Assembly: GCA_903834925.1 (NCBI GenBank)
Contig: CAILLA010000092.1
Coordinates: 1 to 54,108, forward strand
DNA: 54,108 bases
Direction of reading: 5' to 3'
Source: an uncultured Schlesneria sp.
GTDB taxonomy: Bacteria; Planctomycetota; Planctomycetia; Planctomycetales; Planctomycetaceae
Shown here: positions 1 through 54,108 of the stretch, in pieces
How the letters are laid out: each line of letters opens with the position of its first letter
Position numbering within the stretch: position 1 is the stretch's first letter
The notes under the pieces: model-generated
Told to the model about the DNA's origin: nothing
Databases searched by the model: none
What the model saw: only the letters and a program-made list of their open reading frames with translations
Made by a program: the position numbers and the translations under genes

Positions 1-190
1 GAACCCGTCGTCCGACGCGCATGAACCGGCTGTGCCGGGCAACGCGCGAACGATGTCCCTATTCTGAACCCGTCGTACGACGCGCATGAACCGGCTGTGC
101 CGAGCAACGCGCGAACGATGTCCCTATTCTGAACCCGTCGTCCGACGCGCATGAACCGGCTGTGCCGGGATGAACCGGCTGTGCCGGGCG
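1..190. repeat. 65-bp tandem repeat array
   Basis: Two complete 65-bp units (1-65 and 66-130) differ at only two visible positions. A third unit (131-169) breaks off after 39 bp. The last 19 bp of that partial unit, reading atgaaccggctgtgccggg, are then duplicated once more (151-169 and 170-188). The array starts at the window edge and may extend further left. No reading frame across it looks like a protein gene. It lies upstream of the glycosyltransferase gene beginning at 355. There are no unique spacers, so it is not a CRISPR array. Confidence 0.9.
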
Positions 191-354
191 TTAAAAGCGG
201 AATAACCGGCAAGGTCCGTAGGCTGCACTTGAGAATTTGGAGAAAGTCTTAGGGATTTCCCTAAAGATTTGCCTTGCTTCTGCCGCGACCTAGGTTTTCG
301 TCGCCATACCTCGAACGTGCGAGGTGTTCGATACAAACCGAAGGAATTCGCGAA

Positions 355-1587
355 ATGTACCCGATTGAACTTGACGCGTTGACCGTCCTCGCCTGGATGA
401 TTGCCGTGGCATGGATTGCCATTATCGTCGTCTTTATTCGAGCCTGTCTGCAACAGTCCACACTAAAGCCATTGGGCAATCAATCAGGGCTCAGCGACTA
501 TCCCAAGCTGAGTGTGATTGTCGCTGCTCGAAATGAAACGGACTGTATTGAATCCTGTATTCGTTCGCTGTTCCGGCAGGACTATCCTGGACTTGAGGTC
601 GTTGCCGTCAATGACCGCAGCACCGACGATACTGCGTCAATCCTGGATCGACTGGCCGTTGAATTTGGAGATCGGCTGCGGGTCATGCATGTTACAAGCT
701 TGCCGACGGGGTGGTTTGGTAAACCGAACGCGTTGACTCTGGGACAAACCGTCGCGTCGGGAAGTGTCATTTGTTTCACAGACGCCGATTGCGTTTTTGA
801 AGATCCATCCGCCTTGCGAACCACGGTCACGGAATTATTTCGGCGCAACCTGGATTTCTTCACGCTGGCTGCTCGGTACACGATGACGTCGCTGCGTGAG
901 TGTGTCGTGGTTCCCTGTTGTTCGGAAGCGTTGGTTGCCTGGTTACGCCCCGAACGAATCGAAGACCCTCGTTGGCCGGATGCGTTTGCAAACGGCGCAT
1001 TCATTCTTGTCAAACGCGAACCATTCGAACGAATCGGTGGCTGGGGTGCCGTTCGGACTCAAATCAGTGAAGACTTGCAGGTGGCACGTCTCGCGAAACG
1101 ATCCGGGTTGCGAGTCGGTGTTGGAAAAGGGAAAGGGTTCTATCAAACGGAGGCCTATCAAACCGTACGCGATTCGTGGAATGGTTGGAGTCGCATTTTC
1201 AAGGGAACGCTTAACCCAGTGCAATTGATGGTTACCGTGGTCAGAATGTCGATTCTGTTTGCCTTACCTCTAGGGGGGGTACTATTTGGTCTTTCAGACG
1301 CATACCGAACAGGAAGTTTCGAATGGTTGACGCACGGAGCAGGTCTGGGATTCTTAATCGCGTTCAGCTTGAGATGCACGCTGGACATGGTCATGTTCCA
1401 GATGGTGGGCGCTCCGGTACTGGCAGCACTCCTGGCACCACTGGGACGAATCTTCGTCATGGCAGCGACGACGCGGGCATTGTTGTCACATGCGGGACTC
1501 GCTAAGACCCAATGGCGAGGGGCCACATTTGTCGCGGGACAACTGGTTATGCCTCAACCTGTCACTTCTGAACCCCAAATCCGATAG
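355..1587 (+). CDS. Membrane glycosyltransferase, family 2 (HpnB-like)
   Basis: Predicted inverting glycosyltransferase of the GT-A fold, transferring sugar from a nucleotide-sugar donor at the inner face of the membrane. An N-terminal membrane segment is followed by the GT2 core: LSVIVAARNE, the NDRSTDDT donor-binding motif, the FTDADC (DxD) metal site, a SED motif (QISEDLQ) that would hold the catalytic base, and a WNGWSR segment resembling the QxxRW-type acceptor site. Two or three hydrophobic helices follow at the C-terminus. The layout resembles HpnB, a hopanoid-associated transferase, but no other hpn genes are adjacent, so the substrate is open. The ATG at 355 is preferred because AAGGA lies 9 bp upstream; the reading frame is open from 274. 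The 3' end overlaps the convergent deacetylase gene by 26 bp. Confidence 0.85.
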   Translation: MYPIELDALTVLAWMIAVAWIAIIVVFIRACLQQSTLKPLGNQSGLSDYPKLSVIVAARNETDCIESCIRSLFRQDYPGLEVVAVNDRSTDDTASILDRLAVEFGDRLRVMHVTSLPTGWFGKPNALTLGQTVASGSVICFTDADCVFEDPSALRTTVTELFRRNLDFFTLAARYTMTSLRECVVVPCCSEALVAWLRPERIEDPRWPDAFANGAFILVKREPFERIGGWGAVRTQISEDLQVARLAKRSGLRVGVGKGKGFYQTEAYQTVRDSWNGWSRIFKGTLNPVQLMVTVVRMSILFALPLGGVLFGLSDAYRTGSFEWLTHGAGLGFLIAFSLRCTLDMVMFQMVGAPVLAALLAPLGRIFVMAATTRALLSHAGLAKTQWRGATFVAGQLVMPQPVTSEPQIR

Positions 1588-2302
1588 ATTCGGGCAGTAC
1601 TGGTGTTCTTCCAGCGTTGAGCAATTTTTTCACGGTCTTTTCGATCTGGGGCAGAAACCCTCGCTCCAGATCTAAAGGATGCAGCACAACACAGGGGAGT
1701 GCCCGTTTGAAGAATCGATACTGAAATTCGCCTAACCGGTATCCCGCACGGCAGAGCAGTCGGATTGGCGAAACGTCCCAGACCCATGAGGCCAGCGGGA
1801 GTTGTTCTCCAGTTGACGATGTCACCTTCCCATACCCGACCGTGTAATGAATGCCAAACCGAGCAAGCCGATCGGGTGTCGCGCAGCCAATCTTATAAGT
1901 GGGAGCGATAAAACCACGAGCAGGCCTGCCCAGCCAACGAGTGAAGATCTCTTGCCCGGCCTCAAGTCGGCGGTCCGTTTCAGCCGGGTCAAGACCGTTC
2001 AGTTCATCTTTCCCGTCGGCGATCTTCGACACCAGCCCACCACCAGTCGGTCGGAAGTGTTCATAGCCATGCAACTGAATGTTGGCGTATTCATCACGTA
2101 CACGATCCAGGAACGGACGATCCTTGTCCGCCAATGGCACCCCTGCCCAACAAGGGACGACCGCCGCTGACATCACATTCCCAATCAGTGGCGACATCGA
2201 TTTTGTGAACGTCGCCACATGTTCGGCATAGATGGGAGCGACGTCATGCAGCATGACACAGAAGGATCGAGAAACGTCGAATCGGGCTGGTGTTTCAGTC
2301 AT
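1562..2302 (-). CDS. DUF2334-type polysaccharide deacetylase
   Basis: About 246 residues with the NodB/DUF2334 carbohydrate-deacetylase plan: a HDVAP motif near the N-terminus carrying a metal-binding Asp, and HGYEH further on with the metal-binding His residues, as in proteins annotated as DUF2334 deacetylases. There is no signal peptide, so it probably acts in the cytoplasm or at the inner membrane face. The ATG at 2302 begins the conserved part; the frame remains open upstream to 2407 but that extension looks unrelated. It runs convergently with the GT2 gene and overlaps its end by 26 bp, an arrangement compatible with both acting on the same glycan or glycolipid, although opposite strands exclude a shared transcript. 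Confidence 0.8.
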   Translation of the reverse strand: MTETPARFDVSRSFCVMLHDVAPIYAEHVATFTKSMSPLIGNVMSAAVVPCWAGVPLADKDRPFLDRVRDEYANIQLHGYEHFRPTGGGLVSKIADGKDELNGLDPAETDRRLEAGQEIFTRWLGRPARGFIAPTYKIGCATPDRLARFGIHYTVGYGKVTSSTGEQLPLASWVWDVSPIRLLCRAGYRLGEFQYRFFKRALPCVVLHPLDLERGFLPQIEKTVKKLLNAGRTPVLPESIGFGVQK

Positions 2303-2543
2303 GGTCGAAGGCGTACCAGAGAGTTGAATGGAGTGCGAACGAATTCTGTCTGTTGAAATTTCAACGAAAAATGAGCGTCTGAGCGGGAAGACGTAAGCTA
2401 AATTCATGAATCGGTTTTACTCCGGTTCATGCAGCGGCGATTCCATCGCGGACGGTCAAAAACCTTACGGTTTCCGGTAAGTTTGCACGATTCGCAGGAT
2501 AATTCCGGTTTTCCGATTTTGCGTTTGGATTCCGTTCGAACCA

Positions 2544-2575
2544 CGTAGGGTGGGACAAGTCTTCGAAGTCCCACC
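2544..2575. repeat. REP-like palindrome, copy 1
   Basis: Consensus cgtaGGTGGGAC-loop-GTCCCACC-type hairpin: an 8-bp perfect stem (GGTGGGAC / GTCCCACC) around an aagtcttcgaa-like loop. The same 32-bp unit recurs at 16248-16280 and 53799-53830, always between genes. Confidence 0.85.
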
Positions 2576-2709
2576 AAACTGTTGGCAGGATTGTGTGAAC
2601 CAAAGAACTCGACCACACCCTCAAGTCGCACATCGAACCGCCCCCGGACTGGCACGTCGTCTCAAATCGACGAAGACGGGGTCAGCCGTTTGAATTGATA
2701 CCGAATTCT

Positions 2710-2733
2710 GCTGGAAGCCTCCACTACAAGAAC
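2710..2733 (+). repeat. Dispersed repeat, shared with 4411-4434
   Basis: A 24-bp exact match to 4411-4434 (gctggaagcctccactacaa followed by gaac). Both copies are intergenic. At the second copy the repeat forms one half of a hairpin; here the left arm is missing. Confidence 0.75.
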
Positions 2734-2965
2734 GAACACCCTCGCGGTGTGTCAGACTCGGCAATTGAATATTAAATCCTGGTTTTCGAGTTTTGCGATC
2801 CACACTGGATTGGTGACGTTTTGATATGCTTACCCTCACGGTGTTGAATCATTTCCGAATTCGCGAATAATCTAACCATTCGAGGGACTACAAACTGATG
2901 AGGCTTTGTCATTCCCCACGTTTTCTTGCATCGACAGGTACGGATATCGATCCCCGAAGCCGAAG

Positions 2966-3040
2966 AAAGAGCGAAGAGTTTTTGCCACAGATGAACCAGA
3001 TTCACACGGACAAATGCAAAACAGAAAAATACAGGTAATC
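2966..3040 (+). repeat. Dispersed repeat, inverted copy near 21910
   Basis: The stretch containing gagtttttgccacagatgaa and the following ttcacacgga..aaatgcaaaacag..aaatacag matches the reverse complement of about 21910-21998 with scattered substitutions. Both are noncoding or at the extreme end of a gene. It resembles the 'gccacggatgaacacggatt' family common between planctomycete genes (from memory). Confidence 0.7.
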
Positions 3041-3150
3041 GGGTCTTTCAAAAACGTCACATGTGACCTCCTTGATGAACCGGCGCCTCCGTCAGCCCGT
3101 CGCCTGAAGCCCGCAAATCATCGCCATTCCTAAAACAACAGGAAACGCCC

Positions 3151-4224
3151 ATGAACAAAACCGCCTCACACCTCCTCGCCACCCTTCTGTTAATGAGCAT
3201 GCTCACAGCATGTGCGGAAACCGACCCTGTGGCCCCGAAAGAGGCACTTTCCGCCACCCCGACCATTTCCGCCGATCCGCCGGTGAAATTGGACACCAAA
3301 CCGAAGGCCCCTGCGAAACCAGCCGATCCGCTGCTCGTCCCCACAAATGCAAACGTCCCGTACGGCACGCATGAGCGGCAGGTGCTCGATTTCTGGCAGG
3401 CGAAGTCCGGCCAGCCGACGCCGCTTCTGTTCTACATCCACGGCGGCGGCTGGGTGGCGGGTGACAAGAGTAGCGTCGGCCCCAGCGTTCAGAAGATGCT
3501 TGATGCAGGGATATCGGTGGTTTCCATCAACTACCGTTACTCGTGGCAGGCGCAGCTCGCGGGCATTAAGCCGCCGGTGAAGGTACCACTGGAGGATGCG
3601 GCGCGTGCGCTGCAATTCGTCCGCAGCAAGGCTGTAGAGTGGAACATCGACAAATCGCGCATCGGCGCGAGCGGCGGCAGTGCGGGCGCGTGCTCCTCGT
3701 TGTGGCTTGCATTTCACAAGGACATGTCCGATCCGAACAGCAGCGATCCGATCGCGCGCGAATCGACGAGACTTTGGTGTGCGGCGGTCGATGGCGCGCA
3801 GACTTCACTCGATCCAAAGCAGCTCAAGGAATGGACGCCGAACAGCCGCTACGGCGGACACGCGTTTGGATTTATGGATCCGAATGACATCAAGACCCGC
3901 GACACTCGCTTCGCGGAGTTTCTCGAACACCGCGAAGAGGTGCTGCCGTGGATCCTGGAATATTCACCGATCGAACACGTCACTCCTGACGATCCGGCTG
4001 TCTATTTGAATTACACGTCCGCGCCCGCACTCGGTCAGGAACAAAAAGACCCGACGCACACGGCGAACTACGGCGTAAAGCTGCAGGAAAAATGCAAGGA
4101 AGCCAGCGTGCCGTGCGAGCTGGTTTATCCGGGTTCGCCCGACGTGAAACACGCGACGTCGACGGTGTTCCTGATTGATGCACTCAAGGGCTTCCCAAAA
4201 CCGCCGGCCGCGAACGGGCGGTAG
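3151..4224 (+). CDS. Secreted lipoprotein carboxylesterase (alpha/beta hydrolase)
   Basis: 357 residues. An N-terminal signal ends in a lipobox LTAC with the lipid-anchored Cys at 21, so the mature protein should be tethered to a membrane in the periplasm. A Pro/Lys/Ala-rich linker follows. The catalytic domain carries the oxyanion-hole motif HGGGW (H97) and a GASGGSAG stretch (172-179); by family the nucleophile is Ser177 of GGSAG, with Ser174 as the alternative. A His in the C-terminal VKHATS segment fits the third triad member. This is the pattern of hormone-sensitive-lipase-type esterases acting on small acyl esters; the real substrate is unknown. AGGAA precedes the ATG at a good distance. 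The coding sequence is visibly richer in G and C than its neighbours, which could mean a different origin. Confidence 0.85.
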   Translation: MNKTASHLLATLLLMSMLTACAETDPVAPKEALSATPTISADPPVKLDTKPKAPAKPADPLLVPTNANVPYGTHERQVLDFWQAKSGQPTPLLFYIHGGGWVAGDKSSVGPSVQKMLDAGISVVSINYRYSWQAQLAGIKPPVKVPLEDAARALQFVRSKAVEWNIDKSRIGASGGSAGACSSLWLAFHKDMSDPNSSDPIARESTRLWCAAVDGAQTSLDPKQLKEWTPNSRYGGHAFGFMDPNDIKTRDTRFAEFLEHREEVLPWILEYSPIEHVTPDDPAVYLNYTSAPALGQEQKDPTHTANYGVKLQEKCKEASVPCELVYPGSPDVKHATSTVFLIDALKGFPKPPAANGR

Positions 4225-4404
4225 TGCTTTGTCGAGAAAAAAAGATCAGATCAATGCATCACGAAGATGTTCATCGCAGTCAATTGACATCCTCGACTCG
4301 CCTGGTATGGATCATGTTTTGGGGTACGCTAGTAATTGGCGATTAGGTTGAAAAGAGGGAAACGTCGGTCACAAAGTGAAGTCAATCGTGCGGCACGAAA
4401 GCTT

Positions 4405-4434
4405 GTGGAGGCTGGAAGCCTCCACTACAAGAAC
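4405..4434. repeat. Hairpin-forming dispersed repeat
   Basis: A perfect 8-bp inverted repeat, GTGGAGGC (4405-4412) and GCCTCCAC (4418-4425), around a 5-nt loop, followed by tacaagaac. The right half is identical to 2710-2733. It lies about 50 bp upstream of the start at 4481, where it could form an RNA hairpin in a leader transcript, but its occurrence elsewhere argues for a mobile or REP-like repeat. Confidence 0.75.
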
Positions 4435-4480
4435 GGACCACTACGTCTTGTATCAGACGTGACAATTCACTTTCGGGAAC

Positions 4481-5944
4481 ATGCGCATGATGTCCTTCAA
4501 CGTTACTGCTCGACTTGCTTTGTTCGCCGCTTGTTTATTGAGCCGCGCGGTTGCTGCGGGTACAGACTACGTTGTGGTGGTTTCCCAGGCGACGCGTAGC
4601 GATCCCGAGTGGAATCGAGTTGTCGAAGTACTTGTGGACAAACATCGGGCTGAAGTTGTTGTCTATGAAAGGCAGGTGACCGAATCGTTGCCTGCGTTGC
4701 AGAAAACCTTTCCTCGTTACGTCTGTTTTGTCGCGACGAGCAAGGAGGCCAGTCGTGAGATGGTCGCCAATGTTCATCGACTGACACGCAAACTCGATGA
4801 CGATCCGTATACCGATGTGCTCTGGGGAATCCTGACCGGTTACGACGCTGACAATGCACTGGTGATCGCTAAAGAACGTGAGCCGCTCGTGATCAAACGG
4901 GTCGCTTCCGGTACGGAACTGGCAATGGATCGCGTTACCGAAGGGGTGTGGTACTGCGAACTGCAAAAAAATCGCATGGTGTACAAAGCTGCTCGCGAAG
5001 AGGCGAAGCAGTTAGGGGGACCAAGTGATACGACGGCTGCTCTCGCCGCCACACTGAACGAATACCATGCAGATTTGTTTGTGACATCGGGTCACGCCAC
5101 AGAACGCGATTGGCAGATTGGGTTTCGATATCGCAACGGTTCGTTTCAATCGAAAGAGGGCGAGTTGTTCGGCGTCAACACCAAAGGGGAAAAACTTCCG
5201 ATCCGATCCGATAATCCAAAAGTGTATTTGCCCATCGGAAACTGCCTGATGGGGCACATTGATGGCCCCGATGCCATGGCACTCGCGTTTATGAATAGTG
5301 CGGGTGTGCGACAGATGGTGGGTTACACGGTACTCACGTGGTATGGGTATGCGGGTTGGGGTTGCCTGGACTATTTCGTCGAGCAACCGGGACGTTACAC
5401 ATTTGTCGAAGCCTTTTTTGCCAACCAACATGCCTTGATCGAACGATTGGAATCGAACTTTTCTGAGATCAGTCGGTTGGAAACTTCCCCCGGTACGATT
5501 CCACGGGCAAAGTTCGAACTCTCGGAAGCGGCGAAGAAATCAGGACTGACCGTTCAAGACGGCTTTGGCTTGCTGCACGACCGGGACGTGCTGGCACTGT
5601 ATGGTGACCCGGCGTGGAATGCGAAGATGGCGCCGGGCAAGCTTTCCTTTGAGCAGACCCTGACAGAAGTCGCTGAAGGAGTGTTTTCATTCGACATCAA
5701 GCCGCTTGCAGGTGAAAAGTCGTTTGAACCCGTGAACACAAACGGATCGCAGCGCGGCGGGCGGCCCTTCGTACAAAAGTTGCCCAGACGTATCAAAGAC
5801 GTTGAGATCATCCAGGGAAAAGAGCTGTCGCCCGTGATCACAGATGACTTTATACTGGTCCCCAACCCCAGGCTCTGCGATCCTGAATCGACATATCGCG
5901 TTTTATTCAAAGCAACTGACATTCTTCAAGCGCCGTCAACGTGA
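4481..5944 (+). CDS. Secreted clan CD-like (gingipain/caspase-type) cysteine peptidase candidate
   Basis: 487 residues with an N-terminal signal peptide (hydrophobic core, AVAAG cleavage region), so it is exported. The middle part carries two spaced motifs typical of clan CD peptidases (C25 gingipain, caspase): a hydrophobic strand ending in TSGHATE with His205, and a second strand ending in PIGNCLMG with Cys255, about 50 residues later, followed by a segment on an absent or non-compliant subunit (MALAFMNSAG) like the post-Cys helix of C25 enzymes. The C-terminal 100 residues are beta-rich. The assignment is my inference from motif order; no whole-family match can be verified here. Three in-frame ATGs (4481, 4487, 4490) compete and none has a strong ribosome site. 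It ends 4 bp before the convergent rpiB-like gene. Confidence 0.6.
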   Translation: MRMMSFNVTARLALFAACLLSRAVAAGTDYVVVVSQATRSDPEWNRVVEVLVDKHRAEVVVYERQVTESLPALQKTFPRYVCFVATSKEASREMVANVHRLTRKLDDDPYTDVLWGILTGYDADNALVIAKEREPLVIKRVASGTELAMDRVTEGVWYCELQKNRMVYKAAREEAKQLGGPSDTTAALAATLNEYHADLFVTSGHATERDWQIGFRYRNGSFQSKEGELFGVNTKGEKLPIRSDNPKVYLPIGNCLMGHIDGPDAMALAFMNSAGVRQMVGYTVLTWYGYAGWGCLDYFVEQPGRYTFVEAFFANQHALIERLESNFSEISRLETSPGTIPRAKFELSEAAKKSGLTVQDGFGLLHDRDVLALYGDPAWNAKMAPGKLSFEQTLTEVAEGVFSFDIKPLAGEKSFEPVNTNGSQRGGRPFVQKLPRRIKDVEIIQGKELSPVITDDFILVPNPRLCDPESTYRVLFKATDILQAPST

Positions 5945-5948
5945 ACGA

Positions 5949-6398
5949 CTAACCTAAGAATTCACGTTCGTATTGCGCGATCTTTTCGACTCGTCGTTCG
6001 TGTCGGCCCCCTTCAAAGGGTGTGTCGATCCAGGTCTGGATCATCTGTGGCATGGATGCTGTCGCAATCAGATCAACGGAAAGACAGAGAATATTTGCAT
6101 TGTTGTGACTGCGGCTGATTTGTGCCGAAAGGACATCGTGGCAAAGGGCCGCGCGAACCCCTCGGAATTTGTTGGCGACGATCGTCATGCCGATGCCGGT
6201 CCCGCCGATGAGGACTGCTCGATCGATTTCGCCGCTGGAAACGGCACGTGCGGCCTTTGAAGCATAGTCCGGATAATCGCACATTTCGTCGGTTGATGGC
6301 CCAAAATCCAGGGCCTCATGATTCAGCTCGCGCACAAGAGAAAGAATCTTATCCTTGGCCTTGAATCCTCGGTGTTCGCTGGCAACGGCAATTTTCAT
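5949..6398 (-). CDS. rpiB: RpiB/LacAB-family sugar-phosphate isomerase
   Basis: 149 residues, the normal length for RpiB, which interconverts ribose 5-phosphate and ribulose 5-phosphate in the cytoplasm. Family landmarks are present: SEHRG at the N-terminus, DYPDYA, a GTGIGM phosphate loop, ANKFRGVRAAL, SRSHNNANIL and GGRHERRV. However the position of the catalytic Cys of Escherichia coli RpiB (ICGTG) is Gly65 here (IGGTG), and the Asp before the active-site His is Glu8. The Glu that replaces this Cys function in the mycobacterial enzyme is Met71 here. Activity or substrate may therefore differ. The ATG at 6398 is chosen because it starts the conserved beta strand; the frame is open to 6464. 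Confidence 0.85.
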   Translation of the reverse strand: MKIAVASEHRGFKAKDKILSLVRELNHEALDFGPSTDEMCDYPDYASKAARAVSSGEIDRAVLIGGTGIGMTIVANKFRGVRAALCHDVLSAQISRSHNNANILCLSVDLIATASMPQMIQTWIDTPFEGGRHERRVEKIAQYEREFLG

Positions 6399-6504
6399 AA
6401 TTCGTGTGGACCACTTTTTCGATTGACTCAGAATTTCGCTACAATTTCGGATAACCGAAATCATATTTCTTTCAACGCTTGCCTGACAGTCCAGTCAAAG
6501 ATTC

Positions 6505-7038
6505 ATGAGAAATCAAAGCAAACATCCCGTGTTCCCACCAAGAGGTCATCGATTCACAAAGAGACTTACATCTCTGGTTCTCATCGTTGCTTCAATCGCT
6601 GCCCCCGTTCTCGGCGATGATTTTGACAGGCTGGATGCGCTATTCGCCCTGTCACATGAACGTGGCGGAGTCATTACAATTCCGCCAGGCGATTACGAAC
6701 TGGAGGGACAGAAGCCGCTGCCGCTGGCCTCGAATCTAACGATCAATGCTTACGGTGCATGATTTCATCTTCCAAGGGGACTCGGCGACAAGGCACGCGT
6801 TGTTGTGTTTTCGGGGGAGAACATCAGCGACTTAGCTGGTTCGGCAGACACTTCACCGGGCATGTGTTTGACCCGGCGAAGTCGGATAACTCGTGGGAGC
6901 CGAATTCCATTTTTTGCGCCGGGTGGCGACACCATTGTTGTTTCTGACAATATCTTTTTTGGACCCGTTCGCGATATCCCCCCAGCACCGGGATGTGACA
7001 ATGTCATATTTCGGAACAACGTTGAGTCGGTCGATTAA
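6505..7038 (+). pseudogene. Decayed secreted right-handed beta-helix protein
   Basis: The first 85 codons encode a signal peptide and the start of a pectate-lyase-like or beta-helix protein (VITIPPGDYELEGQKPL, NLTINAYGA). A TGA at 6760-6762 interrupts it, exactly where CGA would continue the frame into FHLPRGLGDKARVV. Around 6835 the sensible translation moves to another frame (WFGRHFTGHVFDPAKSDN), then returns near 6916 to the first frame (FFAPGGDTIVVSDN..., ending NVESVD). One nonsense change and two offsetting frameshifts show loss of function. The total of about 178 codons is also short for beta-helix proteins. No intact copy lies in the window. Confidence 0.75.
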
Positions 7039-7208
7039 CGAGACCAGCCGAAAGACATGAATTTTCGGCGAAAGGTGCTCTATTTTCGTCACAATCGTTA
7101 AACTTTCGCGATCTCAACATCCGAAAACTACTGATGATCAGCCAATCCAACGGCTTCGTTGTCTCCGTTTGAGCTTCCAAAACAGCCTGGAACGTGTGAT
7201 ACGCCGAT

Positions 7209-8087
7209 ATGCGCTGGCCGTCGTTGTTACTGCTGACTGTCGTGATGTTTGCGGTGCCCGGCTGCCGCGTTCTTGGACCGTTTTCCCCGTTACGGCCTGT
7301 TGAGCAAGTGCTGATTTATCCACAATCGGTTGCTCCAACCTTCGCCAATAAATGGCAGGACGTCGGGCAACGTGTCTGGATTGAGACGGAAAGTCACCAA
7401 CGTCTCGATGCCCGATATATCGCTCATCCAAATCCGCAGGCGGTTGCTCTTTATTGCCATGGAAACATGGGAACCGTCGACAAGTGGGCGGTTCTCGCGG
7501 AACGCCTTTCGAAAATGCATCGGCTTTCAATTCTGGTCTTTGATTATCGTGGATATGGCCGCAGTTCCGGTATTGCGAATGAAAATGGCATTTTACAGGA
7601 CGCTGATGCCGCTCGTCGCTGGCTCGCAAATGAGAATGGGATCCGTCCGTGCGACGTCGTATTGATTGGTCGATCGCTGGGTGGTGCGGTGGCTGTCGAC
7701 CTGGCATCGAACGGTGGGGCGCGGGGGCTGATTCTGGAAAGTACGTTTTCGTCTTTGCCAGACGTTGCAGAAAGTCACGCAGCCTGGCTAATGCCGGAAT
7801 GGAACATGACACAACGGCTGAATTCCGTCGAGAAGATTAAGAATTACTCTGGACCACTTTTGCAAAGCCATGGCGATGCGGATCGCCTGATTCCATTGTC
7901 GTTGGGAAAAGATCTTTTTATTGCCGCACCGGGGCAGAAGGAGTTCATTGTCGTTCCCAAAGCGACCCATAACGATGACCATATTCGCCATTGCGCAGCG
8001 GAGCGAGAAAGATTCCTCCGTCGACTTCCCCCGGTCCCCTCGACTGACGAAGATGAAGCCGGTGTTTGGATACTCTCACAAGAGTAG
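7209..8087 (+). CDS. Lipoprotein alpha/beta hydrolase (serine hydrolase, Bem46/ABHD-like)
   Basis: 292 residues. The N-terminus is a short signal ending in VPGC (Cys19), an acceptable lipobox. The body is a compact alpha/beta hydrolase: a YCHGNMG oxyanion strand, DYRGYGRSSG, the nucleophile elbow GRSLGG with Ser156, SHGDADRLIP carrying the likely acid, and ATHNDD with the likely His. This order matches Bem46/ABHD13-type and S33-type hydrolases, a broad group of esterases and peptidases with few known substrates. It begins 170 bp after the pseudogene and is followed after 33 bp by the glycerophosphodiesterase gene on the same strand, so the two may be co-transcribed. There is no strong ribosome site at the ATG. 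Confidence 0.85.
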   Translation: MRWPSLLLLTVVMFAVPGCRVLGPFSPLRPVEQVLIYPQSVAPTFANKWQDVGQRVWIETESHQRLDARYIAHPNPQAVALYCHGNMGTVDKWAVLAERLSKMHRLSILVFDYRGYGRSSGIANENGILQDADAARRWLANENGIRPCDVVLIGRSLGGAVAVDLASNGGARGLILESTFSSLPDVAESHAAWLMPEWNMTQRLNSVEKIKNYSGPLLQSHGDADRLIPLSLGKDLFIAAPGQKEFIVVPKATHNDDHIRHCAAERERFLRRLPPVPSTDEDEAGVWILSQE

Positions 8088-8120
8088 TCGTGTATCCGGG
8101 ATTTTCCTGTTCGAGGTCCA

Positions 8121-9953
8121 ATGAAGCAATCGTTCAAGGTCATCAAATTCGCGCTGTCTGTCTGGAATGATTTTCGTAGTTCCCAACGGATTCTGGTTCC
8201 CGTCAACGTCTTCTACAAATTCGCTGAAACCTGGCTGATTGTTCCCGTGGTGGCCATGGGCCTTGCTGCTGTTTTGACTTTGGCTGGTCACAGTGCCGTG
8301 AGTAATTGGGACGCCTTCACGTTCCTGCTCTCTCCAATGGGGTTCCTTTACCTCGCGGTTGTCAGCACTGTCACCGTTGTCCTGTTGTTATTCGAACTCG
8401 CCAGCATTATGAGTCTCGCAAGTTTGGCCGACACCGTTGCTCGGCCCACGATGAGCGCCTGTTTGGTTGCAGCATTCCCGAGGCCATGGCGAGTTGCTCT
8501 CCTGGGGGCCGTCATACTGATGCTTGTCGTGCTGGCATGCGTCCCCTTTGTGTTATTGGCACTGCTGACTTACAAAAGTTTTCTTTCTCAGCACGACATC
8601 AATTACTATCTAACGGAACGCCCCACGGCATTTTGGTTAGCCGTAAGCAGCGGAATCTTAATCTTTCTGTTCGCATCAATTATTGAAATCATGTTGCTCG
8701 TCCGGCTATCGTTTGCGCTGCCTGTCCTGATTTTTGAGAATCGAAGCGCGTTTGAATCCCTGCGTATAAGTAACGAACGAGTTCACGGTGCAAGTTGGCG
8801 AGTCGGCAGCAGTCTTCTTGGCTGGCTGTTCGCCACAATCCTATTGGGGATTGCCGTTGAGGCGGGCTACCGACACTTTGCGGGTTTCGTTCTCGACTAC
8901 GCGGGAGACCGCCCGTTATTCAAAATCGTGCTTCTGCTTACTGTTCAAGCAGGACTCTTTGCGATTTGTTCGTTCGTTACAGTGACTGGCAATGGCCTGA
9001 TTACCCGGCGGCTTTATCTGATTCGTAATCAAGAGCTAGGACTTAATCGACTCGACAATGAAAGTGGGCTGGGGCGCTCGAAAACGTTCGATTGGAGTCT
9101 GCCGCTTGTAACTGTGCCACTTTTGCTGTTGACCCCCGTTGTTCTTTGGACACGCTTGGCTCAAGTCATGGCTGATCACCCACCTGTCAAAGTGACTGCA
9201 CACCGGGGACATTCCCGCGCTGCCCCAGAGAATACGATGAGCGCCGTCCGCGAGGCGATCAAAAGTAATGCAGACTATGCTGAGGTCGACGTGTTACTGA
9301 CGGCTGATGGAGTGCCGGTATTGCTACATGACAGCGACCTCAAACGAGTGGCGAGAGACGAGCGAAAAATCAGTGACATTTCCTTCGACGAAGTGCAAAA
9401 ACTGGATGTGGGAAGTTGGTTCGGATCAGAATTTGTCGGCGAACGGGTTCCAACGCTGGAAGAGGTGATGAAACTGTCTAAAGGACAGATCAAACTTAAT
9501 ATCGAACTCAAGGTTTACGGACCTGATTCGCTGTTGATTCCGGAGGTTGCCCGCCTGATCCGCGACTTGGAATTTGAGTCTGAATGTATCGTAACAACAT
9601 TCGATTACGACTCTCTTCTCGAAGCGAAACAACTTAATCCGCGACTTAAAACGGGCCTGATTGTCGCCCATGCGTTGGGAGATGTCAGTAAACTCGATGT
9701 CGATTTATTCAGCGTACGAGCGAACTGGCTTTCGGATCATGTCCTTCGGCATGCTCAAAGGCGCGGCAAAGAGGTTCATGTATGGACCGTCAATAACCCC
9801 GCCGAGATGCTGAGTTTTATGAAGCGAGGAGTTGACAACATAATCACAGATGATCCTGACCTTCTGATCTCAGTGCGAAACCGATGGGTTAATCTTTCGG
9901 CGTCGGAACGGATCCTTCTCGCTACTCGATTGCTGCTCGGACTCAATCCCTGA
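8121..9953 (+). CDS. Membrane glycerophosphodiester phosphodiesterase
   Basis: 610 residues in two parts. Residues 1 to about 350 are a multi-helix membrane domain like the GDPD-associated domain of bacterial membrane GDPDs. The C-terminal 250 residues are a GDPD TIM barrel: TAHRG with His361, ENT, a YAEVDV motif with Glu388 and Asp390, and LLHD with His403, which are the metal-binding and acid-base residues of the family; ELK and a WTVN strand follow. The enzyme splits glycerophosphodiesters into glycerol 3-phosphate and an alcohol, probably from phospholipid breakdown at the membrane. The ATG has GAGGT a few bases upstream. The upstream lipoprotein hydrolase on the same strand could feed it if it deacylates lipids; that link is inference. 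Confidence 0.9.
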   Translation: MKQSFKVIKFALSVWNDFRSSQRILVPVNVFYKFAETWLIVPVVAMGLAAVLTLAGHSAVSNWDAFTFLLSPMGFLYLAVVSTVTVVLLLFELASIMSLASLADTVARPTMSACLVAAFPRPWRVALLGAVILMLVVLACVPFVLLALLTYKSFLSQHDINYYLTERPTAFWLAVSSGILIFLFASIIEIMLLVRLSFALPVLIFENRSAFESLRISNERVHGASWRVGSSLLGWLFATILLGIAVEAGYRHFAGFVLDYAGDRPLFKIVLLLTVQAGLFAICSFVTVTGNGLITRRLYLIRNQELGLNRLDNESGLGRSKTFDWSLPLVTVPLLLLTPVVLWTRLAQVMADHPPVKVTAHRGHSRAAPENTMSAVREAIKSNADYAEVDVLLTADGVPVLLHDSDLKRVARDERKISDISFDEVQKLDVGSWFGSEFVGERVPTLEEVMKLSKGQIKLNIELKVYGPDSLLIPEVARLIRDLEFESECIVTTFDYDSLLEAKQLNPRLKTGLIVAHALGDVSKLDVDLFSVRANWLSDHVLRHAQRRGKEVHVWTVNNPAEMLSFMKRGVDNIITDDPDLLISVRNRWVNLSASERILLATRLLLGLNP

Positions 9954-9983
9954 AAAAAAGAAACATCTTAACTCGGTAGCCAT

Positions 9984-10050
9984 TTGTTGTAGTGTGGGCT
10001 TTAGCCCGCACAAGTTGTCGCGGCGCACGGGCGGAAGCCCATGCTACAAC
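9984..10050. repeat. Imperfect inverted-repeat element (MITE/REP-like)
   Basis: 67 bp with near-identical inverted ends: ttgtagtgtgggctt on the left and aagcccatgctacaa on the right (13 of 15 positions pair). An inner hairpin ggctttagccc lies in the left half. It fills the gap between the convergent phosphodiesterase and YHYH genes, where it may act as a bidirectional transcription stop. Confidence 0.8.
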
Positions 10051-10056
10051 GTTCAG

Positions 10057-10962
10057 TTATTCTTTCCCCAGGTATTTCCGCAGTTCCGAAGGAACAGGGG
10101 GTGAGACGCCCGGCGGCGGTCCATGCTGGAAACTTGGGTCTGGAGTGCCGTGGAACAGTCGTGGCACAAATGGAAACCCATCTGTCAGGACGTAGTAATA
10201 CGTCCCCTCAGGGAATTCTGGCGTTGGACCAGTTCGACCATTGCACTCGTCCAAGTCGCCGTGTCTCGGATCGAATTCAAAGTCTTCGACGAACATTCCG
10301 TCAAAGCGACCTTTCGGTCCGTCCTTTCGTTTTCCCTGTCGCAGTCGGTAACTCGAACGCAGCCGTCGTGTCGAACTCGTAAGATCAGTCGGGTCTCCTG
10401 GGCATTCGGGGCCGTAAATCGGATAGCCGTCGGCGGCATATCCCAGCAAATGCATCGGGCTATTAGGGGTAGCGACAGCAAGATTCCAGAGTAACCCGGT
10501 TGGCAATCCGTGGTAGTGATAGGCTCCCCACCCCTGAGTATGTGCCCGGTTGCAGTCGATGCCGAGTGCCACGGAGTTTGCTGGATGCAAGACTTCAAAT
10601 TGCCAGCCGCTATTGCCGTCCGCATTCCAAAAGGGGCCAGAAGGATCAAAGGGTACGCCGTTCACCGCGACGCCGAAGAACCACATTAAAAGGGGGACCG
10701 GTTTCTCAGCAACTTGGGGCGTAAGCGGCATTTCCAGCTTGTGTTTCTGTGGTCGCATCGGAACGGGATCATGCCAGTTGGGAAAATCGCCTGTCGGATG
10801 ATCGGGAAGACCATTGGCCATGATCAGTCGTTTATCGTTATCCGTGGCGATAACGATCTCTGATGAGGCACGCTTTCCAGATTCGGCGAGTAACCAAGTG
10901 GTTGCTGCCATTGCAGGGACACCAATGGCCCCGGTCATTAGAATCCGGCGATTGATTTTCAT
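10057..10962 (-). CDS. Exported YHYH-domain protein
   Basis: 301 residues. The N-terminus has a twin-arginine-like start (NRRILMTGA) followed by a hydrophobic stretch, so export, perhaps by Tat, is likely. The diagnostic feature is GAYHYHGLPTG, the core of the YHYH domain (PF14240), followed by LLGYAADGYPIYGP, which is usual in that family. The C-terminal part is rich in Pro, Gly and His. YHYH proteins are secreted and common in planctomycetes and marine bacteria; the His/Tyr cluster suggests metal binding, but no reaction is established. The ATG at 10962 fits the signal sequence. Confidence 0.85.
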   Translation of the reverse strand: MKINRRILMTGAIGVPAMAATTWLLAESGKRASSEIVIATDNDKRLIMANGLPDHPTGDFPNWHDPVPMRPQKHKLEMPLTPQVAEKPVPLLMWFFGVAVNGVPFDPSGPFWNADGNSGWQFEVLHPANSVALGIDCNRAHTQGWGAYHYHGLPTGLLWNLAVATPNSPMHLLGYAADGYPIYGPECPGDPTDLTSSTRRLRSSYRLRQGKRKDGPKGRFDGMFVEDFEFDPRHGDLDECNGRTGPTPEFPEGTYYYVLTDGFPFVPRLFHGTPDPSFQHGPPPGVSPPVPSELRKYLGKE

Positions 10963-11224
10963 GGACCTGTTTCCGACAAGTTTTGAGTTCGCTGCATTCC
11001 CATCATCTTGGAATACACGCCAATGACCTCAATTGTAACTGCTCAAGCATCGCCAATCGATGATTGGGACCGACCTCTCTCAGAATCGATGTTCGCAGAC
11101 CGCCGATCCGTACCCGTTCTTACGCTTTAGTTAGTCAATTGCGATGCCCCGATCGACACCATACAAGTCGTCACAGAAGTGGCCGATGGCCACATGACTG
11201 TTCCTCCAGGAAAGTTCTATATTC

Positions 11225-12409
11225 ATGATTTCGCGCCGACGATTGTTGTTCATCACCGAACGATTCGCACCCGATTTGGGTGGCGTCGCGCGAAGTGCTT
11301 CGCGAACCGTCGCAGCCTTGGCACGGCTGGGAATCGACGTTGAGGTCTTCAGTTGGTCCCGTTCTCTACCCGCCGGAGATCGTGATATTCGCCAATTGCC
11401 GTTGGACACCGGCTCAGGATGCGTCACGCTTCACCGAATGGGACTTTTCGCCAATCTTGATTACTCTCTGCAACATACAATGACATTTCTGGAGTCATTT
11501 CATCGCGTAGCGCCCGTTGATGGAGTCTGGGGGCATTATCTTTCGACCGCAGGTTTTCTGGCAGTACTTTTCGCGAATACGGTCGGGATACCAGCGACCG
11601 TCAGCGCACGTGGAAATGACATTGACCTGTTGACCTTTCCACCGGGAGACTTCGCGAGACTAACATGGACTCTTGAACGGGCTCACTCTATCACAGCCGT
11701 CTCCGCTGATCTCGAACGAAAGATTCGAGTTCTTGCCCCCAGTGTTCAACGGCTGCAAGTCGTTCCAAACAGTGTAGACTTGGATCTCTTCAGATCCGCA
11801 ACGGCTGATGACTCAATAAAGTCCGCACTTGGGATTCTTCCGGGCGAGGCAGTGTTGGGGTTCTCAGGTGAACTCCGGCATAAAAAGGGGATCACTCCGA
11901 TGCTGGCTGCGTTTCGCGAAGTTCGTCGCGTTCGACCCGCTTGCTTATTGGTAATCGGGGAAGTCCGTGTCCGTGATCAGACGTTGCTGACGTCGTTTGC
12001 AGCAGAAGATCCTGATGCACACACTCGATTGATCGTCACCGGTCATCTGGATGATCAACACGAGATTGTACGGCATTTACGGCTTTGTGATTTGTTTCTC
12101 CAACCTTCGTATTGGGATGGGCTTCCGAACTCGCTCCTGGAAGCAATGGCGTGTGAACGAGTCGTTCTGGCCAGCGACGCCGGAGGTATCCCGGAAGCGA
12201 TCGAGCATGGTCGATCGGGATTCTTGCTGTCACGCATGGAACTTCAGCGGCTTGGGGAAGCAATCTTGGAATTGTTGACGATCTCAGGGCGGCAGCGCGA
12301 TCAAATTGGGGCGGCAGCTCGCCGCCGTGTCGAAGACAATTTCTCGGCGGCTTGCGAAGCAAAAGCCTTGAAGGGGGCACTGGATGACTTGTGGTCTTTG
12401 GGTGGTTAA
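11225..12409 (+). CDS. Glycosyltransferase, GT4 family
   Basis: 394 residues of the GT-B fold. The N-terminal acceptor domain begins with LLFITERFAPDLGGV, the glycine-rich loop of GT4 enzymes. The C-terminal donor domain has a GFSGEL...KKG strand and the E-x7-E type motif (SLLEAMACER...GIPEAIEHG) that binds the nucleotide-sugar. It retains anomeric configuration by family rule. There are no membrane segments. AGGAAAG lies upstream of the ATG. It faces a second GT4 gene on the opposite strand and their stop codons overlap by 4 bp; with the GT-B gene at 15113 this makes a small glycan-synthesis neighbourhood, possibly for envelope polysaccharide. Confidence 0.9.
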   Translation: MISRRRLLFITERFAPDLGGVARSASRTVAALARLGIDVEVFSWSRSLPAGDRDIRQLPLDTGSGCVTLHRMGLFANLDYSLQHTMTFLESFHRVAPVDGVWGHYLSTAGFLAVLFANTVGIPATVSARGNDIDLLTFPPGDFARLTWTLERAHSITAVSADLERKIRVLAPSVQRLQVVPNSVDLDLFRSATADDSIKSALGILPGEAVLGFSGELRHKKGITPMLAAFREVRRVRPACLLVIGEVRVRDQTLLTSFAAEDPDAHTRLIVTGHLDDQHEIVRHLRLCDLFLQPSYWDGLPNSLLEAMACERVVLASDAGGIPEAIEHGRSGFLLSRMELQRLGEAILELLTISGRQRDQIGAAARRRVEDNFSAACEAKALKGALDDLWSLGG

Positions 12410-13584
12410 AGCAACTTCTCATAAGCATCTAACAAGCGTTGATTAGCGATCTTCCACGTAAATCGTTCTTCGATTCGTTGCCGGGCATTAACCGAAAGAG
12501 ATTGCGATAAACCTGATTCTTGAGTCAGCCTTATCAGCGCGTCTTTGATTGCTTTCGCCGAACCCGGCCTGACGAGAATAGCATTGATGTTGTTTTCTGC
12601 GATTTCCGTTGTCACAGGCAGATCACTGGCGATAACAGCGGCCCCACTGGCCATCCCCTCAAGTAACTTCAGTGGGCAGCATCCTTGAATCAGATTTCGA
12701 TCATTCGGCATCAGAGGTACTAAAATCACGTCGGCTGCATGATGCAACTTTGCGAGTTCCGATTGAGTTACTGACTCCAGAATCTGGATGTATTGTTCAA
12801 CATTCCATTGTGAAGCGATTTCACGAAGCGAAAGAATCTGGTCCGCTCGACCCGCTCCGACAATTGTTAATCGAGCTGGACCTTCCCTTAGATAGAGTGC
12901 CAAGGCTTCGATCGCAATGTGAACCCCTTGCCAGCGACTCAGCGTCCCGGAATACAAAAGCGAGATCTCTCGGTCATCCAACGATTGGGGTCGCCGGTAA
13001 GTAAATATTTCCGTATCGACACCGTTGGGGATGACCACCAATCGCCTGGCATCGACGCCTCGCTTAAGTAGGTGCCTGGCATTGACTTCGCTGACAGTAA
13101 TAATCAGGTCCGCTACCTCAAGGCAAATTCGTTCCTGAGTAACCAACTTTCGCATCAATTCGCGGTCATCTGCAACCTGAGGATAATGATACTTCAATTC
13201 GATCGAAGGAAGTCCGTTCACTTCAAAGACCAGTTTGTCACACCATCGGTGTTTATCACGAGCAATCGGGTAACCTTCGTAGATCGATCGCACATGTGCG
13301 ACGTTCGGTTTCCGATTTCTCCACCACGATCGAAGTTGGGTTCGGAAATTCAAGACTCGCTCGATCAACGTTGGCCCGAGCGCCGGCAATTCCGTGTGTC
13401 GAATGCCTGGTATCATGTGCGAGAGTGCGCCGATATTCGATGTTCGCGAACCGGAAACGGTGACGAGATCGACCGTCGTAAACTCGGTTGCCAGCCCCGC
13501 AACAAACGCCGAGATATGTGTAGCAGCCCCCTTCGGTGCGGGACACCGATCAAACGCCACATAAACAAGAGAGCTGTTCGACAT
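12406..13584 (-). CDS. Glycosyltransferase, GT4 family
   Basis: 392 residues, GT-B fold. The N-terminal domain starts VYVAFDRCPAPKGAATH, with the Gly-rich acceptor loop; VIPNGVDTEIF marks the start of the donor domain; LYSGTLSRWQGV and LKLLEGMASGAAVIASD complete the GT4 signature. Its sequence differs clearly from the facing GT4 at 11225, so the two are not recent duplicates. The start could be GTG at 13587 or the adjacent ATG at 13584; ATG is preferred. Ribosome-site evidence is weak. The 4-bp overlap of stop codons leaves no room for a terminator between the convergent genes. Confidence 0.9.
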   Translation of the reverse strand: MSNSSLVYVAFDRCPAPKGAATHISAFVAGLATEFTTVDLVTVSGSRTSNIGALSHMIPGIRHTELPALGPTLIERVLNFRTQLRSWWRNRKPNVAHVRSIYEGYPIARDKHRWCDKLVFEVNGLPSIELKYHYPQVADDRELMRKLVTQERICLEVADLIITVSEVNARHLLKRGVDARRLVVIPNGVDTEIFTYRRPQSLDDREISLLYSGTLSRWQGVHIAIEALALYLREGPARLTIVGAGRADQILSLREIASQWNVEQYIQILESVTQSELAKLHHAADVILVPLMPNDRNLIQGCCPLKLLEGMASGAAVIASDLPVTTEIAENNINAILVRPGSAKAIKDALIRLTQESGLSQSLSVNARQRIEERFTWKIANQRLLDAYEKLL

Positions 13585-13786
13585 CACTTGAAATTAAGTT
13601 GTCTCGCGGCAATTGAAAAGTCTGAACTTGTCCTGGGTCAGACATATGACTTGCCTTCCCGACCTTGATGGTTGTCATGCTTCGCATCAGCGCTGGAACA
13701 AAGTATTCTTTCGGTTGGAGTTCACGACGAAGTTCTGTGGAAAATGATCACACTCGAATTGACTACATTTGGGGGAAGTACGATTC

Positions 13787-14635
13787 ATGTCGTTTGATTT
13801 AAGCCAATTCAAACGAGACCTGGTCTACGCTGATCAAGCCTCGGTCGCAGAAATTCGATCTTCCATTAACGACATTCGTGAGTTTGATCGCGAGACAGAA
13901 TCGTTTCTGAAATTCCTGAAGACGGTCATGAGCGTTGCCGGTCTTTGTACCGTATTTTCGTTATGTGCTTTTTTTCCTTTGGCGGTTCTTCCGGGAAGTG
14001 TTTTGGTCGTTTGTGCGGTGATTTACTTTCAAAAGAAGAAATTGGATTTGCCGAACCGTCGATACGAATTCACGACAGAAGTGGTCAATGCCCTGAATCG
14101 TGACATGCCGAAAGATGGTCAGATCAAATTCAAAATGGACCTGACTCCCTCAAACGGCACGCACAAGAAAACCGTCAGCGAAAAGGTCCGGGGTTGGGAT
14201 GTGACGTACTTCGAAGATCCCTGGTTGCGACTTGAAGGACGTTTTGCCGATGGGACTGCATATGACATTTCGATGATCGACCGCTTTCAATCCCGGACGA
14301 AGTGGGCACGGTCTTCAAGCGGTAAAAGCAAACGGAAGTCGAAAACCAAATCGGCGACCGTGGCATCAGTCAAAATTTTTCCCAAGCAAAAAAAATACAC
14401 CAACCTGGGATTGGTGATGGGTCAAACAAATCAGTTTCTCAAACTGCCAACGTGGGTCAAAATTAAAAAGGTCAACGCAGAACCGGATGTACTGGCCGTT
14501 ACCACGATCACTTCGGAAAACTGGTCGGTGCGAAGAACTGATCCCAATACAAAGTTTGACGGTCCTGAGATCGTGTATACATCGCTGCTCAGCCTCTATC
14601 AGGTATTAAATGCATCCAAAAGTGAGAACCTCTAA
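13787..14635 (+). CDS. Membrane protein of unknown function
   Basis: 282 residues. A charged N-terminal helix (about 1-45) is followed by two closely spaced hydrophobic segments and a cytoplasmic domain of about 200 residues rich in Lys, including a Lys/Ser-rich stretch near residues 180-195 (SSGKSKRKSKTKSAT) that may be disordered or bind nucleic acid or acidic lipid. I recognise no family. The ATG at 13787 follows GGGGGAAG at a proper distance; a TTG 18 bp upstream is less likely. The stop codon overlaps the next ATG by one base (TAATG), so it is translationally coupled to the B-box protein gene. Confidence 0.75.
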   Translation: MSFDLSQFKRDLVYADQASVAEIRSSINDIREFDRETESFLKFLKTVMSVAGLCTVFSLCAFFPLAVLPGSVLVVCAVIYFQKKKLDLPNRRYEFTTEVVNALNRDMPKDGQIKFKMDLTPSNGTHKKTVSEKVRGWDVTYFEDPWLRLEGRFADGTAYDISMIDRFQSRTKWARSSSGKSKRKSKTKSATVASVKIFPKQKKYTNLGLVMGQTNQFLKLPTWVKIKKVNAEPDVLAVTTITSENWSVRRTDPNTKFDGPEIVYTSLLSLYQVLNASKSENL

Positions 14636-15138
14636 TGGCAACGACTAAACCCGACGACGGGATGTGTCATGAAACATCGGGATTTCTATTCAGTCATCCG
14701 TGCGACCGTTTTTCGGTTCAGCAATGCAGACAATGTCAGAAGCCGATCTGTGAAGACCATGGGCATGACACCCCTGAGGGTGTCGTCTGTACGACGTGTT
14801 TGAAAAAGCAGAAACAAGCCCAACGACAAACGAGCCGGGATGATCAAACAACGACCCCTTCCGATTACGGACACACGACCTACGGAAATGATCCCTATTT
14901 CTACCGCGACCATTATTACCCTGGTTATGGCCACACCGTTGTTCCTGCGAACGCCGGTTCGACGCCACCGCCAATACCAGTCACACCAACGCCCGATATG
15001 ATTTCCGGTACGGATTTCGACGACGCTGTCGACGATAAACGTCAGTCACATGATCCGGCCGATTTCACAGAAGGTGATGCGGAATCACTACAGCGAGAAG
15101 AGGACGCGGACTTTGAGTCTGACATGGGAGCCAGTTGA
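14635..15138 (+). CDS. B-box-type zinc-finger protein
   Basis: 167 residues. The N-terminal 60 residues carry a cysteine/histidine pattern typical of a B-box zinc finger: C..H, CDRFSVQQCRQC, CEDHGHD and CTTC, enough ligands for two zinc ions. The rest is low-complexity, with a Tyr/His/Gly-rich stretch, a Pro-rich stretch and an acidic C-terminus, and is probably disordered. Bacterial B-box proteins usually join the finger to membrane or other domains; here the preceding co-translated gene supplies a membrane protein, so the pair may form one complex (inference). Its 3' end overlaps the next gene in another frame. Confidence 0.8.
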   Translation: MATTKPDDGMCHETSGFLFSHPCDRFSVQQCRQCQKPICEDHGHDTPEGVVCTTCLKKQKQAQRQTSRDDQTTTPSDYGHTTYGNDPYFYRDHYYPGYGHTVVPANAGSTPPPIPVTPTPDMISGTDFDDAVDDKRQSHDPADFTEGDAESLQREEDADFESDMGAS

Positions 15139-16204
15139 GCAGGCAGGCGACAGGCGCGATGAGCCACTGTGGATCATCTACGCGCTCGGTGGCGGGACTG
15201 GGCATTGGACTCGAGCGGTCTCGTTAGCCAGGCAAGCGGCACGACACGGAATCGCAACTCGCATCCTTACAAACTCACCCAGCCAATTCCTCTGCACGCT
15301 GGAATCCAAAACGAATCGAAAACTTGTCACGAATTTCATTCGGCTCGACCCGCGAATTGAAATCGTCCCGATTCCGGCGACATTTGCAAAAGACCAGATC
15401 TCAACCGTTTGTCAGCGAGAATTGTCCGCCGCCCGTTCGCAGGATGTCGTGATCGTTGATTCGTTTCCATGTGGTATCGCCGGTGAACTGAGAGAATCGC
15501 TAAGAGATCTCTCTGCCTATAAAGTCTTCATCCATCGAGACCTTAACCCTGATTATGTCCGCTGGGGCAATCTTGAAGACTACGTCAAGGAGTACGATTT
15601 TGTCATTTCACCTGGAGATGACGGGCCGCTGAACCATTTTGTTCATGTACGAACAAACCCGTGGCTGGTCTGCGATGCCGATGAATTTGTGCCTCGTAAG
15701 CTGGCACGCAATCTGTTTGGCGTCGATGAAAGCAGCGGACTACCGTTGATTGTTGTTTCGGGCTGTGGAACTTCTGACGAGTCTCTACAATTGGCAAAAT
15801 TCGCCTTACGCTTAGACCGGGAATTTGGCACCAATTGCCATATCCGATTGACTTCACTGAACGAACGGGCGGTTCACGAAGCAGGCAAGATCGGGGCGAC
15901 AATTTGGCCACTTTTAGCAGTTCTTGCTGGGGTCGATCTTCTCATTGGTGCGGGTGGTTATCACACAGTCTATGAATCGCGAGTGACTGAGACCCCTCTT
16001 TTCGCCATCGCTCAAAAACGCCTGTATGACCGACAGGCACGTCGACTTCTTACCACGGAACGGGCCTCAGATTTTAATGAGCTGAAAGAATGTGTTGGCA
16101 AATTCCTGACGAACGTTAACGTTTCCAAAACCGAGTTCCTTCAGACTTTCTCAAATGGCGCCGCAGAAGCTTTTGAAGTTATCGCGGCGTGCCATCGTCT
16201 TTGA
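15113..16204 (+). CDS. Predicted GT-B glycosyltransferase (MurG/COG4671-like)
   Basis: About 363 residues. The N-terminus IYALGGGTGHWTRA is the glycine-rich acceptor loop of GT28/MurG-like enzymes, and the C-terminal GAGGYHTVYE matches the donor-binding region where MurG has GA(S)GA-type loops. It therefore probably transfers a sugar from a UDP donor; the acceptor is unknown. The start is uncertain: the frame is open from 15050 with an ATG at 15077, but TTG at 15113 gives a sensible protein start and a short (26 bp) overlap with the zinc-finger gene. Tight overlap suggests a three-gene operon 13787-16204. Confidence 0.75.
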   Translation: MSLTWEPVEQAGDRRDEPLWIIYALGGGTGHWTRAVSLARQAARHGIATRILTNSPSQFLCTLESKTNRKLVTNFIRLDPRIEIVPIPATFAKDQISTVCQRELSAARSQDVVIVDSFPCGIAGELRESLRDLSAYKVFIHRDLNPDYVRWGNLEDYVKEYDFVISPGDDGPLNHFVHVRTNPWLVCDADEFVPRKLARNLFGVDESSGLPLIVVSGCGTSDESLQLAKFALRLDREFGTNCHIRLTSLNERAVHEAGKIGATIWPLLAVLAGVDLLIGAGGYHTVYESRVTETPLFAIAQKRLYDRQARRLLTTERASDFNELKECVGKFLTNVNVSKTEFLQTFSNGAAEAFEVIAACHRL

Positions 16205-16247
16205 CGCACCTGTTGGCCGAACGTCTTTGGACGTACCCAGCCGTAAT

Positions 16248-16280
16248 CGTAGGGTGGAACAAGTCTTCGAAGTTCCTCCA
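16248..16280. repeat. REP-like palindrome, copy 2
   Basis: Same unit as 2544-2575, with paired changes: the left arm reads GGTGGAAC and the right arm GTTCCTCC. The G-to-A and C-to-T changes compensate and keep base pairs; one pair is lost. It lies between the convergent genes ending at 16204 and 16348. Confidence 0.8.
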
Positions 16281-16347
16281 CAACAATCTAAGAAACATGG
16301 CTAACTTCAGTACAATTTGCCAAATTCCATCAAACGGAATTCCTCAT

Positions 16348-17178
16348 TTAATCCACGGGCATTGGTGCCGGAGGTGGCGTTTCCGAAGCCGGATCTGGAA
16401 CAGGTGGAGTCGGTGATGGTGGAGGTGCTGACGCAGCCTCGGGATGTTCCTTGGTCGTGTACAGATTCATGACGCTGCCATATTGCGAGAACTTATAACG
16501 GCCAGCTGACAAATTGTACTTCACAACTTGACCTTTGATGTTTGTTTCGATCGTCCAGACTCGATCATTGGCAAACTTCTGAAGCGTGCCTGGCTTCATC
16601 GTGTATGAAGCACCATTCAGCGTGTATTGGGCGTCCTGAGTATTGGTCGGAGGGCTGAAAATCACTATCTCACCATTGTCGTAGGTCACTGGTGAAGGCG
16701 ATGGATTTATCTTGAGAGTCGTAACAACCTGGGTGTTTCTGAGGTCGATTGGATTCGAGTCCACCTGCTGGCGATTGAGTGAGGGGACATAGATCGGTTG
16801 ATTATTGATTACGGGAGCATAGATCGACGGGGCGTAAAGCCGCGTTGAATAAATCGGCGGTTTGAAATAGGAATAATTGGGTTGATTGTATGTCGAGTAA
16901 ATTGGCTGGGCGTAGTAAAAAGGACTTCCAAGGCCGTAGTTGCCATACGGGTACCCAAAGCCACCTCCAAATCCGCTGGAATATCCAATTCCATATCCGT
17001 AATTACCAAACCCACCTACGGGGTTGCCGCCGAAGGCTCCGTTGATGGGGGAGAACCCATTGCCCGGGATATAGCCGCCGTTCCAACCCCCAAACTGACC
17101 GTACACAACATTGCCAGCGAGTCCGCTCACCATGAAAACAACTGCTACAAGCCATTTCCGCGACACGTTTTGAAACAT
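16348..17178 (-). CDS. Secreted Gly/Tyr/Pro-rich low-complexity protein
   Basis: 276 residues with a signal peptide (GLAGNVVYGQ cleavage region). Residues of about 30-130 are dominated by Gly, Tyr, Asn, Phe and Pro in irregular GGFG/YGY/IYS repeats, then a folded-looking domain of about 90 residues (VTTLKINPSP to MNLYTTKEHP), then a Pro/Ser/Ala-rich tail. Such proteins occur widely in planctomycetes without known function; a surface or matrix role is a guess. Two ATGs lie next to each other at 17181 and 17178; AAGAGG upstream is better spaced for 17178. It diverges from nothing close and is followed by the RNB gene upstream on the same strand. Confidence 0.75.
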   Translation of the reverse strand: MFQNVSRKWLVAVVFMVSGLAGNVVYGQFGGWNGGYIPGNGFSPINGAFGGNPVGGFGNYGYGIGYSSGFGGGFGYPYGNYGLGSPFYYAQPIYSTYNQPNYSYFKPPIYSTRLYAPSIYAPVINNQPIYVPSLNRQQVDSNPIDLRNTQVVTTLKINPSPSPVTYDNGEIVIFSPPTNTQDAQYTLNGASYTMKPGTLQKFANDRVWTIETNIKGQVVKYNLSAGRYKFSQYGSVMNLYTTKEHPEAASAPPPSPTPPVPDPASETPPPAPMPVD

Positions 17179-17381
17179 CATTCAACCTCTTGGACGAACG
17201 GCATCGCCAATATTTCCGCCACAATCCAAATCCTAGACGTTGGTTCGTCATTCGAAATGAACTGTCACAACCGTCAGGAACGCACGATGACCCATCTGAT
17301 TTTCCGATACTCACTCTAAGGCTGCCGCTCAGGCGACTGCAAGGTCGGAGTTTGATTTTCGACGAGAATTCCGTCGTAACG

Positions 17382-18860
17382 CTATCGCTGCCGCTTGAAG
17401 TCAATAAAACCTTGCTCAACATCAGTTCGCATCAACTGAACCCGCAGGCAACGGCCAACGTCGACACCCTCATATCCCGTTACTAAACGTCCTTCAACCG
17501 GTGGATGAAGGATACGAACCCAGGTCCCTTTCTTTGCATGTCCCGTCACAATGGCATCAAACGTCTGACCGATTCGTGATTCCAGCAGCAACGCAGCTGC
17601 CGATTTGCGGACCGCCCGTTCCACTTTTTTCGCCGCATCTTCCGCTTCAGTGCAATGAGTCGCCAACGACTTCAATTCGTCATCGCCGTAAGGTAACGCG
17701 CTCTTTTGTAACACGGCTTTCAGTAACCGCTGTGTAATCACATCAGGATACCGGCGATTGGGCGCAGTCGAATGGGCATAATCTCCGACAGCCAGACCGA
17801 AATGCCCGCCAGATCGGTCGCCTGCTGCTTGCGCCACATATTCCCCGGGTCCCAGCAATTTGATCACACTCAGCGATAAATCCGGAAAACGTGACGGATC
17901 ATTTCCTTGGGCTTTCACAAGAAAGTCTTCCAACGCTGTGGAACTCGGTAATGTTGGCAACAGCGTTCCCCATTCCGCAGCCAGCTCCACGATCCGGTCC
18001 CATCGCTTCGGTTTGGTGACAACCCTCCGCAACGATGGAGAGTGATGAGAAGCAAGAAACCGCGCCACCACTCCGTTAGCAGAAATCATAAAGTCGGCGA
18101 TCAAATCCTTTGCCCGATTTCGACGATCCATCTCGAGATCCGTCAGGACATTGCCAACGAACACAGGTCGAGTTTGAATCGTCTCCAGATCCAGAGCACC
18201 ATAGGCATGCCGAACCGCCTTCAGCTGTTGTGCCACTTCATCCTGCAGGCGAATGTTCGCGTCGAGTCCTGCAACAGCCTCTATGGAGGGTGGAATCGGA
18301 CCATGACCATCGAGCCAGCTGGCGACGCTGTTGTAAGCCAGCTTGGCGCGGTTGCGCACGATTGCTCGATAGATGTCCGACCGCTTCAACCTGCCATCAG
18401 GATCGATGTCCATCTCCACCACAATTGCAAGTCGATCGGATTGGTAATTCAGCGATGTCAGGTCGGTCGACAGCTTTTCCGGCAACATGGAAAAGGTTTC
18501 GGCAACAGTGTAGACCGAAGTCGTGTTCTGCGACGCATGCTGGTCAATCGCCGAATTCTTTGTGACGAGCGCGTCGACGTCGGCTATGGCGACCAACACC
18601 TGAACAATACCGTCGGGCAACGGTTCCGCAACCGTCAGCTGATCCAGATCTCTGGAATCATCATTGTCGATAGAACACCATAGACGGTCCCTGAGATCTC
18701 GAATCGAATCATCGGATTGCGTCGCCGGAGCTTGAATTCGATCAAGCTCCACCAAAGCCGCCGCCGGAAGATCAGGGGCAAGCCCCTTTTCCAGCATCAT
18801 GCGATGAGCAATCCTTTGCAATGTAGCACGATGCTGACCATCAGCTGCATTTACAGACAT
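17382..18860 (-). CDS. RNB-domain exoribonuclease (RNase II/R family)
   Basis: 492 residues. The RNB catalytic centre is clear: SIDNDDSRDLDQL contains the cluster of Asp residues that bind magnesium, and GDYAHSTAPNRRYPDVITQRLL is the second family signature with the substrate-contacting Tyr and Arg residues. A C-terminal S1-like beta barrel (FDAIVTGHAKKGTWVRI...VEGRLVTG) follows. Family members degrade single-stranded RNA 3' to 5'. It is shorter than Escherichia coli RNase II or R because it lacks the N-terminal cold-shock domains, a form common in planctomycetes and cyanobacteria. The start is uncertain between ATG at 18860 (chosen, begins the conserved part) and ATG at 18914. Confidence 0.88.
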   Translation of the reverse strand: MSVNAADGQHRATLQRIAHRMMLEKGLAPDLPAAALVELDRIQAPATQSDDSIRDLRDRLWCSIDNDDSRDLDQLTVAEPLPDGIVQVLVAIADVDALVTKNSAIDQHASQNTTSVYTVAETFSMLPEKLSTDLTSLNYQSDRLAIVVEMDIDPDGRLKRSDIYRAIVRNRAKLAYNSVASWLDGHGPIPPSIEAVAGLDANIRLQDEVAQQLKAVRHAYGALDLETIQTRPVFVGNVLTDLEMDRRNRAKDLIADFMISANGVVARFLASHHSPSLRRVVTKPKRWDRIVELAAEWGTLLPTLPSSTALEDFLVKAQGNDPSRFPDLSLSVIKLLGPGEYVAQAAGDRSGGHFGLAVGDYAHSTAPNRRYPDVITQRLLKAVLQKSALPYGDDELKSLATHCTEAEDAAKKVERAVRKSAAALLLESRIGQTFDAIVTGHAKKGTWVRILHPPVEGRLVTGYEGVDVGRCLRVQLMRTDVEQGFIDFKRQR

Positions 18861-19299
18861 CAAAGCGTCCTCAGAAGTTTTCAAATCAATTTCCAAACCC
18901 CAAGCCTCACACATGGGTCGTTTGGGAATCGAATTGGAAGACAACTAGCCTACCGTACTGCCTGAGTTGGCACAAACGGTAAGACCATCTTGATGGAGGG
19001 GGGATGAAGTATTCGACGATGCTGAGAGGCGATCGGTTTGTCAAGATGTTTCGACGCTGGCAGCGTCGACCACGGTGTGGAACTCGCCCTTGGCTTAAGA
19101 CTGAGTATTATTTTTCGATTGTTTCTTTGACAGAACCGTCATCCGCTCGACTTTACTAAGTTCTCACTCTCGGGGACAATTCGACGAACTCAGTCCTGAC
19201 GATAAGTGTACAACGATTGTTTCTCGTTCCGTCCCATCGTTTGGAGTGATATTGACCCAACAGTAGGGCCGCACGATTGGTTACAAAGTCAGGACCGCC
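18861..19299. other. Intergenic region between divergent genes
   Basis: Contains a possible small ORF at 19004-19159 (listed separately). Apart from that I see no RNA gene, no long repeat and no convincing hairpin. The promoters of the divergent RNB and hydrolase genes should be here but cannot be placed by eye. Confidence 0.5.
19004..19159 (+). CDS. Possible small basic protein
   Basis: A 51-codon frame beginning ATG directly after GGAGGGGGG and ending in TAA. The product would be basic (many Arg and Lys) with no membrane segment or known motif. The strong purine run is a good ribosome site, but such short frames arise by chance and I know no homologue. Confidence 0.2.
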   Translation: MKYSTMLRGDRFVKMFRRWQRRPRCGTRPWLKTEYYFSIVSLTEPSSARLY

Positions 19300-20424
19300 A
19301 TGAAGCCACTTCGGCATTTCGATTTCGCAGGGTTGTTGACGATCATTCATCTTCTCGCCGTGAATATTCACGCTGACGATGTCGACTGGCTTCAGGAAAT
19401 CCAACAACCGCCCAAACAACTGTCGTCCTTCTCCGTTGGTACCATGCAGTCGTTATTAGAACGATCGGATGGAACATCGATCAGCTCGATAAACGGCTGG
19501 AAGGAACGCCGAAAAGAGATTCTTGCGGCATGGGAAACATTCCTCGGACCGAGTCCCACATTTCCAGCAAATACCGACTGGACTGTCCTCAAGCACGAGA
19601 CGATCGGCGAAATCACCCGGGATCTGATCCGCTATCAGTGCGAGCAAGATCCAGATCTTTACGTCGAAGCATACCTGTTAAGGCCGGTCAAGAAGGAACC
19701 AGGAAAGGGTCTACCTGGAATTGTCGCACTTCATCACACGGCAACGGCATCGATTGATGAGATCGCCGGCCTGAGTGGTCGGCCGGCATTGTTTCTCGGT
19801 CCGAAACTGGCCGAACGAGGTTTCGTCGTGATCTGTCCTCGCTGCTTCCTCTGGCAGGATGCCCCCAGCCTTCCGAAGGCCGTTGAAAACTTTCGCGAGC
19901 GGCATTCGCAGTCGCTCGGCATGCGAAAAATGCTGTTTGACGCTCAGCGAGCGACCGAGATCCTCGTAGCTCAACCCGATGTCGATCCTTCCCGAATCGG
20001 TGCCATCGGACATTCCCTGGGTGCGAAAGAAGTTTTGTATCTCGCGGCATTCGACGATCGGATTAAAGCAGCAGTCGCAAGCGAAGGAGGAATCGCACTC
20101 GGTTCGACCAACTGGGACGCCCCGTGGTATCTCGGATCGCAAATCCACGAGAAAACGTTTGTTCGAAACCATCACGAATTATTGGCGCTCGTAGCACCTC
20201 GTGCGATCCTGATCCTCGGCGGCGAAACCGGTCCTGGTGCCGCAGACGGAGACCGAAGCTGGCCATTAATCGCTGCGGCTCTGCCCGTTCATCGCCACTA
20301 TCGAACCACGCCGCGTCTAGGGATACTGAATCATCACCAGGGACATTCATTCTCGGAAGATATGTTTGAACGATCCGCGAACTGGCTGGAAACGTATCTC
20401 AAAGAAGTTGCGGAATCCAAGTGA
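19300..20424 (+). CDS. Secreted alpha/beta hydrolase (acetyl-xylan-esterase/dienelactone-hydrolase-like)
   Basis: 374 residues with an N-terminal signal peptide. The hydrolase core has a GIVALHHTATASIDE oxyanion-hole strand, VDPSRIGAIGHSLGA with nucleophile Ser239, an acid candidate after the ILILGGE strand, and a late LNHHQGHSF motif with the catalytic His. The order fits the large group of exported planctomycete esterases related to acetyl-xylan esterases (CE7-like) and dienelactone hydrolases, which deacylate plant or algal polysaccharides. A closer assignment is not possible from motifs. AGGA sits 7 bp upstream of the ATG. It stands alone; the next feature downstream is a 21-bp perfect inverted repeat. 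Confidence 0.8.
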   Translation: MKPLRHFDFAGLLTIIHLLAVNIHADDVDWLQEIQQPPKQLSSFSVGTMQSLLERSDGTSISSINGWKERRKEILAAWETFLGPSPTFPANTDWTVLKHETIGEITRDLIRYQCEQDPDLYVEAYLLRPVKKEPGKGLPGIVALHHTATASIDEIAGLSGRPALFLGPKLAERGFVVICPRCFLWQDAPSLPKAVENFRERHSQSLGMRKMLFDAQRATEILVAQPDVDPSRIGAIGHSLGAKEVLYLAAFDDRIKAAVASEGGIALGSTNWDAPWYLGSQIHEKTFVRNHHELLALVAPRAILILGGETGPGAADGDRSWPLIAAALPVHRHYRTTPRLGILNHHQGHSFSEDMFERSANWLETYLKEVAESK

Positions 20425-20493
20425 GCAATACCAGTAATGCGCGGGTCTATCAACTAGTGTTAACGCTTATAGACAAGTCGAAGTCAAAACGAG

Positions 20494-20587
20494 GTGAGCC
20501 GGGCGGCGTAAGCCGTGGGATTCTTTCTTAGAATCTGAACGCGAATCAAAGAACGAAGAGTCCGAGGGCTTACGCCGCCCGGCTCAC
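20494..20587. repeat. Long perfect inverted repeat (21-bp arms)
   Basis: The arm at 20494-20514 (gtgagccgggcggcgtaagc + c) is exactly complementary to 20567-20587, with a 52-bp interior that itself can fold (ttctttcttagaatc). It lies between the convergent genes at 20424 and 20721. The GC-rich arm is likely a dispersed planctomycete repeat and can act as a bidirectional terminator. Confidence 0.9.
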
Positions 20588-20720
20588 GTAGAACCTCTAT
20601 CTAGCGGTGACACTCTATCGGCGACATGTACGAGGTCAGGAGACCTATACACAACAAATCAAGCTAGAACACTAGTCAGCACTAATCTTCGATAATTAGA
20701 AACTTCAACGTTGCTTGTCT

Positions 20721-21239
20721 CTAAACATCAGGAGTGCCTTTGACTTTCACCGGTTTTATCAGCAGCAAATAGGCCGAGAGAGCCGTCATTGGCAGGACGA
20801 CCGACCAGTACGGCACGATCAATCTTGTCACAATATTTTTATGCCTCGGGTCAATGGATCCGTCATTGCAGGGCTTCGGCCCTTTGCCGAAATGGAAACC
20901 ACAGGATTCCCATCGCCAACCCGCTGGAACATTGGAAAGCGGTCCGTACTTTGAGAGTTGAGCGTTGATTCGCGATGGAACCCGTACACCCGGATGAAAT
21001 TGAAGTTGCATTTGGGGAAAACGAGCCCATTCCAGAAAAATGTTTGGATCAACCCAGGTCCGTTTATAAAGTGAAATTCCAAACCGACTGGAATCGAATT
21101 CATAAAAGGTTCTCGGGAAAGTTAGCAGAAGTATATCATTTACAAAGAATGACCGTAACCAACCACACATTAACACCAACACTAGTGCGAGTGTCACGCA
21201 GCCTGTCTTTCGCCGCCAGCCGTGGAAGAAGTCGCCCAT
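20721..21239 (-). CDS. Membrane protein, paralogue of the upstream gene
   Basis: 172 residues. It begins MGDFFHGWRRKTGCVTL, a distinctive N-terminus almost identical to that of the next gene (MGNVFQGWRRKTGCVTL). One membrane segment follows directly and a second lies near the C-terminus (VPYWSVVLPMTALSAYLLL); the 110 residues between are extracytoplasmic or periplasmic and differ strongly from the paralogue. The function is unknown; this family recurs in planctomycetes as small tandem genes. It starts 2 bp after the stop of the upstream paralogue, so the two are co-transcribed. Confidence 0.8.
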   Translation of the reverse strand: MGDFFHGWRRKTGCVTLALVLVLMCGWLRSFFVNDILLLTFPRTFYEFDSSRFGISLYKRTWVDPNIFLEWARFPQMQLQFHPGVRVPSRINAQLSKYGPLSNVPAGWRWESCGFHFGKGPKPCNDGSIDPRHKNIVTRLIVPYWSVVLPMTALSAYLLLIKPVKVKGTPDV

Positions 21240-21241
21240 GC

Positions 21242-21739
21242 TTACGTATTCTTTTCTTTGATTGGTTCGACGGATTGCCTTGGTGCCGTCACACGTGATT
21301 TGGTGAGCAGCAACACGGCCGAAATCAATGTCAGCGGCGTCATGAGATACCAATACGGAATGACAGTTTGACCGCAATCAATAAGGACTGATGTTGGGCC
21401 GGTGATCGACATAACGTGTTCGCCAACGTTTCCATCCGGTTGTGATTCAACAGTTTCCTGACTCTGTTTCTCATCAATGGGCTCCCTGTGGATTGAGACG
21501 AAGAAGTCGCCATCGAGATAAGTTACAAACTCATTCGTTTTAAGTTCGACAGTTCGAGTCTTGATCAAGCAGAAGTCTGTTTGGCGCAAGGATGCTTGAT
21601 ATTGAATCCCACCCGCCAACGGAATTGAAAATGTATCTGCTGAAATCTGGCTACGGCCCCAGGCAGCCAGCACTGTCAGCGCCATCAACAGCGTCACACA
21701 GCCCGTCTTTCTCCGCCATCCTTGGAAGACATTGCCCAT
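21242..21739 (-). CDS. Membrane protein, first of a tandem paralogous pair
   Basis: 165 residues with the same plan as the gene at 20721: conserved GWRRKTGCVTL N-terminus, a membrane helix, a variable middle domain of about 90 residues, and a C-terminal IPYWYLMTPLTLISAVLLL helix followed by a basic tail. The ends are conserved between the copies while the centre is not, suggesting duplication with relaxed or diversifying selection on the exposed part. The role is unknown. The ATG at 21739 fits; the gap upstream to the CE15 gene is about 250 bp and holds a dispersed repeat. Confidence 0.8.
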   Translation of the reverse strand: MGNVFQGWRRKTGCVTLLMALTVLAAWGRSQISADTFSIPLAGGIQYQASLRQTDFCLIKTRTVELKTNEFVTYLDGDFFVSIHREPIDEKQSQETVESQPDGNVGEHVMSITGPTSVLIDCGQTVIPYWYLMTPLTLISAVLLLTKSRVTAPRQSVEPIKEKNT

Positions 21740-21909
21740 GCTTAATCCGTTTTAAAAAGTGAGAGCTCGATTCCTCGTTGTGAACGGGTGACTGAGTCCT
21801 GCTTTCAACATCTTTGGGTCGCGTAGTAAGTCATCGGCAAAAGAGTATAGCCACAGATGCACACAGAACCACACAGATAAAGAAGAACAAATCCCTTGAA
21901 ACACCTTAA

Positions 21910-21998
21910 AAACAACTCGTTTGCCTGTATTTTCCTGTTTTGCATTTATCAGTGTGAATCCGTGTTCATCCGTGGCAAAAACTCTTTTCTTTTTCATC
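21910..21998 (-). repeat. Dispersed repeat, inverted copy of 2966-3040
   Basis: Reads on the minus strand as gagtttttgccacggatgaa then cacggattcacac and aaatgcaaaacaggaaaatacag, matching 2966-3040. Its right edge reaches the last codons of the CE15 gene (stop at 21994), so the repeat appears to have replaced or trimmed that gene's end. Confidence 0.7.
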
Positions 21999-23415
21999 GC
22001 GGGGCGTCGAAACACTTCTTATTTGCCCAGTCAACAAAGAACGGAAGATTCGGGCCGCTGGTGTGACCGCCGTCGTGCTGGCGCCAGGCGAGGACTCCAT
22101 CGAGCAGACCTACGTTGACTGCGGGCATTTTTTCACTCTGATAGTCGTCTGAGACTCCCAGAGTTTCGGCACCGAATAATCGATAGGCTGTCTGAGCAGC
22201 GACGGTGGCCATGTAACTTCCCTGCTGGTCGAGCCACTTGGCGTCCCCCTTTTCTGGAATGCCGTAGCTGATAAAGACTGGCCTTGGGGCGCATAGCGCA
22301 ATCAACTGATGTGCGTCAACCGGAATGTCGCCAGCGTTCCTGCTGCCGAAGTTTGCCTCGGCGGCTCCGTACTTCAAAAAATTACCGGCCATCCAGTGGT
22401 ATCCGCCCGAACCGGTCAAATTCTCGACCGCTTCACCAAAGTTGCGGCGATGGAGTTTGGCTCCTCCTTCACCCGATGAGGCGACCAGCGCGGCAGCAAA
22501 TCGCTGATCGAAGGCCATTGTGACGAGGGCCGCTTTACCGTATCGCGAAACCCCTTCGATACCGACTCGCTTTGAATCGAAGGCGGGATTCGTTTCGAGA
22601 TAATCTAGGGCTCGTGAAGCCCCCCAGGCCCAGGCTCGCAGTGCTCCCCAGTCATCGGGCTTTCGAGGTTGGCCTTTGTTAGTCAGGCCGATAATCCCAC
22701 GTGTCAGCCCTTCGCCGTTATCGGGTTGGACACTATTTGGAATCAGAAACGCGTAACCCCACCCTGCCCTGGCAAGAATTTCCTGGGGCAACGGAACGGG
22801 GAACCGAGATGGGGGACGAGGAGGAGCGGCGGTCCCGGGACGGGGCCATCCGAACATGCTGAACATTATCAGGACCGGAACCGGTTTTTCGGCAGACTTC
22901 GGTCGTCCGACTCTGAATTGAATCTTGACGTCAATCTCTGGACAGCCTGTGTTATCGACAATTCCTTCCAAAGTGGTCTCGATCATCGGAATTTCACCGA
23001 TCGTGACTTCCTTTTCCTCAAGGACTTTCCAGGTCACCTTCGGTGTCGTCTCTGGAATTCGCCCGATCACCTCTTTCTCGAAGAGTTCCACAATTTCCAA
23101 ACGTCGGCGTTCGATCCATTCTTCTTTTGTTTTCACAACCGTTCCATCCTGGCAAACCAGCAGTTCGGGAAGATGCGGAAACGGGTTTGCGAGGGCCTCG
23201 TCATAATTCGCGTGATTGGGAGCCGATTCGTTTCCATTCGGGCCGGGACGCAACCGGGTAATGCCAAGCTGCGTCAGCATATTCTGATGATCTTCCTTCG
23301 TCGTGAATTTTACGATGCTGGACGGCGACTTGTCTTGAGCCTTGATCGGGGCGAGACACATCGGCCCCATGCCGAAGCAGGTGACCAGAATCATTAAAGG
23401 TTTATGACTAATCAT
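21994..23415 (-). CDS. Secreted glucuronoyl esterase (CE15-like)
   Basis: 473 residues with a signal peptide (LAPIKAQ region). The catalytic serine motif is GVSRYGK (Ser290), the bacterial form of the CE15 signature G-C/V-S-R-x-G-K. ASSGEGG follows at the usual distance, supplying the acidic residue region, and QHDGGHTSG near the C-terminus supplies the His. CE15 enzymes cleave the ester between glucuronic acid in xylan and lignin alcohols; bacterial members also act on other uronate esters. It starts 8 bp after the stop of the large CotH/cytochrome protein and is the last gene of the apparent sigma-kinase operon. The 3' end borders a dispersed repeat. Confidence 0.85.
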   Translation of the reverse strand: MISHKPLMILVTCFGMGPMCLAPIKAQDKSPSSIVKFTTKEDHQNMLTQLGITRLRPGPNGNESAPNHANYDEALANPFPHLPELLVCQDGTVVKTKEEWIERRRLEIVELFEKEVIGRIPETTPKVTWKVLEEKEVTIGEIPMIETTLEGIVDNTGCPEIDVKIQFRVGRPKSAEKPVPVLIMFSMFGWPRPGTAAPPRPPSRFPVPLPQEILARAGWGYAFLIPNSVQPDNGEGLTRGIIGLTNKGQPRKPDDWGALRAWAWGASRALDYLETNPAFDSKRVGIEGVSRYGKAALVTMAFDQRFAAALVASSGEGGAKLHRRNFGEAVENLTGSGGYHWMAGNFLKYGAAEANFGSRNAGDIPVDAHQLIALCAPRPVFISYGIPEKGDAKWLDQQGSYMATVAAQTAYRLFGAETLGVSDDYQSEKMPAVNVGLLDGVLAWRQHDGGHTSGPNLPFFVDWANKKCFDAPR

Positions 23416-23423
23416 GAATGGCC

Positions 23424-26400
23424 CTATTTCAAAGACTGAAGATACGCAACCAGGTCTGCCAATTGTTCGGCCGTCAGATTAGCGACAAGACCTTCGGGCA
23501 TCGCCGAGACTTTTTTGATCAGCCTTTCTTCGACTTCAGCCTTCTTGATCTCACGTCGACCGCCGTCGGATTCTTTGATGATCGTAGCGTCTGCACGTTC
23601 ACTGACTACGAAGCCGTTGAAGACTCGTCCGTCGACAAGCACGAACTGATACGTCTCATACCCCTGAGCCAGCTTGACACTCGGCTTCAATACCGACTCG
23701 ACCAGTTCACCCGTTTTGTGTCGTTTGCCGATTTCAAAAAGATGAGGCCCTTTGGGAGTCTGACCATCCGCCGTCGTATGGCATGCCACGCACGATTGGG
23801 CTTTGAATATCGCCTCCCCCTTACTCGGATCTCCGGTTGCTGCCAGCGTTCGCTGACTGGCGACATCGACATTCATGTTTCCAATCTGGTTTGGATTCGC
23901 GAGATCCGCCTTAGGAACCACGATTTTGATATCGGGTTCTTTACTGGCCAGGTCCGCCTCGTTGGGAATCCCGCTCAGCGAAACGCCGTGCCGTGAAAGT
24001 TCGCGTTTGAAATAGGCGATGCTTTCCGGATCGCTGTCTTTGATTGCTGTCGTCAGGACTGTGGCAATACGTGGACTCATTTCCCATTGGACACGATCGA
24101 AATACGGACCCGTGTTATCGGGTCGAATCCCCCACCATGAACCTTCATAGTCTGCTTCGCGGTTGTAAAGACGAATCAGTGTCACGAGGATGCCGCGACG
24201 AAGTTCCGGTGTTCGGGCCGTCCCGAGTTTCTTGATCAAGCCGTCCACAGTCGTTCGGTCATGGAAATACCTCATCGCCCAGAGTGCCCCGTCAGCGTAG
24301 GGGCCATCCAGCGCTTCAAGACAGGGATCGATCGCCTTCAGAGCGACTAACGCACGGACGGCCAGATGAGGTACGACTCGACCAGGGTCAGGCTGGTTCT
24401 GAAGCGGTCGCTGCGTCGGCATCACCGAGCCTGACTCGCGCGCGGTGAGAGGCAGAATCTCCTTGGCGACGGCGGAATTATTAAGCCGGCTAAGGCTAAT
24501 CAGCGATTGTGCTCGAACTCGCGGCGACGGATCGCTAAGAGCTTCTACAAAGGGCTTTGTCTCAAGCCCATCCAACTCGGTCTTGCGATCGGTTAAGGCA
24601 CGCAAAACGAATTCGCGAACTGGCGGGTCATTCACAAGCCTTAACAGAGCGGTGTGTGACTCTCTTCCATCGAGTTGCTTCAAGGTAAAGATCGCCGCGA
24701 CTCGCCCCTCTAATGACGCGGCGGTATCCGACGCGAGAGCCACCAGACCCTTTGTTGTTTCGGGATTTTTCCTCCGAGCCAGGATTTCCCCTTGAGCATG
24801 ATGACGCGTCACTGACTGTGGTGCGGAAAGATGTTTTATCAGATCGCTGATCGAAGCTTGCTTCAGATCTGGAAACGAAGGTGACTCAAGCCCCTTGGGT
24901 GTGACGCGAGCCACGAATCCAATATTCGGACCGACGTAAACCGCCGCTTCCCCGCCTCGCCAACTCGCCACATACAGTCGACCACGCCCGTCGATGTCCA
25001 TCCCTGTGGCACGCGGAATTTGTACGAAGACCTCCTGCTTCAAGTCGAATGATGGACCATTTGCAGTCAAATCATGCCGATAAACTTCGCTTCGACCCCA
25101 GTCGCCAGTCAGCAGCGTATTCCGATAAGCCGTAGGCCAGCGAGGGTCTTGAATAAACAGCCCTCCAGTTCCACCGCTATTACCAAATGTCCCCAGCGTC
25201 GGCATGATTTCGTCAGTGAAGTTCGCGAAGAGCTGAGTGTACCCGTAGAGCGATGACTGTTTCAGCAGGCTGACACGAGTGTCCCAGCCAGCCCCGTCGT
25301 TGGTGTTGTCACGAGTGAAGATATTTAAGAACGGGTCGATCGCCAGATCGAACGGATTGCGAAGTCCAGTGCAGTAGATTTCCAGTTCGGTTCCGTCTGG
25401 TCGTACTCGAACAATTCCGCCACCTCGCAGAACGAGTGTTCGTCCATCTTTCCCTTTGGCCTGTTTGATGCCGTAGTCACCGACACCAATGTACAGCCAG
25501 CCATCGATCCCCATTCGCACGCAATTGGTAGTGTGATCGCCACCTCGATCGGCGATCTGATTCGTCGTCAGTCCTGTCACCAGCACATCCTGTGAATCAG
25601 AGACGCCGTCGCCATCCGTATCCTCGAATACAGACAGATCTGGAGGATGCATGACCCAGACTTTTCCATTGCGATAGGTCACACCACGTGGGTGTTCGAC
25701 TTTTGCAAAGACTGTGACGTCGTCGACTTTGCCATCGTCATCTCGATCAACGCAGCGAAGAATCCGTCCTCCACCCGGTGTCCTCCCAAGCGATCCCTGT
25801 TCGTCCACGGCGACATAGACTGCTCCCGCTGGTTCGCAGGCAATCGCTACCGGATAACTGACTTGAGGCGGAGCGGCAAATAGCGTCGCTTTAAACTCCG
25901 GCGGGACGTGGACATTTTCACGAAAGCCTGCTTCGTCGATTGGTTGCGTCGCCGTGTTGTTTCGTTGCGGTGGACCAAAGTTGAAAGGTTGGGGAACGTA
26001 TCCCTTACTTTTTCCATTGAGTTGCGACGCGATGGAGGCAAACCGCTTTTCGGCAAACGTCTTGATGTCTGGTGGCTGCGGTCCGACGGGACCTGGGCCC
26101 AAGCTGCCTGCCGGGGCAGGACGTGCGGCAAGAGCCTGTTGTTCTTTGTCACGAATTCCTTTCGTCGCGCTCTCGACAATCGTGGCCGATTTGACGAGCT
26201 TATCCTTTGTAAACGCCGTAGTGGTCAGCACGCCAAGCAATTCGCGATACCGGTCCGCAATGGCTTTGTTGGATAGCAGTCGATCCGGCAGTTTGTTTTC
26301 TCCGGGATACGGCTTCGTCACGCTCAGATCCATTAGTTGATCAGGCGATCCGAACAACATGAGATTGGCCAGGGAAAACTCCAGGTCACCCGGGATGAAG

Positions 26401-27386
26401 TGGAATTGTTTCGTCTTTGCGTCAAGATACAACGTATAGTTGTGTCCGAGCGCCAGAAAGCTTTCCAGATTGGCCGTGAGTGCATTCGCTGCCAGAAACT
26501 TGAGAAATTCATCCACATCAATAAACGAAGTGATTTCCTTTTCAAACTCGTCATCCGAAGCCTTGTTGACCAGTCTTGCAAACTCGATGACGCGTTTTTG
26601 TTCATCGGGAGTCGCATCGCGTTGAGGTCGATATTGACCCTTGTATGCTTCCCAATTCTCGCCCAGATCATCGATCCCCCGGACACGAAACGGCTTCATG
26701 GCAAGGCCATCATCGGAACCGAACTGTTCGCCGAAGAATCGTGCGTCGACATCTTCAACGACGGTGTAAAGACCGAGATATTCCTTGTCGTGCTTCCCCG
26801 GAACGGTCAGGGTCACTTCGGCAAAGGCGGTTCGCGGCGACGGAACGCCGCAGCCACGGAAGACCGAAAACGCCAGAGCTTCACGCGACTTGGAGGGATC
26901 AAGCGGCATTGCATGCAGGTTCACAGCAGACAAGCCGCCAAACTTCTGAGCTGCGAACTTATCAAAATCGATTTTCAACGGACGCTTTACGTTCGCCGCA
27001 GAAACAAGATAAGTCATGTCTCCGGCGTACCGGATGCCAACACCACGCAGCGTTTGATCTCCCGCAGTGAAGTCAGCCAGAGCCCAGCGAAACTCTGTAC
27101 CAAACAAACTGAATTCACTCGCTCGTTTTTCCTCCCCCGGCTTCTGCACCGGCGGTGGAGCACCGAAACCAGGGGGAGATCCACCAAACCCACCGGGCTG
27201 AGGAGGCTGCATCGCCTCAAACTCTTTCGCGGAGATTTCCAGGTGGATTGACCAAACCTTTGCTGGTCCGAACAAGTTCTTATCGTCGTCCGTCGACGGT
27301 TGCTTTGCTTGAGCCGAAGAGTTTGACGGGAATGAAAACGCCAGAGTTAGGATCACAGACAAGCGAAGCATGCATGTTCGAGACAT
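23424..27386 (-). CDS. CotH/PVC dehydrogenase-like/cytochrome c fusion protein
   Basis: 1320 residues, exported (signal peptide about 1-25). Domains in order: a CotH-like kinase-fold domain at about 45-430 (AFSVFRGCGVPSP, YLGLYTVVEDVD, FHFIPGDLEFSL); a PVC-type membrane-bound dehydrogenase domain, an NHL/beta-propeller-like region at about 485-830 (HVPPEFKATLFA, GGDHTTNCVRMG, GLRNPFDLAIDP); HEAT-like helices at about 845-1060; and a C-terminal cytochrome c domain with CVACH (Cys1199, Cys1202, His1203). Such cytochrome-propeller proteins are typical of planctomycetes and are thought to oxidise sugars or their derivatives at the membrane; the CotH fusion is less common. AGGAG lies upstream of the ATG at 27386. 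The CE15 gene follows after 8 bp. Confidence 0.85.
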   Translation of the reverse strand: MSRTCMLRLSVILTLAFSFPSNSSAQAKQPSTDDDKNLFGPAKVWSIHLEISAKEFEAMQPPQPGGFGGSPPGFGAPPPVQKPGEEKRASEFSLFGTEFRWALADFTAGDQTLRGVGIRYAGDMTYLVSAANVKRPLKIDFDKFAAQKFGGLSAVNLHAMPLDPSKSREALAFSVFRGCGVPSPRTAFAEVTLTVPGKHDKEYLGLYTVVEDVDARFFGEQFGSDDGLAMKPFRVRGIDDLGENWEAYKGQYRPQRDATPDEQKRVIEFARLVNKASDDEFEKEITSFIDVDEFLKFLAANALTANLESFLALGHNYTLYLDAKTKQFHFIPGDLEFSLANLMLFGSPDQLMDLSVTKPYPGENKLPDRLLSNKAIADRYRELLGVLTTTAFTKDKLVKSATIVESATKGIRDKEQQALAARPAPAGSLGPGPVGPQPPDIKTFAEKRFASIASQLNGKSKGYVPQPFNFGPPQRNNTATQPIDEAGFRENVHVPPEFKATLFAAPPQVSYPVAIACEPAGAVYVAVDEQGSLGRTPGGGRILRCVDRDDDGKVDDVTVFAKVEHPRGVTYRNGKVWVMHPPDLSVFEDTDGDGVSDSQDVLVTGLTTNQIADRGGDHTTNCVRMGIDGWLYIGVGDYGIKQAKGKDGRTLVLRGGGIVRVRPDGTELEIYCTGLRNPFDLAIDPFLNIFTRDNTNDGAGWDTRVSLLKQSSLYGYTQLFANFTDEIMPTLGTFGNSGGTGGLFIQDPRWPTAYRNTLLTGDWGRSEVYRHDLTANGPSFDLKQEVFVQIPRATGMDIDGRGRLYVASWRGGEAAVYVGPNIGFVARVTPKGLESPSFPDLKQASISDLIKHLSAPQSVTRHHAQGEILARRKNPETTKGLVALASDTAASLEGRVAAIFTLKQLDGRESHTALLRLVNDPPVREFVLRALTDRKTELDGLETKPFVEALSDPSPRVRAQSLISLSRLNNSAVAKEILPLTARESGSVMPTQRPLQNQPDPGRVVPHLAVRALVALKAIDPCLEALDGPYADGALWAMRYFHDRTTVDGLIKKLGTARTPELRRGILVTLIRLYNREADYEGSWWGIRPDNTGPYFDRVQWEMSPRIATVLTTAIKDSDPESIAYFKRELSRHGVSLSGIPNEADLASKEPDIKIVVPKADLANPNQIGNMNVDVASQRTLAATGDPSKGEAIFKAQSCVACHTTADGQTPKGPHLFEIGKRHKTGELVESVLKPSVKLAQGYETYQFVLVDGRVFNGFVVSERADATIIKESDGGRREIKKAEVEERLIKKVSAMPEGLVANLTAEQLADLVAYLQSLK

Positions 27387-27459
27387 CGAGAGCTCTCCTG
27401 ATATTGCCATCCGACGAATTCGATGAGTTGAATCGTGTTTGCAACGGGATGGAAGGTGT

Positions 27460-29628
27460 TTACGACTTGTCTGGTTTGACACCGGAAGGAATGCCAAACG
27501 GAAGCAACGTTCCCTTGATTGGTTTGCCAGTGATTTCCTGCCATTTCCGAATCTGTTCGTCCGTCAGGACTTCAAGGATTCGTTGATTTGGAGTGAGCGT
27601 TGGCGCATTTGATTCGGAAGTAAAGTCGCTTGAAAATGACGAACGATTTCTCCGCCGCATCCAACCGTACGCAGCATCATCTTCGATAACTCGAATCCGC
27701 TCTCGTTGTTGCGGTGAAAGTCCAATCGCCATCGCGACTTCCTGATCGCGGAACGCTGCGGCTCCTTCCGATTGACGACCGATTTGCCTGAGTCGCTGCT
27801 GCTGCTCAGGGGTTAAAAGTGTACCAAGTGCGACTTCATTGGCTCTCGCCTGTCCCAAAGTCCTGCGAGCCCGTTCCGCTGGCGAAGTGAGGCCGATATC
27901 TTTGAACGATTCGACCCATTCACGACCAACCTGAGTCGTCAATTCTTCAATTTGCGGACGTTGCTGCCCAGTGACGTTCAAATCTTCTAATACCGGTGGC
28001 TGGCACAAAAGGTAAAAGTGGGTTGCCGATCGTAGGATTTCGAGGTCAGCGAGAATCCTCTCCACCCGTGTCTTGGTTTCCATGATTTGAGCTTGTGCCT
28101 GGGAGTCATCGTGACGTTCGGCCAGGAATTCCTGGTAAAACGCCAGTGCCGATCGAAGGACTCGCTTGCGAAGAATTGCCGTTTCCGGACGGTCGGCCAG
28201 TTCCTCTTCACTAATGTGAAGCAGTTCGTCGACCGCTCGTCGGGCGAGCTTAAATCGCGATTCTGCTTCCTCTGCCCGCAGTCGTTCCTCACGGTAGGCG
28301 GCTTGTGTTCGACGCTGTTCTTCTCGTGTTCGCTCTTGTTCTGCGCCAACCAGCACCGCGATCAAGATTGAAGCAATCGTCGTCAGCACAAGTGTCATCG
28401 CACCGGCCGTGAGTGCCGTGGGATGCCGCCTTGCCCAGTTCCAGAACTGCTCGGACCTTCCAGGTGGCTTCGCGATGATGGGACGTCGATCAAGAAACCG
28501 TTGAAGGTCGTCGGCAAGTTCCTGGGCAGAACCATACCGGTCAGCCGGGTCTTTGCGTAACGTCTTGAGGACAATCGTTTCCAGACTCTCCGGGATTTCC
28601 GGGACGATCGAGCGTAATGTCGTTGGATCTGTTTCTGTGATTTGTCGAAGCAACTCGTGTCGATCGCTTCCGTCAAATGGAGGCCGTAACGTCAGCATTT
28701 CATAGAGTGTCGCCCCGAGCGAATAGATATCGCTACGATGGTCTACCATTCCGCGTCGACCAAGAGTTTGTTCGGGACTGGCGTATCGAAGCGTCCCCAG
28801 CATTTCTCCAGTCATTGTGAGGCCGCTATCGTTGGCGATTTGAGCCAATCCAAAATCGGTCACCCAAAGTTGTCGGCGTGCATCGATCAGCAGGTTGCCG
28901 GGCTTTATGTCGCGGTGGATCACACCTGTCTGGTGTGCATGTTCCAGTGCTAGAGCCGCTTGCTTGCCCAATCCGGCGATCCAATCGAAATGCAAGCCCT
29001 TATTGGATTCTCGCGCTGTCGCCTCTTTTGCCATTGGAACCGTCGACCCCGCAGGAACCGTTTCGGTTGGCCGACGGAGTTCTGCAATCAATGCGGCTAA
29101 GCTTTGTCCTTCGACAAACTGCATGGCATAGAAGTGGACACCACGTTCGCAGCCGACCGCGTGAACTGAAACGATATTTTCGTGTCTCAGGTGTGCTGCG
29201 GCTGAGGCTTCGTTTTTGAACCGCTGCAGTTGCCGAGGATCGAGCGCCGATGCGAACGGAAGAACTTTGATTGCCACGCGCCGATTGAGAGAAATTTGTT
29301 CTGCTTCGTAGACGATTCCCATGCCACCGCGGCCAACTTCTCGCAGGATGCGAAAATCGCCCAGCCTGCCATTTTCGGCGTCTGCTGGGCCAACTGAAAC
29401 CCTTCCACCAAATGGCATCTTGTCAAACCGGCCACGATTTCGGACGAGATCGCCGAGACGCTCAAGCCGGTCACGTTCGCAAAAAAACAAAATGAGGTCG
29501 TCACTCAAGTCGGGATGATTCGCCAGGATCTCATCACGGATTGGTTCTTCGCCCGCTTCACAGGCCTCAACATAGGCCAGCAAAACTTCATTCAGTCGGT
29601 CATCGCGTTCTGTCGATGGCGAATTCAT
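27460..29628 (-). CDS. Membrane Ser/Thr protein kinase
   Basis: 722 residues. A 90-residue N-terminal region precedes a complete Hanks-type kinase domain: GRGGMG glycine loop at 99-104, catalytic Lys121, HRDIKPGN with Asp240, and TDFG (Asp258). One membrane helix lies at about 406-429, followed by a charged coiled-coil and a helical C-terminal domain outside the cytoplasm or in the paryphoplasm; this domain contains two SPQQR/TPEQQ-type repeats often seen in planctomycete kinases. It phosphorylates proteins on Ser/Thr. Its start codon overlaps the stop of the ECF sigma gene (ATGA), so the kinase probably controls or reports to that sigma factor. The CotH gene follows after 73 bp. Confidence 0.93.
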   Translation of the reverse strand: MNSPSTERDDRLNEVLLAYVEACEAGEEPIRDEILANHPDLSDDLILFFCERDRLERLGDLVRNRGRFDKMPFGGRVSVGPADAENGRLGDFRILREVGRGGMGIVYEAEQISLNRRVAIKVLPFASALDPRQLQRFKNEASAAAHLRHENIVSVHAVGCERGVHFYAMQFVEGQSLAALIAELRRPTETVPAGSTVPMAKEATARESNKGLHFDWIAGLGKQAALALEHAHQTGVIHRDIKPGNLLIDARRQLWVTDFGLAQIANDSGLTMTGEMLGTLRYASPEQTLGRRGMVDHRSDIYSLGATLYEMLTLRPPFDGSDRHELLRQITETDPTTLRSIVPEIPESLETIVLKTLRKDPADRYGSAQELADDLQRFLDRRPIIAKPPGRSEQFWNWARRHPTALTAGAMTLVLTTIASILIAVLVGAEQERTREEQRRTQAAYREERLRAEEAESRFKLARRAVDELLHISEEELADRPETAILRKRVLRSALAFYQEFLAERHDDSQAQAQIMETKTRVERILADLEILRSATHFYLLCQPPVLEDLNVTGQQRPQIEELTTQVGREWVESFKDIGLTSPAERARRTLGQARANEVALGTLLTPEQQQRLRQIGRQSEGAAAFRDQEVAMAIGLSPQQRERIRVIEDDAAYGWMRRRNRSSFSSDFTSESNAPTLTPNQRILEVLTDEQIRKWQEITGKPIKGTLLPFGIPSGVKPDKS

Positions 29629-30203
29629 TTGCTGACCTCCTCGCCTTCGCGAAGCAATTCGCGTAACCGCTTCAAGGCGCGAAAAAGTAGGCCAACGACC
29701 GCCGGCCGGGTACGACCAAGTTGTTCAGCCACTTCCGCAACGGTCAATCCCTTCAAATGGTGCAATTCCACGGCGCTTCGCTGGTCATCCGGCAAACGGA
29801 CAAGTGCTTCAGCCAATCGTAAAAGTTCTTCCGTCCTCACGGCGACGGTGCTTGGTGAAGACTGTTCGATGGCGAGGATACTTTCCAGCCGAGCGGACGA
29901 ACGCTCCAGCTCCGTCTCCAGCGACACTTCACGACTCACTTTGCGTGCGGCGGTTTCAAACTCGCGGGCGACTCCACCAATCACATTCGCCAGGATGGCT
30001 CGCAACCAACCCAACCACTCTGCTTCTGTCCCCCCTCGAAACTGTTCTCGACGAGCGTGGGCCAACAGAATTGTCTGTTGAGCCACATCCGAGGCATCAA
30101 GCTTCCCTCGTAGCGGACCATTGATCTGAAGCCGCGCCAAAATGCGAAGGTAGTCACGGTAGGCACCCAATGGTCGCTCGTCGATGTTGGCCATACCGTT
30201 CAT
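29625..30203 (-). CDS. ECF RNA polymerase sigma factor
   Basis: 192 residues. Region 2 (DASDVAQQTILLAHARREQF with the EWLGWLRAI helix) and region 4 (LPDDQRSAVELHHLKGLTVAEVAEQLGRTRPAVVGLLFRA, split in two here only for description) are both clear; region 3 is absent, as in ECF factors. Such sigma factors redirect RNA polymerase to a small regulon. Planctomycete ECF groups are often encoded next to Ser/Thr kinases instead of classical anti-sigma factors; here the 4-bp overlap with the kinase gene supports that. AAGGAG lies upstream of the ATG at 30203; an ATG at 30194 is possible. Confidence 0.92.
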   Translation of the reverse strand: MNGMANIDERPLGAYRDYLRILARLQINGPLRGKLDASDVAQQTILLAHARREQFRGGTEAEWLGWLRAILANVIGGVAREFETAARKVSREVSLETELERSSARLESILAIEQSSPSTVAVRTEELLRLAEALVRLPDDQRSAVELHHLKGLTVAEVAEQLGRTRPAVVGLLFRALKRLRELLREGEEVSK

Positions 30204-30523
30204 TCCGAAAGAATCTCCTTCTCTATTGTTAGATGCGATCCGGCGAGGTGTGTAGCGCGGAAATCCTAACCGTTTTTTAAGTTCTTCACCTGATTCAAAT
30301 CTTCAATTTCTCCAACGCGTTTTTCGGTATTCGTTGATTCCGGAAAAATCTCGAAATCTGTGCGCGACATTGAACTGAATTTCGCATCTCTATGATCAGC
30401 GGACTGCATTTGCCAATAGCTTGGAACCGGTCTGGCATTCGTTTATGGTGATTTCGACTGCCGACGGCAATTCGGGTCTTTTCGTCGTCCGCATTCGTCG
30501 ATCGATCGTGAGAGGAGTCTGAA
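30204..30523. other. Intergenic region between divergent transcription units
   Basis: 320 bp that must hold the promoters of the sigma-kinase operon (leftward) and the DUF1549/1553 operon (rightward). I see no long repeat, hairpin or RNA gene, and could not place promoter boxes convincingly. The sigma factor may regulate itself from here. Confidence 0.5.
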
Positions 30524-32920
30524 ATGACAACACGCTCGACCCGTCCAATCCCGTTGATTCTGCTGCTACTGCTGTGGGCGGTTCCGGCCAGGGCTCAGAC
30601 ATTTCCCGCATTTGATCCAGAACGGATTTTTATGTTGGGCGACGCTGATCTCGACGGCCGGCTCTCGCTCGATGAATACAAAGATTTCCTGCGCAGTTCC
30701 ACACGAATGAGAAACTCGGCGGATGGAATCGAACCTCTATTCCGCAGACTCGATGCAAATCAAGATGGATTCCTCAGTTTGGGTGAATACCGAAGATCCT
30801 TTCCTGCACGACGAGGGGGGGATTCGGTAATCTCCGACCTTGAAGACTGGATCAAGGGTGGCGCTCCTGACCCGAGAACTGGTGGCATTTCAGTGGACAA
30901 TTTGACGACGTCCAAGACCAACCTCGCGAAAGTTCGAGATTTCTGGTCGTTTAGGCCCCCGGTAATAACCGATCCACCTCACGTCAACGCGACAAATTGG
31001 CCGCGCGGTGACATTGATCGGTTTCTGATCGCCGCACTTGAATCGCGTGGGATGTCACCGGTCGCCGACGCCAGTCGGCAACGACTACTTCGTCGAGTGA
31101 CTTTCGACTTGATCGGGCTGCCCCCGACTCCAGAGGAATTGGACGCCTTCCTTACCGATGAATCGCCGAACGCCTTTGCAACCGTGGTCGATCGACTGCT
31201 CGCGTCTCCCCGTTTTGGCGAGCGATGGGCTCGGCACTGGCTGGATGTGGCGCGTTATGCGGAATCGAGCGGCAAAACGAATTTTGCTTACCCTCAAGCC
31301 TGGCGTTATCGAGACTGGACAATCAATTCTTTCAATATCGATAAGCCCTATGACCAGTTTGTCCGTGAGCAAATTGCTGGCGATCTGCTGCCAGCTTCCG
31401 ATGACTGTCAGCGAGCTGACCAGATTATCGCGACCGGCTTTCTGGCGATTGGTAGTAAAGCTCACGACGCTGAAAATAGGGGCCAGTTTGTACTGGATGT
31501 CGTTGACGAGCAGATCGAAGCCACGACACGCGCCTTCCTTGGCCTGACAGTCGCCTGTGCCCGCTGTCACGACCACAAGATGGATCCCATCTCGCAACGC
31601 GACTATTACGCCTTGTCGGGAATATTCCGCAGTACTCAAACCTGTTCGGGAACGCTTGCCGGTGTCTTTCCAAACTTTAATGCCTCGCCGCTGGTAGAAC
31701 TACCAGCGGATGCGAAACTCCCTTCGGCCACCCCCGCACTGTCTACTGAACAGCGAGCGATGATGGAAGGTCGTCTTGCCGCTCTGATTAAGGATCGCGA
31801 TTCAATTCCGCCAGACGAAGGAAACAGGGATCGCGTACGCCGCGCCAATTCCATGATTTCGACGTTGCGCCTGCGGTTACTTATCGATAGGCCGGGCAAT
31901 TTGCCTCGCACTTTTGCGATGGGAGTTCAAGAACGTGACGAGGCCATCAATAGCCCGCTTTATGTTCGTGGGGAACTCGACCAACCAGGAGCGACTGTTC
32001 CACGTGGGCTCGGCCAATTGCTGGGTGAGCATCAACCGGAATCGATCATGAACGGAAGTGGCCGCCACGAACTGGCTGATTGGCTTGCTTCCCCGTCAAA
32101 CCCGTTGACCGCTCGCGTCATCGTGAACCGCGTCTGGCAACATCTGTTTGGCCGAGGGCTGGTATCGACCCCGGATAATTTTGGGGCGGCCGGCGCGACA
32201 CCAAGCCATCCCGCGTTACTTGATAGTCTAGCCGTGGATTTCATGAACAACGGCTGGTCAATCAAGCAACTGATTAGAAAGATTGTTCTCAGCCGAGCAT
32301 ATGGACTCGACTCGACCCACGACCCGCATAACTTCGAATCTGATCCCGATAATACATTGGTCTGGCGAATGTCCAAGCGTCGTCTTGACGCGGAAGTTCT
32401 GCGTGACACCTTATTGTCCGTTGGAGGTCAGTTGGAAACAACTCCGCCAGTGGGTTCCGCTGTCGCACGCGTTGGGGAAGGCCTGGCGTTTTTTGTTCGT
32501 GTCGAGGGTTTGGATACTTCAGACCATCACAGGTCGATTTACCTGCCAGTGATTCGCGACCAGGTCCTTGAAAGCCTCGCACTTTTCGATTTCGCTGATC
32601 CAAGCCTTGTTACGGGCGAGCGGAATTCGACAAGCGGACCAGCTCAGGCTTTGTATTTTATGAATGGACCTCTTGTCATCCGGCAATCGAATGCACTTGC
32701 AGAAAGGATCATTTCCGCATCCGGCGATAATACGCAGCGTGTGGATTTAGTTTATCAGCTGGCGCTGGCACGTGCCCCAACGATCGCTGAGAAAGATCGT
32801 GCAGCCACATTTCTTGCAGAATTTGGGTCACGCGTTAAGCATGCTGATCCGACTGGCGACGCCTGGTCGGCATTCTGTCAGGCCCTTCTAGCGAGTGCTG
32901 AATTTCGTTATCTGGATTGA
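30524..32920 (+). CDS. EF-hand DUF1549/DUF1553 protein
   Basis: 798 residues, exported (signal ending ARAQ). Two canonical EF-hand calcium loops lie near the N-terminus: D40-x-D42-x-D44-G...E51 and D77-x-N79-x-D81-G...E88. DUF1549 follows (RQRLLRRVTFDLIGLPPTP, RHWLDVARYAES) with a conserved CARCHDHK motif (Cys345, Cys348, His349) that has the spacing of a haem c site. DUF1553 fills the C-terminal third (LADWLASPSNPLTARV, VNRVWQHLFGRGLV). These proteins are a planctomycete hallmark, almost always next to a DUF1501 gene, as here 3 bp downstream. Their biochemical role is not established; links to polysaccharide degradation are by gene neighbourhood. GAGGAG precedes the ATG. Confidence 0.9.
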   Translation: MTTRSTRPIPLILLLLLWAVPARAQTFPAFDPERIFMLGDADLDGRLSLDEYKDFLRSSTRMRNSADGIEPLFRRLDANQDGFLSLGEYRRSFPARRGGDSVISDLEDWIKGGAPDPRTGGISVDNLTTSKTNLAKVRDFWSFRPPVITDPPHVNATNWPRGDIDRFLIAALESRGMSPVADASRQRLLRRVTFDLIGLPPTPEELDAFLTDESPNAFATVVDRLLASPRFGERWARHWLDVARYAESSGKTNFAYPQAWRYRDWTINSFNIDKPYDQFVREQIAGDLLPASDDCQRADQIIATGFLAIGSKAHDAENRGQFVLDVVDEQIEATTRAFLGLTVACARCHDHKMDPISQRDYYALSGIFRSTQTCSGTLAGVFPNFNASPLVELPADAKLPSATPALSTEQRAMMEGRLAALIKDRDSIPPDEGNRDRVRRANSMISTLRLRLLIDRPGNLPRTFAMGVQERDEAINSPLYVRGELDQPGATVPRGLGQLLGEHQPESIMNGSGRHELADWLASPSNPLTARVIVNRVWQHLFGRGLVSTPDNFGAAGATPSHPALLDSLAVDFMNNGWSIKQLIRKIVLSRAYGLDSTHDPHNFESDPDNTLVWRMSKRRLDAEVLRDTLLSVGGQLETTPPVGSAVARVGEGLAFFVRVEGLDTSDHHRSIYLPVIRDQVLESLALFDFADPSLVTGERNSTSGPAQALYFMNGPLVIRQSNALAERIISASGDNTQRVDLVYQLALARAPTIAEKDRAATFLAEFGSRVKHADPTGDAWSAFCQALLASAEFRYLD

Positions 32921-32923
32921 TCG

Positions 32924-34345
32924 ATGAATGACCGAACCGCCATTTGGAGTATCGACTCAATGCCGACGCAACTCCTCAATCGTCGTGACCTGCTGAAAAG
33001 AACTTCGACCGGATTCGGATATCTCGCGTTCGCGGGATTGTCGACCGTGGCGGCCGGGGCTTCGCGGAAGGACTCACCACTTTCGCCAAGGGCGCCCCAT
33101 TTTCAGGCTCGTGCCAAACGTGTGATCTTTCTCTGTATGGCAGGAGCTCCCTCTCATGTCGACACCTTCGACTACAAGCCCGAACTGTCATCGGCCAACG
33201 GTAAGACGTCGTCCCGGCCAGGTCGGATCCCCGGTGCAAAGCTGATGGGTTCGCCCTGGAAATTCCAACAGCATGGCGAAGGCGGATTATGGATCTCTGA
33301 ATTATTCCCTCAGATTGCTAAGCACGCAGATGAATTATGTGTCATTAACAGTATGCATACGGATCTACCGGCTCATCCTGAAGCCTGCCTGATGCTGCAC
33401 ACGGGAAGTTCACAATTCATCAGACCATCGCTTGGGGCATGGACGTTATATGGTCTGGGCTGTGAAACGGATAACCTTCCCGGCTTCATCGCGATCAAGC
33501 CGACAGGACGCAACGGCGGCACACAGAACTATGGCAGTGCGTTTCTGCCGTCTGCATGCCAGGCAACTCGGATCGGAAGTGAAGGGCAACCAATCGCGCA
33601 AGCCCGGATCGGCAATATTGTGAACCCCCGACTCGACAACCCAACTCAGCGAATGCAGCTTGATCTGGTTCAGGCGATGAATCGCGACATCATCGAACGT
33701 GAGCGCGTTCACCCCGGAGTCGAAGGTGTGATCGAATCGTATGAACTGGCGTTTCGGATGCAGGATAAACTCCCCGGCGTCATGTACATGAGTAGAGAAT
33801 CACCCGTATCGAAAGAACTCTATGGCCTGGATGACCCGACAACGGCGGACTTCGGTCGCCAATGCCTGCTTGCACGCCGAATGATTGAGTCAGGGGTTCG
33901 ATTTGTCGAAGTGTCACATGGAGACTGGGACCAGCACAGAGGGATGAAAGCAGGTCACGCTCGAAACGCCAAAGCCGTTGATCGTCCGATCGCCGGACTT
34001 CTGACCGACTTGCGTTCGCGAGGTTTGCTGGATGACACACTCGTAGTTTGGGGAGGCGAGTTCGGCCGCACTCCTCATGGACAGAATGACGACGGCCGAG
34101 ACCACAACAACAAAGGGTTTACCTTCTGGCTGGCTGGTGGCGGAGTTCTCCCCGGGTTTGTCTATGGCCAGACGGACGAATTGGGCTATGAAGCGGTCGA
34201 CAACCCGATGCACATCCACGACCTGCACGCAACGATTCTGCATATTCTTGGGCTTGATCATCAGCGACTGACGTACCGTTACGCAGGACGCGACATGCGA
34301 CTGACCGACATCAGCGGCACTGTCCACAACTCAATCTTGATGTAA
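32924..34345 (+). CDS. DUF1501 protein with Tat signal
   Basis: 473 residues. The N-terminus contains NRRDLLKRTSTGFG and a hydrophobic stretch, a twin-arginine signal, so it is exported folded. The body is the DUF1501 family, related to alkaline-phosphatase-fold sulfatases: FLCMAGAPSHVDTFDYKP, VEVSHGDWDQH, VVWGGEFGRTP, GRDHNNKGFT and HIHDLHATILHILG, which hold Asp/His residues probably binding metal. It is encoded 3 bp after the DUF1549/1553 gene and both products probably form one functional unit. Start ATG at 32924 or 32960 (closer to the signal); no strong ribosome site favours either. A strong terminator follows at 34377-34412. Confidence 0.9.
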   Translation: MNDRTAIWSIDSMPTQLLNRRDLLKRTSTGFGYLAFAGLSTVAAGASRKDSPLSPRAPHFQARAKRVIFLCMAGAPSHVDTFDYKPELSSANGKTSSRPGRIPGAKLMGSPWKFQQHGEGGLWISELFPQIAKHADELCVINSMHTDLPAHPEACLMLHTGSSQFIRPSLGAWTLYGLGCETDNLPGFIAIKPTGRNGGTQNYGSAFLPSACQATRIGSEGQPIAQARIGNIVNPRLDNPTQRMQLDLVQAMNRDIIERERVHPGVEGVIESYELAFRMQDKLPGVMYMSRESPVSKELYGLDDPTTADFGRQCLLARRMIESGVRFVEVSHGDWDQHRGMKAGHARNAKAVDRPIAGLLTDLRSRGLLDDTLVVWGGEFGRTPHGQNDDGRDHNNKGFTFWLAGGGVLPGFVYGQTDELGYEAVDNPMHIHDLHATILHILGLDHQRLTYRYAGRDMRLTDISGTVHNSILM

Positions 34346-34376
34346 CGAGGATTGGCACAAATCCCGTTCAAAGAAA

Positions 34377-34412
34377 TAAAAAACGTCTGCCGCTGCCGGC
34401 AGACGTTTTCCG
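34377..34412. terminator. Bidirectional Rho-independent terminator
   Basis: A perfect 12-bp stem, AAAACGTCTGCC (34380-34391) and GGCAGACGTTTT (34398-34409), with a 6-nt loop. T-runs lie at the base on both strands, between the convergent DUF1501 and aldehyde dehydrogenase genes. Confidence 0.92.
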
Positions 34413-34425
34413 TTCAATCACGAAA

Positions 34426-35967
34426 TCAGGCTGGGTAATCGGCAACGTAAACAGCCTTGACCTGCGTGTAGTCGAGGAATGTCTCTTCGCAGTTGACCCC
34501 ACCGCCAGGACCGCCAGAAATTCCCTGGCCGCCGTATGGCAGACCATATGCGATCGAGTTGTGGCAGTTAACCTGACAGGTTCCGTCGCGGAACTGCTTG
34601 GCAAGGCTCACACCCCGCTTGATGTCTTTCGTCCAGATGCTGGCACCCAAACCGTATGGAGAGGCGTTGGCCAGTTGCAGAGCTTCTTCCGCTGACGAAA
34701 CCGGACAGATGGTCGCGTACGTGTGGAAAACTTCCAGCGGATTGACGTTAAGGCCCGGTTCGGTGCGATACAGAGCTGGCTTCAGATAGAAACCGTTCTT
34801 GCCCGCAACAACCGCTTCGCCACCCGCGAGAATCGGCTTCCCGCCCCGTTCGACGGTTTCCTGCTGAGCCGCAAGAATCCGACGGCGCTGGGTCGGGTTG
34901 ATCACGGCGCCGAGTTGAGTTCCTGCGTCAGCCTGATAACCGATCTTCAGCTCTTTAAAGAAGGTGCTTTGAGCGTCGGTAAAGTCATCCGCAATCTTGC
35001 GGTCGACGAAGATGCGGTGAATCGTGCAGCAGGTCTGACCAAAGTGCTGATTCGTGTAGCGACCAATCATTCGAGCGACCACGGCGGGATCGGCATCGGC
35101 CAGAACGATGGCAGCACCGTTGCCACCCATTTCACGCTTCATCCGAGTCCCGTTTCGATCACAAGTCCGCAGAATGGCCTGTCCGACACCTGGTGAACCG
35201 GTGAACGAAATGAATCTCACTCCTGGATGCTCAGCGATGCAGTGACCGGTGATTTCACCGCGACCTGGCAACACATTGATCACACCTGGTGGGAAGCCTG
35301 CTTCCTGGGCCAGCTTGCCAATGTAGAGTGCTGAAAGTGGAGTATCTTCAGCTGGCTTAATCAAGATTGTATTTCCGGACAACAAAGCCGGGAACATGAA
35401 CCACGCGGTCAACACGATTGGGTAATTCCAGGGAATGATCCCCGCGACAACACCCCAAGGCTCCCGATAGGTAAAGCCCTGCACACCGGGGGAGACTTGC
35501 ATGGACGGTCCGTCACCCATCGCGATCTTACGTGCCACACCGCAGAAGTATTCGGCACAGGCGCGGATCTGACCAAAGTCTCCTTCAGCCAGTTCAGAAA
35601 CCTTACCGCCGTCGAGAATTTCGCAGGCGAGCAACACGTTCTTGTCACGTTCGCACAGTTCAACCAGCTTCGTGACCAGAGCAATCTTCTTTTCGACGTC
35701 GACGTTACGCCAAGCATGAAAAGCGTGAGTTGCGACGGAAACGGCGCGGCCGACTTCGGCTTCGCCCATTTCACTGATGGTGGCGAGAACTTCGAGTGAT
35801 CCCGGATCAATCGTTTGAAAGGTTGCATTCATCGATCCCGGCGTCTCTTCGCCGCCAATCAGGCCACCGAGTGGCTTCCCGCCGTTACGGCAAAACTCCG
35901 TAAACTTTTCAGGAGTTTTAAATGCAGAAGCGGTCAACGCGCGAATTTGAGATGTCGAGTTCGCCAT
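34426..35967 (-). CDS. NAD(P)-dependent aldehyde dehydrogenase
   Basis: 513 residues, the usual ALDH length, cytoplasmic. Catalytic residues are present: Asn181 in PWNYP, the general base Glu279 in REMGGNG, and nucleophile Cys313 in GQTCCT; the dinucleotide loop FTGSPGVG is intact. The motif near the C-terminus that usually reads EEIFGPV is altered (EVFHTYATICPV), so the Glu that positions the nicotinamide ribose appears replaced; cofactor handling may differ. It oxidises an aldehyde to an acid; overall it is nearest to betaine-aldehyde/general ALDHs, substrate unknown. It is a single gene ending at the shared terminator. The ATG at 35967 fits. Confidence 0.92.
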   Translation of the reverse strand: MANSTSQIRALTASAFKTPEKFTEFCRNGGKPLGGLIGGEETPGSMNATFQTIDPGSLEVLATISEMGEAEVGRAVSVATHAFHAWRNVDVEKKIALVTKLVELCERDKNVLLACEILDGGKVSELAEGDFGQIRACAEYFCGVARKIAMGDGPSMQVSPGVQGFTYREPWGVVAGIIPWNYPIVLTAWFMFPALLSGNTILIKPAEDTPLSALYIGKLAQEAGFPPGVINVLPGRGEITGHCIAEHPGVRFISFTGSPGVGQAILRTCDRNGTRMKREMGGNGAAIVLADADPAVVARMIGRYTNQHFGQTCCTIHRIFVDRKIADDFTDAQSTFFKELKIGYQADAGTQLGAVINPTQRRRILAAQQETVERGGKPILAGGEAVVAGKNGFYLKPALYRTEPGLNVNPLEVFHTYATICPVSSAEEALQLANASPYGLGASIWTKDIKRGVSLAKQFRDGTCQVNCHNSIAYGLPYGGQGISGGPGGGVNCEETFLDYTQVKAVYVADYPA

Positions 35968-36242
35968 GAAATTTACCCCAAAGTGTGCCAGAAAAACGAA
36001 ACAGTACGATGTTGCTGAGAGTCTGATGTCATAGCGGTATAGACACGCCCATCGCCATCATGACAGACCAGCGGCATCGAGATCTCGAAGCAGTGATAAA
36101 CGTTATCGAAAATTGTACGTCTTCCCAATCCGATTCACAATGTTCAGAATTTTCCTGTCGTGACAGGCGTTCCGTTTAGGGCTTTCATTTGCGATAATAA
36201 TTCCGCTTGCTGTCCCGCCCCCGCCGTCGAGACCCGCCAGTC

Positions 36243-37628
36243 ATGCCCCACCCAACGTTTCAGACAGAAGCCGGAAACCGGATATCACGCCGTCAAGTCC
36301 TGGCGACCAGTGCTTCGCTCGGCGGATTATCCCTTTCGAGTTACCTACAGCTCAAATCGGCTTCGGCAGAACAGCCATCGCCTGCAGGAGCCAAAGCCAA
36401 ATCGTGCATTATCGTTTATCTCTGGGGTGGCATGAGCCACCTGGAATCATTCGATTTAAAGCCCAAAGCCCCTATTGAAATTCGAGGCGAATTCTCGCCC
36501 ATTTCAACTTCGGTCCCCGGAATCCAGATCAGTCAGCACCTGCCATTGCTGGCTCAGCAGACGGATAAGCTGGCAATCATCCGTTCGATCCATCACGACG
36601 ATTCGGCTCATGGCCGGGGAATGTACTGGAATTTGACCGGTCACAGGCCACCGCGAGCCGGAAATATCCCACCGGAACAGAGCGACTGGCCATCACTTCC
36701 CGCGATGTTGACGAAGTTTCGTTCCGCCCCCAAAGGAGTCCCATCTGCCGTTCGCTTACCCTATCCTCTCGTCGACAACGGGACATTGCAGGCAGGCGAA
36801 TACGGTGGATGGTTGGGTGTGCAATCCGAGCCAATCGTGATCCGAACCCCAAGCGGAAAAGCGTTCGAAGGGGTCTCCAGATCGCTTGGTTCGGAAGTCC
36901 TGAACTTGAATGACGTCGATGTGCCACGACTGACGTCTCGACGAAATCTGATGGCGATGCTGGAACCCCCTTCCCGTCGAACGCAGGATCATCGAAGTTT
37001 TACTTATTTCCATGATCTGGCTGAGGACATCCTGACAGGATCAGCCGTAAAAGAGGCTTACAACCTGGAACGGGAAGCCCCCAAAGTTCGCGAGATGTAC
37101 GGCAAGCACATCGGAGGCCACAGTTTGCTCCTGGCACGTCGATTGACGGAAGCCGGAGTTCCGATTGTCCAGGTCTGTCTTGCGGCGGGGGACTTGAACG
37201 GTGCAGCGGGTGATATGTGGGATACGCACGGCGATAATTTTAACCGACTGAAAAATCAACTGCTCCCCGTCTTCGACCAGTCAACATCGGCACTGCTGCA
37301 GGACCTGAGTGATCGTGGATCATTAGGAGAAACGCTGGTCGTGGTCATGACAGACTTTGGCCGAACCCCAAACATCAATGGTGGCGCAGGTCGCGACCAT
37401 TATCCATACGTCTATTCAATGGCGATGGCGGGAGGCGGTATTCAAGGAGGCCAGGTCTACGGCAGCAGTGATGACAAAGGGGCGTTTCCCAAGTCGCTGG
37501 CATGTACTCCACCCGACGTACACGCCACGATTTTTCAAGCCATGGGAATCTCGCCACGCTCAGAGCTGCGTGACCACCTCAATCGCCCGCTGCCAATCTG
37601 CGACGGCGAGGTCTTACCGCTGCTTTAA
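36243..37628 (+). CDS. DUF1501 protein with Tat signal
   Basis: 461 residues. The Tat motif SRRQVLATSASLGGLSLSS lies near the N-terminus. DUF1501 motifs: CIIVYLWGGMSHLESFDLKP, WDTHGDNF, VVVMTDFGRTP, GRDHYPYVYSMAMAGGGI and PPDVHATIFQAMG. It is clearly diverged from the DUF1501 at 32924 and has no DUF1549/1553 partner beside it. It belongs with a phosphatase-fold family with probable metal sites; no activity is established. ATG at 36243 is preferred over the TTG at 36207. The sodium:solute symporter gene follows after 110 bp on the same strand. Confidence 0.88.
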   Translation: MPHPTFQTEAGNRISRRQVLATSASLGGLSLSSYLQLKSASAEQPSPAGAKAKSCIIVYLWGGMSHLESFDLKPKAPIEIRGEFSPISTSVPGIQISQHLPLLAQQTDKLAIIRSIHHDDSAHGRGMYWNLTGHRPPRAGNIPPEQSDWPSLPAMLTKFRSAPKGVPSAVRLPYPLVDNGTLQAGEYGGWLGVQSEPIVIRTPSGKAFEGVSRSLGSEVLNLNDVDVPRLTSRRNLMAMLEPPSRRTQDHRSFTYFHDLAEDILTGSAVKEAYNLEREAPKVREMYGKHIGGHSLLLARRLTEAGVPIVQVCLAAGDLNGAAGDMWDTHGDNFNRLKNQLLPVFDQSTSALLQDLSDRGSLGETLVVVMTDFGRTPNINGGAGRDHYPYVYSMAMAGGGIQGGQVYGSSDDKGAFPKSLACTPPDVHATIFQAMGISPRSELRDHLNRPLPICDGEVLPLL

Positions 37629-37737
37629 TTTTCTGATTATTTCAACTCGGCCTGGAAATGTTGCTTTTTCTACAGGATTGTTAGCATACCCGCCGAATTT
37701 CTCGAACTGAGAGTTTGAATATTCTGGAGAACGGACG

Positions 37738-39222
37738 ATGCTGATTGGGTGTGTGATTGTTTATATGGTGGCCACCGTCGCCGTAGGACTTTACGCTGCG
37801 ACTCGCGTGCATAGTGCAAAAGACTTTATGGTCGCGGGGCGGTCACTGCCGCTGTACATGAGCTTTGCCTGCGTCTTCGCCACCTGGTTCGGTGCAGAAA
37901 CCGTGCTGTCGGTCTCGGCCAAGTTCGCCCACAAAGGGATGGGATTTGTTTCAGGCGATCCGTTCGGGGCGTCGACCTGCCTCGTTCTTGTCGCCTTTTT
38001 CTTCGCCCGCACGTTCTACCGTATGGGATTAATGACGATCGGTGATTACTACCACATGCGGTATGGCAAGTTTGTCGAAGTGATTGCTTCGCTCGGGATT
38101 GCCAGCTCGTATCTCGGCTGGACAAGTGCTCAATTGTCGGCACTCGGTCTCGTCATCAATGTGCTGTTTCCCGGGATCACACTCAATGAATCGATCATGA
38201 TCGGCGCGGTGATTGTCACGATCTATACCCTGTTTGGCGGCATGTGGTCTGTCGCCTTGACGGACGTCATTCAGACTGCGGCAATCGTGATTGGACTAAT
38301 CATCGTTGCGATTCTGCTGGGGAATAAAGCGGGTGGATTCAATGTAGTGCTGGCGGAGGCTCATAGTCAGGGCAAACTGAATTTGTTTCCGCACCTGACA
38401 GCATCGGCCTGGATGGCGTTTGTTGGTGAATTTATCACGATGTCCCTCGGGTCGATCCCGCAGCAGGACGTATTTCAACGAGTCACCAGTGCCAAAGACG
38501 AAAAAACCGCGTTTATCGGGACGCTGAGCGGTGGTTTATTTTATTTTGTATTCGCGTTCGTACCAATGTTTATCGCCTTCGCAGCAACCGTGATTGATAC
38601 GGACTACGTCGCTCATTTCCAGGCATCCGATCCTCGCGAAGTTCAAAAAATCCTGCCGATGCTAATTTTGAACGATACTCCCATCTGGTGCCAGGTGCTG
38701 TTCTTCGGTGCGGTTTTGTCTGCGATCCTGTCGACGGCCAGCGGAACCCTGTTGGCACCGGCGAGCTTGTTAACGGAAAACGTTCTACAACAGTTCACCA
38801 AGCACTTTAAAGATTCGACCATGTTGTGGGTGTTGCGAGCGGTATTGATTCTCGTTGCTGTCATCTCGACTCGCATTTCGTTGAACACGAAAAGCACGAT
38901 GTATGAGATGGTCGAAGGTGGATACAAAGTCACACTCGTCGTCGCTTTTGTACCCCTTGTCTGCGGGATCTACTGGCCACGTGCCACAACACAGGGAGCG
39001 ATCTTCTCGATTCTCATCGGTGTCCCCGTCTGGCTCGCCACGGAATACATTTACATCGAAGAGAGTGATAACCTTTGGCGATGCGTCCCACCGCACCTTT
39101 ACGGATTAACCGCGGCATTCTTCGGAATGTGGCTCGGCTCATCAATCCCGAACTGGATCAAGCACAGCCAACCCGATCCCGAAGAACTGGCGAAAAAACG
39201 CAGCGTGTCGATGGGGCATTAA
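37738..39222 (+). CDS. Sodium:solute symporter (SSF family)
   Basis: 494 residues, about 13 hydrophobic segments. SSF marks: AKDFMVAGRSLPLYMSF in the first loop, TWFGAETVLS in helix 2-3, the YTLFGGMWSVALTDVIQ signature, and SIPQQDVFQR. It should import a sugar, amino acid, organic acid or urea-like solute with sodium across the inner membrane; the substrate cannot be read from sequence. Gly-Gly-Ala-type ribosome site (CTGGAGAAC) precedes the ATG. The upstream DUF1501 gene could be co-transcribed. Confidence 0.92.
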   Translation: MLIGCVIVYMVATVAVGLYAATRVHSAKDFMVAGRSLPLYMSFACVFATWFGAETVLSVSAKFAHKGMGFVSGDPFGASTCLVLVAFFFARTFYRMGLMTIGDYYHMRYGKFVEVIASLGIASSYLGWTSAQLSALGLVINVLFPGITLNESIMIGAVIVTIYTLFGGMWSVALTDVIQTAAIVIGLIIVAILLGNKAGGFNVVLAEAHSQGKLNLFPHLTASAWMAFVGEFITMSLGSIPQQDVFQRVTSAKDEKTAFIGTLSGGLFYFVFAFVPMFIAFAATVIDTDYVAHFQASDPREVQKILPMLILNDTPIWCQVLFFGAVLSAILSTASGTLLAPASLLTENVLQQFTKHFKDSTMLWVLRAVLILVAVISTRISLNTKSTMYEMVEGGYKVTLVVAFVPLVCGIYWPRATTQGAIFSILIGVPVWLATEYIYIEESDNLWRCVPPHLYGLTAAFFGMWLGSSIPNWIKHSQPDPEELAKKRSVSMGH

Positions 39223-39708
39223 GCCCCCTCATTGCGAACAATGCTGGAACAATTTCCGAAACCTCCAAGCCTTTCTCTTTTGAGCGTCAATTAGCGAAGA
39301 TTAGTGTTCTAAACCTCTTTTTTGACCGTATTTCCTGTTCACCGATACCAGACAACATGGCCTGGTAACGACGGCAAAAGCAAAGTGAAATCCAAGGAAT
39401 GCGGAACTGGATCACTAATCGTCACTAATTGGCACTAATAAGAAAATTCGGACAATTGACAGCATCCGATCACGGTCGCGATTGAGACTTTTGCTCAAGA
39501 GGTAGCCGACCAGCAGTTTCTGCCTGACTGTGTTTTGAACCGGATTTATTGGCCGAACTTCAATTGTATTTTTCGCTCCTTCGGCAGGAACCCCCATTCT
39601 TCTTCACTCGACTGCGGAATATCTGAATAAGTTCGGCGACGAGTGCCGATTATTCCGATAGTGTCGTATTTCGGTGTGAGCCGACCGCCTGCGCTCCGAG
39701 GACGAACC
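39223..39708. other. Intergenic region with phased CACTAAT repeats
   Basis: About 490 bp without a convincing gene. It holds three CACTAAT heptamers spaced exactly 10 bp (39413-39439) and, at 39283-39310, the inverse of a sequence also found at 20664-20700 (gaacactaatcttcg type). No RNA gene is recognisable. Confidence 0.6.
39413..39439 (+). repeat. Three CACTAAT repeats at 10-bp spacing
   Basis: CACTAAT begins at 39413, 39423 and 39433, one helical turn apart. This could be a regulator site array or part of a dispersed repeat family, since related cactaatc/ttagtg pieces occur at 20682 and 39300. Confidence 0.6.
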
Positions 39709-41394
39709 ATGAGTTCGCGAGTCTTCCGATTGCTGTTTGCCATCCTGATAACGTTTGCCGCGTTGCCGTCGAGATCTGTTACGGCCCAGGAAGTCTCACC
39801 CGCATTGGTAAAAGTCGTCTCATTTCCGGCGTCAAACAACGTCAACGAGCTCTACGTTTCGATCATGGGTGAAGTCGAAAGGCCTGGAACCTATCGACTG
39901 ACACCTTCAACACTCAAACTTCACTCGGTCGTACGCTGTGCTCATGGGTTTACCGCCAACGCGTCATCAGCAATTAAAATCATCCGCCGAGGACGAGCCA
40001 GCCAAACGGAAATCTTTTCTGATAAAGTCGATTCTCCTGTTTTGCCAGGCGACCTGTTGTTAGTCGAATCAAAAAAATCGAATGCCTCAGAACGGAACTA
40101 CAGCGATGTTTCGGCTGGCCGGACACTCGTGACACGAGCCGATTTTTCGGATGCCGGCCGTCGATCGTATATACAAGTTGCGCTGCTGAATGTCGTCGAA
40201 TACCCGCTGGTTCTCAGGCTGCATCCTGACGAAGCAAACGCCAGCTATCTTGTTCAAGCATTAGGGCAACCGATTGCGCTTCTTGCGAACACTCACATCA
40301 TCACCCCGGATGTTCCTCGCCGTCAAAGTTCGGAAGCAGCCAAAAAAGCAATACAATTGCAGGACGCTTCAGTGATTGTCTTCGAACCCGGTAAAATCAA
40401 GAAACATCGACTTCCACCTGTGTTGCCCAGTCCGATCGACCGAGAAACAGCCTTGGCCTCCCAGTTTGGCCTCAACCGACTTGGCCGAGCGACAAAAGAC
40501 ATTCGCCAACTCGATCAAGACTTGTTCGCTGATGAATTTGACACGCTTGATCCAAGCCGGCAAAAATTCGGCAACCTCCTCTCCACACCTGACGAACAAT
40601 TCGCCTCTGAAACCGAAATCCCGTCCGAAAATGCAATGAAATTGGTATCTCTCTCGCCAACTTCCGAAAACATTGATCCCCAGACAGATGAATCAATTCA
40701 GGTCGAGGATGAGCTGGAAAACGACGAAGCAGTTGTCGCGATGTCAACAGGTTCATCAATAACGATCGACGAGTCATTTGAATCTATTGAAGAGGAACAA
40801 CCGAAATTCTCGTTCATTCGAGTTCTGATCATTTTCTTGATTGTCGGAACCCTAGTCGGTGCCGCTCTTTTGCTTCGCCGCATCCTCGCGGTTGATTCCA
40901 TCGATGCGAAAGACGCGAACACGACACCTGACGTGATTGATGTCATTCAGATGCCGGCTCCGCCGACGGCAGCGCCAAGGCCCCGAATTCCACCAAAGTC
41001 ATTACTCGAATTGGCCAACAAAGCCGATTTGACGAAACAATACTGGCAGGAAGGACTTACGCCAGGATCGGCATCAGTAGGTGAATTGTCTGGGACGGCG
41101 AGTGTTTTACCTCTTCGTTCTGAGAACGAACTTAAAGAAATCGTTCTCCAATTCGATAAAACCAAGTCGACTGCCACGACCTCAGCAAACCAGATTACAT
41201 CCAGACCGACTACCGAATCGCCAACAATTCCCTTTCAGCTTCCGAATTTCGCGTCTGCAAAGGCTCGACCCGCTGCGACACCCGAGATCGCATCAGAAAC
41301 CAAGGTTGAGCAAAATCCCAGCCCGACTCCGGCCGCCCCGGCTGCCCCGTTGGCAAAGGCGTTATTTGAACTGGAACGCGGACGCCGTTCGTAA
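39709..41394 (+). CDS. Membrane-anchored SLBB-like envelope protein
   Basis: 561 residues. A signal peptide (SVTAQ) is followed by a beta-grasp/SLBB-like domain at about 30-130 (YVSIMGEVERPGTYRL, LPGDLLLVES), the soluble-ligand-binding fold of polysaccharide export proteins, and by a probable second such domain to about 230. A linker with acidic stretches leads to a membrane helix at about 367-389 (FIRVLIIFLIVGTLVGAALLL) and a Pro/Ala/Thr-rich C-terminal tail of 170 residues. The Wza-type export motif set is incomplete, so it is not a clear export porin; it may bind glycan in the envelope. ATG at 39709 is chosen because it starts the signal peptide. The tRNA-Asn gene follows. Confidence 0.7.
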   Translation: MSSRVFRLLFAILITFAALPSRSVTAQEVSPALVKVVSFPASNNVNELYVSIMGEVERPGTYRLTPSTLKLHSVVRCAHGFTANASSAIKIIRRGRASQTEIFSDKVDSPVLPGDLLLVESKKSNASERNYSDVSAGRTLVTRADFSDAGRRSYIQVALLNVVEYPLVLRLHPDEANASYLVQALGQPIALLANTHIITPDVPRRQSSEAAKKAIQLQDASVIVFEPGKIKKHRLPPVLPSPIDRETALASQFGLNRLGRATKDIRQLDQDLFADEFDTLDPSRQKFGNLLSTPDEQFASETEIPSENAMKLVSLSPTSENIDPQTDESIQVEDELENDEAVVAMSTGSSITIDESFESIEEEQPKFSFIRVLIIFLIVGTLVGAALLLRRILAVDSIDAKDANTTPDVIDVIQMPAPPTAAPRPRIPPKSLLELANKADLTKQYWQEGLTPGSASVGELSGTASVLPLRSENELKEIVLQFDKTKSTATTSANQITSRPTTESPTIPFQLPNFASAKARPAATPEIASETKVEQNPSPTPAAPAAPLAKALFELERGRRS

Positions 41395-41566
41395 AACCAA
41401 TGACTCGGACAGATCAAAATCGGCAGCCGGGGACCAATCCATTTTCCGGCATTTCGAGTCTCCCTCCGGGTTGAAAATTGTCGATGAAGCGGAGAGAATT
41501 TTGTTCTGCCGTGTGGACTTGCATCAAACGGACGAATTCAATATCACATGGCACGAAACGACCTTT

Positions 41567-41639
41567 TCCCCGATAGCTCAATCGGTAGAGCGAGCGGCTG
41601 TTAACCGCTAGGTCCTAGGTTCGAGCCCTAGTCGGGGAG
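41567..41639 (+). tRNA. tRNA-Asn (GTT)
   Basis: A complete 73-nt cloverleaf: acceptor TCCCCGA pairs with TCGGGGA; D-stem GCTC/GAGC; anticodon stem AGCGG/CCGCT with loop CTGTTAA, anticodon GTT at 41600-41602; T-arm CTAGG-TTCGAGC-CCTAG. CCA is not encoded. Its 3' part is the attachment site of the element that follows. Confidence 0.97.
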
Positions 41640-41642
41640 CTT
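41620..41642 (+). repeat. attL core (tRNA side)
   Basis: 23 bp, ttcgagccctagtcggggag followed by ctt, from the T-loop of the tRNA gene through its 3' end. Identical to 49327-49349. Recombination here keeps the tRNA gene intact. Confidence 0.92.
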
Positions 41643-41671
41643 TACGGGGCGGGATTTTTCCCGCCCCGTAA
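41642..41671. terminator. Element-borne hairpin after the tRNA gene
   Basis: A perfect 13-bp stem TTACGGGGCGGGA / TCCCGCCCCGTAA with a 4-nt T loop, starting right at the end of the att core. There is no long T-run after it. It probably ends tRNA transcription in place of the original terminator, now at 49350. Confidence 0.75.
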
Positions 41672-41776
41672 GCTTATTGTCTGAGACGATTTACGTTTAC
41701 CGATGGACGTTCCATCGAGCAGTGAAAACCCTGAAAGATTCCGGTCAATTGACCGGATTTCAAAGGAGTCTGCTCG

Positions 41777-42838
41777 ATGTCGAAGAAACTGCCATCTTAT
41801 CGTTTGCACAAAACCAGTGGTCGAGCTGTCGTCACAATCGACGGTCGAGACTGCTATCTCGGGCAATTCGGTTCCGAGGAATCTCGCAGGCGTTACGGTG
41901 AATTGATCGCCAAGCATTCCGCAGGCGTTACCGTAGACCCGTTTAAGTCGGCACCGGGGCAACCTGGACTCACAATCAACGAACTGTGCTTGGCATTCCT
42001 GCGACACGCTGAACGTCACTACGTGAAGAATGGGGAAGTGACGGACGAGGTACAATGTTTCAAGTGTGCCATCAAGCCGTTGGTCAATTTGTACGGATCG
42101 ACCACGGCATCGGAATTCGGCCCGTTGGCATTGAAAACGGTTCGACAGGCGATGATTGAGAAAAAGTGGTCTCGGAATTTTATCAATAAGTCGGTCTCTC
42201 GAATCCGCAGTATTTTCCGGTATGCCGTTGAGAATGAACTTTTTCCCGGCGCTGCCGTTCGCATCGTTGAGTTGAAAGCCGTTTCTCCACTGTTGAGTGG
42301 TCGCACGGAAGCGGAGGATCGACCAGCACGTCATGTTGTGCCACAAGCCGACATCGAAGCGGTCAAGGCCATAGTGCCACAACGGACGCGCGATCTGATC
42401 GACCTGCAATTATTAACCGGCGCTCGTCCCGGCGAATTGCTGATGTTGACCGGCGGAATGATCGACCAGTCGAAAGTTGTCTGGGTTGCCACGCTGAAGG
42501 ATCACAAAACCGCGCATCGTGGAAAGACTCGCGCCATCGTGTTCGGGCTAAGGTGCCAAGAGATTCTAAAGCGATATCTCACCGACGATCCGGCACAGCC
42601 GTTATTCACGTTCACCCGGAAGTGGTACGGCATGGCAGTGGGTTTCGCCTGCGACAAAGTAGGCGTTCAACGGTTCACACCGCACTGGCTCAGACATAAT
42701 GCGGCCAGTCAACTTCGTGAGGATCACGGCCTAGACGTTGCACAAGTCATGCTCGGCCATTCATCGGCGAACATGACGCAATTGTACGCTCACCTGGACA
42801 TCGCGAAAGCTGTCGAAGTGGCACGCATCCACGGTTGA
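41777..42838 (+). CDS. Tyrosine recombinase integrase
   Basis: 353 residues. The N-terminal 60 residues form an arm/DNA-binding region, the middle a SAM-like core-binding domain, the C-terminal half the catalytic domain with a full set of active-site residues: Arg217 (TGARPGE), His303 and Arg306 (HWLRHNAA), His328 (LGHSS) and nucleophile Tyr337 (QLYAHLD). It recombines the tRNA-Asn 3' end (attB) with the element's attP. AAAGGAG lies 10 bp before the ATG. The gene lies 105 bp inside attL, reads away from the tRNA and is followed by two small genes that may share its transcript. Confidence 0.95.
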   Translation: MSKKLPSYRLHKTSGRAVVTIDGRDCYLGQFGSEESRRRYGELIAKHSAGVTVDPFKSAPGQPGLTINELCLAFLRHAERHYVKNGEVTDEVQCFKCAIKPLVNLYGSTTASEFGPLALKTVRQAMIEKKWSRNFINKSVSRIRSIFRYAVENELFPGAAVRIVELKAVSPLLSGRTEAEDRPARHVVPQADIEAVKAIVPQRTRDLIDLQLLTGARPGELLMLTGGMIDQSKVVWVATLKDHKTAHRGKTRAIVFGLRCQEILKRYLTDDPAQPLFTFTRKWYGMAVGFACDKVGVQRFTPHWLRHNAASQLREDHGLDVAQVMLGHSSANMTQLYAHLDIAKAVEVARIHG

Positions 42839-42920
42839 TACCGTCGCCAGCAGTTTCGGCCAACCGTGAGCGATGACCCCGCCACGGTTCCACCCACAAT
42901 TCCTTCAAGGGACACGACCC

Positions 42921-43094
42921 ATGACATCAGATAAGGCAAAGTCATTGCAGAGCATTTCACAAGCTCGATACGCGGCCCTATTGTCGATCATTGCCATCCT
43001 AGACAAGCTCGAAGCCACTGAGAACGACACCGAACACGGGGACGGTTCAGAAGCTCGCGAATGGATCATCGCACAATTGAATGATGAGGAGTGA
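42921..43094 (+). CDS. Small protein of unknown function
   Basis: 57 residues, mostly helical, acidic C-terminal half (ATENDTEHGDGSEAREW). No known family. CAAGGGA lies upstream of the ATG. It starts 82 bp after the integrase gene and ends 4 bp before the HTH gene, so all three may form the integration operon. Confidence 0.65.
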   Translation: MTSDKAKSLQSISQARYAALLSIIAILDKLEATENDTEHGDGSEAREWIIAQLNDEE

Positions 43095-43098
43095 AGCC

Positions 43099-43335
43099 AT
43101 GAAAAACGAACCCAAACCGATCCCGCATCGTTTGTGCGGTATTCCAAAGGGGCTGATCTGTCGCTCTGCCGACGTGAAAGCCGAAATGCGTATTTGTCAC
43201 GTCACATGGCAACGATGGCGCGATGAAGGACTCGACGCCAGATACTTGCCTGGATCAGATACCGAATTTGTTTCGACGGACAGTCTACATCAACTCTTTG
43301 AAGCCGCGCCGAAGTACGTGAAGAAATCGGTCTAA
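43099..43335 (+). CDS. Small HTH protein, excisionase candidate
   Basis: 78 residues. The centre (SADVKAEMRICHVTWQRWRDEG) reads as a MerR/AlpA/HTH_17-type winged helix in which a helix is followed by TWQRWRDEG, and a terminal helix (TDSLHQLFEA) follows. Such small proteins next to tyrosine integrases are often recombination directionality factors or repressors. GAGGAG is 8 bp upstream of the ATG. The assignment as excisionase is inference from position and fold. A terminator follows at 43363. Confidence 0.65.
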   Translation: MKNEPKPIPHRLCGIPKGLICRSADVKAEMRICHVTWQRWRDEGLDARYLPGSDTEFVSTDSLHQLFEAAPKYVKKSV

Positions 43336-43362
43336 CGATACTAACCACCAGCAGCCCCACGG

Positions 43363-43396
43363 ACCCCATGTTGCGCATCGTTCAGCATGGGGTTTT
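43363..43396 (+). terminator. Rho-independent terminator
   Basis: ACCCCATGTTG (43363-43373) pairs with CAGCATGGGGT (43383-43393), one G-U pair, 9-nt loop, followed by TTTTGTCG. It ends the integrase operon. Confidence 0.85.
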
Positions 43397-43546
43397 GTCG
43401 TTCTTTGGTCACAAGCCCGAACAAGAAATCAAAAGTAGTAGGGTTTCCATACTACTCGTAACAAACAGGACTATCCTTGGCTCGATTCGGCTTGTAAATC
43501 AGCACCCGTGACATTTAAGCACGTTCGATCACAGGGGGGATTTACG

Positions 43547-43849
43547 ATGGCGATTGACTGCGACACTGAGGATTTGATTCGGTTCAATGAAGCTCGTTCA
43601 GCGTTTCCTGGACGCGGTAGCATCGCGCTGCAGACGCTGCACCGATGGCGATTACGCGGGGTTCGAGGCGTCAAATTGGAGACCTGTCTTTGTGGCGGTT
43701 TGCGAATGACGAGTCGTGAGGCGATTTCCAGATTTCTTGCAGCTCAGAACGCTCCGAAGGACCAGCCAGCACTGGCACCGATTACCGCCACCCAACGCCA
43801 ACGCCAGAACGCTGCGGCCCGTCAAGCATTGGCCGAAATCGGCATCTAA
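43547..43849 (+). CDS. DUF1580 protein
   Basis: 100 residues. The pattern DTEDLIRFNEA..GRGSIALQTLHRWRLRGVRGVKLET with a following SREAISRFLAAQ matches DUF1580 (PF07618), a small planctomycete HTH-like family (my recognition from the TLHRW..RGVRGVKLE core). It probably binds DNA and may regulate the element or help replication. AGGGGGGA is well placed before the ATG; a TTG-type earlier start at 43508 is less likely. It is the first gene after the terminator, so a promoter should lie between 43397 and 43546. Confidence 0.8.
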   Translation: MAIDCDTEDLIRFNEARSAFPGRGSIALQTLHRWRLRGVRGVKLETCLCGGLRMTSREAISRFLAAQNAPKDQPALAPITATQRQRQNAAARQALAEIGI

Positions 43850-43921
43850 AAAAACGTCTCTTTATCGCCCTGGCAATTTCGCCAGATGGCGACCACCCAA
43901 ACCGTTTGAAGGGGTTCACAC

Positions 43922-44473
43922 ATGATTCGATTCGTAAGTCTACTGTTCGCCGCGCCGAAGACTCTCGCCACGGCACACGCAAGGATTTCCAGCGAGATTG
44001 AGAAGTTGCAGACCGATTGCAACGAACTTGCTCAACAGGTTCACACCTTGAAAGCCGATTCCGCCAAAGGTTTCAAGGTATCAAGCGCTCACGACGTTCA
44101 ACAAAAACGATGGCAGCACCTGGAACGCGAAATTGCCATTCGCCACGAGTGTATCGAGTACCTGGAAGGACCCCACAAGCAACACGCCGCAGCGCTGTCA
44201 GAGGAAGCAATCAAGAAGATACCAGAGATTGAAACCGAACTTCGAACCGGCTTTCAACGCATGGGCTTTACCGTCGATCCAGACGCCGAAGATTGCATCC
44301 CCACGACGTTCTTCAGATATCACCCGAGGTATCGCCAAGCCGTTGCCGAAGCTGATTCTGCTGTCGATCTTGCTGGCCGGATTTCCGATCTGGTGAATGA
44401 ACACCACGTCGCCATCGGCCAAGCCGAATCCCGGATGGAAACATTTCGGAATAAGACACTGCAACTGGCCTAA
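43922..44473 (+). CDS. Coiled-coil protein of unknown function
   Basis: 183 residues, almost wholly helical with heptad-like spacing in two blocks (about 20-75 and 140-175); no membrane segment or signal peptide. It resembles structural or accessory proteins of mobile elements, but I know no family. AAGGGG upstream of the ATG supports expression. It begins 72 bp after the DUF1580 gene and is followed after 44 bp by the next gene, suggesting one operon. Confidence 0.7.
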   Translation: MIRFVSLLFAAPKTLATAHARISSEIEKLQTDCNELAQQVHTLKADSAKGFKVSSAHDVQQKRWQHLEREIAIRHECIEYLEGPHKQHAAALSEEAIKKIPEIETELRTGFQRMGFTVDPDAEDCIPTTFFRYHPRYRQAVAEADSAVDLAGRISDLVNEHHVAIGQAESRMETFRNKTLQLA

Positions 44474-44517
44474 CCGCCAACCGACCACCCATCAACCACG
44501 TTTCCAAAGGAATTGAA

Positions 44518-44907
44518 ATGAGAGTCCAACCAAACCGACTTGATCAGATCGTACATGCTGCCGAAATGGTTTCGAAAAATGCGAACCCTCTACAGTTCGG
44601 CGCTGAGGCGGCAAGAACTCAAGCCGTCAGTGCGGCCCTTGACGAGTACAAACGGATTCGAGATGAGCACACTCCACTACAGCCGCAAGGATGGCGATTG
44701 CACCGACCCGGCAGTGACGCGGACCATTTCTACAACGTAATCGAACGGCAGGCGGTTCAAAATATCTTCGGTGCGTTGATGGGATTGTCTCCCACGCCAC
44801 CAATTCCGCCAGTGGCACCGCCAGAGGTTCCCAAGAAGCCGCTGTCATATCTGGAATCAATCCAGAAGCAACTGGATCGACCAGAACGAAAGGTGATTTT
44901 AACGTGA
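44518..44907 (+). CDS. Protein of unknown function with Pro-rich segment
   Basis: 129 residues: a helical N-terminal half, then a Pro-rich linker near residues 92-108 (SPTPPIPPVAPPEVPKK) and a basic C-terminus. No known family. AAAGGAA lies upstream of the ATG. The stop overlaps the start of the next gene (GTGA), so translation is coupled. Confidence 0.7.
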   Translation: MRVQPNRLDQIVHAAEMVSKNANPLQFGAEAARTQAVSAALDEYKRIRDEHTPLQPQGWRLHRPGSDADHFYNVIERQAVQNIFGALMGLSPTPPIPPVAPPEVPKKPLSYLESIQKQLDRPERKVILT

Positions 44908-45131
44908 TAACGCGCGAAACATTGAACGACGTGGAAAAGTGTACGACTCGGATGCACCGGCGGATTCAGGCGAGGCTTAACAAGATGCAATACAGCCGAG
45001 ACCCAAACCGCGACTACAGAACAATGGAAGCTGGCATCGAGATCGACCGTAAAAAGATCGAAGAATTGGACCTGCTTGTCGCCGCTGAAGACGTTGAGTC
45101 TGTCCGGGCATTTATGCGATCAATGTTTTAA
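44904..45131 (+). CDS. Small helical protein, GTG start
   Basis: 75 residues, highly charged and helical (DRKKIEELDLL), no known family. The GTG at 44904 overlaps the preceding TGA and AAAGGTGA lies 8 bp upstream. A hairpin (45147-45175) directly follows and may end this transcript before the ATPase gene. Confidence 0.65.
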   Translation: MITRETLNDVEKCTTRMHRRIQARLNKMQYSRDPNRDYRTMEAGIEIDRKKIEELDLLVAAEDVESVRAFMRSMF

Positions 45132-45146
45132 CCGTATCAAAACGAA

Positions 45147-45175
45147 AACGGCACCAGTGACAAGCTGGTGCCGTT
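45147..45175 (+). terminator. Hairpin, terminator or attenuator before the ATPase gene
   Basis: A perfect 11-bp stem AACGGCACCAG / CTGGTGCCGTT with a 7-nt loop. Only a weak T-rich tail follows (cccaatttctt), so partial termination that limits ATPase expression is as likely as a full stop. Confidence 0.8.
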
Positions 45176-45212
45176 CCCAATTTCTTCACCCCCGCCAAGA
45201 GGTACACTCATT

Positions 45213-47483
45213 ATGCCGCTGATGGCCGTTTCTGACAAGACAAATTCACGTAAAATTCTAAAGAACGTCAAGAAAACGTATTGTGCCGATGATGTTCTGC
45301 TGCCAGTATTGGCAGACGATGACCGGACGCCACTGTTCAGTGGCATCGTCGATGGCGCCGAGGTCTACGTCACCGGCGGCAGTTCACCAGAAGCCGTTGT
45401 TCGAACCCTGATTGAACACGGGGCGTCAAACGTACGTGAATATCTTCATTGCCACTGTATCGAACCCGTCAAGGAATCTCTGCCGCCGTTCGATGGCATC
45501 GCATGGACCGTCGATCAAGTGGATTACGACAAGCAAACTAACGAATGGACCATCACCGAAAATGTACGATCTGAGATTGTCGAATCCTACCCGGCAGGAG
45601 TCGCCACGGCACTAATCGCCCACCAGATCCAAACCGGCCTACCCGACCCAAAAGCATTTGTAACCCGCCGATACGTTACCCTGAAATTCTCAGACACCGA
45701 CCGTGCGAAAAGTTGCCAAGCATGGCTCACTTCAAAATACAAAATTCCGGCCGGCGCGTTGATCGTATCGGACGATGAAACCTGGATCGTGTACCCGTTC
45801 GAGTTTAACCCGACGCCAGAAGATTTGATCATTGCCAATGGACGGGAAAAACTCGCTGAACGACAGGCACCGATCAGAAAACGACTTCAGGAGGTTTCCA
45901 GCTTTCCAATTTTCGATGGCACCGATGAAGCTGACCGGCTCCTGGCAGAACTCGTTCGATTGTCTGCCGAATCTGGACGCGAAATTGATGAGGCGTTCGA
46001 AACCCTATGGTCAAGCGCCGAACCCCTGGACGACGACCAGCAATATCGAATCGACCACGGGGATTCTCGGCACGTCCACCGATTCATGGAGGCCATCGCG
46101 AGCCGTTTCGGAATCGACGTGGAAGAATCGCTCCGTCTGGATGTGTCGATACCACTGCCGATCATCGGATCGGCAACCGAAATCGTAATCGACCCGGATT
46201 CAAAAAATTGGTTCACACCAGTAACGGAAAAAATGCTCGAACAAATTGCCGATGAACTCTATGAAGAATTTTCCTTGTGGAATCCCGGTGGATTGATCCA
46301 GCAGATTATCAATCACAATCTTCGGACCTGTTACAAGCCACAGCCAGAGATGGCAATGTTCGGGGGGCTGTCTGCTTTCTCAGTCGTGACCGGGCAGAAG
46401 GTACAGGACGAACGAGGAATCCGGCCTAACATCATGGCGGCGGGGTTAGCCGATTCCGGCAGTGGCAAGGAACATGCCCGCCAAGTCAATAAAATGATTC
46501 TCACTCTCGCGGGTGGTTCTCGTATGCTCTCAGATAACCTTGCGTCTGACGTTGGACTCCTCAAACAGATGAGCCGTTCGCCAAGCTCGCTGATCCAACT
46601 GGATGAACTCGGCAGGATGTTGGCGACCCTGGACGGAGCCAGCAAGAATCCGCATCTCTTCAAAATCAAGACGATGCTCATGCAGCTATTTTCGAGTGCA
46701 GGAACAATCTTCTTAGGTGCCAATCATGCGGACTCAAAAAATGATGTCACCGTCCATAATCCAAATTGCACGGTTTTCGGAACAACCGTTCCTGGCAGTT
46801 TCTTCAGTTCGTTGGATAAGGAATCACTGTCTGACGGGTTTCTAAATAGATGGCTTGTGTTCGAGGCATCAAATAACGACCCGGACCCGACCGACGATCC
46901 AGCCAACATTGAAGACGTTCCACCAGAACTGATTGAATCAATCAAGTGGTGGCTCGCATACCAACCAGCCAGCAAGGAAGGACTGCCGCAGCCAGCACGC
47001 CGATTGATTGCCACGGACGCAGCCAAAGCCGAATATAAGAAACTGGAAACCGCTGCCCGAAGCAAGCACCGATCAGAAGCTGACCGGGGTACTCAAATCT
47101 GGTCCCGATGTTACGAGTACGCTCGCAAGCTCGGACTGCTCCACCAGCTTTCCCTGGATCGTGACGCGACCACAATATCGGTAGAGTCGGCCCGATGGGG
47201 TTGTAAGCTCGCTATGAAGCTGACCAGCCGAATACAGGAACTGACTGAAGAACACATCTCAGACGGCCAATTTGACGCCACTGGCAAGAAGCTGGTTCGT
47301 TTCATCAAGCTGGCGGGGGATACTGGCAGGAGCCTATCGCAAATTTCCCGCCATGTACGGAATCTCCCCCGTCGTGACGTTACCGAATGCCTGGACAAGC
47401 TGATCGAAGTCGGCGACATCGTGAAGGAGCCGCGACAAGCCGCAAAAGGACCATCGACGATCATCTACCGTTCAATCGTCTGA
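45213..47483 (+). CDS. DUF3987-like ATPase, probable replication protein
   Basis: 756 residues. The N-terminal 300 residues look like a primase-associated or toprim-poor region; the central ATPase/helicase core (about 370-620) has a P-loop ADSGSGKE with Lys419 and a Walker B segment IQLDELG (Asp464-Glu465), then the GTTVPGSFFSSL and LSDGFLNRWL arrangement seen in DUF3987/phage-type helicases. The C-terminal 70 residues look like a winged helix (SLSQISRHV...DVTECLDKLIEVGDI). The residue after the P-loop Lys is Glu, where Ser/Thr is usual. It probably drives replication of the element at the 9-bp array that follows. AGAGGT precedes ATG 45213; the GTG at 45168 lies inside a hairpin and is rejected. 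Confidence 0.8.
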   Translation: MPLMAVSDKTNSRKILKNVKKTYCADDVLLPVLADDDRTPLFSGIVDGAEVYVTGGSSPEAVVRTLIEHGASNVREYLHCHCIEPVKESLPPFDGIAWTVDQVDYDKQTNEWTITENVRSEIVESYPAGVATALIAHQIQTGLPDPKAFVTRRYVTLKFSDTDRAKSCQAWLTSKYKIPAGALIVSDDETWIVYPFEFNPTPEDLIIANGREKLAERQAPIRKRLQEVSSFPIFDGTDEADRLLAELVRLSAESGREIDEAFETLWSSAEPLDDDQQYRIDHGDSRHVHRFMEAIASRFGIDVEESLRLDVSIPLPIIGSATEIVIDPDSKNWFTPVTEKMLEQIADELYEEFSLWNPGGLIQQIINHNLRTCYKPQPEMAMFGGLSAFSVVTGQKVQDERGIRPNIMAAGLADSGSGKEHARQVNKMILTLAGGSRMLSDNLASDVGLLKQMSRSPSSLIQLDELGRMLATLDGASKNPHLFKIKTMLMQLFSSAGTIFLGANHADSKNDVTVHNPNCTVFGTTVPGSFFSSLDKESLSDGFLNRWLVFEASNNDPDPTDDPANIEDVPPELIESIKWWLAYQPASKEGLPQPARRLIATDAAKAEYKKLETAARSKHRSEADRGTQIWSRCYEYARKLGLLHQLSLDRDATTISVESARWGCKLAMKLTSRIQELTEEHISDGQFDATGKKLVRFIKLAGDTGRSLSQISRHVRNLPRRDVTECLDKLIEVGDIVKEPRQAAKGPSTIIYRSIV

Positions 47484-47491
47484 CGCTGCTC

Positions 47492-47782
47492 TACTCTGCC
47501 GCCATTTCCTACTCTGCCGCTACCCTGCCCAACGATTTGGGCAGGGTAGTTTGCATTAAAAACACTGTAATTCATGCGAAAAACGTCGTGTGAAAACTAC
47601 TCTGCCTACTCTGCCGTATGTCCCTGATACCACGGGAGGGAAAACAAGACCAAAACACATCCGGCAGAGTAGGCAAAGTAGATTTATAATTATGTTTTAC
47701 ACATAGAAAATAGCCTTTTTTACGAAAACTACTCTGCCGGAATGGTGCGCATAGTACCGGCAGAGTAGGCAGAGTAGTTTTT
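47492..47782. repeat. 9-bp iteron array, candidate replication origin
   Basis: TACTCTGCC occurs exactly at 47492, 47510, 47598, 47607 and 47730; its complement GGCAGAGTA at 47663, 47759 and 47768; near copies at 47521 (TACCCTGCC), 47540 (GGCAGGGTA) and 47672 (GGCAAAGTA). Copies form tandem pairs (47598/47607; 47663/47672; 47759/47768) in opposite orientation. The block GAAAACTACTCTGCC begins at 47592 and 47724 and recurs inverted at 47768-47782. An AT-rich stretch lies between (about 47680-47725). A 12-bp stem (47521-47532/47537-47548) may also end ATPase transcription. Confidence 0.85.
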
Positions 47783-48241
47783 GAGACATGGTGGCCATCG
47801 GCCACCGATCCCACTGGCAACCAGACAGCCAACCGACAAGACGACAAAAATATCACCGTATTTTCTGATCGTGCTGGTTTCCATTATCGGCTCGGATGAT
47901 TACCTGAGCAGCCAAGCAAGAATCGGTGACCCACGACCACCCGCAGATGGCAACCAATGGGAAAAGCCTTATTTTATAGGCGTTTTCCCGTGTTTCGCAT
48001 GCAAGATAAAAAAACCATGTGAAAGAATGTGATTTTAGGATAGCTTGTCAAGTGTATACAGAGTAACGACTTGCGGCAGTAGGGACCCGTTAAGGCGGGG
48101 GATTGTTAAGGGATTCCCTCTGTCTTTTCGTCAAACGGGGTTTTGTTCGCAATGAATTTCGATTGATCCGTTTGCAGTGTGTTTACGTTATCATATGTGA
48201 CTCCTTAGGTTTGAAGTGATTTTTCATTCGGAGCTGGTTAA
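47783..48241. other. Noncoding part of the element before the cargo gene
   Basis: 460 bp with a 7-bp hairpin GGTGGCC/GGCCACC (47790-47806) and a short AT-rich stretch near 48000-48030 but no clear gene. A frame at 47781-48032 has a TTG start and no motif and is rejected. The promoter of the cargo gene probably lies near 48170-48230; I cannot place its boxes with confidence. Confidence 0.5.
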
Positions 48242-49147
48242 GTGGGCAGGACGCCAAAACGGAAGCAAAAACCGCAGCCACTGGCAAATGTAACACCACC
48301 ACCTTTGCCATCCCGCCGGGCGGTCGTTTTAAAAAAACTGGCTGATAACTCCCACTACATAAGCACGTGGGGGATGCTACTTGTAGCAATCGCCGCGCTT
48401 GTTCCCGCGTACGTTGGGATTGTTTTTCAGTGGCGGCAAATTGAGGATTTAAAACGGGGTAGCAACGACAGTGACAAGCACCTAAAGCTGCTCGCTGAGC
48501 AAGTCAAACAACAACGCGACTTGGAAATCCAGCCACGTTTAATGGCCGAAGCCTCAAGAAATCGTATTAAGCTCACGGTACCGGTACTCAACGAGGAATT
48601 TAAGCGCAACCCTCTCGCGCCTGTAACTCAATCGGACGGAGTGAAACGCATGGCGTTTGTTCCTAATACTGATGATTTCATTCGAGTGCGAAATGTAGGG
48701 CGGGGGCCCGCCTATAACGTTATTGCGACGACAATATTTGACAGGACTGTGACCAAGACCAGAGAGATTTCCAAAGCGAACTACTTGGACGAACACACAA
48801 GAAAAAACCCACCTATATGCCTCAAAATGATTCCCTCGGGAGAGGCGGTTTCTTTCGATCATTTTCATTATCAGATGGATTTGCAGGAGGACGTACAATG
48901 CCTTATTGGAAATTTCGGACTCTACTGCATTGACGAGGACGGCAACGAACTTACCTATGTTCAAAAATTTCGGTACACGGTTAATTTTGTCGATGATGCA
49001 CCATACGCATTGATGGAAATTGATTCTCCGCGACTTGGAGATCGCACGAAATCAAACCCACAGACAAAACGGTCAGTCGAATACGTCGCGGACTATTTCC
49101 GCCGAATTTTGAAAAAAGAGGCCGAGAAACAAGCTGAACAAAAATAG
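48242..49147 (+). CDS. Membrane-anchored cargo protein of unknown function
   Basis: 301 residues starting with GTG, GGAG 9 bp upstream. A basic, Pro-rich cytoplasmic N-terminus (MGRTPKRKQKPQPL) leads to one membrane helix at about 41-62 (GMLLVAIAALVPAYVGIVF), a short coiled-coil (DLKRGSNDSDKHLKLLAEQV) and a beta-rich domain with a RVRNVGRGPAYNV segment of a kind common in membrane-tethered proteins of unknown role. The C-terminus is a charged helix (FRRILKKEAEKQ). It is the last gene inside the element, after the origin-like array, where accessory or defence genes often sit. No function can be assigned. Confidence 0.75.
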   Translation: MGRTPKRKQKPQPLANVTPPPLPSRRAVVLKKLADNSHYISTWGMLLVAIAALVPAYVGIVFQWRQIEDLKRGSNDSDKHLKLLAEQVKQQRDLEIQPRLMAEASRNRIKLTVPVLNEEFKRNPLAPVTQSDGVKRMAFVPNTDDFIRVRNVGRGPAYNVIATTIFDRTVTKTREISKANYLDEHTRKNPPICLKMIPSGEAVSFDHFHYQMDLQEDVQCLIGNFGLYCIDEDGNELTYVQKFRYTVNFVDDAPYALMEIDSPRLGDRTKSNPQTKRSVEYVADYFRRILKKEAEKQAEQK

Positions 49148-49326
49148 CTTTAAAATCGCGTTGAAAGACTTGTAGTCGTGACCGGCCTGACTGGATCGCA
49201 TCCGGTATACTGCGATTTCTTGCTATTTTATGTGACTTGATAAGACTGATTGACTTCACGTGAGACGACCGATAAACTCTACAAATCAGGGTGCTTTCAC
49301 TGAAAAGCGTCTCAGACATAGGTATC

Positions 49327-49349
49327 TTCGAGCCCTAGTCGGGGAGCTT
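49327..49349 (+). repeat. attR core
   Basis: Identical to 41620-41642. Here the tRNA gene is reduced to its last 13 bp of the T-arm and the acceptor, so the site is not a functional tRNA. Confidence 0.92.
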
Positions 49350-49395
49350 AAGCCGCAAGCCATTTATCACATTTGGTTTGCGGCTTTTTGTTTTT
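49350..49395 (+). terminator. Original tRNA-Asn terminator, displaced
   Basis: AAGCCGCAAGCC (49350-49361) pairs with GGTTTGCGGCTT (49375-49386), one mismatch, followed by TTTGTTTTT. It starts directly at the end of attR, so before integration it followed the tRNA gene. Confidence 0.88.
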
Positions 49396-49694
49396 GCGAT
49401 CAGAAATCAGACGTGAATTCTGTATTGCGAGTACTTTAGACGCACAATCAATCACGTCGCGAGGTTCGAGTCCCAATGTTCGGCGACTCTCACTCGAATC
49501 TTGCCCCACGAACTACGGTTTCTCTTTGGAGGATTGCACCAGGACGGTGTCGTCGTACCTCTACACGTCGTGGAGCTGCAAATGGTGAGTTCATTCTAAC
49601 TGATTGACGCTATTAAAATTGCGCCAATTGGGGAACTTTTCGGGCGTTCATTGCGTCCGATGTACGAATGCACTTGCGGGAGTGTGGAAAGATC
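49396..49694. other. Gap between the element and the WD40 gene
   Basis: No gene is visible. A fragment near 49460-49485 (gaggttcgagtccc) looks like the T-arm of a tRNA, but its stems do not pair, so it can only be a remnant. The WD40 promoter should be here. Confidence 0.4.
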
Positions 49695-52600
49695 ATGATC
49701 CGAATTGCCATCACAGGTTCGAAGATGACCAGTTTCTTCAAATGTTCGAAGTGGTTTTTCATGATGATCTTGGCGATGACGCTCAAAGCGGCAGCGTCGG
49801 CTCAGTCGGGCGAACGACTCGTTGTTTCGAATTCAGGGAATTCCGGGGTGGGTCTGTGGCGCATAGATTTTCATCCCAACCAGGCCGTTCGAACCTACGA
49901 GATCTACGACGACGGAACGGTGACATTCGTGGAAACGGGTTGGATCGGCAATTTGATCCCCGTGAATCTGCCGAATATCCGGGGACGATGGACTGTTCGA
50001 TTCAAAGACGAGAACGAAGGCATCACCGAAATCATCACGCAGATCGCTGATGGCCGATTGCTCGTGGAACATTTCAATCCAGCCCAGACCCCCTTACCCC
50101 GGGTGGATCAAATTGGCATCGGAGAGCGACTGGATGTAAATCGTCCCGGACAAAAAAGTTCGCCAGACGCGCCGACGGATTTGAACTCCGATATCAGCCG
50201 ACGTGTCAACGCGGTCGCCGACTTGCCACAGCGGGCAATCGATCGATATGGAGATGCCCGCTTGCGGCATGCAGCTCCTGTGACGAGCGTCGCCGTCTCG
50301 CCGGATGGTCGGTGGATCGCCAGCGGTAGTTTGATGGGCGAACAACGAATTTGGAACGCCGAGACCGGAGCGTTGTTGCACACTTTGGAAGAAGCCTATG
50401 GCAATTATGTTTCACTAATGGCGTTTTCGCCGGATGGTCAATCGCTGGCGGCATTCAAGGGGCGATTGATCTGCTGGGATCCTGCGACTGGTCAGAAAAA
50501 GTTCCACTTCGAAGATTACGGGTTTCCACTTGATCTCGCGTTTTCCCCGGATGGCAAGACGCTGGCGGTCGCAGCGATGAACACCGAAGATGTTGTGCTC
50601 TATAACACCCAGACCGGCCAAATTCGGAGTAAGTACAGCGGACACGCCAAGTATGCAACGTCCGTGGCGTATTCTCCCGACGGTCGATGGCTGGCCAGTC
50701 TGGATCAAGCGGGCACGCTCTTTCTGCGGGATTTAGGAACCGAAAAGACCACGCAGTACTCTGGTCTGCACGGCAAACTCAGTTTCAGCCCCGACTCAAA
50801 CCGGCTGGCGATCAACACTGGTCCCACGGTGACGCTGTACAAGCTCGACGACGCCGGGCTGGTCACCCCCGCCGAGCGAAATTTAGACCACGGTCTGTAC
50901 GTTAAGACATATTTGCGCACTGCCCGATTCTCGGCCGACGGCGAGCGACTTTCGTGGGGCGAACGCGTATGGGATTTGGCTACGGGCAAGCCGTGTGTCG
51001 AGCATAACGGCATGATGAACGGACCGGCGGAATGGTTTCCCAACGGAGATCGACTCGTCTCAGCAGGCGCTGACGGCATTGTGAGGGTAATCAATGCCCA
51101 CAGCGGCGAGACGCTGCTCCCGGCGCCCGAACCCAAACGCGTCTTCAATCAACTCCTTAGCCTTCAATCGCGACTTGATATGCCGCACAATTGGCCGCAA
51201 TTGGGACATCTGCAAGTGGCATTGGTAGGGTCGCACTCTGGCATACTGGCGTTTGTACGATCGGCCGACCAGCGCATCACAATGGTCAACACGCGGTCAT
51301 CTCGTGAGGGAGAATTCGAGCGAACCGTCTGGCCGATCGGAAACATCGCCAAACGGATTCCATTCAGCGGCTTCCAATTGGGACGGAATGGATCGCAGAT
51401 CGTCACAATGGTCGACAATCGTTTGGAAGTTTGGTCGGTGACCGCCGGCGAAGGTCCGCGATTCGTCCTACATGAGCTGACGACCTATGACATGCTGCAA
51501 CCCGAGAAGCCATACCAGTCCATGACACAGTTCGAGATTTCTCCGGATGGATTGGAAGTCGCAGCACTCATCGCGGAAAATGTGATCGTCCGGCACGAAC
51601 CCGATCCGGACCGAAAGGAAGCGGCTCAGCGACAGATCTTCAAGGTCTGGTCGCTCGGCAGCGGCGAAGAAACGCTCTCCTTGACAGGCCCCGTCCGACG
51701 AGTCAACGACCCCACAATGGGGAAGTTCTCTTTCGCCCACGATTCGATTTGGCACAACCGCCCCGATGGCACCCGGCCTAAGTTCTTGGCGACCGGAACC
51801 ACAACGTTGGACGACCCGGACTCGGAACCGAATCGGCGGCACTTCAAACTGATTCCCGGCACGGATGGCAGCGGCGATTTCGGCACGATCAAGTTCTTCA
51901 GCCCGGATGACAAATGGATGCTCACCGAACGAATCGGCGGCGACAAATTCGCGACCGAACGCGCGGTGCGCGATCTGACCCAACCGGGATGCCCGATTCT
52001 GTGGCACCCGGAAGGGGACCAGTTTGCCGTCAGCCCAGACGGACAATGGCTGGCCTGTTGCGAGAGCGGTTGGGACAAACAGCAAAAGAAATTAATGCGA
52101 GTGTCCGGAGACCCGAGCACGTCCGAAAAACTACAAAAAATGATCGGCGGTCCGGACCAATCGTCGACGATCGTGATCCGTGTCGCCTCGACGGGAAAAC
52201 AATTGATCAGTTTCTCCGGACATCTGGGGCCTATTCACTCGGCTTACTTCTCGCCAGATGGGCGATGCCTGGCGACGGCCAGCGGAGACGGAACCACCCT
52301 GTTCTGGGACCTGACGACGTTCGAAGGCAAAGCTCCGGAACCGATGACGACGGACGATGCCAAGCAACAGGTCTGTGATCGCTTCCTTGCCGAGGATGAT
52401 CCGGATCCTCTTCGTACGTTCTGGCGGTATGTCCTGGATGCCGATCTGAATGCCGACTTACAGAGGCGACTGGCCGATTTACTGACTTCAAAATCTGATC
52501 CTGGCTTAATTGTGCGCCGCGCCATCGCAGTCGCGGAATATCGCGGGCTTCCCGATTCGGTCCAGCAACTCAAGGCGCTGGCGGACAACCCGTGGATTTC

Positions 52601-53138
52601 CCGGGAACATCAGTCGCTGGCCCGTCAGAGCCTGGCTCGGCTCGCTCACCGTTCGGAATCAGTCCCGGAGGGGGAAGCAATCCAAGCCCCCAGCGTCAAA
52701 TTTCACGCCTATTGGATGGTGCGTCCCGACCAAGAAGGAGGAACCGGATATCGCAAGCTACTGATCACGCGCGGCCCTGTCGCGCAAATGGCGCAGCGGA
52801 CGCTCAACTGGCCGCGTCCAACACCAGCAGATCATGAGCCCGCTCCAGTGCTGGATCGCGAGGCTTTCACATTTGACACATATGGCGATGATTGTCTCTG
52901 GGGCCGAGCTTTTGGGACGGTCGACTCGTTTGGCACGTTCAACGTGGCACGAAGGCAACTGACGATGAATGAGAAAGCCTACGACATCAGCGACTGTCCG
53001 ATCGATGTGGTCCTGCGTTTGCTCGCCAACCCACTGGGAACCGCTCACCTGCATCGCCCCAATCACCCCTTGAGCGGCGCGAAGGAAACCGCACGGGCCT
53101 TTGAGTGGCTATTGAAGGAACAACAAACTCTGCAGTAA
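49695..53138 (+). CDS. Secreted WD40-repeat protein
   Basis: About 1147 residues. Starts at 49668, 49695 and 49725 are possible; 49695 is chosen because GGAAAG precedes it, and 49725 would begin exactly at a signal peptide (FMMILAMTLKAAASAQ). An N-terminal 120-residue domain precedes WD40-type beta-propeller repeats (VAVSPDGRWIASGS, MAFSPDGQSLAAF, LAFSPDGKTLAVA, VAYSPDGRWLAS and, near the end, AYFSPDGRCLATASGDGTTLFWDL). A helical domain of about 200 residues follows, then a C-terminal region. WD40 proteins are scaffolds; in planctomycetes secreted ones are common and often lack kinase parts, as here. The EamA gene follows after 160 bp. Confidence 0.88.
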   Translation: MIRIAITGSKMTSFFKCSKWFFMMILAMTLKAAASAQSGERLVVSNSGNSGVGLWRIDFHPNQAVRTYEIYDDGTVTFVETGWIGNLIPVNLPNIRGRWTVRFKDENEGITEIITQIADGRLLVEHFNPAQTPLPRVDQIGIGERLDVNRPGQKSSPDAPTDLNSDISRRVNAVADLPQRAIDRYGDARLRHAAPVTSVAVSPDGRWIASGSLMGEQRIWNAETGALLHTLEEAYGNYVSLMAFSPDGQSLAAFKGRLICWDPATGQKKFHFEDYGFPLDLAFSPDGKTLAVAAMNTEDVVLYNTQTGQIRSKYSGHAKYATSVAYSPDGRWLASLDQAGTLFLRDLGTEKTTQYSGLHGKLSFSPDSNRLAINTGPTVTLYKLDDAGLVTPAERNLDHGLYVKTYLRTARFSADGERLSWGERVWDLATGKPCVEHNGMMNGPAEWFPNGDRLVSAGADGIVRVINAHSGETLLPAPEPKRVFNQLLSLQSRLDMPHNWPQLGHLQVALVGSHSGILAFVRSADQRITMVNTRSSREGEFERTVWPIGNIAKRIPFSGFQLGRNGSQIVTMVDNRLEVWSVTAGEGPRFVLHELTTYDMLQPEKPYQSMTQFEISPDGLEVAALIAENVIVRHEPDPDRKEAAQRQIFKVWSLGSGEETLSLTGPVRRVNDPTMGKFSFAHDSIWHNRPDGTRPKFLATGTTTLDDPDSEPNRRHFKLIPGTDGSGDFGTIKFFSPDDKWMLTERIGGDKFATERAVRDLTQPGCPILWHPEGDQFAVSPDGQWLACCESGWDKQQKKLMRVSGDPSTSEKLQKMIGGPDQSSTIVIRVASTGKQLISFSGHLGPIHSAYFSPDGRCLATASGDGTTLFWDLTTFEGKAPEPMTTDDAKQQVCDRFLAEDDPDPLRTFWRYVLDADLNADLQRRLADLLTSKSDPGLIVRRAIAVAEYRGLPDSVQQLKALADNPWISREHQSLARQSLARLAHRSESVPEGEAIQAPSVKFHAYWMVRPDQEGGTGYRKLLITRGPVAQMAQRTLNWPRPTPADHEPAPVLDREAFTFDTYGDDCLWGRAFGTVDSFGTFNVARRQLTMNEKAYDISDCPIDVVLRLLANPLGTAHLHRPNHPLSGAKETARAFEWLLKEQQTLQ

Positions 53139-53297
53139 GGGTACCCGGCGTAAAATCAAATGAAACAGGCGAGCCGAGCGGAGAGATTAATTTCGCTCCC
53201 GGCAGTTTCCTCCAGACGACTGCTGCACCGAATTCTACGCCGATTTGGAGATCAGGATTAAGGGCCTTGACGTTGTGTTTCCTCTGTGAGAATCGAA

Positions 53298-53732
53298 ATG
53301 ATTTCGACGAATGACTGGTTTACCTGGGCACTGCTCTCGGCATTTTTTGCGGCGATGACCGCCATCTTCGCCAAGGTTGGGCTGGAGGGTGTCGATTCGG
53401 ATTACGCGACGCTTGTACGCACATTCGTAATTTTCTGGATTCTGGCAATGTTTGTCGGAATCACACACAAATGGCGAACCCCCTTCAGCCTGACCCCACG
53501 GACCGTGCTTTTCCTTGTCCTGTCAGGAGTTGCTACCGGAGCATCCTGGGTATGTTACTTCCGAGCCCTCAAAGTGGGTGCTGCTTCCAAAGTTGCACCT
53601 GTCGATAAACTGAGTCTGGTTTTGGTGGCAATTTTCGCGACGATTTTCTTGGGCGAACGCCCAAACTTGCGAGAATGGCTCGGCATCGCAATGGTCGGAC
53701 TTGGCGTCATCATTCTTGGTTTCAAACGGTAA
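53298..53732 (+). CDS. Small EamA-family transporter
   Basis: 144 residues with four or five membrane helices, half the size of classical DMT transporters. Motifs: ALLSAFFAAMTAIFAKVGL, GASWVCYFRALKVGAASKVAPVDKLS and FLGERPNLREWLGIAMVGLGVIIL, typical of the single-EamA (about 140 residue) form that works as a dimer. The substrate is unknown; family members export amino acids or metabolites. ATG at 53298 gives the normal start; GTG at 53286 is possible. Confidence 0.88.
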   Translation: MISTNDWFTWALLSAFFAAMTAIFAKVGLEGVDSDYATLVRTFVIFWILAMFVGITHKWRTPFSLTPRTVLFLVLSGVATGASWVCYFRALKVGAASKVAPVDKLSLVLVAIFATIFLGERPNLREWLGIAMVGLGVIILGFKR

Positions 53733-53798
53733 CACCGAGGTTACAAATTCACGAATGAGAGACCATTCGCTGAATTTCCTAGATTTCGGTTCGAAATT

Positions 53799-53830
53799 CG
53801 TAGGGTGGGACAAGTCTTCGAAGTCCCACC
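53799..53830. repeat. REP-like palindrome, copy 3
   Basis: Matches 2544-2575 exactly over the 32-bp core, same GGTGGGAC/GTCCCACC stem. It follows the EamA gene by 66 bp and may end its transcription. Confidence 0.85.
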
Positions 53831-53845
53831 GCATCGATCAAAAAA

Positions 53846-53921
53846 AAGTTGGCAAAGTTGGACGAGTTCCGTCTTTCATAGGCTTTTCAACGTGTTTGAA
53901 GTTGGCCAACTTGACCAACGT
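53846..53921. repeat. 9-bp repeats as an inverted pair of tandem pairs
   Basis: AAGTTGGCA and AAGTTGGAC lie in tandem at 53846-53863. After 40 bp come GGCCAACTT and GACCAACGT at 53904-53921, the reverse orientation of the same unit. The design equals that of the element's iteron array (pair, about 47-bp spacer, inverted pair) with a different sequence. Confidence 0.7.
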
Positions 53922-54076
53922 CATTCGTTCTCGTTTTTTTCTTCGTCAGGGCACTGTTCCAACCGAGCCGTTTAAAATACCCTTTTTGTCTCCTTCGTTA
54001 ACTTCCTTAACTTCTGTTCAAAAATCTTCTCTTCGGTTCCGCCACAATACGGCCTTCGCCAAATTTGGTGTCACAG

Positions 54077-54106
54077 TTCGATCAAGTTCGATCGACTTCG
54101 ATCATT
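54077..54106 (+). repeat. 10-bp tandem repeat at the window edge
   Basis: TTCGATC begins at 54077, 54087 and 54097 with three variable bases after each. It may continue beyond the window. Confidence 0.7.
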
Positions 54107-54108
54107 CC

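Follow-up and report, generated by a model that had tools for sequence, protein, structure and literature searches.

A 9-bp repeat array directly behind the rep gene is a probable replication origin of a small integrative element in Schlesneria

The window, by which we mean the whole 54,108-nucleotide stretch of DNA analysed (contig CAILLA010000092.1, from an uncultured planctomycete of the genus Schlesneria), contains a 7.7-kb element bounded by a tRNA-Asn gene and perfect 23-bp direct repeats. Between the repeats lie genes for an integrase, a DUF1580 protein and a replication protein (Rep), several ORFs without an assigned function or family, and, behind rep, a dense array of short repeats (Table 1). 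From its sequence, the DUF1580 protein is probably a small helix-turn-helix protein, and its sequence and place together suggest a role like that of an excisionase or AlpA. By eye, the ORF between the array and attR (48242-49147) has a probable membrane segment near its N-terminus. A 1,156-aa WD40 repeat protein is encoded at 49668-53138, just outside attR.

Table 1. Coordinates of the element, its genes, the repeat units and the regions compared with a related element (C140) of the same genome.
Feature	Position in window	Strand	Remarks
tRNA-Asn gene	41567..41640	+	integration target
attL	41620..41642	+	23-bp direct repeat at tRNA 3' end
Tyrosine recombinase (integrase)	41777..42838	+	PF00589, 5.6e-16
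Small ORFs around the DUF1580 gene	43081-43335, 43922-44473, 44518-44907	+	three, without assigned function
DUF1580 protein	43508..43849	+	PF07618, 2e-12
rep	45168..47483	+	771 aa
Replaced block, window versus C140	46355..47807	+	helicase half of rep and whole array
Exact units, plus strand	starts 47492, 47510, 47598, 47607, 47730	+
Exact units, minus strand	starts 47663, 47759, 47768	-
One-change units	47521 (+), 47540 (-), 47672 (-)
Units 1 and 2	47492..47518	+	TACTCTGCC, exact; 18-bp step
Units 3 (+) and 4 (-)	47521..47548		both TACCCTGCC; arms of a perfect hairpin
Units 5 and 6	47598..47615	+	tandem pair, 9-bp step
Units 7 and 8	47663..47680	-	tandem pair; unit at 47672 with one change
AT-rich stretch	47681..47729		proposed unwinding element, between opposed unit clusters
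Unit 9	47730..47738	+
Units 10 and 11	47759..47776	-	tandem pair, 9-bp step
DNA behind the array	47808..48125	+	84% identical in an element with a different array
301-aa ORF between array and attR	48242..49147	+	without known family; possible cargo
attR	49327..49349	+	identical 23-bp direct repeat

On the left flank, 14 of the 15 genomes of the genus (the element's own included) have some match, and, among the matches listed, the ends lie at or close to the 3' end of the tRNA gene. These ends fit the element boundary, but conservation of the tRNA alone would produce the same pattern. For the right flank (49340-50340), matches were limited to 35 bp and to two of the other 14 genomes of the genus, and no empty site was seen.

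The array begins nine nucleotides after the rep stop codon (the gene ends at 47483) and, in a scan of the 54-kb window, comprises 11 units of TACTCTGCC at 47492-47776, eight exact and three with one change. Three pairs stand in tandem at exactly 9 bp (47598/47607 on the plus strand, 47663/47672 and 47759/47768 on the minus strand), and the orientation alternates from cluster to cluster. The pair formed by units 7 and 8 is inverted relative to that of units 5 and 6, at a start-to-start distance of 65 bp, and together these pairs form a long stem when folded as DNA (z -7.1). The hairpin of units 3 and 4 is possibly a degenerate pair or a terminator-like stem. The 20-nt bins with the highest AT content (0.85 and 0.75, at 47681-47720) lie between the inverted pair 7/8 and unit 9. 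The initial annotation, made from the letters of the window, is borne out in its count of five plus three exact copies and three with one change, in its description of tandem pairs of alternating orientation around an AT-rich stretch, and in its placement of the array directly behind an ATPase gene. Of the span that it gave, 47492-47782, the start stands and the end is corrected to 47776, where the last unit stops.

Outside the array, the window holds two one-mismatch copies of the 9-mer and no exact copy. The whole-window total of 13 copies compares with 5.35 expected (sd 2.56) and was reached by none of 100 shuffles; likewise, in a 400-nt stretch spanning the rep stop codon and extending behind it, the most frequent 8-mer, counted with up to one mismatch, is present 12 times, a number that 0 of 100 shuffles attain. 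Across the 9.02-Mb host genome, pairs of exact units separated by 0-14 nt are present at three sites, each of them inside the array. Close tandem copies are thus confined to it, which, as far as such close copies go, speaks against the concern, raised initially, that the 9-mer might be equally frequent throughout the host genome.

The 771-aa Rep has no Pfam match and no sequence match to a solved structure (PDB), and its residues 362-760 match phrog_3022 (‘DNA primase’, 5.7e-57). Among 48 aligned Rep-family proteins, the window protein included, 42 match DUF3987 (PF13148) and 40 match Prim-Pol. Rep itself matches neither, and its helicase half is homologous to DUF3987 family members. The name DUF3987, under which the initial annotation placed the element, therefore fits the family but has no Pfam match in the window protein to go with it. 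An AlphaFold2 model built from the 48 sequences is confident over approximately residues 360-770 (10-residue means of 81-98, except 68 at 601-610) and has an AAA+ core followed by a helix-helix-helix-strand-strand winged helix at about 701-769. The best Foldseek matches of the model are MCM and ORC/Cdc6 chains, with ClpX lower (best E 6.9e-7, with low TM-scores of 0.1-0.4). The prediction for the C-terminal half of Rep is thus an AAA+ helicase of MCM/ORC type with a winged helix at its end.

Nearly all of residues 1-345 fall under pLDDT 60 in this model, a separate model of the N-terminal domain made with three close relatives has a pLDDT of 43.9, and no primase fold was identified for the domain in these low-confidence models. 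Residues 1-345 (45168-46202) have no detectable family, are 74-81% identical in two close relatives, and occupy the place of the Prim-Pol match in 40 of the 48 aligned proteins.

The same genome carries a second, related element (C140), with identical 53-bp direct repeats at its two ends and a tRNA-Leu gene at the left repeat. By blastn, the DNA of the two elements is 80% identical over 45041-46354, does not align at all over 46355-47807, and is 84% identical over 47808-48125. Protein identity per 50 residues is 0.66-0.92 and drops to 0.33-0.54 from residue 400, and in a forced alignment the bins of the array score 0.27-0.35 and the next bin 0.95. The element of another genome (G511) has the C140 version of the block: helicase residues 400-699 are 92-100% identical between C140 and G511, with only 57% identity from residue 750 on, and the array (loci L035 and L063) is 99-100% identical per 100-nt bin, compared with 0.68-0.94 in coding bins. 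The origin may be under strong constraint, or an exchange may have taken place recently; either would give two arrays so nearly identical. For the small ORFs at 43922 and 44518, the G511 versions are 90% and 72% identical to those of the window, versus 52% and 42% for those of C140, and G511 still has the C140 array; the array is not followed by these two genes. Where the helicase half is similar between two of the elements, so is the array, and where it differs the array differs too, all within a single block. By eye, a motif, GGGAGGGAAAAC, is shared by the DNA that separates the opposed pairs in the window (47616-47662) and in C140, and is present more weakly in the element of a further genome, G503.

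The initial annotation had raised the question of whether the unit changes with the ATPase or with the DUF1580 protein. The helicase half of the ATPase does swap with the array as one block. However, integrase identity is 49% between the window and C140 and 99% between C140 and G511, and DUF1580 identity is 62% and 88%, respectively. Since these two proteins follow the array in their differences, the three elements do not separate them from the ATPase, and the statistics across 69 elements (below) are weak. The case for the helicase half of Rep comes from its adjacency to the array, from block boundaries common to both and from the relatives in phages and plasmids, rather than from elimination of the other two proteins.

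The C140 element also has a copy in another genome of the genus (G514, locus L062), with 99.9% identity across 7,686 bp. That locus has copies of the 53-bp repeat as well, but no called tRNA gene. Near-identity between copies whose flanks do not align suggests recent movement, with the caveat of cross-binning for the shared element, since one of the copies comes from a metagenome assembly.

Relatives of Rep are encoded in 44 of 392 genomes of the phylum and 32 of 170 of the family (own genome counted in both), in 144 of 50,697 phage records and in one of 72,556 plasmid records. Of 228 loci, 220 have a stop codon inside, 202 have at least 350 nt behind the gene, and 110 remain below 85% protein identity. 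This non-redundant set includes the window; near-duplicates were dropped before counting, among them G514 and G511, which are represented by C140; loci L035 and L062-L083 were left out of the counting set. Repeats were scored as the best 8-mer, with one mismatch allowed, against 100 shuffles. Behind the gene they are significant in 58 of the 110 loci at the strict cut (≤ 1 of 100 shuffles) and in 70 at the looser one (≤ 5), compared with 2 and 5 of 110 inside the gene and 4 and 8 of 101 further downstream. This statistic on the non-redundant set supersedes one based on exact 7-mers, by which 37 of 52 loci with enough DNA had passed at ≤ 10 of 200 shuffles. At these loci, related elements thus do have an array behind the ATPase gene, and the unit varies by element: it is TTTTGACC in C140, and the other types include AATAATCG, TCCGTCAA, ACCTATTG, GGTGAAA and CTTCTTTC.

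No significant array was found at the looser cut in 40 of the 110 relatives. Some of these, by eye, have fewer, degenerate repeats, and in others, L012, L015 and L021 among them, an ORF seems to follow the gene immediately. At the looser cut, five of the 11 named phage and plasmid loci are significant, although for L094 this depends on a low-complexity word, and six are not; the clearest arrays in this group are those of phiAxp-1 and of plasmid pC of Spartinivicinus.

The spacing of the units recurs as well. Same-strand neighbours within 30 nt are 8-10 nt apart in 154 of 320 cases across all 110 loci and in 133 of 264 across the 70 significant ones. The control counts are 8 of 77 inside the gene, 11 of 86 further downstream and 3 of 35 for shuffled versions of the 70. 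For clusters in opposite orientation, the distance is 55-95 nt in 120 of 269 cases (all 110) and in 98 of 197 (the 70) (controls: 50 of 210 in the gene, 54 of 189 further on, 22 of 101 shuffled). We rely on these counts with their controls because the medians depend on the gap filter: 74 and 66 nt are obtained only for gaps filtered to 25-110 nt, and the unfiltered median is 58 nt (57 nt for all 110). AT-richness does not differ between gaps of the ‘> then <’ and ‘< then >’ kinds (Mann-Whitney p 0.33). Of the 70 loci with a significant array, 57 have their AT maximum 80-200 nt behind the gene, and of the 40 without one, 30 do. This position is as common without an array, so AT content lends no independent support across the family.

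Across 69 elements, the unit sequence appears weakly linked to the winged helix (partial r 0.18, matched in 0 of 1000 permutations), a value that still includes kinship between elements; at core identity below 0.35, the unit/winged-helix value is 0.229 (23 pairs) versus 0.207. In the Phycisphaerae-type relatives L110, L114, L138 and L183, a CTCTCT-rich tract is seen by eye beside the inverted pair, and it may be a conserved origin feature.

The initial annotation had proposed a likely origin or Rep-binding site, and it is comparison, through the arrays of relatives and the block replacement, that makes this the best-supported reading. We conclude that the array is probably the replication origin of the 7.7-kb element, bound and used by the element's own Rep and exchangeable with its helicase half. 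Excision of the element at tRNA-Asn would precede replication. Rep would then use the winged helix at its C-terminus to bind the 9-bp units, its MCM/ORC-like AAA+ helicase would assemble on the opposed tandem pairs, and the AT-rich stretch at 47681-47729 would be opened for replication to start. The unit sequence would set the specificity of Rep for its origin, and the helicase half and the array may pass between elements as one cassette. One DNA helical turn is about 10.5 bp; the 9-bp step is shorter than this, which would allow a putative head-to-tail dimer on each pair. An origin served by its own initiator is ordinary in principle. The novelty lies in the setting, in how often the arrangement recurs within the family, and in the block replacement.

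Plasmid iterons often serve in both replication initiation and control, and if Rep bound the array for control, array and helicase half would be replaced together just as seen. The array could be a Rep-binding control region, for copy number, incompatibility or autoregulation, with replication starting elsewhere. We consider this unlikely, given that the array lies behind rep and not in front of it, that the window has no second cluster of the unit, that there is AT-rich DNA inside the array, and that the same position is a functional origin in PICIs and pRN1, as described in passages of PMC6092414 and PMC4234260.

That the inverted units close the rep operon as transcription terminators or RNA hairpins is very improbable. 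Units 3 and 4 do pair as a perfect hairpin located 37 nt past the stop codon, and all four folded stretches (two of them overlapping) have z of -4.7 to -7.1 as DNA, yet hairpins need no tandem 9-bp copies, and such copies recur in relatives. There is no Rfam match, and no terminator was called on either strand of 47484-47800 by a scan for loops of 3-8 nt, a range that excludes the two long stems. Units used in integration or excision, as arm sites of the integrase or sites of a DUF1580 excisionase, are a further alternative: such sites are often repeats, the DUF1580 protein resembles a small HTH protein, and both proteins change in the array's direction across the three elements. Distances of 1.6 kb and 5.9 kb, however, separate the array from attR and attL, respectively, and it adjoins the helicase half of rep and is replaced with it in one block. 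Clear arrays also occur in four of the 11 named phage and plasmid relatives of Rep, with no integrase or DUF1580 gene annotated in the stretches of DNA retrieved around these four, and we regard integrase or excisionase sites as quite improbable.

The preferred reading, an origin bound by Rep, has counterparts in several known systems. The alpha protein of phage P4 is a TOPRIM primase and in this differs from Rep. According to passages of PMC4234260, its winged helix binds origin repeats, much as we propose for the window. In PICIs, the origin follows rep immediately on its 3' side and has AT-rich DNA between two sets of iterons (passages of PMC6092414). The same layout is seen in the window, where the array is immediately 3' of rep and opposed clusters lie on either side of 47681-47729, and like PICIs and SaPIs this is an integrative element with an integrase and a replication gene. 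It differs in an initiator of the DUF3987/phrog_3022 lineage, in its planctomycete host and in units arranged as tandem opposed pairs. Among the seven element ORFs scanned, none was recognised as a terminase, capsid or interference gene, and we do not class the element as a PICI.

PICMI satellites of Vibrio are 6.1 kb long, lie at fis, encode AlpA and have 17-bp direct repeats, and the model that defines them comprises an integrase, AlpA (PF05930/PF12728), a DUF3987/DUF5906 Pfam hit and the fis locus (passages of PMC10803314). The window element resembles them in its small size (7.7 kb), integrase, small putative regulator, DUF3987-type replication protein and short direct repeats (23 bp). It shares the integrase with the model, but its DUF1580 protein has no AlpA match, its Rep has no Pfam match, and its site is tRNA-Asn. 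Those passages of PMC10803314 describe no PICMI origin and do not use the word ‘iteron’. In SCCmec, the C-terminal domain of Cch2 binds repeats downstream of its own gene (passages of PMC7581432). Cch2 is thus similar as a helicase with a C-terminal DNA-binding domain and direct repeats behind its gene; its 5-nt iterons, separate polymerase proteins and different helicase family set it apart. DUF3987 has been predicted to be a helicase of mobile elements (passage of PMC5862659). A search of an open-licence library listed no paper on planctomycete satellites with an integrase, a primase and a replication origin, and the papers listed by a further search there do not mention DUF1580.

The initiator of the pRN1-type plasmids of Sulfolobus is a primase-helicase-winged-helix protein, and an essential origin lies directly 3' of its gene (passages of PMC4234260 and PMC3869888); the predicted helicase and winged helix of Rep and the place of the array behind rep resemble this. 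In pRN1, the origin is an essential 100-nt stem-loop directly behind orf904, described as free of iteron structure, and the origin sequence varies between the plasmids with conserved flanks, according to passages of PMC4234260. Divergent origins between conserved flanks are a further likeness to the window, and the stem can be read as an inverted tandem 9-bp pair. The differences are the SF3 helicase, the archaeal host and a single opposed pair, compared with several clusters in the window.

In three of five pRN-family plasmids (pRN1, pRN2 and pHEN7), 9 is the best period of 5-13 in the stem arm, which can be written as two 9-bp steps sharing TGTCCA (pRN1), TGTCAC (pHEN7) or GGAC (pRN2). The chance of a period-9 score as high in shuffled arms is 0.036 for pRN1, 0.007 for pRN2 and 0.0001 for pHEN7, and 0.18, 0.035 and 0.002 if any period of 6-12 is allowed; the pHEN7 value is the least independent, as its arm was lengthened to 23 nt by hand. 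The stem arms of these three plasmids start 79-81 bp apart, within the 55-95-bp range common among the opposed clusters of Rep relatives. In pSSVx, period 9 is not the best in its best stem, whose correspondence to the others is assumed, and the stem search found none in pDL10. BPP-1 and BIP-1 are named for a 3' stem-loop in PMC4234260 (passage), and behind the BPP-1 gene there is no tandem 6-mer repeat at a spacing of 7-12. The passages of PMC4234260 and PMC3869888 do not mention a 9-bp tandem period in the origin stem.

These comparisons are suggestive of a pRN1 stem made of an opposed pair of 9-bp sites. A broader proposal is tentative, and we hold it to be possible rather than probable: that many bacterial and archaeal replicons of a self-priming or self-loading kind, a large class, share one origin design, with opposed tandem 9-bp pairs, mostly 55-95 bp apart from start to start, directly behind the initiator gene, read by the initiator's C-terminal winged helix and exchangeable as a cassette with the helicase half. 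The pRN1 stem-loop would then be one such pair and not a structural signal, and the structural origin of pRN1 would become an ordinary binding-site question.

If the array is the origin of the window element, the DUF3987/‘primase’ class would gain a predictable origin, an element-specific unit of 8-10 bp directly behind the gene, and planctomycete vectors, the origins of PICMI-like satellites and many phage origins would become directly testable. The block replacement suggests that replication specificity may change in one step, with the rest of the element kept. Such a switch of specificity could explain the coexistence of two related elements in one Schlesneria genome.
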